A stretch of 64,000 nucleotides of DNA from Motacilla alba alba (lineage: Eukaryota > Chordata > Aves > Passeriformes > Motacillidae), in assembly GCF_015832195.1 (NCBI RefSeq), contig NC_052031.1:11967850-12031849 (forward strand), given 5' to 3'. Positions 1 through 64,000 of this stretch are shown piece by piece (the stretch's first letter is position 1; each line of letters starts with the position of its first letter). The notes below the pieces were generated by a model that did not search any database, was not told where the DNA came from, and saw only the letters and a program-made list of their open reading frames with translations. The translations under genes were made by a program, and so were the position numbers.

Positions 1-1344
1 AGGTCAGATCACCTGGGATATGCAGCAGGATAGTTATTCAGCATATTCACCAGGAGGACACTAAAACATCTATAGTCCACACATACTTGGTGTGAAAAAA
101 GCCTGATGCAGTTAATCATCAGAACATAGAGTAAAAAGCCTACCTGCTGACCCAAACACCTTCTGAAACCAAGGAACTAAAGACAAATGATAGTCTCAGA
201 ATTTGTAGAGCAAGCCCACTGTAAACCTGCAATCATCTTTGATAAAGCTTTGCTGATACAACAATAGAAGTCAGTGGAATTTAATTACAGATCAGTTTGT
301 TTCCAAGAGGCTTTTTTTTGTGTAATTACCATTGTTGGGTTATATGTGAGAACACACTGTTCTGAAGGCTTTACCACCCTTGTCCTCAGGAGGGGTTATA
401 GAAATAGCTAAGTACTCATTTCCTGGGATAAACATTTGTGTTTTGTTTAATTTAGCCTCTTCAAAGAAATTTGCTAATGCAATTTGATTAGTAGCCAACT
501 TCTTCAAGAAATAAAAAAGCACATCCTCAAGCCTTCTTTTGCACAGCCTATCATATCTTCAAGCTTGATGTACATGTAAGACTGCTAAAGACAGTCTTGA
601 AAAAAGCGTGAACTGAGGTGTCTTTCATGCATAGACAATTAGCTGTTGTAGGCTTTCCTGTAAATGGCCTGCAAGAGTTGAAAGCCTTATCCTGTACTTG
701 GTTGTATAATGCCACTTTAGTGGGTTTTTTGAACACTAGATGCCTGAATACGTGCTGTAATAATTTTCTCTTTGGTTTTGATTTGTTTTGATTTTCTTTT
801 GGTTTTTACTTTGGTTTTTTAAATCTTCAGTTGGAGCTGTAGATTCTGCTCCCAGTTATAGTTATAGTTATAGTATAGTGTCTCCCTCTCCCTGGGCAGG
901 AAGTTATTTTCATGTATTCTCAGAAGATATAGCGTTAAGGTCATTCACTAGCTGCATGGTCTTTGCTAAGGATTAACTTCATGTATGTTATGTATTTTGA
1001 TGAATCTGATAATTGTGTCTTTACAAATACGTGGATTCTACCTTTAGCAAATAATTTCCGGTAGCTCAGCCCATGAGAGGCACTCCACATGCTTCAGAGG
1101 TAATGCTGAGCCTAATCTTACCTGAGAAAGGTCACATCTTGCCATGAGCAACAAAGTCAGGAGTAAATTTAACCAGGTCATTTTATAAACAGCACAACAT
1201 ACACCTTTCATTTCAAAAGGCAGCAAATAGATTTACTAATTTTACAAAACACATCCTCAACAGAAATCACTGGCTTTGGTGTCATTGTGGAAGATAAAGT
1301 TTTTGCAAAACTTCATTTTTATTCTGTGTATGTTTTTATTCCAG
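1..1344 (+). other. MAGI2: 3' end of an upstream MAGI2 intron
   Basis: The intron sequence ends in a good acceptor: a T-rich tract, then ATTCCAG at 1338-1344. The region is AT-rich. Only short chance open frames occur on both strands, and I see no repeat family or RNA gene that I recognise. Confidence 0.7.
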
Positions 1345-1534
1345 ATGATGGAACGATGGGAGAATCAAGGCAGCCCTCAAACAAGTGTGTCTGCTCCAGC
1401 TATGCCACAGAATATTCCCTATCCACCCACTCTTCACAGGAGTTCATTTCCTGATTCAACAGAGGCCTTTGATCCACGAAAACCTGACCCGTATGAGCTG
1501 TATGAGAAATCAAGAGCTATTTATGAAAGTAGGC
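1345..1534 (+). CDS. MAGI2: MAGI2 exon: linker between PDZ2 and PDZ3
   Basis: This 190-nt exon enters in phase 0 and leaves in phase 1. It begins with MMERWENQGSPQTSVSAP and ends with YELYEKSRAIYESR plus one base (C at 1534). The acceptor is TTCCAG and the donor is GGC|GTAAGT, a strong match. The encoded segment is a Ser/Pro-rich, probably disordered linker followed by a charged stretch (FDPRKPDPYELYEKSRAIYE) just before PDZ3. The split codon is completed either by AA from the 42-nt exon (CAA, Gln) or by GT from the PDZ3 exon (CGT, Arg). Both keep the frame, as expected at a known MAGI2 splice-variant site. The in-frame ATG codons at the exon start are internal methionines, not an initiation site. 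A competing GT within AAAGTAGG at 1529 fits the consensus and the phase less well. Confidence 0.95.
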
Positions 1535-1837
1535 GTAAGTGAAAGCTCTCTTGACCCTGCTGGCCATTTAGTATTTAAAATTTTGCCTTTGAATGTGTCA
1601 CTGTTGACATGATTTTCTGTAATTATCTTTTGCAATTTAAAGAAACTACATTTCTTTTCAGTTGATAGAGGCCATTGAAAATGTTTCAAAAATTGTGCAC
1701 TTACATATTTTCTTAGATCTTACCTAGATTCTCATATTTGACTTTCATAGGTGTTTTTCCTTATATTTTTGATCTCTCCATTTTGACTGTTAAGTCCTTG
1801 GTGAAGCACAGTATATGTCCCACCACATTTTACTGTG

Positions 1838-1853
1838 TTTTTTTTTTTTTTTT
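1838..1853. repeat. T16 homopolymer
   Basis: Sixteen consecutive T residues inside the first long intron. No adjoining retroposon body was recognised. Confidence 0.9.
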
Positions 1854-2761
1854 ATTTCATAGTCAACCAATAGGAAGATGTGAATTTATCAATGAAAAAC
1901 AGAGTTTCGCCTACTTTCACTTCAAAATGACATTTTCTTAAGAAATTTTTAAGAAATTTCAAATTTTTTTTTTTATAAAAAGTCTTTGACAAGTTTTCAT
2001 ATTGTCCTTGGTAGTTAGAAAGTAACCCATAGCATAAAGTACTATTTGAAGACCTATACAAAACAGTACTGAGCCATTGAGATGCTCATCTTGAATTAAG
2101 TGACCATGTTTTTGGAAATATAGCCCATATTTTTGACAGCAAAAATAAAAGGGCTTTGTTTTTTCTGTAAAGAACCTTTTAGCTAAAAATATTGTTCTAA
2201 ATTGTCTGCAGCCTTTGCACTTATTAAGGTAAATTCTTTAAAATAATTTACTTTTTACTGAAAGCTTCCCTACCACTGCTAATACTTGCATATGCCACTT
2301 TTCAATTAATTTTGTAAAATACTTGAGCCTATCGACCAAAATATGCTATAAATTACACATAAAATATTGGAGCTGATTCAGACCAACCCATTAATATTAC
2401 TTGGGCCCAGAGACCTGGAATGTTCACATTTCTTCAGCATGCAAAGGGATAGTCTGAAGGAAATACTTTATTGTCCCCAACACTGGGCTCATACCATTCT
2501 TGCCTTGCCTAATAAATTAGTTACAGCATCAGCATCTCCTCTTTGGCTTTGGCATTACCAGTCCCCACAAGAGTGGATACGCTGGAGGATCACCAGAGTT
2601 CATTTCACATCAACTCCAAGTGAACCCTGATCTAGTTTCAAAGCTGCATGTCATATTCCTCAGTTCTTTGCCACTGTGACCAGTGCCACCATCTTCTGCT
2701 TCTGCCACACTGATCCTATTAGTGGAACACTTTTCGATTCTCACCCTAACCATAGTACAGA

Positions 2762-2796
2762 TTTTTTGTTTGTTTGTTTGTTTTGGGGTTTTTTTG
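2762..2796. repeat. TTTG-type low-complexity tract
   Basis: T-rich stretch containing four consecutive TTTG/GTTT units, followed by GGGG and a T run. Simple repeat. Confidence 0.8.
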
Positions 2797-3547
2797 AGGG
2801 AGACAGTTGTTGATGTTAAATTGCTGGCTTTTTTTGAGGAATACCAGTATCTTACCAGGGTATCTTACTCACTCTAAATATGGATTTGAGTACTTACTTA
2901 GACCTCTGTAAAAAAAGTATTTAATCTTCAATTATAAACTGTTAGGCATACAACTAAACTTTCCAGTACATTTACAAACACCATGTGGTCCATGTTGGCT
3001 GGTATTTCCAAGACAATGTACAAAAAAGAAAGTATAATTTTTGAAATTTTAAAACTCATTGACGTATGGATCAGGATACTGTGTGTAGTAGGCCAAATAG
3101 GTTTGAAAGAAAGAGGATTAGTTTTGAGCAAAGATTGGAAATAGTTTTCAGGTATCTCCCCTCTTTCACTTTCTGTTGTGCATTAAGGGCTAGACTAATA
3201 TATAAGTAAAAACACAAAATTGAATGGTAATGTTATTCCCCAAAGTGATAGAATTAGATATATGACAAATTAAAAGGAAAAGAATCCATTCCATAATTAG
3301 AAATTATTTTATGTAGTTCAGCACCTCCACTGAAAAACTCTTGGCTTTGTATAGAGCTGTAACAAACAGAAAACCCTTTGGAAATAATCATTTCCCATAT
3401 CAGTAGCTTTTAGAAGTGATGAAGTTTAACAAAAATCTTTCCACTCAACAGTCAGAACCATCTTCTGTAGTTAAAGCCATCAGGCCAAGTGTGCCAGCTT
3501 CCTACATTGAAACAAATATCTCTGGGACGCAATTAAGAAAATATTAT

Positions 3548-3590
3548 AAATGCCATATGGATATATGACATATGTATTTATATGGCATTT
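3548..3590. repeat. Short perfect inverted repeat (11-bp arms)
   Basis: AAATGCCATAT at 3548-3558 is the exact reverse complement of ATATGGCATTT at 3580-3590. The 21-nt spacer can pair further (ATATA with TATGT). The resulting hairpin is AT-rich and short. Confidence 0.75.
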
Positions 3591-4653
3591 TCTTTCATTC
3601 TGATCCCAAATCTACACTTGGTCCATGTGTGTCCTTCATAAAACTGTGGGAATATAGATCTGATGTTAACTACAAAGATTCCTTTACCCCCCAGAGGATT
3701 ATATACTACATTACAAGATATATTACACCGTTCAATATTCATGGGTGCTTTCTTCAAGTTGTCTGAGCACTTCTTTACCAATATGAACTCTTATCTTTTA
3801 CTTATATAATCAACTGTGTTAAGGAATATATGCTTTACAAAAGGAAGAGCATCTACCATGTGGGTTGGAGTTATGCTTAAGCCTGTGTTTTAATGGTATA
3901 ATTGGATTTGAATTCTGTCTAAAAGGCAAGTGGAAACTGTATGTGAGATGTTTTCAGCCAGCTGCCTAGAAAACCAAATAATTAAAAATAGTGAAGCTTC
4001 TAGGCCCAAAACAAGAAAGAGAGATGAAAAGCAAGACTGCAGTAACCTTATCCTAGATTTCGATCAATGTCCCATCTTCCAGGTAATCTTGGAAACTTAA
4101 ATTTCTTATCTTCTTATCTTCTTTCTCCACTATCCACTCAACATTTTCTCTAAGATTTGATTCCTCCACTTTCCAACCAGATCTTGTCTGCTTTCATTCA
4201 TATCCCTTATTTATAAATAGCTACCTCGAAAGATCTCTATTCTCCCTGACGTTTTTGTTTCAAGAATGCCATAAGCACACATTTTAGCAAATTTAATTTG
4301 TCAAGCCTTAGCACCACGTAGTTGTCCTGTTTCCTAAAGATGGAAACAACAGGAAGGAAATCCATTACTGAGTCAAGTAATTGTCATCTAATTTGAGTAT
4401 ATAGGAGGGAGATTTTCAAGACAACACTGTTTCCTACCATATGGCAGTGTCAGGTTGGTTATCTTTGGGAAGAACATACCCTAAAAGTGCACAGGAAAAA
4501 TTCAGCTACTTGGTTTTTTTAAGTACTTCTTATCTCAAAGCAAGTTTGTCTTATCTCCTGGCAAGACCTTCTTTTCATCTTCATCTTCTGAAAATGGGCC
4601 AGAGAAGTGAACAAACATGACCTGGAAAATTCAAAAAGAAAGAGACAGTGCAA

Positions 4654-4712
4654 AATTTTTGTTTCTTTTGCTGTTACTTTTGCTGTAATTTTTGTTTCTT
4701 TTGCTCTGTTAC
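4654..4712. repeat. Imperfect local duplication
   Basis: The unit AATTTTTGTTTCTTTTGCT occurs at 4654 and again at 4687, each followed by a GTTAC-containing tail. This is a small tandem duplication in T-rich intron sequence. Confidence 0.7.
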
Positions 4713-5424
4713 TAAACAGTTTGCTTTTGTACTTCTATAGCTCTGAATTTCTACAGAGCCTTTATCATAGGGTTTCCCCATAATCAGCACTCACCAGGGC
4801 CTCATAAAATCCTCCTGCTTCCCAATCAGAGAGGGATTGAAGCAAGTTATGAAAAACAGGGTAGTTCTGTGAGGAGCACAAGGAACATCACCGGAAGCAG
4901 AGCAAGAACTAGACCAATGTGTTGCCTCTAGCTCATCCCTACCTAATGATAGCAAGAACAGGGTTGCAAGCAGGAAGTCTCAATGAAAAAGTATGATTTT
5001 CATTCTTTGGGAATGTTCTTCCACCTAAGGAACATGAAGAACCTGCAAGACCCTGTGTGATTGGAAGATTTCAGTTTGTAGTGGTTCCATATGAATTACA
5101 AAGCACTACCACTTCTGCATGGGAAATAGTTTCATAGAGTCAATCAAATGATGCATTGGTGGAAAAACAGAGTGCAACTCTATCTTGGAAGTCACAGTAC
5201 CTTTGGAAGTTGTTTGCCATGAGTTAGCTGTACCTGTTGGGTATTCCCTCTTAGCTGTCACCAGCCTCTGCTGTGACCAATCACCTATGCTCAAAGCTCC
5301 AAGTAGATAAAAAAGGAGCATGAGGGGTTTCCAAACACTGAGGAGGACTACCACATCATCTAAAACAACTGCTTAAATGCAAAAGATGGGAAATTCTGCT
5401 TTCTTTCTTTACTTTGTCTCTCTG

Positions 5425-5493
5425 GTTTTTGGATTTTTTTTTGTTTGTTTTATTTTGTTTTGTTTTGGGTTTTGGTTGGGTTTTTTTTTTTTT
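5425..5493. repeat. T/G-rich low-complexity tract
   Basis: About 70 nt made almost only of T and G, with runs of up to twelve T. Open frames reading FFFCF-like strings here are artefacts of composition. Confidence 0.85.
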
Positions 5494-6984
5494 ACTCTCT
5501 TCCTCCATCTCTTCTTATTTCTTCTGCATGCTGAAGAATACCAACCTAACTTTCTGCTGTGACGTAATTTTCTCAACTGGATACTTTTTCATTTTTTCTG
5601 TTCTATTAATTCAAAGGAAAACCTTTATCTCCTTTCTCCTTACGAAAACTGTTAGATTGCAAGTGACAGTGTGACTCTCCCCATAACCAGTTTAGGTACA
5701 GAAGGTAGAAAATGGAACATCAGATCAGGAATTTCCTATTAATTAAAAAATTATGATTTCATATGCACCAGATTATTACAGCTGTAACTGGAGCCCTGGA
5801 GGTATCATTAAGAGACCTCATTCACTTGAATTTTAAATTTTTGCTTTTATAAATTCTCCTTATCTTGTCTTATATTTTATATTGAACTCTGTTTATTGTA
5901 GAGTCACAGTTTATAAAAAACTTCATTCAGACATCCCTGTAGGCAGACATTAGTCAACCAGGAGTCACAAAGCTGTTGGTAATCATAATTACATAATATT
6001 TCTCTAGTTATAATAGAAATTTGAGGTTATATTCCTCTAAGGAAAGAGGTAAAATAAAACATTTTTTACATTGATTGGGTTACATTTGTCCTTCAGTTAG
6101 TGTGGTAGCCAAGGCTGATGATGTGACACAGAAATGTCAGTAGGAAGAATGAAATAAGCCAGTGATAAGCTCTCATTAAAAGTGAAATCTGAACAATTAC
6201 AGTTCCACCTTTAGCTGAAAGGACAAAGGTTACTTTCTTCAAAATCTCCCATGTTATTTTCTCCTCTGACCACAGTATTTTGAATTTCTCAAGTCCCTTT
6301 CAAATCTATCAGCTGTTTTATGCAATGCATTTTTTTTTTTACTGACAGAGATTTTAAAAAATTGGAAAATAACCAAAAAGCTAAGTTCACAAACACCTAT
6401 GAAATATGTAAATAGCAAATGTATTTGCATAATTAGCCTCCATGGAATAAGGTGTATTCTTTGGCAGACTTATGAATACCTCTCTATAAGGGTCACAGAC
6501 AAGCACTTCATATTCAGGGGCTACATTTCCTCTGGAGCATCACTCCAGGTTTTCAGCACAGATATGCATTAAAGTAGGAAAGATTTGTCAGACAGCATTA
6601 TACTGATCCATAATGTGTAACTACAAACACACCAGTCTTGCAGAAAAATACTAAGGCAATCAGGGTTTCCTAAATTTAATACTCATAGAATATAAAAAAA
6701 AATAATTAGGTCTAGCATTGAATGCATGACCACCTGAGGGGTTTTATGTCATAGTCTACAGCTAAGCAGAATTTTCCTGCCAGTGTTTGTTGGCTGAAGA
6801 GCTACAGTTAAAATTAAAGATTGAAACTATCAAAAATTCAAGAAAATTTTTCACATAATTGGCACTACCAATTTTTTCAGATAATTTTTTCCTGACAAAA
6901 GAAAATTTGCCTCTAACATTTTTTCCCCTTTTTGCTCATTTTTAGTCTAAAAAAGAAATCACATTTTGGTTATGGTGCTTTAAC

Positions 6985-7005
6985 ATATATATATATACAC
7001 ACACA
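6985..7005. repeat. Compound (AT)n(AC)n dinucleotide tract
   Basis: Six AT units followed by about four AC units. A short, probably variable microsatellite. Confidence 0.85.
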
Positions 7006-8516
7006 TCTGTGCACAGGTCCATGTATATGCAGAACTATGATAGCACTAAATACATAGTGTTCTGAAGAATTGTATAAAGGGGATTTTGTATGGTTAAGGG
7101 GTTTGGGATTGTAAAGTAGAAAATCAGGTTTTCATTTCAAACCTTCCTTCCGTTCAGTTTACCATATCCTTCAGTATTTCTTTTCACCAGTTAGTGCCCT
7201 TTATGTCAGTAAGTCATGCCTGCCTTCACTTAGTAAATAAAAATATTGGGAAATTACTAAGTAAGGTCTATTATCATCAAACTACTCCTGGACCTAGAGT
7301 ATGAACAACTGAGGTATAGGAAGGGAATTTCTCAAAGCAATTTCCAAACCGTCCATGTTGGTGTTTTCCTTGCATCTACAGAGATTGTCCAAGAACTAAT
7401 ATTATAATATTACTAAAACCCTTTTCAATAAGAGATGATATACAATAAAAGGAGAGGAAATTTAGCAGACTAATGCCAAATAGTTTTGTATTGTTCATCA
7501 CAGCAGAAAGAATTACTCACCATGACAAAATGGATTTGTTGCTTATAAGAGCTGACAGTGAAACCAAAAACACTTTTAAATGGAATTATGAGTGTATAAT
7601 CATCACGGTACCATGGATGTAAAATGATTTTGATTGCTGGATTGCAAAGTAGGTCCCTAATGACCTCTGCTAATATGAAGTGTCAGTTTTACAGCTGATG
7701 GCGGTGTTAAAGATGCAGTATTTCTTTCTCTTTAGCAATTTACACTTTACTAAAAGGTATACAAACAGATTTTGATCTGCAAAGTGGCAGCATGTACTTA
7801 AGAGTCAAAGTAAAAATTTAAGAGAATGGACTTGTAGGCATAGGGGAGTTGGCCACAGGTGCATGAGACAGGTGAGTGCTGCATTGCCTATGAGCTGTGG
7901 CAAACTGCTCCTTGCCCAGCTTTGGAAGGGACACTGCAGTATAATCACACTCATTCCTCTCACTTGTGAAACTCCTATGTACCTGAAGCATGGCTAGTAC
8001 TGAGATGCTGAAATACAGATGTTCCCTTGTGCTAGTTTTGTTCCATGTATTTAGCATTCAACAAAGACTGATCCAGAAAACAGCAGATTATGGAAAACAA
8101 ATATTATCAAATATTGTCTCTACCTTTTACCAGCATAATTATTCCTCCAGAGAATACCAGTGGCTCCACTGGTGTAAATAAAAATACCCTTGTGTCATGC
8201 TGTGGGTGAATTGTGCACCTGTGGCTGTATCTTGGCAGCAAAGAATCCTGCTATTTCCACCATTGATTTCATATAAATCAGGATTATGTCCCAGGTCTTG
8301 TTTATTGCTTGCCTGTTCTCACAAATATTTCACAGTTTTCAGTTTAAAATGAATGAGTGAAAATGAAATAAATCTATTGGAGTAATTTATTTTAGACTAA
8401 ACAAGAAGGCAGGCATGCAAGATTTTTACTGTTCTATTTTCTAATAGCAAAATTAATCTTGGCTTTGCATTCATCTGATATGCAAAGAATCATAAAAAGG
8501 TTTGGTTAGAATTATT

Positions 8517-8650
8517 GCCATAGAATGGTTTGGGTTGGAGGGGATCTACTTTCAACCCCCAAATCTTGATGTATGGCAAGACTTCTCAAAGTGCTCAGCT
8601 GCATCCCTTTCTCCAGAGCACAGGGAGTCATCACCATGGTGGAGATTCAT
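8517..8650 (-). mobile_element. CR1 LINE 3'-end fragment (antisense)
   Basis: ATAGAATGGTTTGGGTTGGA at 8521-8540 is the reverse complement of the standard avian CR1 3' end (TCCAACCCAAACCATTCTAT). It is followed by diverged sequence resembling the CR1 3' UTR, including a stretch like GACTTCTCAAAGTGCTCAGC. The element is 5'-truncated, as most CR1 copies are. The inner boundary is uncertain. Confidence 0.6.
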
Positions 8651-11600
8651 TTTAATATAGTTATAGACAAACAACAGTTCAGAAGATTCCTTAGTTTTAC
8701 TTTCTTGTTTCTAGGACCGGTTAGCTGAACTAAAAAAATTAAATCAGTGAATTTAACAATTACTTTATTATACTTTCAAGCTCTACTTTGTAAGTACTTC
8801 TTTCCTATTTCACATGAAAGGCTACAACTACCCATGGCAATGGAGCTGCAGATGTATAACCAAAAAGGCATCACAGGGAGAATACAGAAATTTTATGTCA
8901 TCATTTTAAAACTTTCAGCACTTTGAATGCCCTTCATGGTGGCAGTCTTGGGTAGACTTGTGTCTTTGTCCTGACCTCTCCAAAATTTCACTCTGCCACC
9001 TCATTTCCTATGAGGTGGAGCCAGGATATCTAACATATTTTTTAAAATCTATTGAAAGTTTAGGAAAATTTGATAATTAATTTAATAATCAATAAATTGA
9101 AAGTTTGAAATTGCCTTTTGTAAAGTTAGTTCCCTATAAATCCAATTGACAGATTTCTATAAAACAAAGCTCACTAGAGTCTGTCAGTATTCTGGTAAAA
9201 TTGCCAGCTCAACTTATCCTTAGCAGATAGAAGGCACCAGGATGTGCACAAATGTCATGCATTCTGCTCAGCCAGGACCAGGCCCAGCAGTCCTTTCTAC
9301 TCTGTTGGAAGTTGCCTTTCTGTAGGGTCTCTGAGAACAGAATTAGGTGAGTTTTGAAAAAAACTACTTATCTCTGCATTTGACGGATGGAGACAGAGCT
9401 AATTCAGTCCCTTCCTCTATGTTAAAGGTTCTTTGAAGTTTCCTACTATTTGCTAACAGTTTGCTTGTCACATGAGCACAGCTATTTAGAGGATATATTT
9501 TGTTTTCCAAAGTGGTAGTGACATTATCACAAGTATGTGTACTGCACAGAGACCCATACTGCTGACAGCAGATTCTTCCTAATATGAACATTGCTTTGCT
9601 ATGGTTACAAAAACTAAAAATCTGCACCTAGGTTTATATTTCTGGTGATCAGACATTTAAAAACTTTTTAAAAGGGCTTGGTTCAGCATCTTCAGCATAG
9701 CACAGTTCCAATTCTCGCGTGTGTGAATTCCTAAACTACAGTGAAAACACAAGCTAGGTGCTGAATGGTTGACTACAAGATGGTAATTAGCACTGTGAGA
9801 ATCTACATGAAGTTTTGCAAGGCAAAGGAACAAAAGCAATGTCAGACGTCATGAGATTAGTTTTGAAGGAAACCATTGACCGGCACTTTTGCTTGATCAC
9901 AAATAACAGTTCCCAAAAAAGGACACTGCTAACTTATTTAAAATATATGGCTGTCTGTCTTAACAGAGCAAGTTGTTCCCTAATTGGTCACAGTTTGAGA
10001 ATGATGGTGATTCTTTCACTTTGCTGCTTGAGGCCAGTTCTGGGTGACACTAGAGTGACTGCAAGCAGAAATGGAAACAGAATGAACCAATCTTAGAGCA
10101 GATCTGAAGAGCAATTCCAGCTGAGTGACCAAGAGAAAAAGCTTGTGTACCTTCAAACCTAAAAGCTTATTGAGACTATCAAGATGAAATTGCTTTCTCT
10201 ACATTAAAATCATTTTGTCTCTTTTAAGAGTTCCTTTAAAATCTTGAAAGGCTGTGTGTAAAAAAAATCATTTCTCCAAGTTTGCAGTGGAGCAGCATCA
10301 GTTTCAAAGGTTTTGGTTTTCAGGAGCTGTGCTGGTGCAATATTTTAAATTTAGATAGCACGTCTCACTGGAAGGATCCCAAATCACTGTACAAAATCTG
10401 AAGTGCATGAAGGAATTGTCTCCTTTAACCATCAAAGTAAGGACATGCAGCTACCTATAAAGTCAAACAGCATAGCCCACATGACACAACTCAACACAGA
10501 CAGTAAACACAAATGCAACAGGAACAGCAAATCCAAACTGATGTCTCCATTCTGTGGACCTGGATTTGGACAGGTCAAGGCTGTTATCTAAACATCTTTA
10601 CCAAAAATTTTTAAGACCTCTCCATTCTTGGGAGCCGTCTTTTGGAAAACATCTTTGCCCTGCAACAACCAGTTCAGTATTATCTCAAGAGAGCTCTGGA
10701 TCACTCAGCTGCAGCCACCAGCCTTTAGTCTAAACTCTTTCAAAGTGGTACACAACTTCCCACATAGGAAATGCTGTATTATGTCTCTCACCACACCTTT
10801 CTGACTTAAGAGGAGGATATATACTCATAGCTTGCTTCACTGTCCTACAAATGCTATTGTAAAAGACCTTATCTTCTTTAGAGCATGAAGCATGCATAGT
10901 ATGACATTCTGGCTTAGAGTCACATAAATGGGATACCTGATTTGCCCGTTTGTTGTGTGTAGGTCAATAGAAATCACCTCTGGTTTGTAATGTTTTGCAA
11001 TTCACAGTGGGTGCCACCAAAATAATAAAACAGAAATTCTTGTTGAGAACATTTCAAAATCAGCAAAGAAAGCATGACTAAATTCAGCTATGAACTCATC
11101 CAGATTCCTCTAATGCAAGCAAAATAGTTTTATATAAAAACAAGACAGTTAATTGCTGCACTTCATACAATCAAATACAAATACTTTGAAACTACCTGCA
11201 TAAAAAGTACATTAAAGGGATTTCCCTGCATTTCCTTTCATCTGCAATCAGTTGTTCTTATAGGCAGCATAAAAATCTTCCTCGTTTTGATGATAAAAGA
11301 CATTTTGCAATGAAGTTGTATAAAAGCAGGGGTCAAGCCATCTGAAGTCAAGTCATCCAAACACCCATTAAACTTCCCCTTTTATTGCTGTACTTGAATA
11401 AGCAAAAACATTGTCACTATTTTTTAACAGTTTTAACCAAACTAAAAATTTTCTTTTCATCAGAACCTACATTGTGTTAAAGAAACATTACCACTTCACA
11501 TCTTTTTCACTTTGCACAGAGGTGGCCAGGGAGGTCTTAATCTAGCAGGAATATCTACATGTACCACATGGAAAATAAGGAAGGAGGGGAGGAGAAAATA

Positions 11601-11723
11601 AAATTTCAAGAAAAAATAGAAAATGCATTTTAGTAATTCAAAACACAGCAAAGAAATTGATGCTGCATCTTTAAATAACTTGAGAAATGTATTTCACCTT
11701 TAATTCCCCATTTTCCTATTCAG

Positions 11724-11765
11724 AACAAGTGCTGCCCAGGACTGGTTTTCGAGCGGATTCCTCTG
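11724..11765 (+). CDS. MAGI2: MAGI2 alternative 42-nt exon before PDZ3 (GC donor)
   Basis: Micro-exon with phase 1 in and phase 1 out. Together with the C that ends the preceding exon it reads QQVLPRTGFRADSSG and then enters the PDYKEL of PDZ3. This closely resembles the 14-residue segment present or absent in known MAGI2 isoforms at the same place. The acceptor is CCATTTTCCTATTCAG. The donor is CTCTG|GCAAGT: position +2 is C, so this is a GC-AG intron, but the remaining positions match the consensus well. GC donors are a known minority class, often linked to alternative splicing. The 42-nt length lets the exon be skipped without a frame change, replacing the insert by one Arg. The insert is basic and Ser-containing. 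Its functional effect is unknown to me. Confidence 0.9.
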
Positions 11766-12331
11766 GCAAGTATTCTTCAGCCTTTGTTTTCTGTAAACTA
11801 CTTGTCCTTCATTTTATGTTTTAGCTATTCTTCTTTTTTTAATCATTTCTCAAGAGGATGGACAGTCTTGACTGCCCAGTCACCGTTTTATTGTGTATGA
11901 TCTTTGTGGGGTTGTAGAATGCTTATGCCAAATCTTTTTATAATAGATTTGCATTTTGAGCAAGGAAAGGTATCTCTTTTTCCTCACCCAGTTTTTGTTT
12001 ATGTTTTACTGTGTTTTATGTGTACTTTCATATTAGTGTTCACTCTTCAGCATAAAAGTATATCTCGATAGCTCATGCCCAAATCTAAGCCAAATCATTT
12101 TTTTATATCTGGATTTATTCTGTTTTAATTCTATCACTAATTCCTTGCTTTTATACTTATACCTTGTGCTGTAAAAATATAGAAGAAAAAGTTTTCACAA
12201 TCAAGAAATTTTTGGGGTGTTTGAGTCAACACTAATCTTGTAAAGTGGCAATGGACTTTTTTAAAAAACAGCAGTATTTGATTTCCCAGTGTTATCATGC
12301 TAAGTGAACAGTTAAAACAGGCATTCCATAC

Positions 12332-12347
12332 AAAAAAAAAAAAAAAA
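12332..12347. repeat. A16 homopolymer
   Basis: A run of about sixteen A. No SINE or processed-pseudogene body is recognisable upstream. Confidence 0.85.
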
Positions 12348-14649
12348 GGCTGTTTTGACAATCCCATCAAAGTTTTTCTAGTCCTACACAAGCTGGACAG
12401 AGATCCTAAATTAAATATAACATTGGACTGGTTTTGCATAACACAGTAGGGTTTACACATTGAATTACTGTTAGCACACCAGCTCTTTTTTCTTTTCTTT
12501 GATGATTTTCATACTGAATTTTTTATTTGCCAGCCTTCCTCTCTATAAATATCAAGAGGGAATATGTATGCTTTTTTAAAAAGCTACTTACATTGCAGAG
12601 CAGCAGATCCATGACTGTTTTCAAGCTTTTCACATCTTTCAAGAGCACCTGAAACTCAAATGAAGTTATTGTAGTTTTGTGTCAATCCCAATTCACAATT
12701 TATAATTATTTGTATGAAACAAAAATCTTCACCATCTTCAGCAAAGGAATCCATAGTTTTTCTTTTCAGTAGGTAGCTGAATACACCCAGAAATACTGTA
12801 AAATTATTACAGCAAAGTACTTCATCTTTCCTTTCATTGCAATATAGGAGATTTAATAAAAATTTTGTATCAACATTTACAGGATCATCCCGAATACCAG
12901 GTTCATCACTGTAAAATCACATAGCACTTGCTCAACTTGTCTCACACAGAGAATTAAGTATTTTCAGGTGTATATTTTCTCAACATTTAAGAAACAACTG
13001 CATGCATGCATCTCAGTGTGTTGTCCATCCAGAGATTCAGATGAATACAGTGCAGAAAGATAGCTGGGGGTTGATAATCACATCTTCAGCTGTGAGATCT
13101 CACTATTGTTCAGGAACAATCTATTCTGATACCATTACATCTAAAGCAAATCCCCCATCATTCAGGAACCAGAAAGAATTTCCCAACGCTCTTTACTGTC
13201 CTCACTGTGCAGTGATGATCAGATCACAGCTTGTCCAATACCATTCTCAAATTCATGGGGGAGCCAGCTGCTTTTATAGCCTAGCAAAGTGAATTGGTGC
13301 AATTTTTTTTTCTTCCAGGCCAAATGAACTGTTAAGTTTTCCTTCACAGAAAAGGAAGAAACTAAGTGGTATAACAATAAAAATATATATATATTTAGGT
13401 TACTAGCAGGCAAAGTTGAAGTTCTTTTTCTAATATAAATGTGTAGAGAGGCAAGGAAGGAGAGGGAGCATTGTCATTCTGGCAGAGGGTACCTGTATTA
13501 CATGAGCAAAAATATTGACTTTAGGGTGAAACTCTTCTTTCAGTAAAACTGGTAGGGGACAGGTCATTGAGGTACATTAAGCTGACTGGAAGGATAAGCA
13601 AACTGGAAACGACAGTGTTAATTCAGTATTGGCTTGTCTGCAAGCCTATTCATTACTTCTTACTTGGCATGAACCACAAGGTGCTAATCTAGGTTAGCAA
13701 GAGAAAACAAAAAGACACACTTTCCATAAGGAAGTTATATTAACCAACAGTTTGTAGTATATTGCAAGGCACAGGAGTGTCATTTTCTGTAAGTACAGGT
13801 AATTTTCTCTGTATGATCAACTGAAAATCTGCTACAGTAAGAAAACACAAAATTTAGTCTATCTAAAAATCCTTTGTGAGGAACAAAATTGTACCAGAAT
13901 CCTGGAGAAGCAAGCACTAGAGGAATATCAGATAGAATGTAATCATTTAAATGGGTAAGAATACTTAATCAATGTATATTCAGGAATATTGAAACTGCTG
14001 CCACATAATCATAGGGGCTTTTAGTAACTCTATCAAACGAGCTCCTGTGAAAAAGTACAAAGTAGTGAACAATTTACCTGTCTTTCAAACACAAGAAAAA
14101 AGATCTCAGCAGCAGCAAGGCTTTAGAACTTGTTTTTGATCAAAAACTAACTGCCAATGTGGAGATAAACTGAGAGCTAAGCAAAGGGAGTTTAGCCAAA
14201 GTTGGTTGGTCAGACTAACCTGGTAACTGATTCTTTTGCATCAAACAAGTGATATGTGCTTAATTAATCTATGCTTTCCATTTTACAAAATGCCAGTTAT
14301 AATTGTAACGCTTCCATCTTAGCCTGGAAAAGACAGTGCTTAGCATGAAATGTAAAGATGAATGGCTAGAAAGCAGCTAAGCAATCCTACTAGAAGAATC
14401 TGGACTGAAAGATTAATTTTATTGGAGAGCCTTTCAACAAGTCTTCTGTCTTATTTCATGAATCACTTAAGCACATAAACCAAGGGTAGAAGTCAGGTCC
14501 ACTTTCAGAGATGTAAGTTCAGGAATCTAGGGTGTAGCTGTCTCCAGGGCAGTGGAAAGGTGATCAATGCAGTCATATCATACCACACATGAAAGCTGAA
14601 ACAGCACACAGGTTTGTATACCAGTCAGTCACAGGAGATACTGTGATTT

Positions 14650-14830
14650 TATGATATTACTGCAAGGTGGGTGACCTAGTGACAAAGGCCATAAACAAGC
14701 TCAGTTGCCAGTGTGTTCTTTGCCTATGTCTTTACTGGAAAGATCTGTGTGCTGTTTGCTTGCAGAGGTTTGCAATAACAGGAAGCTAGACTTGATGACC
14801 CAGGTGTCCTTTCCAGTGTTTTGCTTCCTT
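14650..14830 (+). mobile_element. Probable old, internally deleted CR1 fragment
   Basis: Sequence resembling the internal CR1 coding region (GACAAAGGCCATAAACAAGC, then TTTGCCTATGTCTTTACTGG) is followed within 30-40 nt by a CR1-like 3' end (CTAGACTTGATGACCCAGG, then TCCTTTCCAG). This suggests a CR1 copy in sense orientation that has lost its middle. It is diverged, and the call rests on remembered consensus phrases. Confidence 0.45.
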
Positions 14831-16195
14831 AGTGGGACTGAAAAGAGCATTATTTTTTAAAAGCAGTTTTCAGTGACCTGTTGGCAGACAATGGACTCCA
14901 CAGAATTCCAAGTCTTTGGGAAGGATTGTTGTTGCCCAGTCAATTGATCCAAAGGCTTCCAAACTGTGTTAGAGCTCATAGAAAAGCATGCCCCTATACA
15001 GCATTTTTTAGCCTAAAATTTTCATGGTCAAGCTGGCTATTCCACTCTAAATGAGGTAGAAAAACAGCATCTTTTAAAAAGTAAATAATGCCCCTTATTT
15101 TAGAGTCTGTTGCCAACACTGGTTTGGCTCAGCTTTGTCAATGTATCTGAGGGACATTTTCATCTCAGTTTGCCAGAGCAAGTATTCTTCACACCTGACA
15201 TTCTTATATTTTCATATTGTATTCCAACTGTGCATATTCATTCACTTGTACACAATAAAGGCAGTGCTGGGTTGTGACAGACTGCTGGAGCAAAAGCGCC
15301 TTTGAGTGTTAAACCTGGGTTTCAAATGCTGATCACACTGTGTCTATCTACAAAACCATCTCCCTAGTGCTAAGCCCCATTCTTGTAGGCACAGCAAACC
15401 AGGTAAAGTACTGCTTTCTTCTGAAATTCCTTTGCCTCTCACAACTTTTAAATTATTTGCATTAAGCTAACATGCTGTACACACCCAGAATTCATTTGCT
15501 CCTTAGTGTTGAGACATATCAAATAAATGGAAAAAGTCAGTATAATAAGCTGCTTGGTTCTCTTTGGGTTTGTCTTCTCAATATATGAGAAGTTGGTAGG
15601 GAAAGGTAATACTTTTATTTTACCAATTAAAATATTTGTGATTCAGCCTCACTTTTCACCAATACAGATTGTTGAAATAATGCACCATGCTGCTGTTTAC
15701 AGAGGATTTTTTTATTGCACAGTCATAGTGTAGAGCCAGTGCATGTCTTTCTGTATCTGTCTTTGCAATAATCAGGCCTTAATCCCGGACTACACGTGGC
15801 ACTGCCAAATTCCACAGTTTATGAGGTGCCCACTGATGGTTCTGAGGGGAGATCTATAAGTGAGAGCTGCTGAAGTATTTCAGCCATCTGTAGTCCCTCC
15901 CATCCTGAGGGAACAAGGCACAGCTGGAGACACTTATGAGCAGTTGCCTGAAATAAACTTTGTCATTCCTTTTTCCTGTTGGGGTCAGCAACAAGCTGAC
16001 ACTAACCAAAAGCTTTTGTGTCACAATGTATAGACCAGAGTGCAATCCATAGGAAAGACCATTCCTGTCAATCACTGCTTTAAATGATGAACCTAAAGCA
16101 TTTCTAAGCATGCAGACAGCAATAGTCACAACAGACAACAGGCAACTTCTTAGTCCTCTAAATGCTTACAGTTTCACCTAATAATATTTGAAACA

Positions 16196-16253
16196 ATTAT
16201 TGTTATTATTGTTATTATTATTATTATTATTGTTGTTGTTGTTGTTGTTGTTA
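16196..16253. repeat. Compound trinucleotide microsatellite (TTA/TTG)n
   Basis: Nearly 60 nt of ATT/GTT units: mixed TTA and TTG at first, six TTA-type units, then seven consecutive TTG units. Probably length-polymorphic. Confidence 0.9.
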
Positions 16254-17001
16254 TCCCAGAACACTGTGTTCTTTCAAGTGAAGCTAAAGACACTTTTATA
16301 AGACTTCTAAAAGACTCTGTATCATTCAAATGATATATTACAGGATATAATATATGTCTAAAGACAGGTTAGGCAGGCATATGGAAATGCAACCTTATTG
16401 ATTCACAAACCTGTTGAGACTTTAATTGAGTAGCATTAAGGAGTTCAAGTTAATAATGTTAGCTTTAAATTTAAACTCTGAGACTGAGAGATTTATAATG
16501 ATAATTTTCATCAAAACTCCTTAGTGAGGGTACTACCTGGAAGTGGAATGTGTTTGGAACTTAAATGGCCTGTAATGATTTTCATGTTTTGTGAGTTGGA
16601 CTGATGTATTTCTGTCTCCCATTTCAGTTTATTCTTTGTAGGATTTAATGAATTGCAAGGAAAAGACAAATTAAAGACCAGAGGTGGATGTGCAGCAGTC
16701 CATTGTACAGTCAGTTTTAGGAAGAAGACACATTTTTAACCTCTATTTTGGACAGACTTTTCCATACTGATCTTCTTTGAATGTATTCTAGTTTGATTTA
16801 GTGTATTCTACTGAACATAACCACCTTCCAAGAGACACCTACATTTTCAATTCTCCTCCTTGTCTGTGGCCCATTTGTTTCCACCAGCTCCAGCCAGGAT
16901 GCCATTAGTCATGTGCAATAAACACAAGGTGGGAGGGGTTGGTGCAAATTCTCCAGATAAGACCAAAATGCTTTGCTCAATGGGATTTCTCTTTAAACCA
17001 G

Positions 17002-17093
17002 GTCCCGATTACAAAGAGCTGGATGTGCACCTTCGGAGAATGGAGTCTGGCTTTGGCTTCAGGATCCTGGGAGGAGATGAGCCTGGGCAGCCT
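17002..17093 (+). CDS. MAGI2: MAGI2 exon: N-terminal half of PDZ3
   Basis: This 92-nt exon enters in phase 1 and leaves in phase 0. After the split codon it reads [19 protein letters not shown] and then [15 protein letters not shown] is the PDZ carboxylate-binding loop, corresponding to the GLGF motif, followed by strand beta2 (RILGG). The acceptor is TTTAAACCAG|GTCCC, with a rather weak pyrimidine tract, and the donor is CCT|GTGAGT. The exon joins directly to ILIGAV in the next exon, giving an uninterrupted PDZ fold. PDZ3 of MAGI proteins binds C-terminal peptides of membrane partners. The upstream in-frame stretch before the AG is open only by chance. Confidence 0.97.
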
Positions 17094-20000
17094 GTGAGTT
17101 ATTTCTTCCTGATTTTCCCTTTCCTTCCACATTCTACAATCTGTGTAAAAGTCAGAAAAACATTGCTACATAACTGAACCCAAATGCACACCATGTTAAG
17201 GCTACAAGTAAAATTACTTTTATTCATCCATTAAAAAAAAAACCAAAAAACAGAACTCTCAGGCTGTTCACATCTAAAAGGTGTCACAGATAATTAAGTT
17301 AGAATAAGAAGGCATTAAGGTGGAAACAGAGCATCACTCATCCCATTACTGCAGAGTGTGACCTGGCATCTCTTAATCTGGACTTTTCAAAATCAAGTTT
17401 AAGCAGAAGATTCCAAAAATCCAATTATGTAAGACTATCCATAACCATGTTCAGAGTAGACAACTTGTATACAAAATGTATAAATATTTTTATAAATTAA
17501 TGATCTATCTAAATACTATAATTTTCAGAGCAGGTAGAATTATTACTCTTTCAGAAAAAAACTCAATGGTGTAACTATAATCTGACAGCTAGGACTAATC
17601 TCAAGTCAATAATGATAGTTTTACTATCACAATTTTAAGCATTATCAGTTTAAATCCTGTGTTACCACATTTCTGGGATAAAGTATAATTAATTATTAGA
17701 TTAGTATATTCCCTAGTCAATAATTTATATATTCCATATTCAAATTAATACAGAATAGTATATTTTTCATTCAAGCCTTAAGGTTAACCAGCACATGGCT
17801 TTGAAAAACAAAGAAGCTCTTATATATTAAAATTGTCAACATCTGTCAAAGTACTGATAAATCTTAACAGTTCACTGATGTCTCCCATAAAAAGAGAATA
17901 ATGCAGTGTATTCTAAAAAAGATGCTTCAGGTGCTGTTTGAAATTCAGTTTAGAATAAGTGTTTTCAATGGTTTTTCAAACATAATGTACAGCTATTTAG
18001 AAGGACTCCAAGACAATACTGCTTCATCCTCTACACTTGCAGTGTGCCTGAAGTCCCTCTGATATGTAACATCCTTCTGTGGAGCATGTCCCAGTGCACA
18101 TAAAATGAGGCCACTGAGCTATCAGCTGCACATTCTCCAGCTCAGCATTTTTCCTGTCCCTTCTGAACAGGCCAGCCAGTATAAGTTCTCAAAGCACACA
18201 TACTGGGTGAAGCCAAAAAGGAAATCTCTGAGGTGTTAGTGGAAATGTTCCATTTTATCTTTTTAGATTGTTAGGAAATGGCACTAGTAAGGCACTACCT
18301 TTAAAACCAGGCTGGGTGGAGCTTGGAGCAACATGGTGTAGTGGAAGGTTTCACTGCCCATGGCATGGCAGGGAGATTGGAGTAGAGGGGTTTTAATGTC
18401 CTTTCCCACCCAAACCATTCTATATTCTAGGAAGATTTGGAAATCTCCTTCTACCTGCTTTGGACAGTGGTGTCTAATGGCATTTCCTATCTCCCAGGAA
18501 AGTGTCCCTGGCTACAGGGCTGCTCAGTATTTTGTAGGAGGCTCTCTTGGTGTCTCCTTTAGTGCTTTTCTCATTAAAAATGGATAATTAAGCAGTCACG
18601 GACTAGGCATCTGACTGGCTCTGCTTGTTGGAGGTTTATGACAATCTCATGGGGAAAAGTACAGCTTAAATGTCTTATCTAAAAGATGATTATTTATAGA
18701 AAACGGAATGATTTCAACCTAAAGAACAAAGAGAAAACTCATGTAGAATATCTGATATTCTGATACTTCATATCCATAATACATGCCAGAGTTGTGAGAC
18801 TTGAGTCTCTCAGTCTGCTCAGCAGTCCAGTAGAAAAGAAATTTTGAAGCAAGCCTTTTGCCCTGCAGCTACATGCATTATGCACGGAAGTATTACAGAG
18901 GATCAGCTCTTTCTAGTGTCTCTTCAGCAAAGGACTGACCTGACTTTACTGTCTGAAGTCAAAGAGCCATAGCTGGATATCAAGGGCAGAGATAAGCACC
19001 TTGCTATTTTTGGAGAGCAGGACCAAAAATGCTGCCCTCTGTGAACCACCCTCTAACACATTTCACTGTCCTGTTGAACAATTGCTCTCAGCCTGCCCTT
19101 AGCCTCAAGGTTGCTATCTCTACTCCATGGTTTGCACATACAAAAGCATTTTTTCCCAAGACTTATCAATCCAATGGGCTTTACAGGTCTTTGCAAACAT
19201 TTCTCAAAGTCCCCAGGAGTTAAGAAGAGCCTAACTTGAAGCTGAGGATTGTACAAGGCAAAAAAGACACCTTCTTAGAATTAAATGTTGCAGTGCTGAG
19301 GTTTTCAATTCTCACACCCTTGTGGTTGTCCATCTTGTTTTCACTGCTCAAATTTAACACCAATAAGCACAACAGATGTACTCTTTTTAGTGTCCCTCTA
19401 TTTTGTATTCAAAGTACAAGACTTCTTAACTCTGTTCTCTCTCCTCCACTGCTTCCCTGCCCCCCATGGATAGCCCACCTGCAGCCTCTCATTCCTTTCA
19501 CCTCCAGAAAAGCAGAAGCAGTTTTGCTTGTTCTCCAAACCCCTGCCTTTCCTATGAAACAAGAACTGAGACGCTTTGAAATTTTTATTTCAGCTCTCCT
19601 GCTGTGCAGTCAGGTAACACAGAACAAAAGGAAGCTTTTGTCTTTGTGGTTCTGTATCTAAAAAGGAATATGGATTCTTCAGCATAAGGCAATAACTTTT
19701 TCAAAGAAGCAGAATCCAAATAACGTTATTTTAGAAGGGTAATACTGACACTATAGAGGGACTGTAGCTTAGTTTTCTTCTAGTTATATCAGCTACCTGG
19801 CACCTTAGAAGGAGAAAATGCTGCTGTACTACTCCACTTTTCATATTTGTAAGTGTAAAAATGCTTTTGAAAGGAAATACTTAAATTTGTTGAGAAATTT
19901 CAAATATCAAGACTGAGTTGTGCCAGTTCAAATAACCTCTCAAATCTTATAATATTGCACTACAACAGCTATTTATCCCATCTCCCAGTAACTTGAGGAT

Positions 20001-22754
20001 TTAGAGATAATCTCTGTTATGGTGAATTATAATATTACTGAAAGGTTGCAAAAACGCATAAATTGGAACTTTACTGAAGTTGCAAATTGCTGTCCCAAAG
20101 GGGAGATGTATTTTGCATACATTTGTGCAGCTCAAACTCTGAATCGCAGGAACACATACATCATTTCTATAAGAGTTTTACCTTTTCAACACAGATGGAC
20201 TGGGATTTTTTTTTAAATGTCCTCATCATATTTGTTTGTATTCTTTTTATTGTCAGTGCCAAGATATATTCGAAGTATCTTTCTACATTTCTAAGATATA
20301 GATGTCCATAGAGCAAAATGTTAGGACAAGGCCATGCCTTGGGAAGTCCTATTTTAACAATGATTAGATAGAGTTCAGGTGATTAGCTTGAATCTGGACA
20401 TCACTGATACTTAAAATTAGGTGAATCACTCTTTATGTGTATATACTTAAATTTTGCTATGTGCCTGTGAAGCTACTGTGTTATATTTAGAGAAACTAAA
20501 ATACAAATTCAGATAATTACCAAGAATCACAAAAAAGTCAGTATAAAAGCAGATTAACCTGTATAAATTAATAGACACAGGCTTTAATTTCAGATTAGGC
20601 TCTGCCACAATCATCCTAATTCCAGAATTTGTCCTGTTTAATCTCAAACAATAGGAGAAACTTTTCTTTTTTCTCTACAACACACTCTTTATTGCTTACA
20701 TGCCATCATCCTCCTCACGCATTCAAAGCCATTTCATACCAGTATGAAACTGCATTTCAGAGGTAATATAATCCTGATACATATTTTTCCAATTTGTGCT
20801 TTACATGTAGAATTGATAACTATTATGGCAACTTCTCAGCCATGAAACAAGAGCAGATAATGCATAAGAGACAAATTCAGACACAGAAAATGAAAAAGTT
20901 AGGAAAGTGAAGTTATTCTTGCTATTAAATATCCGAAATAATAGATATGGTAGCCACCATCTTGACAAACACACCTAGCTGAAGTGTTTGAAGTATGACT
21001 CTGTTGCTTATGGTAGGAATCCAACACTGAGGTGAGTAACACAATCACATTACATGGTGGACATGTGAAATATCAACAATAATTACTTAGCCAGATCTAG
21101 AAGGAGTTTTTCTAGTTTGCTGTGCATACTGATGACCTACCATGCTATGATGTGCATTTTGTTTTTACAAAGGTTAAAGATGCTCAAATTGTTTAATATT
21201 ATGTCATAAAATTATAAAAAAAAACTGCAAATGTTCAACAAAACCAAAGGAGGAAGCCAATCCCTACAATCTCCCAAGCTGCAGAGGGTTATTACCCATC
21301 TCTTCTCAAAATAACTAGGAAGAAATTCTTACTCATGTGAGTTGCCTAATTCTCAAATGTTTTGAGAATACTTTGTGGATATCTAGCTAAAAGTAGCCTT
21401 GGAGAGCTTTTCTTCTGTCTGGTAAAGGAGCATAAATTCATATTTATTGGTTGAATTTTGCACAAAGTATTTTCCGAAGGTTTGAGGTTTCCAATATTTT
21501 TTCACCATTTGAAGAACAGGATGGAGAACCTGAAACAGCCTCTCTAGCCACTCAGCCTGGCACTGCTTAACAGGATCCCAGGAATACCAGAAAGCAGGAA
21601 AAAGCTGCATCATGTTCTCTCTTTGCGAAGTTTTGAAAGCAAAAGTAAGCCAAAGGGAGGTGAAAAACTGGGGAAAATTCTCCAGGCTCCACAGGGGATT
21701 TCATTTAAACACTATGCTGAGATATTTGCCACTCTGCAGCTAAGACCACAAAAAACCACAGGCCCACCTGTGTGATTACCACATCTAGCCTTTGCAATTC
21801 ATCATGAAAAGCAATGCTTCATAGCTTTTATCTTTTATTATTAAAAGCAGATTGTCACATGGCATGTCATATCCATCATTTTGTGCTCACTCTCAGACTG
21901 AAAAAGAGAACAGAAAATTTGAAACATGCTCTGTGAATGCTTTAATATTCTTTCAAAGAAAGCAGGTTTTGTTTGAATCAATCTCAACTGTTCTACCAGT
22001 TATTCCACGGGGAAAATATATATGTCGTCTTCTAAGAAATTATGTGAAATTATCTGCATAGAAGGTGGAGAAAGTCATCACAAGGTTTTGGACAGATTTT
22101 TTACTAGTTTATGTGTCCCATACAAACTACATTTAAATGTCGATTTGGGAAAACAACATCTGCCCAGAACAAGCTATTTTTTCCTCTTTTTTTCCATTTT
22201 AACCAAGCACTGCCTGAGCAATCATTCATTAAGAGTAATAACATTTAATATAGTACTTCTTTTCCCCTAAAGAGTCCCAAAGCCAGCTCTGCGTAGTGGG
22301 GTCACTTCCACTGCTGACCTCAGGTATATGACTCCAGGTGCTTAAATCACACAGCAGTGAAGAGCCTTTGATAAGAAATACAGACTTGATAATTTTAAAT
22401 AAAAAGACCCTTACATAGAATTAATCTTTTTAAGTCTTTGTTATAAAGTAGTCTATAGAAACTCAACACTCCTTAGAGGCACAGTATTTTGATTTGAACA
22501 TTTCAAGCAGAACTCAGATTAGGATTCTCTTGTGTATCTCTCCTGTGCAGGTAGAAAACACCTTACCTTCTTACCAAAGACAAGGAAGCATCTTCAGTCA
22601 TACCCACGAGAGGACAAGAACAGCTTTTAGACACACACAGACCTCTTCACCTGTGCTAAATCACTAGCTTAATTTCACAAGAAAGAGAAAATCATGTCAC
22701 TAAATTGGAGGTTCAGTGTAACATATGACAGGATTTTGTTTCTTTGCTGCCTAG
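17094..22754 (+). other. MAGI2: MAGI2 intron (about 5.7 kb)
   Basis: GT-AG intron from GTGAGT to TTTGCTGCCTAG. It holds a sense-oriented CR1 3' end near 18306. The remainder is AT-rich single-copy-looking sequence with no coding signal. The longest open frame (about 141 codons from 19236) has no splice-site context and looks like chance. Confidence 0.75.
18306..18432 (+). mobile_element. CR1 LINE 3'-end fragment (sense)
   Basis: Sequence reading GCTTGGAGCAACATGGTGTAG, then GGAAGGTTTCACTGCCCATGG, then CCCACCCAAACCATTCTATA follows the order of the avian CR1 3' UTR and ends where CR1 ends. It is 5'-truncated, with moderate divergence. Confidence 0.8.
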
Positions 22755-22947
22755 ATTCTCATCGGAGCAGTGATTGCCATGGGCTCAGCAGACCGAGATG
22801 GTCGTCTCCATCCTGGTGATGAGCTGGTGTATGTGGATGGGATTCCAGTGGCCGGCAAAACCCACCGATACGTGATTGACCTTATGCATAACGCCGCCCG
22901 AAACGGGCAGGTGAATCTTACTGTGAGGAGAAAGGTGCTACCCACGG
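22755..22947 (+). CDS. MAGI2: MAGI2 exon: C-terminal half of PDZ3
   Basis: This 193-nt exon enters in phase 0 and leaves in phase 1. It begins [20 protein letters not shown], continues [19 protein letters not shown] and ends [10 protein letters not shown] plus one G. It supplies the rest of PDZ3: the GDELVYVDG core (strand beta4 and turn), helix alphaB beginning [10 protein letters not shown], and the last strand [10 protein letters not shown]. His at the start of alphaB is the hallmark of class I PDZ domains, which prefer S/T-X-hydrophobic C-termini. The acceptor is GCTGCCTAG and the donor is ACGG|GTGAGT. The last residues (VLPT) begin the disordered linker. In the constitutive transcript the split codon is completed by GA of exon 26004-26252 (Gly). 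Confidence 0.97.
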
Positions 22948-23919
22948 GTGAGTGAAGGCTGGGAAAGGTGAAAGGAAAAACAGATCCCAATGTTGGCAGC
23001 ACAAACCGGTGCTGTTTGTAAATAATAGAGGAAATCAAAGTGAATGTTTGTGTCATTTTGAGGAAAGAATAATTGTAAATATGTGTCCCTTGTTCCTCTG
23101 ACAAAAATACTGCAACTGAGTGTTGTTTCCTTCAGAAGTGAAAACATACTGGCAACCCTGGTGTGGTGATCATAAGTGCTCTGGGTTTGTTCCATGCTGT
23201 CTTGGTCTGTGCTGTCTCCTTTTGTTCACTTTTGGGACTAAACATTCACCTAAGTTAAAGCCATTTGAGCTGACTGTGTCAATAAGAGAAAGGCTCAAAG
23301 ACTGTTAACTGTTTTAGGGCAGGAATTCATTTCACTCTTATATGTGTTAAAAGCCCATTTCTGGTCTCACTGATGCCATCTGGAATTTCCCACTGAACTG
23401 CAATAAAAGCTGGCTGAAAATCTTCTGTAGGGCACAAGGGGTGGATTCTTCTGTCAAGCAGACATATTCAGAAAATGAACCTGAACAACTATGAAGTATT
23501 TGTAGTAAATTAGATGTTTAGACTAACTCAGTCTCAATTGCCGAAAAACATCGGAACTTTGAAAAATGTGTGTGGCAGCATCTATTAAAGCTTTAATGGG
23601 AGAATTTGATGACCTTTCATTAGAACCATTGCTTACTTGAGGAAAGAAGTTTATTTAATAACTTTTAAAACATTTTTGGTGAGTACGCTTGTCTGAGGTA
23701 CCAGAAATGAGCAAAACCACATTCCCAGCCTGTACTGTCTTCTGCCTGCCCATGCCCTAGATCCACTGTCACTGCCTGCGCCGTTCCCCTTCGCTCCTGT
23801 GCCAAAAAAGCCGCCCTCCCACTCACCTTCGTCTTCGCAGTCCCCCTCCCACTGCGGCACCGCAGCTCCCTGCCAGCCGTGCTCCTGCAGGACTGACTTT
23901 CTTCTGTTACTGACTCCAG

Positions 23920-24006
23920 AGTCCTCCAGCCAGAAAGGTGCCCCTGCGCCTGGTGCGACGCCCCCTCGCAGCTCCCCCAGCGCGAGGAAAATGGCCAATA
24001 ACCAAG
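23920..24006 (+). CDS. MAGI2: Candidate MAGI2 cassette exon, 87 nt (29 codons), in frame
   Basis: A predicted, not established, exon. A CTGAC branch-point-like motif at 23893-23897 is followed by TTTCTTCTGTTACTGACTCCAG, a good pyrimidine tract and acceptor, and the block ends AACCAAG|GTAATG. Its length is divisible by three, and it enters and leaves in phase 1, exactly as the flanking junction requires. In that phase it is open: ESSSQKGAPAPGATPP, then RSSPSARKMANNQ, then Gly from the split codon. The Ser/Pro/Ala-rich composition matches the neighbouring disordered linker between PDZ3 and PDZ4, and GC content jumps relative to surrounding intron. I do not recall this insert from mammalian MAGI2. 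The alternative is a GC-rich intronic island whose open frame is partly a result of composition. Confidence 0.55.
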
Positions 24007-25033
24007 GTAATGACGCCAAGCCCTCGCCGCCAGCACCGCTCCACGCCAGCCGCGACGCCTGCTGCAGGCAAAGCTGGCACAGAGCGGGCGCCCGCCTTTG
24101 CTGCTGCTTGTTAAACATTAAAGCTCTACCAGCAACTCTGGGCTTCTGGTGCCGACAGTAAGCAAGCTGGTAAAACACCTGAAGTTATTCTTGGGCCTTG
24201 AGAGTGCCACACCAGGGAATGTGGCATGTAGCTCATTAATGTTTAAGCATTTCAGGAGCTGAACAGGATTTTAATGTGGTGTGTTACAATGTAAGCTTTG
24301 TGGAAAAATTTAAAACAACTGGTGTTGGGCGTGACTGAAAAATGCTATGCTAATACATCAGGGCAATTGATTCCATGGGAATTTTCACTAGCATGAATGT
24401 ATACAACAGAGGGATCTGGGGTTTTGCTTACCTGTCTGTAGCTGATATACGTATCTTAGGCCTCATCTGGAATTACCATTTTGTACATATACTTACCCAG
24501 ATCTGGAACAGAAATTCACATTTCTCAAGATCTGGAAAACAATTTGCTTAGGAAAATGTGATTTTTGGATTAAAATGCCATTTTTTCACAGGTAGGAGCA
24601 AAATGGATTTTTTCTGATGAGTATCTATTGCACAGTTGACAGTCGAATAGTAGCCATTTAAGCTTTTCCTCCTTTATCATTCTTTTCCTATATTTAATGG
24701 CATTCAATTGCATTCTTTCATGGCCAAGCCAGCTCTTGGTCATTTTACAGGGTAAGAAAATTTCCTTTCTGTTGCAGCCATACTGACACAAACAATATTC
24801 AGCTTTCTGAAACATGACAGCCAGAAAATGAGAACTCTCTTGTCGCTGACTATGGCATTTAGTTGCAGATTTGGTTCAATAACTCTTAGAGATTTTCAGG
24901 AGTATAATAATTGTTTGTTTTTCTTCCTCTTTATACTCTCTAATTACTTTATTTCATAGTTGCAGAAGGACTACTAAAGGACACACCTGACTGAGAAAAC
25001 AACAGCTTGTACTTGGATGCTGTTTATTTTATT

Positions 25034-25050
25034 AATATATACACACACAC
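25034..25050. repeat. Short (AT)n(AC)n tract
   Basis: AATATAT followed by five AC units. Confidence 0.75.
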
Positions 25051-25217
25051 TGAAGATCTAATTTGCAAACTCTCTACCTAGGATGTATGTGTATATGTGG
25101 GAGCTCCTCACGTGTTCAGTAAAATTACTCTGCCACTCTTTTTGTTCCAAACAGAAAGCATAATACTTACATTTATCTGAAATTTCTGTTTTAAAACTGT
25201 CAATAAATGCTGATTTG

Positions 25218-25253
25218 TGTAAACAATTTTGATCTTGTAAACAATTTTGATCT
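25218..25253. repeat. Perfect 18-bp tandem duplication
   Basis: TGTAAACAATTTTGATCT occurs twice head to tail (25218-25235 and 25236-25253) with no mismatch, so the duplication is probably recent. Confidence 0.9.
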
Positions 25254-25948
25254 TCAAAGAATATAAATCTTTTTTTTCCCATCTGGAAGTGTAAATTTAC
25301 TGTTTTCAATTGCCAAAATGCTCAACTAAAAAACCTGCAATCCCACAAGTTTTAACTTGTTTCCTCTTCTTGTTACTGTAAAGCAATACTAAAGTGTTCA
25401 TGGACTCCATTTTCACTTCTGCGCTTTTCAACTTGCCAAACAAGAGCATCTCCAAACCTTTAAATGACCACTGCTTCTGCCATGACACCCACAGAAAAAC
25501 TACTTGTGATGATTTTCATTGTATAGCATCTCTGCTCTTTGAACATTTTTTGAACAAGCTAATCAACTTGTAAGAAGAACATTATGCAGCTAATCCTAAT
25601 TACTCTGTTAGCTCCCTGCTTAAATTCTTGTAATCCAAACACAAATAATTTTTTATTGGATTAGACAGTCACATTTTCCTCTTGATGACAGATCTACCAG
25701 CAGACAAGGGAATAACACTTGGTAATGTTTTTGCAATCCAGATAGACACTGCTTCTTACTTTCCTCTCTTGTAGCTAGTGTAGCAGTCAGTGTTCATGCT
25801 TGCTTTATCTGATTGCCCTTGAATGTTCTGCATAATTGTGTAGATTCCTGTCTCTCTGCATCTATTACAGCTCCTAGTTTAACACTTGGGGTAGTCTGGT
25901 CTGTAGACAGTCAGCTGTATTCACGTTGCATTAGCAAATGTACTGTAA

Positions 25949-26257
<309 letters not shown>

Positions 26258-26294
26258 TAAATCACGTTTTCCAGTTCATACTTCTCTCAGTTTG

Positions 26295-26316
26295 CCCCCC
26301 CCCAAAAAAAACCCCC
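26295..26316. repeat. C9-A8-C5 homopolymer cluster
   Basis: Adjacent runs of nine C, eight A and five C just downstream of the PDZ4 exon. Likely unstable and prone to sequencing error. Confidence 0.85.
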
Positions 26317-26538
26317 ACACCAATAGTTAATTTAAACCTATCTGCTAATAATTTATCACAGCAGAGATTTAAACTGAAGATACTCTCAATGTTTATTCAA
26401 GGCACTGTTTGTCTGTTTTTTCTTGGACAAAACCAAATGTTATTCTGGCCTCTCGAGCTCTGTGCTTCCCACAATTCTTTGACTATCAGAGTAATAGAGA
26501 AGTCACTCACAAAGTAGATTTTGCCTGTTAGATTTTGC

Positions 26539-26561
26539 CAGTGTCTCTCAAAGAGACACTG
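26539..26561. repeat. Perfect 10-bp inverted repeat (hairpin)
   Basis: CAGTGTCTCT and AGAGACACTG are exact reverse complements separated by CAA, and could form a compact stem-loop. It is not followed by a T tract and has no clear RNA-gene context. Confidence 0.8.
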
Positions 26562-29500
26562 TAAGTAACGAGTAGGGTTATGTGAATCAATTATTGTCCT
26601 ACATGCAACTGAATTAAACTTTTTTTTTAAAAAATCAAGATGAAGTTCAGCAAGTTAAAAAAAGGTTTATATCACAGCAAACCCTATGAAAACAGCTGTC
26701 CAATTATGGGACAGCAGAAGAAACTGGAAGTTGGGGGAACTTGTTAGATGCAGGTGCAGAGAGGCTGATTTAACTGGGTGGAGTATAGACAGCATAAAAA
26801 TTACAGCTGAGTGTGGGAGATAGGTGTAACTCTGTACTCAGTAGTACTCAGGTGGCAAGATCTGCACTTAATAATTATAGCTCCCTTTCTGTTCAGAAGA
26901 CTAGTTTTTTCTGTGGGTCAATTTTATTGCTTTAATATAGACATCTGGTGCCACTTAGGCTGTCCTGGGTATAACTAGAGAGAGGTCAGACAGGTGTGAC
27001 ATAGGACCTACAGAAGACTCAAACTCAGGTAGTGGCAGCTGGGGGCACAGGGGCACCTTTGGGTCGTTCAAATGACATTTAACCTTGAGAGCTGAGCCTT
27101 CTGGAAGAAGGAAGCAAAAAAGGCTTTATATTGAGAGACATCTACATGCCCCACCAAATAATGCTAAGCACAACTGAAAAACCAAGACAAGTGAGAAGAT
27201 TTATCATTTTGCAAGTTGAAGCCTAATACAATGCTTTCCCTACACTAAAATATGTTTTGAAGGAACTGTTCTTTTGCCTGAAACTGGTTCCTGACAAAAT
27301 AAAATCACAGTTTCAACTTGAGGGCCAAACACCATTCTTCTGAATTCATACCTGAAAAGCAGCTAAGAGAGTACTGGGAAAACCTTATCTCACAATAGCA
27401 AGTTACCTCAGAAAACTTTTTTGCAGTATTTCATGATCATGCAGTTATTAAAAGAGTTGCTTTCCGTGCTGCCTCAGCTGAATTTTAAAACTCCATGATT
27501 GCTGGAATTAATATTGTAACAAAACCATAGCTAATTAGCCTCTTGGGACTCTTGAGTTTTCACATTACTGAATATAATAGCCAAAGAACTGAAAGTTCTT
27601 TACAGAAGATCAGAAAAGAAAAAAAAATAATAAATTGTGGTACATACATGTTAATCAGTTAAGTCAGTCATGATTTTTTTTCAAGAAAATTATTTTATAG
27701 AGAGAATTTGTGGTTGGGGCAGATGTAGAGGGAAAGGGAGAGGAAGAGAAAGAGAAAATGCTCAATCAACCAAAAATTCTGTGACTGAAACAGTCTCTTG
27801 AAGACTACAGACCCAGGTTCAAGATCCTGCTTTGCCTCCTACCCTCCAACATGTTCTTTCAGTACTTTTCTTTCTCCACAAGCAACTGTGTAAGTAGTCA
27901 TTTTTGACGCTCAGTTGAACATCTCCAATAGTAAAGGGAAATGACAGCCTGCTGTGGAAGTGACAAGAGAATTTAATCAAATAATAACTGCATTGAATTT
28001 CAGTGATCCCCAAAAGTACCCAATCCTAAATTTACAAGAACAGTGAACAAAAAATTGCATTTCAAGTACACAGTGACAGAAAAGAGAAGAAAATACCCTT
28101 TCTATATTAATTCTGTTACAAAACTGTAGTAGAAAAAATATCCTGAAGTTTCCATCACTTGTCATCAGTAATGAAAACAATCTAAAAATTATTGACTCTT
28201 TCTAGAGTAAGAGAGGTTATTTTCTTTACTTAATATTTGCTTGTGCAAAGTCATTTAAACTTTATTAACAGGAGCGTAGCCAGTAGATTGAGGGAAGTGA
28301 TTGTCCCCTTTTACTCAGCAATCACTGGCATCCATTCAGAATACAGCAACTAAGTATTGGGCCCTTCGGTAGAACAGGGAAACTCTCCTGAGGTACCTTC
28401 TATCTTGAAATAACACAAAATCTTTTTATTGAAATGCACAATCAGGGGTAGAAAGCATACCAATAGTAGGAAAATATCAAATGGATGTAGGAAGTGCAAT
28501 GTCCAAAATATATGATGCATCACTATCAAAATGTGGACCTGCATAGCACCATGCTAGGTACTCCTTCTGATAGCAGCAATATGTTAATTGGGTGAAATAT
28601 TGTGCTCTGGCTCCAGTGTCCTTTGTTTTGGAGGCAGTGCACCTGTTGCCAGCTCCTGTATCCCCATGTGGAACAGAATGATGTGATGCAGACATGCATG
28701 CACAGAGTAATGTTAATGTTGTAATTGCAAAGCAATTCTGAAAAATTCAAAATAGGGACAAAATAGGTCAAAAAGGGGAGCATCATGTAGTGCCAGACAC
28801 TGCTAGGAGGAGCAGTACCCAGGAACTTGTCTTGCTGGGAGCATCCTCAGGGCAAAGTGAGGAAAGGTTCCTTTCATTTAAAAATGTTTATTTCAATAAC
28901 TCTACTCACTCCTCTACTTTCTTGCAAAAGCAAAAGACTTGAGGTCTTGGAAGAGCAAGTATTATCACCACTATAACTCAGGAAGGCAATTAATTATGCA
29001 CTGACAGTATTTTCTTTGTTGTTGAAATTACCAAACTGTGTTTTACAGTCCAACAGATTACAACAGCTCTTGTGGAGTACAGGAGCAACCACTTTGTGTC
29101 ACCAGGTGCGCGTGCTTCAAGCGCGGCTAAAATTGAAGCAGTCATTCCAGCGAGGTTGCTCCTGGCTACAGAGCTGCAGGTTCATTCGTTTGCTGCTTTG
29201 CAGTTGGGCTGAAGCTGAAGGGGTTGCACAAAAGCTGTCCTTCTGTTTGCCAGGAGAGTTTGCTCTGTCTGTGCAGCTGCAGGACCACCCCATGAAGCTG
29301 CAGTAGCAGTGTTCCAGCTGAGTCACAAATCCCTTTTCCACCCTCTGGTGGGGTGTGGGCTGCACTGCTCCCACACAGCCGCTTAAGAGTGCTTCATGCT
29401 TCTTCTGACCTGAGAATGAGCCATGAAAGGCTCAGGAGCTCCCAGGACTAGAGATGAAACTCTCTTTTTCCAAGAGGTTTAGGATCCTGGTCAGCTTTTC

Positions 29501-32500
29501 TCTCGATATGGTTTGCAAGGGGTTTGCTGTTACTGTTGGTTTATGGGCCTGCCTTTGCTGTGCAGAAATTTTCTAAATACTAAATGCTGTTTTTTTACTA
29601 TTGATAGACACCGAGTGAGGGCAGACTACAGCCATAATTAGGAAACACACTATTTTTTCACATTTTGTGATGGGCAGCACTGTAATAGCTGTCAGTTTGA
29701 TAAATTAACATTAAGTACTTTGGGGCCAGCCTTTAGATATGAATGCCATTTTTCCTTACTGGTACTTGGTTAAACATTCAATTCTTGTGGCACACTTATT
29801 TTCCTGTGTCTATAATGGGAGAAATTTTGTTTCCCTTTTGTCAAAGCATTGCTTAGGATGTTCTCTAATCCATCACAGGGGATTATCTGGCACTGAACTA
29901 CAGTTCTGATGTGGGGAGATCAGGACTGGAAAACGAATGACAAGGATTGAATGAAGAGATTTTACAGGGCAAAGCAGGGGCATAGAAAAGGTCAGGCATG
30001 CTTCAAAACTGTATCAGAAAAAAAGAGATAAAGTGGATAAATAAAGAGCTGTGCTTGAGTGGTATATCCAGGAGCAAGTCATTTTGCCTAGTGCAGCACG
30101 CAGAGGATCTTGGAGTGCTAAGAGATTAAGAAAAGAAAATACACCTGTCCAGGCTCCTGACCTATTTCTAAGGAAAGGATTAACTTCCACTGCCTCTAAA
30201 ATATACTATTGTGCCTTCCCCAAGATCCTGTTCCAACATTAAAGGGGAATGTGGCTGTCATCCCTTCTCCACACATGAGAAATTACAGCTAAAATACTGA
30301 AATTTAAGTTATTAATCTACACTTTGCATTACAATTAGGGAAGTACTTTTAGGGTATCAAGATAATTTCACTATCTGCAGCCTATGGAAAAGCACTTGCA
30401 GACTTCTGGAGGTGACCAGAATGAAATTTCTGTCCCAGAATTTTATGGAGTAAACTTGTTCCTGCCTTCTTCATATCTTCCTGATACTTTTACTTTTTGT
30501 GTTTGGGATGCAGCTTCATCTAGAATAAGTACTTGAGATCCCCTGTAAATCTCTTTACATCGTAATTTTTTAGAGAGAAACCATGTGCTGTAAACAGACC
30601 TTGTTAACTTGCAACTTCCAATGAAGTTGGAAAATTGGCAATATTTCCAGGGATTTTACTGTAGCAGGTACTGTCAATTAGCACAGTTATAAAGTGTAAA
30701 CAAATTGAAAATACAGGCCCAATCAATAAAAAAATCTCAAAAAATTAAAGACTGTGCATACTTGTTTTGATCTTCCTCCTGCTTCGCAAAAGAGGAGTTG
30801 CAGATTTAATTTGTCTCTACACTGCATGTGCCACTGCCTGCTGGATTTTGAAAACATGATAAAACAGAGTCTAATGAAAGAAGTTTCTTTCATTTCTCAA
30901 AACATACAGTCTTAACTAAAAAACATAAATCCAAGATAAGCCTCTGCTGACTGCAGAAAACAGCATTCTGAGTAAGTCCCATTCTGCCCAGAGTTTCTTT
31001 AAATTCCTTATAGTTTAGAGATAAAAACCAGTTTATCAATCAGTGATAGCTGTGTGATCGGAGCGTTTGTGCAGCAATTTCACCTATGCTTTTCCTAAGT
31101 AAGATGGTGGTTAGGGACATAATTTTATGTGACCAATCTTCAAATTCTAAAGGATACAGGGCTTTGGAAATTAGGATGTCTGTCTACCCAACCTAGGAAA
31201 TTTTTGGAGCATAGCAGTGAAAACCCACCCACAGTGTGCATCCCCCATGGAAGATATTTGCAGTTTGTGGGCAAGGAATCTGGATTCTGATTTCTATGCA
31301 GCTGTGATACTCAGGTTTGAGCTGTTCTGCCTCTTCAGCTACAAAAGTACACCTTCTAAGTGTGTTTAAGAGATAGTAAAACTTGCAGCTGAAAGAAATT
31401 TCTATGGGATTTAGTTTCTCAAATCAACATAAGCAATTATCATAGTGAAATAACCTTAAGGGGTCAAAGAGGTTTTTAATATCATCAAAATACATAGCTG
31501 CAGTTTGCAGGCATGAAATATTCAATTGTCTATTTGATGTATTTTGGAGATAAATAATGGAGGATCTTAACTGCATTACTCCCCTCCCTAGATGATTTCT
31601 GTCCTCCAGCTTATTTCTGAATACATCATTTGGACCTACAGGTGCTGCTCATGTGTTTTCAAAGAACAAACACTGTGAGTTTCCTTAGCAAAACCCATCA
31701 AGAGAACCAAGGTTTTTCTAATAATTCCACAGGGCTCACTTAACTTTCATTAGAAGCATGAATTAAAGTCTATAAGTTCCATTATTTTTTCTTAGATCTT
31801 CAGCTTTCTAAGGTATGTGCACTCCTTCCCTCTTAGCTTCTTATGCCTGTGCTAGGCAAGCAAATATGTTCCATGTCAGCACAAAATGGGATGCTTCCAT
31901 TCATAGAGTCATTAATCTTATAAAGAAAATGGATTATTTTCACATGCAAGTATGCAGCATGCATACTATTTCTATTTTCCAAATAAGTGTCACATGAAAT
32001 ATCCTATCAATATCAGAAAAATATTTTCTAGCCCTGATGGAAAGTTCACCACACTTAAGTTTTCAAAAATTTAGATTTCTCTATAGCAATGAAATTACAG
32101 GTGTTTATGTTTAATATATTCTTCCAATTAAAATCTGATATGCTGGAGCCTGCCAGTTGAATGGAAACTTTTGCATGTTTAGAGAATTGAGAATATAATA
32201 AATATTCATTTGATCACTGTGTAACATTGAAAAGGACAGCTGGCTCAGGGAGGCTCATTTGCTTGGCTTACTGTCTATATCTGTTAACATTAGAAAACAT
32301 TGCAAGAATTTATCTGCCAGAGGGTTTTAATAGATAAAATAGAGGTTTGATTTTTTTTCCCCTTAACTGATACTTTTTGACATTTAGCTACTATATAGAG
32401 GGAAAAAACTGGAGAGTTGCTGTCTAAAAAGCATAGTCTCAACAGTTGTGTCAAGAAAGACTAAATAGATGTAAAAAAAAATACTGAGGTAAGTCAGAAA

Positions 32501-32621
32501 AGCCTTCTATGTGGTAATGTTTTCTTAGAATCCACTTTTTTTAGCTTGTGGGTCTTTTAAATGAGGAGAAATTATTTTCATATCAAAAAAGCAAGAGACT
32601 GATAGATATATCAGTCTTGTT

Positions 32622-33112
32622 GAACTTATTCCTCAATGGTCTGGGTGAAGGGAGAGAGCAAGTTAGCTGATGTTACAAAACTGGGAGAAGAGGTTGATAC
32701 AACTGAAAGCTCTGCTGGCCAGACCTGAGCAGTGTGGATAGTTGTGGGGACAGGAACTTAATGAAGTTCAAACAGGCAAATGCAAGGTCCTGCATTAAGG
32801 GAGGAATACACTCAAGCATCGGCACAGGCTGGGGCTGGGGCTGACTTGTGGAAAGCAGCTCTGTGGAGATGGCCCTGGGGGTCCTGCTGGACAGCAAGCT
32901 GCCCATGAGCTGGCACTGTGTCCTTGTGGCCAAAAAGCTTAGTGGTGTCCTGGGGAGAATTAGGAAGAGCTTTGCCCAGCAGGTCAAGGGAGGTGGTCCT
33001 GTCCCTCTAGTCAACCCCAGTGAGGCCACATCTGGGGTGCTGTGTCCAGTTCTGGGCTCCTCAGTCATGAAAGACATGAACTGACTGGGGAGGGCCCAGT
33101 GAAGTGCTAAGG
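32622..33112 (+). mobile_element. CR1 LINE, 5' part of a copy split by an LTR
   Basis: Sense CR1 sequence covers the end of the reverse transcriptase region onward. Recognisable phrases include GCAAGTTAGCTGATG, GGAAAGCAGCTCTGTGGAGA, TCCTGCTGGACAGCAAGCTG and GAGGCCACATCTGGGGTGCTG. Frameshifts and stops abolish coding. The copy is 5'-truncated and stops abruptly at CTAAGG (33107-33112), where an LTR is inserted. It continues at 33479. Confidence 0.88.
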
Positions 33113-33484
33113 TGCAGGGCACACCCGGCAGGGTAATAATTAGCATTGACTACCATGATTGCAGAAGGCTGATCAATTGCTTTAGTCTCTGTCCTATATT
33201 GTACTATACTAATTATGAAGCTCGTAAGCATTACAGACAGTCTGATACAGCTTTGACCTCATTGGTCAATCAATCCAAACACCATCCAGTGTCCAATTAA
33301 GAAATCACCCTTTGGTAAACAAATCTCCATTACACATTCCACATGTGCACAACACCAGGTGCAGCAAGTGGAGATAAGAATTGTTTCTCATTCTTTTCTC
33401 TGAGCTTTCTCACAGCTTCCCAGGAAAATCCTGGGACAGCTACGTCTCTGTGTGTTCAGAGGATATGTGATTACCACACTAAGG
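33107..33484. mobile_element. Solitary LTR of an endogenous retrovirus with 6-bp target duplication
   Basis: A 366-bp block at 33113-33478 begins TGCAGGGC, ends ATTACCACA (TG...CA termini) and is flanked by identical CTAAGG copies at 33107-33112 and 33479-33484. The CR1 sequence resumes immediately after it, so the block is a later insertion. The 3' part (GAGATAAGAATTGTTTCTC, CACAGCTTCCCAGGAAAATCC) resembles LTRs I associate with songbird endogenous retroviruses. A 6-bp duplication fits ERVK- or ERV1-type integration. No gag, pol or env sequence is present, so it is a solo LTR left after LTR-LTR recombination. Orientation is not certain. Confidence 0.8.
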
Positions 33485-33868
33485 GGTGATTAGGGAACAG
33501 AAACATCTCTTTTAGAGGAAAGGCTGAGAGAGCTGGGCCTGTTCCCCCTTGAGAAGAGGTGGCTGACAGGGGCTCTTACCATTGCATACAAATATCTTAA
33601 GGATAGGTGTCAAGAGAGTAGAGCCAAACAATGGGCATTTGGAACAAACTGAAGCACAGAAAGTTCATTCTGAAAATCTTCTTTCCTCTGAGGGTGACTG
33701 TGCACTGGACCAGGCCCCCAAAAGGTGGTGAAGTCTCCTTCTCTGGAGATATTCAAAACCCATATGACTCAGCCCTGTGCAATTTGCTCTGACTGAGCCT
33801 GCTTTAGCAGGAGGTTAAACTATGTGATCTCCAGAGGTCCCTTCAAACATCCTTCTGTGTTTCTGTGG
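33479..33868 (+). mobile_element. CR1 LINE, 3' part of the copy split by the LTR
   Basis: CR1 resumes after the LTR with GGAAAGGCTGAGAGAGCTGGG, passes through ATACAAATATCTTAAGGATA and ends ATGTGATCTCCAGAGGTCCC...TTCTGTGTTTCTGTG, a diverged CR1 3' end. Together with 32622-33112 it makes one copy of about 880 bp. Confidence 0.88.
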
Positions 33869-35329
33869 TGTTAGAAAAAGTATCTGTATTCAGCAACTGC
33901 TCTGGGTTGGTGTACAGCTGACCCAAGCATATGGACACTCAGGTATAATGACAGAAAATTTGTTCTCTCTTCTGTGACATGCAGGTGTGGTAAGGATATT
34001 AATTTGAATCATGTAGAGCAAAAGTGAGTGGTTTTTATCAAATAAAAATGTAGAGAAAAGTGTAAGTTTCTGAAAGCAGACCTTATCCACTTTTTAAATT
34101 TTAAAATTATTTTAGATCATTTTGTCTTTACCTTTTTTTTAATTTAATTTCTCTTCAATGAGCTAAGACCTAATCATTGCACAATTAAATACATTCGGGG
34201 AAAGCCTCAGCTGCTACATGCCACCTCTGGGTCAGTTTGTGTTGTAATGCTGAAAATATCTGAGCAAGATTTAGGAGGTGAGATTAATGACTTCAAATAT
34301 CAGAGAAGCTTTGGTGCTCTCAGGATTCAAATCTTCCCCAAGTCATGAAGTTTTGAAAAATACACTGCAGAAAAGTTACATTCCATTGTAAGATCTTTCA
34401 TTAGATAAGGTTTCTGCAGCATTGCTACTCTCTGCTGGATCATTTTGGGTCTAGGATTATGCCCTCTCTGTCTTGGAAGGATTTATTTTATCTCAAGGTA
34501 GACATCCAACTATATCACTCCAGAGTATCACATTTTGCATTACTTGATAGTACTAGAGATAAGGACCATCTATATCTATTTTGAAGGGCTGTGTGGTTTG
34601 TATACATATAAATTCATTCTTACTAATTTCCCATATTTTCAACAGTTTACAAATACGTATTAATCCGTGTTTGCAGTAATTTTTCCCTTGCAGTCTCATT
34701 CATTGTGTAGTCTGAGAGAGCCAAGAAATTCATTGTTCTACAAAGGGGCAGCTAGTTTTCTACATTTACTTTTAGCAAAATCAGTGGATTTCTTGGAAAA
34801 AAAAAGTCACAAATCCAAGTCTCTCTCTGTAGCCTGCTAATATGAAATGCTGCTCAGGTAACTGAGTGTTTTGAAATAAGTAGATCAGATTCTCTGCAAA
34901 GTCTCATCCAGGCACAAGCTGCCACTCTTCAATATATACATATGTTTGGAGAACAGCTTGTGGTGAATTGTTAAAACAGGCATGAATAGTTCAGTAAAAA
35001 TTTTTAAGGGTGATAGGAAACATTTACCACTAGTCAGGCAATTTGGGACTTCATTTAAAAGGTTACATCATTAAATGCTCTGCTCAGATAAAAATAAGAC
35101 TGCGAAGATGTAATTTAAGAAAAAAAAAGTATTGTGTGTTAACAAAACCCGAATTAAATGCCAGACGTGGGAGGTTTCTTTCCAGGAGGAGACCTGCCAT
35201 ACTGGGAGGGACCAAGTAGCCACACAGCTCCTTGCTGTCCCTTTGCTGTTACCAGCAGCAGACAAGACCTTTCCCAGGCGTTGTGTCAGCTTTCACAGCC
35301 AAGGTTTTCTGATTTAATCAGCAATGTGT

Positions 35330-35890
35330 CCACCCCCATAAATTGGTCTAATCCCTTTTTGAATCCTTTTATTCTTCTGCCCCTCCAGAAGGCTGCCCCA
35401 AATTCTCGTTTGGAAGTTGTAGACAGTGAGTTCATGGACAATTCCTTTGAGCAGAGGCTATCTTCTGTTCTGACTTCCATACTTCCCTTCTTGGAATCTT
35501 TGTGAGTTCATGGCTATGATTTTTGAGATGACGACACTGAAACGATCAGCAATACTCAGACTTTAGGTGCACAGCATTAACTAGCAATACTTTGTTTCAC
35601 TTGTTACTCTTTTACAACTTTTAGTGTCATATTGACTGTTTTAATGAGTTCATGTTTTTTGACAAGTAGGCACACATTTCAAGGTCTCTTGAATGATAAT
35701 AATTAATTTAGGGCTCATATCTGCTTAATCATAGGCAGGGTTATTTTTTCCTTATTTGCATCATCTTGCACTTCTTTTCATGAGATCCTGTCTGCCACTT
35801 CTTTCAACCCACTCCCTGCTGACAGTTTGCAGCTCTTCCACACTTGTTTTAGATGTGACCATTCCAAACAATAAAAATTCTCCATTATGG
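35330..35890 (-). mobile_element. Diverged ancient CR1-type LINE fragment (antisense)
   Basis: The + strand reads CTAATCCCTTTTTGAATCC, then later TTGCATCATCTTGCACTTC and GAGATCCTGTCTGCCACTTC. These follow, in order, the antisense consensus of old amniote CR1-like elements as I remember it. Divergence is high. Boundaries and subfamily are uncertain. Confidence 0.45.
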
Positions 35891-38782
35891 AAATTCACAG
35901 TTCATTTCTACCTTTGCTCCTTAGCTTTTACCTAATTAATCCCCTATGAGAGTAGCTCCTTCTTATCCCTTCAAAGTAAGTATTTCACCACCAAAGGCTC
36001 TCTCTAAAAAGTGAAAGTTTCCTAACATATTTTAACATGGTTGGTTTTTCTGTGTGTGAACAACTTATACATCAGATAATCTGCATCCCTTAGAAGAATT
36101 CATGCTTGTAATAAAAAGCCCTAAATAAATCCTCCCTTCCCAAGGAAGCATTTGGGACCATGGCAGCCAGGATATTGTGGCTTAGGAGGGCTCTCAGGCA
36201 GAGTTCCACTGGGAAGAGAAGCAAAGAACAGAAACTCCTCTGGATAACATTACTGGGAGGGAAGGAGCCAGGAGATAAACATCTCCTCATATTATCTAGA
36301 AATGTGCATGAACCAGTTTCTGCTGCGTGGCCATGAGCTCCTCTCATAAGTCCCTAGATTTGCCCATAAAACCCTATAGATCATAGCAGTGTAACCTTGA
36401 ATCCAACAGAGATTCAGATTCCTTCTGCGCAATTTTCCCACACCCTGCTTTGCAGCAAGATCAAATGGCAGCATATGGCACCAATACAACCGGAGAAGAG
36501 GAGCATTACATCCTCAAATAGCAAAGTGGAGTAGAAAAGGTACCTTGATAGACACAAGTTATCTGATGGTCACCTACTGTTGATCCTTTCATAACACAAC
36601 AGAATGAAGGGAGTTCAGGGGTATCAAAACATTTAGAGTAGGTACCTTTATCAGGAAGGTGAGGACCATTAGGCTTAAAGGGAAGAAGAAAAGAACACCA
36701 AGTTCCTCCTCTTTCTCCCTCCCGTCCCTTGTCTCAGGATTTGGATCTGAACTAGACTCTCGCGGCTCTCCCACCTCCAGCTTCAATTTCAGCAGACATC
36801 CCAAACATGCAGACATCTGCTCTATTCACTTGTCAGGTACAAGAAGTCCAACAAAAAAATTTTCTGCCAAATTAATAGGACTTCCCACCCCCCCACCCTC
36901 CCACACCCCTTACTACTAAAATGATGTCTCTACTTAAATATTTAGGCTGGCAAAAATATCCTTTGGTTTAGAAATGGCAAGCATGGAAATTTTAGTTGTG
37001 GCATCTCTACCATATCTCCCCTTCTTTCTTACTACCAAAATTCTTACTTTTTTACATAAGTCAGTCTCATTTTCAGATCTCCACTAATATATGGTAAAGA
37101 CATGATAATTTCAGACAGATCTTTTATTAGATATGCCTGAAACAGGCAGATTTTAGTATTAGTTTAAGTGATTCTTGCTGATGCTTTAAGATTTGTTGAA
37201 AAAAGCTCTCTGTAAACATGATCTGTTTAAGAGTCAAATTACTCTTTTATTTGTTTGCTCACTGATATGTTTGTATGGCAGTTATATGTCTTCATTAAGG
37301 GCAAAATAAATACAATTTTTGTAGAAAGTGTGGCTATACATATTTAGTGTATTTTAAAACACAGAAATGTTTAGACATTGTGACATAAATTCAGTGCTTA
37401 TTTCCTAAGCACCAATGCATTTCTGAAGTCCATTTGTTGTGTCTGTGTTAGTAAAGTTGTGTTTTAATTTATATTCATGCTTGAACCATAGTGGTGAAGA
37501 AGCATGCAGTTTGATTATAGCTTGCACTTCAGAGGACTAATATTTTCAGTGTTCCAAAAATTAATTTTTAACACTGTAAACAACACTTACACCCATACTA
37601 GAAACAAAAGTCATTTTGAGGTATGTCTATTGTGACTTTATATCAGATGTGCAGTCTGTGTTAGTCACCAAAACCTTCAGTAAATGCTTATCAGGGTGCC
37701 GAGAAATTTCTTCTGCAGCAATGTATTCTGAACACATCTCCTGTTAAAGCTTTGGTTTATATGAGCATTGATAGACTAGATATTTCCCAAAAAGTGTTTG
37801 AACCATCTTTTCTTTCATTTTTCCAAGTTCTCTGTAGACAATTAAATGTTAAGGTTATATTATTTTTGAAAAAAGAAGCACATTGGTTTTAAACACCAAT
37901 TTAAAGGTGGATAGTGAGGCTGAGCTGCTTTGTGCTGTTTTCCAGGATGGAAGTGTGGGGCTGCAGAAAAATACTCAAACACCATTAGGATATTATTAGA
38001 CTATATAGTCATTTAATTGTGATAAGCATATTTATGAGTACTTGGGAGAAAGAAAAATAGCATGCTCTTTAGGAGCCTAGACAAAATACTCAGCTATAGC
38101 ATATGCATTTAGTTAAAAACCAGAAGATAATAGAGTACAAACACTGGTCAAAAAATCAAGAACAATATTTAGAAAATTCAATGGACAATGAGAGAAGAGA
38201 CAGAACAAGAGCATGGATGGAGTAAACAGGTGGAGAACCACAGAGAAGAGCAAAAGGCTAAGTTTTGTTCTGCAATGTTTTGAGAAGAGGGCTGAGATGT
38301 TTTGATGTAGTGCATGTCTATGTACTCATAGCTACTGTCAATTCAATTCTATTCATTTATTATTAATACCTAATTAGAGAGCTGCACATCTCAATAAATC
38401 TTCAGTATTATTTCTAATTATCAATAAACACATTTGAATGGAGGAGAACAATTTCATGTACCCTGGGCATTTTCAGTAACGATTTTTTGTATATAAAATA
38501 AATAATATTTTTGGTGCCTCTATTGCAACATACAAATAAAGAAATTCTATAAAACAGGAGGTGGGAGACAATTTATGACTGCTACTTATTGTATAAATTT
38601 ATACCCTTTCCTTGTTTTAATGCCTTATTGTTTTCTTGATCTGCTTATTAAGTTGTTTCATGCCAGGTTTGCAAAATAGCTGAATTATAAACTTTGGACT
38701 TCATATGTATATGCCATGTGTATATATTCATCTGGATTCTGAATTTTCAATGAAAAAAACAGTGCTATGTTACTGCAAATGA

Positions 38783-42724
<3,942 letters not shown>

Positions 42725-42899
42725 AGCTGAACAGCCCAGCCTCGGCCCCCAGCTCGGAGAAGCAGAGCCCCATGGCCCAGCAGCACAGCCCCATGGCCCA
42801 GCAGAGTCCCCTGGCGCAGCAGAGCCCCGTCGCCCAGCACAGCCCCGTGGCCCAGCCTCCGCCTCCACAGCCCCTCCAGCCACAGGGACACGAGAACAG
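42725..42899 (+). CDS. MAGI2: MAGI2 exon: SPxAQQ-repeat linker after PDZ4
   Basis: This 175-nt exon enters in phase 1 and leaves in phase 2. After the split Glu codon it reads LNSPASAPSSEKQSPMAQQH, then further SPMAQQ, SPLAQQ, SPVAQH and SPVAQP units, then PPPPQPLQPQGHEN and the split Ser codon. It is a disordered, very GC-rich Ser/Pro/Gln linker between PDZ4 and PDZ5. The acceptor is CCCATGATGCAG|AGCTG. The donor is AACAG|GTTTTG, which has GT but a poor match at +3 to +6. Because the entry and exit phases differ, skipping this exon would break the frame. The following exon restores SYRSEVKARQDVKPD, which fits MAGI2 exactly. Confidence 0.96.
42766..42858 (+). repeat. MAGI2: Coding tandem repeat, 18-bp unit (SPxAQx)
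   Basis: Five degenerate copies of an 18-nt unit (AGCCCCATGGCCCAGCAG type), the first with one extra CAC codon, encode SPMAQQH, SPMAQQ, SPLAQQ, SPVAQH and SPVAQP. Such a coding minisatellite can change length in frame. Confidence 0.9.
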
Positions 42900-45532
42900 G
42901 TTTTGCATTTTCTCATGGTCTTCTTTTTTTTTTCTTTTTGCCCCTTGTATGTCAGTCTGGAGTCAGGAAGATATTTTTTGTGGTGGGTTGAATCTCTGGT
43001 GTATCATTTACCAGCCAATTTCTCGTGTGTAATGTATGCGTATACATTAGCAAATTTATCTATAATGGAAATCAAATGGTAGGGGGAAAGAAATTTTGTG
43101 GCCAGCTGTATTAAATGCTGTTTATATGAAAAGCACACACAGGCTGTGGGATGATACAAGTTTCTATGACCTCCAATCAACACTATTTAGTCTTTGTATT
43201 ATTTTTTAGCATGTTAAACGTGGCTGATTACACTGACTGTCTTTATGCTAATCTTCAGTAACCAAGACATATCATCAAGATCCTCTTCCCCAAATGATGC
43301 TAGCTACAGGATTGCAACTTTTGTCTTCTGAAAATACTTGAGTTCACTTGTGATTCAGACACTACACCCTTTAATTCTCCTTGCTTAACAGATGTAGTAC
43401 TTTCACTTGCCCAGAATTATTTTCTTTTAATTAGTCATACAAGGAAAATTAGTTTGCCTTATATTTTATTGAGTACTTTCTCCAAAAGTGATCACCTCCT
43501 GGAAGACATATATTTCTGACATAATTCAATATGAAGTTTTCACAAAAGTCATTTCATGCTATTGGAAGTCACTATTAAATATCTGCAAATTGGGAATTTT
43601 CAGATGGGAGAAGCAAACTATATTAATTAAAGTTCCAGAAAGAAATGCTGTAATAATTTTACTGAAAAGTGTAAGCTCTAATTGCTCATGTCACCATTTA
43701 CATATTCAGCAAAAATTACAGTGCCTCCATCTGTGAATAAAAACATCATCTTCTGATATGCAGCTGTGGCCATATATTGGGAACCTGCCTGAAGATGACT
43801 CTTACTTCAGAAAAAGGCCAACTCTTGCTAGTTCACACAGTATTATTTTTCACTAGATTACAGCTGGTTTGTATAGCCACATACATTGTTTCTTTACCAA
43901 AATCAGATTTTAAAACTCTTTGGAATATTAACTAGGTTTTTTTTTTTACTTCCAATATTAAGGCTCAGTATCACAGTACGCCTCACAGTAAGTTTGTTCT
44001 CTATCTTCCTTTTACAGGATCATGATACTGAGTAAAGAAAGTAAGAGGCTTGCATGTATGCATGCAGGCCTACTAATCGTGGCGTCAGTCTATTTTAATC
44101 TTCTCAGAAAAGTCAAAGGGAAATAGTTCTGACTTTTTTGTGTCTGGTTAGTTATTCAGATTATTAAAACTATTGTGTAGGAAGATTAGCCATAATTTCA
44201 CTGTAACTACATTAATAAATTAATGAAATTTTGAAACATATCAGAGAATTTGAAACATTTAAGTTCAGATTACCTTTTTTTATATATAAATCAACATAAT
44301 CAAAAACAATGCTGTCATTTTTTAAGAGTGCAATTTTTGTAATCAATAAGTACATTTCAAAATCTCTTGCAAAGTCTACACATGTCTCTGTGTCTGTATG
44401 TGTCCATGAACAGACATGGTCACTTGGTTGACAGAAAACTTCTAGTCCATGATTAAAGCAGAATTTGAAATGTCTATTTCCTGTACAGGAAAGAAATATT
44501 CCCTTTGGCACCCAGGGAAGAGTGTAAGAACATCCACTCTGTGAACATTTTTGTTAAAATATAACCAAAACCACTATTACAGAATTACCTTGCTAAAAGT
44601 GCTCAGGAGTTTCTTTGTGCCTTCTTTAGCAGACCACATGGCTGAGATAGGGAAGTTTGCCATAAGGAATGCTCTTTACTTCACCCTGAAGTGCCATTAT
44701 GTGCTGATTTCCATGTGCTAAGGGAAATTCCCATCTGAATAAAGTAAATAAGTAGGCACTGTATCTCAGAAAGTCACATTTTCTTTCAAATTTTAGGACC
44801 CATCTCCCTGTAACCATTTACCAGCTAAAGCAATATTTTACTTGTTATTAATTCCTCATAACCAAATTTATTTTCTTTTCACCTTGTGTTATTTCTGTGC
44901 ATAACTACTGACATGAATTTACTGACATAGCGTTTAGCCAGATAGCATCATAGGGAGTGTATAATAGAAATAATACACACTGTAATAACAGATGTTATAT
45001 CAAAGAATACCTTTCATTAAAAAGGTAACAGCTAAGACAAAGAATTTATCCTTTTTTAACCTTAAGAAGCTCACAATAATACTTTATGTCGATGAAAGGG
45101 GATATACACTGGACTGATATTCCACTTATTCTATAGAAATATTAATTTTGGAAAAAAACACTTTATAAACTCAGTGAATTATTTTGTAATGAGTAGAATG
45201 GGTGTTTTCACATGCAGTTTTGTCTTCAAAATAGGCAAAGTGGGAATCAAGATGCTTTTTCTGTTCCTGTCCCTTTGAGTCCAATCCTGATCTCACTGAT
45301 ACAAGCTGGAAAATTGCACAGTATGACCTAAGGGAAAATTGCTTATGCCCATGTTTCAGAAGCACTCACTGTTTTCGGATGCCTCGACTATTTACCCTTG
45401 AGAGTTCTGCTTCCCTGTGAAAACCTGTTCCGTGCAATTTTGCAGCAGGGCTTTCACGCCTCACTGTTGCATGCAATGCATATTCCTAATGGTCTGCTAC
45501 TCTCTGAAACTGAGCCATTGTGCCTTCCTCAG
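42900..45532 (+). other. MAGI2: MAGI2 intron (about 2.6 kb)
   Basis: The intron starts with the weak donor GTTTTG and ends with GTGCCTTCCTCAG. It is AT-rich. No mobile element, RNA gene or other exon was recognised. Confidence 0.7.
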
Positions 45533-45773
45533 CTACAGGTCAGAAGTAAAAGCCAGGCAGGATGTGAAGCCTGACATCCGGCAGCCCCCGTTTACGGACT
45601 ACAGGCAATCCTCCACGGACTACCGCCAGCCCCCGCTGGACTACCGGCACCCGCCGGTGATGGACTACCAGCAGCCCCCGCCGCTCGACTACAGGCAGCC
45701 CCCGCTGATGGACTACAGGCAGCACTCCCCCGACACCAGGCAGTACCCCCTGTCCGAGTACAGGCAGCCCCAG
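45533..45773 (+). CDS. MAGI2: MAGI2 exon: DYRQPP-repeat linker before PDZ5
   Basis: This 241-nt exon enters in phase 2 and leaves in phase 0. It reads YRSEVKARQDVKPDIRQPPF, then about eight tandem DYRQPP-like units (TDYRQSS, TDYRQPPL, DYRHPPVM, DYQQPPPL, DYRQPPLM, DYRQHSP, DTRQYPLS, EYRQPQ). The exon is GC-rich with strong C/G third positions. It encodes a Pro/Tyr-rich, probably disordered segment, and the repeated tyrosines and prolines could act as short docking motifs (inference). The acceptor is TGCCTTCCTCAG and the donor is CCCCAG|GTACAG. From memory, mammalian MAGI2 has one fewer unit near the start of the array, the TDYRQSS copy being the extra one here. The exon joins in phase 0 to DFDYFTVD of PDZ5. 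Confidence 0.97.
45594..45773 (+). repeat. MAGI2: Coding tandem repeat, 21-24-bp unit (DYRQPP)
   Basis: About eight head-to-tail units of 18-24 nt, each starting GACTAC or a variant and encoding DYRQPP with one- to two-residue spacers. Unit similarity decays toward the 3' end. Confidence 0.88.
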
Positions 45774-47169
<1,396 letters not shown>

Positions 47170-48609
47170 TGACATTTACAGATATGTTTGGTGATGGGGT
47201 CAAAGGGAAAGCACTTTTTTCACCTGTGATCAGGTTTTAAAAAATAATGCCATATACCTCTTATAAAATAAGGTCATTCTTGCAGGGGTTCAAGAAATTA
47301 GTTGATACATATAGTAGATCCCTGTCATTTCTTTGCAAATAAATTTATTAATTCTGACTGATAATGCTTTTTACCATGTTATAAATTTTTGTCATTATTA
47401 TTTTCACTCTTATCTTAACAACTTAAAAATCTCAGACAAAGTTTGGTGTTTCTTAAATAATAGCATAATTAACATTTGGGTCTCTAATCACAAAAGCAAA
47501 GTGATCACTATATGATAGGTATTAGATGACTATGAAACCTAAGACCTCATCTGTGCTGTTTTACTAATTTAAGCAAGTTGCCTTTGTATTATTTGCTAAA
47601 TTTGTTTATTGATCTTAATCTTGTTTGTAGGGATCGTGATCTTAAAAAAAAAGCAAACACACAGTCTATATAGGAAAAAAAAACCGAATCAAAAATAGAG
47701 AAATAGAGACATTTAATCTGTCCAGGTGTGATAAAGACAAGGTATAAACTCATGCAGGCCTGCTGATACTTTGCAGAATTGTGAGTACACAAGAAGGAGA
47801 AGCAAAGAACGTAGGCAAGACTACCAAGAGTCAACATAAAAAGTAGTTTATGTATCTAATTAGTGCAGTCATGTTCAACCAATGTTTAGTTTCAAAGATG
47901 GGCAATGAAAATTGTCTTCTGTACAGTGGTAAGAACAGATTTTACAAATGTCATGGTTGTTACACTAATTTTGTTTCACAGTCTAAACAATCTGATCAAA
48001 TTTGATGTCTTACTGAAAGAGCACTGTCTTTCTGTGTATAGCTCAGGAGTTTTGCTGTGCTTCAAATGACTCTTACCTTGGCCACTTGGTAGAACTGCAA
48101 AACTCAGCTAATCCTCAGTTGTATCATGGAATGCAAGCCCCTGGCACTGGCAGCAGCAGCAGAAGCAGTCCCTGTGTCAGGAAAGCCAGTGGGGCAGTCA
48201 GGCAGGCAACTGGTAATGGAGATATACTCCCACTGCTTTTTTTGTGTGAAATACAGGTGATTTTGTGCTGCAGCTGGAACTTTAGCTTTAGAATATCTTC
48301 TCTGGTGTTCATTCCTTCCTTTATTTTAGTATTATCATTGTCTGTTGCTCTTAATGAGAAGCAATATGCAAGATGTACATTAGTAGCTATAATGTGATTA
48401 AAGATGGAGAAAAAGCTGTGCTTTTAATAAGCTCTGGAATCACATGTTTGGAAACATATGGCTAAGAATACAGAAAAAAAAAAGAACACCTTTGAAGAGG
48501 GTTCATTTCAAATAATAACCTGTATTAGATACAAAATGAGCATTAAAATCTGTGCATCATTTAAACAAACTAGTACTGAGAAGTGTAGTTAGATTATTCA
48601 CTTTGTGAA

Positions 48610-48653
48610 TAGCCAAAGTATAGAAAGTATTTAGCCAAAGCATAGAAAGTATT
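48610..48653. repeat. 22-bp tandem duplication
   Basis: TAGCCAAAGTATAGAAAGTATT is repeated immediately as TAGCCAAAGCATAGAAAGTATT, with one mismatch. Confidence 0.9.
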
Positions 48654-51131
48654 TAGCATGAATATGGGTTGGGTTTTTTTCAACTGCATTTGTAAAAGTT
48701 CTGTATGCTTTAAGGAATACTGCTAATGTAGTTTCTAAAACATCTTGGTTTAAAACTTTTTCATGGTAGTGGCCATTTTTTCATTGTATAGCCACAACAT
48801 ATAGCCTAACATAATAAGTGTTATTCTGCCAGATAGCTGCAATTGGGGGTTTTCCTCTGCTTTAAAAGCATCATTCTTTGGATCCAGTTCTGCCATGCAT
48901 CCTTGTCACTGTGTCTTCTCTTTTATTCTCCTGCCTCACAGACATTTTAACCTGACAAATGGGTTTGGAATGTGAAAGGTTCTTATATTCAGTGACCTGT
49001 GACTGATGGACAGCAGAAGCTCAAGAAACAGCTTCAAAACAAAAATAGAAGCAAACAAAAAAAATGTTAAAAGAAATATATTAAGGAAGGTGGGCAAAGG
49101 AAGCAGAGTTCTGTACCCACATCTCCTTTCCTAAATTTACATCAGCTGTTAACAATGCAGGTTCATTCACACTTCTTGGCTGGTGTTGCATCTCTGTATC
49201 TCTCTGTTTGACAGGCACACCTCTGCAGCAAAACATGCAAAAATCAGGGCAGTGCTTCTTGCTTTAGATACCATTGTCCTTAAAGACATGATTCTCTGAT
49301 CCTAGGCTTTTAGCACTGAGGATAGCAAACCATGCTTTTCTGAAGGATCTTTCCAGAACACTTTCCAGCTAAGAGTCATTCTGATAACCTGCTTGTCTCC
49401 ATTATTGTTTTGCTTGCTCTTTCCTCCTCCTTGAGCAGCCTTCTTTAATTTCACTAAAGCTTTACAGAGAAACATTGAAGCAGATAGCACAAGGTGCAGG
49501 TTATGCTTATAAAAAGAAATAACACATACAACTCCAGCCCTATTTCCACTCAAGAAACCGAGAAAAGAAAAAGAAAACCAGTTAAGTTGTTGTAGAAAAT
49601 AGATCATATAATGAAACATGTTACCTGCGGGGCACTTAGATGTAATAAGCAAACATATTCCACAAATAACATTTTGTTTTCAATCTACATGTAGCCACCA
49701 AAAGTCCTAATAGAGACTCAATCATATTGATACAAAGCTCCCTATTTTACAGAAATAAATAAAATAATCACCTTAAAGTAATAGAGCTGAAGCTATACTA
49801 GTGGTTTTATAAAATTTTATAATTGATGAAATGAAATCTCAAACTGAAAACAGCTCTGGGTGGGGAAGTCAAAGTCTGTATCTTTACTCTATTAGTGGGC
49901 ACTGCAAAACCACAGTGTTGGAATGAGTCCCAACAGCTATATTCTACTTGGACATGTGTTTAAAAAAATCTGAGTCCACCACCACACATTCAAAAGATTC
50001 TAAGGTCTAAAGACATGTAAAAGTGGTAGGCATTACAGATGCAGAGGATATTAAAGTAAAACCTATGATTATAGGAAAACAGATGTAAATGAATGGAGCT
50101 ATCTCTTGTAAAAGAAAAAAAAAGTAGATCCATTACTGAGGAAGGTAAGTATGGAAGGAGTACAATATGCCAATAATAGCAAAGAGAAATTGAACAAGAA
50201 AGCAATGATAAAACAAGATGAAGAAAGTGACATCAAAATCAGGACATCCTTATGAAGATTTCAGTTTGATCTTCAGGCTTTTATGAACTTCAGTGAGACT
50301 TGTGAACAGACAGAGAACAGACTCACAGAACAAGCCCAAGAAGTGATGATATTCCAGTGGCCCTGCCAAAACTGTCTGGATTTGTAAATATTGATGTAAG
50401 AAGGAAAGAAATATTATGAAGTTCATTATCACATCACCATTTCCAGTCATAACTGGATTATTATTCTGGTCTCTCTTCCTACTGGGGATGGCGTGCTAGG
50501 CACGTTGTGTTTTTATTGGAAACAAATTCACTAAGGAACACCCCATTTTAGGATTACAAGATCTAAAGTAGTCTTTAATTGAACTTCATGACAGATGAAG
50601 CTTTCTGCTTTGATGTTATGCAGAATTGTTCTGGGAACTGGAAAGGTGGAAGAGCACTGAGTTGATGTCATACAGAGTTCATCAGTTTTCCAATCCTATT
50701 GCTCTTTGACTCAGGGATCCCTTTCTGCCAGCCTAGATAGACACAGCACTAAGTCTTGAAGTTCAACAAATTATTCCCTTAAAAGCAGGTTTAAACTTTC
50801 ATGGTCTTGTTACACTTAGTCATGGAACCTTCACATGCACTGAGACTTTTACTTGAGCCCATAGACTGCAGAAAGCCCAAGCATGTATCTTAGTTTAACC
50901 TGGATTCATCTATCACTAGACATGGGAAGGAAATGCACATCAAAGGACCCAGAGGTCTACAGGAAACTGATTCTATGCATGCATCCTCTGCCCACGTGGT
51001 TGTTAAACTATTCTCAACTAGTGTTGGAGACCCACAGCCATAAGTGCAGCTTTGTATAAAATCATATGTCAGATCATACGCCACAATTAACTGTGGCAAG
51101 ACTTTACTGCAATTTATGGGTAAGATATATG

Positions 51132-51158
51132 GCAGTCTCCTCTCTCACAGGAGACTGC
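51132..51158. repeat. Perfect 10-bp inverted repeat (hairpin)
   Basis: GCAGTCTCCT at 51132-51141 and AGGAGACTGC at 51149-51158 are exact reverse complements around a 7-nt loop (CTCTCAC). Confidence 0.8.
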
Positions 51159-54100
51159 TGTAAGAGAGAACCTATCACTACACTGGAATTAAATACTGGT
51201 GTATTTATATAGATGTATAAAATGTATGTAATGTATGTAAATACAGACTTAATTCTGACAGCCGAGCAGGGAGCAAGCTACAGTGGCAAATTCTGAAAAA
51301 CCTACCTATGTCTGTGCTCCATAAGACAAGGATGTATTAAAATAACCATGAAAAAAGTTTGGAGAACTATTAGTGCCTTTGTTATCTTTTCCCAGACTGG
51401 CAGACATCTCAGCACATCAGGATTCCATTTCTCAAGCAATCCTAACATCAGGGAAATCCACTGAAAGTAGTTGGTGATGGCAATGTTAAGAATAAAGCTG
51501 CAATGCCCAGTCTCAGAGTAGGGCAAGAACATGGCACACACACTGTCAGTGACAGTCATGTTGAGTTGAATCTGTCACCAGAGATGAGGGACGTAACACA
51601 GACAATGTGGAGCACAGTCCCCACAGCCTTTGAAGATTCTGACACTACTGGAAACAATTTTACAGGTCTATTTAGATAAGGCTCATGGTAACTTATATTT
51701 TATTCTTCCTCATGCTGAGAATAATGATTGGCAGAGTTCTGCTTGCAGATCTCTATCCCTTCCTGTCTTAGAAGGAAGGGATAAGTTCCTTACTGCTCTC
51801 AGGGGGATTGTTAAGCATGGTCGTAGTGTTTGCTAGACATGAGATAGGATCAACAGATCTCTTATTGCCTTGAATGGTATCTCCAGCAGCCAGCAGGTTT
51901 ATTGAAACCAGTGTCAAACAAAGAGACTGTGGCTGAGGGCTGCAAAGGTACAGAATAACATTAAATTCTTGAAGAATGAGGGTGAAATGTGCTTTTTTTT
52001 ATAGACAGTGTACATCTGTGCCGTTTTGTCACTTTGTGAGCTACATCCTTTTTTTACATCTTCCACAAAAGCCATACATCTCACCTCTGACATCTCTAGT
52101 TTCGTTGTCTTGTCAACTCATTTTTCTCAGTCCTCATGCACCATTTAGCCCTATCTCCAGCTTCCTCATGTTTCCTTATGCTACATTATTTTTCTCATTT
52201 TATTGCATATTTTTCTTATATTTTGGCAGGACAGACATCTGAAATCCAGGCACAGCAGAATTCTGTATCTTTCATGCTCTGCAGTTCTGCTTTGACTCTT
52301 CAGTCTTTTTTCCTGTTTGTTGCATTTCTGTGGTTTGCATCCCTCTTTTTTGTTTTAGTTGTACACAGCTGGAGATATAACCAGGCACAATGGACAGGAG
52401 GCTCCTATAGCATCTATTGTGAGCTTCTATGTTGTTGCATAAGAGTCTGTGTGGCCTTGCTTGGTTGTTCCAGCTTGCTGAGTGATCATTGCAGTGATGC
52501 TCACACCAGCAACTAATCTATGCTGTGGTCAGGTTCATGGCATTCTGCAAATCAGCACAGGTTTTGTATTTAATAATTCCCCATAATAATAAAATTCACA
52601 CCAATCTTATTTTGCTTATTCAGAAACCTTCATCCACCCACACCAAGAGTTATTCCTAGCAGAAGGGGAGAGCTGGGTTTCCAAGAGCCAAGGGTCAAAA
52701 AAGACAGGCAGAAAGAGGGAGTCTGTCTCTTATTTGGAAGGAAACAGAACTAAAGTTTCAAATCATGGAGGACATAAATATTAAATTTAAAGCTGCTGTC
52801 AAAACCCATGTATGAGCATTTGGCAACATTCAAAACTGGCATTTTCCTCTTTGTTTGCAAAAGAGTTATGGAGCTCCTATCAAACTCATAATATGATAGT
52901 AAAGCCCTCTCTTGAGCCCTCTCTTAAGTCCCCTTTGAAAAGTCTGGAGTCCAAGCTTCTGAGCAGTAGGGTGGCATATAATAGTTGGCTATAGATAACT
53001 ATTCTCACAGAATTAATTTGTCACCATTAAGACTCTTCAGGCTTCTCAAAAGAGCAGGTGGTATGTAGGCATCTGGGCTCTCTAAATGCTGTACAGCTGT
53101 AGAGTTTAACAAGGTACCATAAACCTTCTCCCTGCAATATGACACTTCCAAACATCTCAAGTCAGGGCACCCTGAAATCACTTAAATTGTTCAGGGTTCA
53201 GTGAATAGATAGTCAGAGGTGAATTAATTAGGATCTTACAGTGCTTGGAAAGTCTTTTATACCATGCAAATCAGAAGTCTCTCTCTTGTTTCATCGTGGT
53301 GCTTTTTCTATTTCACATTTCTTTATTCCTAGATGTTGCACACATTTTACTTGGTGTTCATCTAGTCACTTAATCACTGTATTCCTTTTTTGCAGCCCTT
53401 GATTTTTAGGTTATTAGTAGATCAGTCGTCTGTTTCCACCAAATAAGGAATCATTCCCTTTCTGAGGCTTGGATGTAATATAACTTCCATAGATACTTTT
53501 AAAAAGTCTATATTAACATGTGCAAATATCCTCATTCTTTTTTTAAATTATTTTTCAGTTGCTGTTGTCTTGCATCTCAGAGATGACAAAATCCAACAGA
53601 AATGCCTGGACTACCACATACCATTTTGTTAGATTCCTACTGCACAACCAAATTTTGCACCAGAAACCACATGCAGTTCCTATAGTTTCATACACAGGAA
53701 CCTTCTAACATTTGTGATTCTGGTCTCCATACATTATTACTGAATTTCTTCAGTCCATCCAGAACAAAGTCTTTGCAGGGTTATCTCAGCTGTTGGTAGT
53801 CCTGTTGCTAAAGGAATATGGAAAATGGGAAAATATGAAAAGCACTGCTCATCAACAGGACTGATTGTTTTCTGTCAGTGATCATCAAATCTAATCAAAG
53901 CTTAAAAGGAAGAATGAACAATTTCTTACTCTGCATTAAATGGAAATCCTTGAAATCACTTTGCCATGCAGACACCACAATCTGCACTGACTCCTCACTT
54001 GTGTAGAGCCTCTCTGAGATTTCCTGTTAATGAAGAACAGAGCATCTATTTGGGATGCTCCATCAGTGATTGGTCCCACATTAAAGGATGATTTTCTACT

Positions 54101-56059
54101 GTCTGCAGTGGAAAACACCTAAGGTTGCAATCAGTAAGTACAGTTAGCAAGAAGTAGCTCAGCTCAGCTTGAGAGTGATTAGAGCAAAAAGCATTAAAAA
54201 TAGAGAGAAACAGTTGTCACATAGTAAAGAGAGTAGGTGACAGATATCCAATCAAGAAAGCTGCAGCAAGGAAACAGGAAGAATGAAGGAATAGCTTGAT
54301 CAGACATGCGTTTTTACAAACATTTAAGGCAATCCAAACATCCAAAAATGAATGAAGGACTTAGCAGTTTAATCTTTAATTTCTGATATAGCATATTTTA
54401 GAATCCTATTTTAGATTGAAAAGAAAGAACAAGACTGACATACTGCTGAGTGATTCATGAAAATCCTCAGGTTCTCCAGGTGCTAAAAAGCAGTGAAGTT
54501 TTATGTTCATAATATTGGAGGAAAGTGGACATTGCTGCTGGGAAGCCTGTTTGTGAGTCTGCTCTAGTCACTGCAAACACAAAGTTAGGAGGAGCAGTGA
54601 TATGTCCTAAGAGCCAGAAAGGTCTTCTCCACGTGGTGTGCTGGTCCAGAGGGCTTGAGAAGGCTGTCAGAAACCTCACTGAAAAGTCACTAATATTTGG
54701 AATAATCCCACAGATCACGGGCAGAAGTACACTCCAGGAAAATACAGTGCTCCACCAGCAGCAGCTTGACTGCACACATCTGGAAGACAAATGCCCACAG
54801 AGTGATTCATGCCAGTTAAGCAGCCCATCTTTTCTACATAAGTAGCACTTACTCTTAAAACCTTCAGCATACCTGGCTTACTTTATGCAGTAATATAAAT
54901 CTTACCTTCATAATAAGCGTTCAGTGAATGTCAACACTGTCATTTCAATGGAACAAAAAGACAGATATTCTTAGGCCCATCCATTTATTCTGTGATTTGT
55001 GATCCATCTGAACAGTACAGGAAGATGTTAGCTATGCTTCCTTACCGAACTGCATGTCCCTTTGGGGTAATCTAACTCACACTCCAATTCCCTACTACAT
55101 ACATCACTGTCCAACCTCACTTGTGGAGGAAGTAGGTGTGATTGATCTGACCTCAGAGAATTCAACTGGGGTACTCAAGCCTGTGAGCTGGATGCCAGCC
55201 TGTGGCAAGAGGAGCTCAATGCCGGGTTAGTGTAATTGGCAGAACTCAAGGAAGAATATATTGACATGCAGACATAAAGCTGATCAAAATGCTACTGTCT
55301 GCACAACAAAGAAATGCAAACTGAGGCCCTCAGGGATCCTGAATATATTTTGACAGTATAAAAGCTTAATAAATCAAGAGCCAGTTAACTGTAGGTGAAC
55401 AATTATTCAGCATTTCTTCAAAAATCTGTGTGTTTTTAAGAATTTGTTTGCAGAAAGGTAAGGGTAAGGAGTATTCCTCTCACACAATTAATTAAAATCC
55501 TTCTTACAAAAATGTATCCAGTTTGGCACATTCAAAACATCCCTCTCACTCTATGCCTAGTAGCAAAATCTTTCAAGCCAACTGTGGAAAAAAAAACAAG
55601 TTAATAATAGTGATAAAAATAGTTAAGTATTAAATTTAAAGACTAAAATACTTAGTTGGCAGGCAGGCATCTTATTTAAATCTGGGGTTTATGGAATATT
55701 TATGAAGGTTTTCAGGTCTAAAAAATTAATTAGCCCCAACTTAAAAATTAATAATCAAGTGTTAGGAAACAAATGAGCACACCACATGATGCTGCTCTGA
55801 TAATTAAAACAATTTGTGCAGCAACAGGAGTGACATAGGCATCGACTTCTCTTCTGAGTTTTCCCGAATCATCACCAGTGGAAAATGGGAGAGGTCATCT
55901 CTCAAGGTAAAAGGATAGATATGAGGCCCATTGCTATGGCCCACCAGCCTAGTACCCTCATTCCAACAAGGACAAGTAAAGGATAGTTAGAAAAGGAATG
56001 TAGGACAAGTATGAAATTATTCTTCACTGCATATAATATCCAAGACACTGTCAGTCAGG

Positions 56060-56107
56060 AGTTTATATATTTATATTTATATATTTTATATGCAATTTTT
56101 ATATAGT
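56060..56107. repeat. AT-rich TTATAT low-complexity tract
   Basis: Repeated TTTATAT/TATATTT units over nearly 50 nt with almost no G or C. Confidence 0.8.
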
Positions 56108-56939
56108 GTTAGGACTATTTTCAACTACTTATTTGAATGTATTCGTGCTTTTGACATTTCAGATATAATGTGTCAATGGATTCTAAGTCAAAGTGCCTGC
56201 ATTTTTTGAAAGAAAATTCCTTTTTTTGTTTGTAATTACAATATAATGTTACTTCATCATTCTGCATATCATTCTTTATTCTATTGTTCTATATCATGTA
56301 CCGAACCTCACCAGTCTATTTCATCTTGCATCAAAAGGGAGCTGTTCTTTACCTCTAACCAGCCTCATTGGCCTCCTCCAAACCATTTCTCAATGTATCA
56401 CATTCATTTGGAGACAGAAGCACCAGCACAAGTTGCAGTTTTCAGGATATCAGTGCTCCTAAATGACACAGTGATGTCCTCTCCTTTATTCTCCACTTTT
56501 CCCCTAGCAGCTGGTATTCTGTTTGGAGTTTTGGCTGTGCTGACATTTTCAGCTTAGTGAGCTAAGCACAAGGACAGGGAGATCTGTCTTTTCAGGGGTG
56601 ATGGCTGATTCAGAGTGATGGAGTATGTCATCTTCCACATGTACTATACCTGGTTCTTAGCACTCAGCACCACTGGATTTCACGTGCTGCTTTAGCATAC
56701 AGGATTGTGCCATCTTTTTTAGAGCTTATAAGTTTAGATATGACAATAGTGCATGGTAATGTGCTGTCTGAAAATCCTATCACCTCTTCCCCACACCATT
56801 TGCAAGTATGCTGAGCAGAATAATCACTGTGGTAAAGTCTTTTGATTGTGAAAATTGACCACTTATTTAAAGCATTTTTTCCTAGAATTTAATCTCCTGC
56901 TTAGAAGAACCTATTCTTTTTCATCCCACAGCAGAGCCT

Positions 56940-57860
56940 CTGTTGAAGACTTTGCTATTAAAAGCCTTCTGAAAATGTCAGTATACTAACCAGATCACAT
57001 TAATCTATATAGTCATTGAGAGCTCCAGTGACCTGCAATAGATCTGTGAGGAATGGCTTCCCTCTACAATACCACACTGACCCTTTCCCACTATATCATC
57101 ATTATCCATGTGCCAGCTAAGCCTCACCATCCTTATTGCTTCCTTCCATCTGCTCAATTGAACACGAGACCCGCTTGGTTACTTGCCAAGACTGTTCTTA
57201 AAGACTGGTGTCACACTTGCCACTTCCTGTTCCTTTGAAATTCAGCAATTTACTGATTTAGGCAGTAGATTATATCCTATAGCTACTACTTGAACAGCTT
57301 CATATCCAAATTCCTTTAGAACTGAGGATAAAAGTCATCTGCTTCTGGTGGTGTCTCACTATCTGTTTCATCAGTCTGCTATAAAATCTTTGCCATGGAC
57401 CCTGCTGTTGGAGTCAGTTCCTCACTCAACCCTGCAGTGAGCAGACCCTCTGCAGGAGTTTTGCTGCCCTCCTCTTCAGTGAAAATTGATGAAAAGAATT
57501 AATCTGTTTTCTGCAGTCTTTTCTACCTTGTGCCCAAACTGTCTTTTGAGATCTGACAGACTCCATGCCTATGGTGTGCTTGAAAATGTCTTCTTAGATC
57601 TTACATTTCAGCATTTTTCCTCCTCAAAATCTTTTTGTGGTTTCATCTTTATCTTGTTGGAGTTTATGTTCTTTTCTCTTTTGCTGTGTGGATGCAACTT
57701 TGGATGAAGGAATCTCCATGCTCAGGTTTCTCTGTTGGATCTATAAAATCAGCTTGTCACACCTTGAAGTTGCTTTGCTTTTGCCTGATAAGAACTGCCA
57801 GAGACCATCAAGAAGATACCAGAATATTTTCTTCTTCCTTTTCATAGTCTCTATTGGTTC
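56940..57860 (-). mobile_element. Diverged ancient CR1-type LINE fragment (antisense)
   Basis: The + strand follows, in order, the antisense consensus of old amniote CR1-like elements as I remember it: AAAAGCCTTCTGAAAATGTC, ACCACACTGACCCTTTCCC, TTAAAGACTGGTGTCACACTT, CCTTTAGAACTGAGG...CATCTGCTTCTGGTGGTG, and GAAAAGAATTAATCTGTTTTC. High divergence and many stops show a long-dead copy. Ends and subfamily are uncertain. Confidence 0.5.
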
Positions 57861-58396
57861 CCATCCCTGATTGGAATGGTGGAATAGATGTTATTAATAT
57901 TACATTATGCCACAATGAGTTATCCTACCTCTGTTTTAAAAAAGTAATAGTGTATCTAATACAGCAGGGCAGTGCAATTTCCTTTTATTGTTAACAGCTT
58001 TATTTCACATATTCATGGATTATTTTGCAGCAATGTTGTGAAAGGCATCAAGTGTACTGTCGTACCAGAAATCCACTGCTGTCTTTTCAGCCCTCATGAC
58101 TGGAAACTCCATTTTCCCCTCTTGCTCACCCCACTCTTAGCAAACAATCGGGCATGCACATTGTCCTCTTTCCAAGATCTCTTTCCCAAACAGCACTACT
58201 GTTCCTCTCTCTCAGGGAAAGGTGAAAAAGTAAAAAGAAAAAAGTAGAGCTCCTGCTGAGGAGTGTTGTGAAGGCCTTTTCTTGTTCTGCACCATGTCCT
58301 GTGGACCCTCTTTCCCCCTTCTTTTGGGCAGGACTCAAGACCATCTCTCTGTGGGGACAAAGGGCCCAGCATTTCCAGGGGTGAGAAGCCCCAACT

Positions 58397-58459
58397 GCTT
58401 ATATAGCTGGCTGGCCACAGAAAAAAACACTTTTTCACGCCAAACTTTTATGTGATTGG
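58397..58459 (-). promoter_or_regulatory. Possible promoter-like CCAAT/TATA pair on the minus strand
   Basis: Read on the minus strand, AACCAATCAC (58455-58459 holds the CCAAT core) is followed about 50 nt downstream by TATATAAGC (58397-58405). The spacing is typical of a simple polymerase II or LTR promoter. No gene or LTR termini are apparent nearby, so this may be chance in AT-rich sequence. Confidence 0.25.
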
Positions 58460-60029
58460 TTCAAAAGTAGCGTGGGACATGTTATTGTAGTTCCCCCAAA
58501 GAGAGATACCATGTCTCATGCTGTGATATCCAAGCTGACATACCTAAAATGCACTGGAGGGAGTCCAAGATTACCAAAACCCCACAGCTTTGCTCAGGCT
58601 GAGTATTACACCTGGGATTTCCATTCTCTGCTGTGAGGAGATTTGCACAGCACAGATCCAGCCTGTGCCTAACTCCAGGCAATGATACTGGAGCTTGACA
58701 GCACTTGGAAATTCACCAAAATAGATACTCTGGAATTGCCTTTTGGTCTCCAAGTACAGACATTTTTTCAGCCTTTTGGACCAATTGACAGCAACAACCA
58801 CAACAAATAACATGTAGAAATGTTTCAGTTATAAAAATAGAATGCTCATATAAAAATAATTAAATGTGATTTGTCTCTTTCCTGAGGTTTAATTAAAAAA
58901 TGCATTAAAAAATGACAGATAGCAATGCCCTCCACATGAATCATTTGAGGCTGCTTTTATCATTAGATTTACCATGGACTGAAAATGTGCATACACAATT
59001 AATTTAATTTCATGCAGCTGGGAACCACGCACCTGCTTAGAGACTGTTCCTTACGCACCAGCGGAGGCAAACCTACACAAGGCTCTCATCCGTAGTTTAA
59101 AAGCACACTCAAGCAAGGAAAACCTCTTTACTACATTAAAGCTATATGTGTTTCCCTTCTGGTTCACCCTGCTTCTGAAACTCTGTTTGTGTGTATGGTT
59201 GGCTTTTTTTAACAAGACCAGTAATAATTGCTTTAAAATAGGGCCAGAACAAAGGCTCTGCAGATAAACCCACATGTACTTGAGGCACTTTATTCTAATG
59301 ATTTGGAGAAGCTTTACAATTTTCTTTCTAATTAACCTATCAATAGCAATGTTACTTAAACATTCCTTAGGAATATTATCTTCTCATTATTGCCAGAAAA
59401 CATGTTGCCCAATTTTATAGCTCAGTTGTTCTTACACATGGATGGAGCATCTGAATTAACTTGAACTGAAACAGATTTTGTAAAGAAACATTTTCCATAC
59501 ACACAAACTACTTTCATAATTGCAAATAAACCATTAATATACAAATTTTAAAACATTAAGGGGTTGAAGCATTCAGTGTTTACTTTGTGCTTTCACATTG
59601 TAAGAATATAATAGAGGAGCGTTCTGCTTACCAAGTGGCATTGGGTTAGGAGGAGAGCCAGTGGGTTTGGGTAGGTATTTATCCCTAACAGCATGGAAAC
59701 TCAGCAAGGGTCATATTCTTCAGGAAGAAAGAAACACAACTCAAAACCAATGTGAATAAAATGTCCAGATGCATAGCTGCAAAGAACACGTTTCTTCAGA
59801 ATAAATACAGCTTGGGCAGCAGCCAGACAGGCTTCCCAGGCTGTCTCGCCAACGTGCTTCACCCTTCAGCTGAGAACATCTGGAGAACACAAAGGTAGAT
59901 CACTCCTGCTTTGTAGTCTTTGCTGGAGATCACCAGAAAGGTTAAAAAGCAGAGCTGATGCCAGCCTGGGGAGTGTCCACATGCAGGGCTTGCCTGTTGG
60001 GGCTGGGGAAGGGTACATGTATCTGTTTC

Positions 60030-61090
60030 ACGTGTTTAAAGAAACATCAAGAACCGGAAAAAGAGAGGTCTACTGCCTAGTGAGAATGTGGAGATGGCTG
60101 AAATAGTCAGTGTTTCCTTTGTATCAGTCTCCATTGAGATGTTCACAAAAACGTCAACAAAGAAATTAGTATAAATCAGAATAAGGAGAAAACTGCTTAA
60201 AGCATACTCAGATTCAAGTTTGCAGAACTTGCTGATCTTCATGCATGCTCAATGACTAAGGTAAGGAAATTTATAGACTATTAGTAATTATGTCTAAAAA
60301 TTCATGGAGGACAAGAAAGTCAGACTAGAGAAAGTAGAACATATATCCTATTTTTAAAGTCAAATAAATAAAATTTCCTTTAATTTTTGTGCTCAGAAAT
60401 AATCTGTGACAAGTTACCAAAAAGTTGAGAAAGTTCACTGGCATGTGGATTGTGGAAAGCAAATCTTGTCACACCAGTCTAATTTTCCTTTCTTATGTCT
60501 GATTTTCATTCTTATTCCTATGTGGAAAAAGGGGGAGGAGAATGTACAATCTTCCTTTCACCTTTCAAAACTACCTTCTATGAAATTCACATAAAAAGGT
60601 TGAGGCCCTAGGTGGAGTCTCTTTTTACATGGTTACTGACAATAATTCCTCTCAAAGGCTGCTCTCAGTGATTTTCTCCTTAACAGTAATTACAAGTGTC
60701 ATTCTGAGGTGTCTGGGATGAAGCCAACTCAGTCCAATATGCCATTAATAATTGGAGACCTACTGATAAATAATAAAATAAAATTTGCTGATGCCAGTGT
60801 GTCACTATTCATAGGGAGTTTAAAAAGACTTTGAGAAACAGACTGTTTCAAAATAAAAATTTTGTACTAAAGCAGTCAATCTGATAAAAGTCACTGAGGT
60901 GCACAGTGCTCAGTTTAGGGCAGAGAAATCAGATGCACAATGATAAATGTGAGATAACTGCTCAGAATCCAAACTGACCACAGGTTGCAAATCTGATGTG
61001 TTACAAAAAGGCAAAGAATTTGTTCTGTGAACATTATTAGTAAATGTGGAAAGAATGTTATCATTTTGATCTGTTCTACCTACCCTCCCA
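60030..61090 (+). mobile_element. Diverged ancient CR1-type LINE fragment (sense)
   Basis: Successive phrases resemble old CR1 internal sequence: GAGGTCTACTGCCTAGTGAG, CAGTGTTTCCTTTGTATCAG, CAAATCTTGTCACACCAGTC, AATCAGATGCACAATGATAA and ACCACAGGTTGCAAATCTGA. The order is collinear over about 1 kb, but divergence is high and coding is destroyed. It may extend a little beyond 61090. Confidence 0.45.
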
Positions 61091-62371
61091 CGTTCCTAAT
61101 ATCTTCAGTTTGGACACTGTGAACAGATATGGAAGGATCCAGAAGAGAAGCGTAGAGAAATGCTGTGTGGTATAAACTGCAGGAATCATCTTTTGAGCCT
61201 AAAAAGAGAAATGAGGATCCCATGTAACAGACTCTGATTTTATGTTTCCAATTAGCCCTGGCCTCACCTTGGTGTATCTTCAATATGTGGGTATATCTAA
61301 GATCCTCTTTAAAAAAATCACTGGATTTAGAAATGACAGAAATAGCTCCACAAATCTAAAAATTTATTCCAGAATAGAAAAGTTGAGGGAGAAAGCAACT
61401 TTGAATGCCTGGACAAAGAGAGCACATAGAGCAAGGTTTTCTCCCATATCAGCCATAAGAAAATCTACATCATGGAGGGGAAGGAAGGGAAGGTTATCAA
61501 GGTTTAACTGCAGGAAAAAACCAAGAATTGTACCTTACTGACACAGGGGGAACAGCTCCTCAGCCACGGTTTTCTCTTTGTATGAATTTCCACATTTGAA
61601 TGCAAAGTCTAATTGAAGCTTTTCTCGAGGTAAGAGTGTTGACAACTTTTCTATGTTGTTTTCTCATCTAATCAGAGCTGGGCTTGTGCTGCAAAGGCTG
61701 TATAATTCAGCTGTACATCAGTCAGCCACAAGACACAAAAGCAAGGAACACAATTAACCCACTGCTCCTGCAACTATTCATTATAGCTCTGGTCTCACCC
61801 TTTCTGATGTAGATTTCAGAGCACCTAATTTTTGCAAACTTGTTTCTCTCCCCTCCTTCAGTCACATAACCAAGATGCTAGCCCTTTTTGTAAGCTTTCT
61901 CAGGTTGTTTGCACATAATATTTTAGAAGAACAGGAAATACCAAATCAACTACAATATTTTATTATGAAAGAAAATACCAAATGAGCTGCCTGCTGCCTA
62001 CAGAGAAAATAAATTGTGAATTCACACAAATACAGAAAAGGTTACATTAATACAAGATAGCTCCTGCATAGTGACCAGTGAAAACAGAAGGAAGGCAAAC
62101 AGCAAGGGGAAAATGTGACATTAACTTAACCTTTTTACATATTAAACTGTGTTAAAATCTTTCTGTCTGTCTGCTCTGGAGTGCAGAGGATTTTATTTGA
62201 AGGACTGTATATTCTTAAGCAGCTTCCAGTACTAATTTTAAAAGCTATTCATCAAGGAGTGTTAAAAACACTTCTTTCATTTGATCTAATCTGGCACTTC
62301 TCTCAAGATATGCTAACAAGAACATTTTAAATACCTTCTGCAAAATATGGTCTACCCAGGCAATGTACCAC

Positions 62372-62391
62372 AAAAAAAAAAAAAAAAAAAA
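62372..62391. repeat. A20 homopolymer
   Basis: Twenty consecutive A residues preceded by CAC. No retroposon body was recognised upstream. Confidence 0.9.
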
Positions 62392-64000
62392 GCGCAAAAG
62401 CTGTCCTCAAGCATTCTGAAAACCTGACTTTACTTTTACAGGATTTCTATGGGGTTTAATTGTTTCATGACATTTAGAAACAGGTTTTCCCAACATCATT
62501 GAATTTTTCCTGTATTTGGCCTGACTAACATCCTTGTGAGGATGCTACAAATCCATCCTCTGTCTCTGTTTCAGGAGTGGTAACACAGATTTTCTCTTTT
62601 TGCTCCAAGTGTGTGAACCAACTGCATTCTCCAGAAGTCTGGGGGATGCAGAGAGCCCTGTATGGCCAGACCTGGGGGACATCTCACCGTGATCCAGAGA
62701 GCACCTGTGTCGTGTGTCAGTGTGGCCTGAAGGCTGTCAGAAATATTTTAAATTTTGCACTGCATGGTACAACCAAATGAATTTTTTTTAGAGAGAAAAT
62801 CAGCTGAGGAAGAAATTTGCACTGCAAAAATAATCCTGCACAAAATAATTCTGATTTTTTTCCCCACTGTTAATACTGCAGCATTTACAAAGTGTAACAG
62901 CAAAGCTAATAGGTTTTAATTGGATCAATGGCTTTTCAGTTACACAAAGTATCAGCATAGATTGCATACAAGATCCTGGGACAATGCAGCTCCTATTGAC
63001 AAATAAGAATTCTATGAATTCCTATTGAGAGGCACTGTCATAGTACTTCCACTAGCATTCTTTCTGTCTCTGAGCAAAAGTAGGACTAGATAACTTCTTG
63101 ACATCCTTTCCTTTGATGCTAGGAGTTGTATTGACATTTCATATTGTGCACATTTATTTGGTAAATACTATATTTCAAACTCAGGAAAGAAGGAAAACCT
63201 CTGAAGGATTACACTCTGAGCTGACAGAAGTACAATTGGAGCAAAGAAAACATACAAAATAGAAGATATTTCAATGTCCAAGGCCAGCTAAGAGCTGGTT
63301 TTGTTAAGACAGTCTTGTAAGAGGGAAAGAAAGTGTGTGTCACCTTGAAGTCTGTATAATCTCCTCTCTAGGATGTGTAGGCATTGTTGTTTTAGTGTGG
63401 TGAAAACACACTGTGAGGAACCTGAAGGTGAACAGTGAGGCAGGTAAGATCCTACTGAGCAAATGTTTTCCTCTGGCACTGACAGATGATTGTGCTGACC
63501 CCCTCACCTGAGACTCTCATGCCCTACTCTTGGCTGCCATGCCCTGGACCTGCACCTCTGCCAGCACCAGGAGATCATCCCTCCTTCTGGGTTTCACTAA
63601 GGCTGCCCTTCCTAGGGGGCTGGGAGGCTTCTGCAAGATGCAAATCCCAAAGGCTGTGGTGCTGCTTACAGGAGGCTCATGTGTCACCTCCCTGTGTTGC
63701 TGGTTCCAAGCTCCCACAAAGGGGTCTCACTGCAGTCTGTGCAGCACTGCTCCCGGCATTGCTCTCAGCTGCTCTGGCCAGGCACAGCAGAAAGCAACTG
63801 CTCCCCTACTGAAGGAGAAGGCTTACAGCATGGAAAGCCAGCCAAAACCAAAACATGCAGGCAAAGCCAAGGAAGTTGGGATGGATGGGATGTGCAGACA
63901 TCAGTGCCACGTTTAACTGCTGTAGAAAAAGAGCAGAAAAATAATCATGAAGCCAGCTCTAACTGGAAATCTGGCCAGGAGATGAGTGGCAGAAATCTAT

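What the first reader, a model, noticed from the sequence alone, without database searches (positions are those of the whole stretch)
23890..24012. Unannotated-looking 29-codon cassette exon between PDZ3 and PDZ4 of MAGI2
The block has a CTGAC branch-point-like motif, a pyrimidine tract ending ACTCCAG, an 87-nt open segment and a GTAATG donor. It enters and leaves in phase 1, identical to the flanking junction, so inclusion adds 29 Ser/Pro/Ala-rich residues with no frame change. It lies in a sharp GC-rich island within AT-rich intron. I do not recall it from mammalian MAGI2, so it may be an avian or tissue-specific isoform that alters linker length between two PDZ domains.
Basis: partly seen in the sequence, partly recalled or inferred. 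Interest (0 to 1): 0.75.

Follow-up and report, generated by a model that had tools for sequence, protein, structure and literature searches.

The report
Real, already annotated bird MAGI2 exon
The spotted block is a genuine small protein-coding exon of the bird scaffold gene MAGI2, kept intact from ostrich and emu to songbirds, but it is already present in public bird gene models, so it is a correct observation and not a new one.

Summary
The block is real. Window 23920-24006 is an 87-nt, phase 1/1 exon between the exon ending PDZ3 (22755-22947) and the next (26004-26252). It inserts ESSSQKGAPAPGATPPRSSPSARKMANNQ. It is not unannotated: the joined window protein, insert included, matches three predicted Motacilla MAGI2 isoforms over 533 of 533 residues. 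Of 155 proteins retrieved in three searches, 153 carry a 29-aa insert at this place, from ostrich, emu, goose and guineafowl to songbirds, in 21 variants with 14 invariant positions. The two without it are Bos and Acipenser proteins. A query of Bos flanks plus insert listed no named mammal with the insert in its best 120. All 20 full-length bearers found were birds, but 90% clustering could hide crocodiles or turtles. Splice signals alone would not have proved it: the antisense strand gave 4 equally good candidates. Most likely it is an alternatively used linker exon that lengthens a disordered PDZ3-PDZ4 linker and adds proline-directed phosphorylation sites. Skipping in birds, tissue pattern and function were not shown. 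Six paper searches listed no paper evidently about it.

The parts
22755..22947 (+). MAGI2 exon encoding the second half of PDZ3 (PDZ0-5 numbering); ends in phase 1
   Evidence: best solved relative 1uep, a MAGI-2 PDZ domain
23893..23919 (+). branch-point-like CTGAC, pyrimidine tract and CAG acceptor
   Evidence: acceptor score 3.27 against 0.16 to 5.14 for the other nine exons (recalled matrix)
23920..24006 (+). the finding: 87-nt phase 1/1 exon encoding ESSSQKGAPAPGATPPRSSPSARKMANNQ
   Evidence: insert present in 153 of 155 retrieved proteins
24007..24012 (+). donor GTAATG (T at +5, weaker than consensus)
   Evidence: score 2.59; the eight other GT donors -3.5 to 7.6
23700..24110 (.). GC-rich, CpG-rich island around the exon (GC 0.635, CpG obs/exp 0.68)
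26004..26252 (+). next MAGI2 exon: rest of PDZ3-PDZ4 linker and start of PDZ4; acceptor TAGGAG is a possible tandem (NAGNAG) site
   Evidence: three Athene isoforms lack one Gly exactly there
11724..11765 (+). 42-nt exon encoding QQVLPRTGFRADSS, the known 14-aa MAGI2 cassette between PDZ2 and PDZ3; GC donor
   Evidence: present or absent between bird models; known cassette: PMC8428372 figure legend

Best explanation
It is a genuine coding exon of MAGI2, conserved across birds and already in public bird gene models, probably used as a cassette. Shown: exon boundaries and phase, the identical annotated 29-aa peptide, the intact 29-aa length in 153 retrieved inserts, and direct joining of the PDZ3-exon and next-exon peptides in the Bos and Acipenser proteins. 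Inferred: inclusion is regulated (symmetric phase, donor without G at +5), and it works by lengthening the linker between PDZ3 and PDZ4 from about 57 to about 86 residues. The inserted peptide is Ser/Pro-rich, probably disordered, and holds a TPPR site (fits the [ST]Px[RK] pattern, recalled, of CDK-type kinases) and an invariant SSP site, so it may let kinases tune spacing or partner binding of the two PDZ domains.
For: Window exons joined with the block give 533/533 identity to P0002-P0004 (Motacilla isoforms X12, X10, X9). 118 of the 120 listed hits carry it, as do all 33 proteins first met and all 20 hits. All 153 inserts are exactly 29 aa; 21 variants; Q5, K6, P11, T14-P16, S18-P20, R23-K24, A26, N28-Q29 invariant. 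Names come from NCBI, nr, UniRef and EukProt listings; one in a different style ('Magi2 isoform A' [Columba livia], P0057) suggests more than one annotation pipeline (inference). [ST]Px[RK] is kept in 151 of 153 inserts, SSP in 153 of 153.
Against: No RNA reads were available. Predicted models can copy one another by protein alignment, so annotation in many species is not independent proof of transcription. All three queries contained the insert, so insert-less bird isoforms would rank low: the data do not show that birds ever skip it. The insert varies more than its surroundings: 14 of 29 positions invariant against 42 of 54 in the constitutive linker. The TPPR site is lost in guineafowl P0132 and in P0135 (probably chicken). 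Splice signals alone are near chance level.
Confidence: 0.93

Rival explanations
1. The exon is coding but constitutive in birds: always included, so birds simply have a longer linker and there is no isoform switch.
For: Every retrieved protein except the Bos and Acipenser ones carries it (153 of 155); its splice scores lie within the range of the window's other exons.
Against: The queries were built with the insert and favour insert bearers, so this is biased. The donor lacks G at +5 and the exon is symmetric, both common in skipped exons (established knowledge). Isoform numbers missing from the listings (for example Motacilla X9, X10, X12 seen, X11 not) leave room for insert-less models; weak inference.
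Confidence: 0.2
2. Annotation artefact: a GC-rich intronic island whose chance splice-like signals were modelled as an exon in one species and carried to others by protein alignment.
For: The splice signals alone are near chance level (4 such candidates on the antisense strand), and open frames are common in this island.
Against: 29-aa length without indels in all 153 inserts, including ostrich, emu, goose and guineafowl, with 14 invariant positions.
Confidence: 0.04
3. The island acts mainly as DNA, for example an intragenic CpG island, promoter or enhancer, and coding is secondary.
For: CpG observed/expected 0.68 in AT-rich intron.
Against: The conserved protein-level pattern and the exact exon edges are not expected of a purely regulatory element. 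The DNA of other birds could not be compared here.
Confidence: 0.05

Closest known systems
Predicted bird MAGI2 isoforms with the insert (for example P0002-P0004 Motacilla; P0124 Anser; P0140 Dromaius; P0155 Struthio)
   Same: Same 29-aa insert at the same junction; Motacilla identical to the window over 533 residues
   Different: These are gene models; in many other birds the insert differs by a few residues. No paper describing the exon turned up in six searches
MAGI2 14-aa cassette between PDZ2 and PDZ3 (isoform 1 against isoform 2; PMC8428372 figure legend)
   Same: Small in-frame, phase 1 exon in an inter-PDZ linker of the same gene; also in this window (11724-11765)
   Different: Different linker and sequence; GC donor here; described for MAGI2 isoforms 1 and 2
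MAGI1 28-aa insertion upstream of PDZ3 (alpha region; PMC8428372 figure legend)
   Same: In-frame inter-domain insertion of similar length in a paralogue
   Different: Lies before PDZ3, not after it; its sequence was not compared here

Membership tests
MAGI2 coding exon | canonical acceptor and donor at the edges | tested here: met
   CAG|AGT and AAG|GTAATG
MAGI2 coding exon | in frame with both neighbours | tested here: met
   phase 1/1, 87 nt, joined protein open over 533 aa
MAGI2 coding exon | present in annotated MAGI2 proteins | tested here: met
   533/533 identity to Motacilla models
cassette (skipped) exon | isoforms with and without the exon in the same species | tested here: inconclusive
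   only insert-bearing bird models were retrieved, by design of the queries; the insert-less form was seen in Bos P0001 and Acipenser P0055
cassette (skipped) exon | inclusion and exclusion junction reads | not testable with these tools
   no RNA-seq available
bird-specific exon | absent from crocodiles, turtles, lizards and mammals | tested here: inconclusive
   no named mammal with the insert in the best 120; 20 of 20 full-length bearers avian by name; lists capped at 120 and one 90% cluster holds 485 members that were not visible

The most novel reading that the evidence does not exclude
The exon arose, or survived, only on the bird line: a GC-rich piece of intron became a linker exon before the split of ostrich and emu from other birds and was then kept, giving birds a PDZ3-PDZ4 spacing and phosphorylation switch in a synaptic and podocyte scaffold that mammals lack.
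Probability: 0.35. Interest if true: 0.4.

Novelty: already known. Interest (0 to 1): 0.2.

Why it matters
It shows that a tool-less reading of raw sequence found a true 87-nt exon correctly to the base. Biologically, a lineage-restricted linker exon in MAGI2 would be a small, testable case of how scaffold proteins diverge between birds and mammals, but the exon itself is already in the databases.

Tried and rejected
Chance test of splice signals: not decisive, kept as a caution. It rests on a weight matrix recalled from memory, not a trained model.

Own-genome search: the 141-base stretch 23880-24020 has one match, itself, so nothing suggests a dispersed repeat at that sensitivity. Requests for relatives of the PDZ3 exon (to reach MAGI1 and MAGI3), of the exon peptide, of the whole island and of the PDZ4 part in the own genome did not complete, so paralogous linker exons were not tested.

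A putative 15-nt microexon (for ASHYT/ASHYA-like peptides of some birds, between 39122 and 42725) was sought by pattern in the window: no match with up to 1 mismatch.

Short linear motifs: no SH3 class I or II and no PPxY pattern in any of the 21 variants (patterns recalled). Structure prediction was not run; a short Ser/Pro-rich linker would not give an informative model.

Papers: six searches (one search found no paper, and searches listed 30 of 41, 15 of 30 and 10 of 16 papers). None of the listed titles or abstract starts is evidently about this exon. I read 12 of the 16 matching places of PMC8428372; of all other papers I saw only the search listing.

Full report
What is there. The window lies in a 1.07-Gb assembly and holds at least ten exons of MAGI2 on the + strand, counting the block: 1345-1534, 11724-11765, 17002-17093, 22755-22947, 23920-24006 (the finding), 26004-26252, 38937-39122, 42725-42899, 45533-45773 and 46996-47139. 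Joined in order they read open for 533 residues with the block and remain in frame without it.

The block itself. 23920-24006 is 87 nt, begins after ...TTACTGACTCCAG, ends at AAG|GTAATG, and is phase 1 on both sides. It adds ESSSQKGAPAPGATPPRSSPSARKMANNQ between ...RRKVLPT and GEPCPENG.... It sits in a GC-rich island (GC 0.635, CpG observed/expected 0.68, against 0.381 and 0.126 for the window).

Is it more than chance? From the splice signals alone, hardly. Using recalled splice-site weights, the block's acceptor (3.27) and donor (2.59) fall inside the range of the other exons (nine acceptors 0.16 to 5.14; eight GT donors -3.5 to 7.6). At those thresholds the sense strand of the window has 6 phase-1 open candidates: the block, a nested 33-nt form, real exon 38937-39122, a variant from the real acceptor 42725, and two others. 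The antisense strand has 4. An open frame is also cheap here: an antisense frame is open for 177 aa.

What settles it. A protein search with the joined sequence, scored over PDZ3, insert and PDZ4, gave 2780 hits, of which the best 120 were listed. 118 of these 120 carry the 29-aa insert; the two that do not are a Bos protein (P0001) and an Acipenser protein (P0055). The window protein is identical over 533 of 533 residues to three Motacilla predicted isoforms, X12, X10 and X9 (P0002-P0004); the window is therefore Motacilla or a very close relative (inference). So the exon, with these exact edges, is already in public gene models.

How old and how constrained. Over the three searches I hold 155 proteins; 153 carry the insert, all 29 aa long, in 21 variants. 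The organism names are cut short in the listings and completed by me; some rows show none. Those shown include ostrich, emu, goose, guineafowl, pigeon, parrots, owls, penguins, cranes, cuckoos and many songbirds. P0135 (XP_015131235.1, no organism shown) is probably chicken: its insert differs from guineafowl P0132 at one residue. For conservation I used the 141 of 153 whose flanks fitted one pattern, 38 distinct regions (37 for the part after the insert): 14 of 29 insert positions are invariant, against 79 of 83 in PDZ3, 42 of 54 in the constitutive linker and 28 of 28 in the PDZ4 part. It is constrained, but less than its surroundings. Against the window, the guineafowl insert has 22 of 29 identical residues and the ostrich insert 24 of 29.

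Is it bird-specific? Open. A chimeric query of Bos flanks plus the insert should favour mammals with the insert. Of the 120 listed of its 3387 hits, one is the Bos protein itself, without the insert; the other 119 carry it, and those whose organism is shown are birds. A search scored on the 43 residues around the insert, limited by length to proteins of about 1400 aa or more, found 20 hits among 21 candidates, all birds by name; the one cut to 'Poda' is 97% identical to the Strigops protein. But the database is clustered at 90% identity: the goose representative P0124 stands for 485 sequences that I could not see, and crocodile or turtle proteins could be among them. No reptile genome was available.

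How it most likely works (inferred). The insert starts a few residues after the last strand of PDZ3; the PDZ3 exon matches the solved MAGI-2 PDZ structure 1uep. Inclusion stretches the PDZ3-PDZ4 linker from about 57 residues (54 counted plus LPT) to about 86. The added peptide has no SH3 or PPxY motif but keeps a TP site and an SSP site in all 153 copies and a [ST]Px[RK] site in 151 of 153 (motif meanings recalled). A regulated, phosphorylatable spacer is the most likely role. Skipping in birds is not shown: all my queries carried the insert and so favour bearers.

Compared with what is known. A review's figure legend (PMC8428372, passages read) describes a 14-aa MAGI2 insertion between PDZ2 and PDZ3 and a 28-aa MAGI1 insertion upstream of PDZ3; the passages I read mention none between PDZ3 and PDZ4 of MAGI2. 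Six paper searches listed no title or abstract start evidently about this exon. So it is known to annotation and, as far as these searches reach, not described in print.

Not done. Paralogue comparison with MAGI1 and MAGI3 in the same genome was requested repeatedly and never answered (listed in Tried and rejected). No RNA, no other bird DNA and no reptile DNA could be examined.

Noticed in passing
11724-11765: The known 14-aa MAGI2 cassette exon (QQVLPRTGFRADSS) ends at a GC donor (CTG|GCAAGT) instead of GT, in this bird.
   Followed up: partly
26000-26006: Acceptor TAGGAG of the next exon is a possible tandem site; three Athene isoforms (P0141, P0143, P0146) lack one Gly exactly at this junction.
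   Followed up: partly
42690-42725: Bird models differ in what stands between PQE and ELNSP at this exon's start (nothing, A, ASHYT, GVPSPSPHEA and others), which suggests shifting acceptors; in this window an upstream AG would run into a TAA.
   Followed up: partly
42897-42905: Donor CAG|GTTTTG of exon 42725-42899 scores very low (-3.5) although the exon's peptide is in the Motacilla models.
   Followed up: no
protein P0140 residues about 410-452: Emu P0140 carries a 43-aa insert (VESSSSTLPRPKHAH...) after PMQAQGFR, before PDZ1, that goose P0124 lacks; Aquila P0136 has a similar stretch.
   Followed up: no
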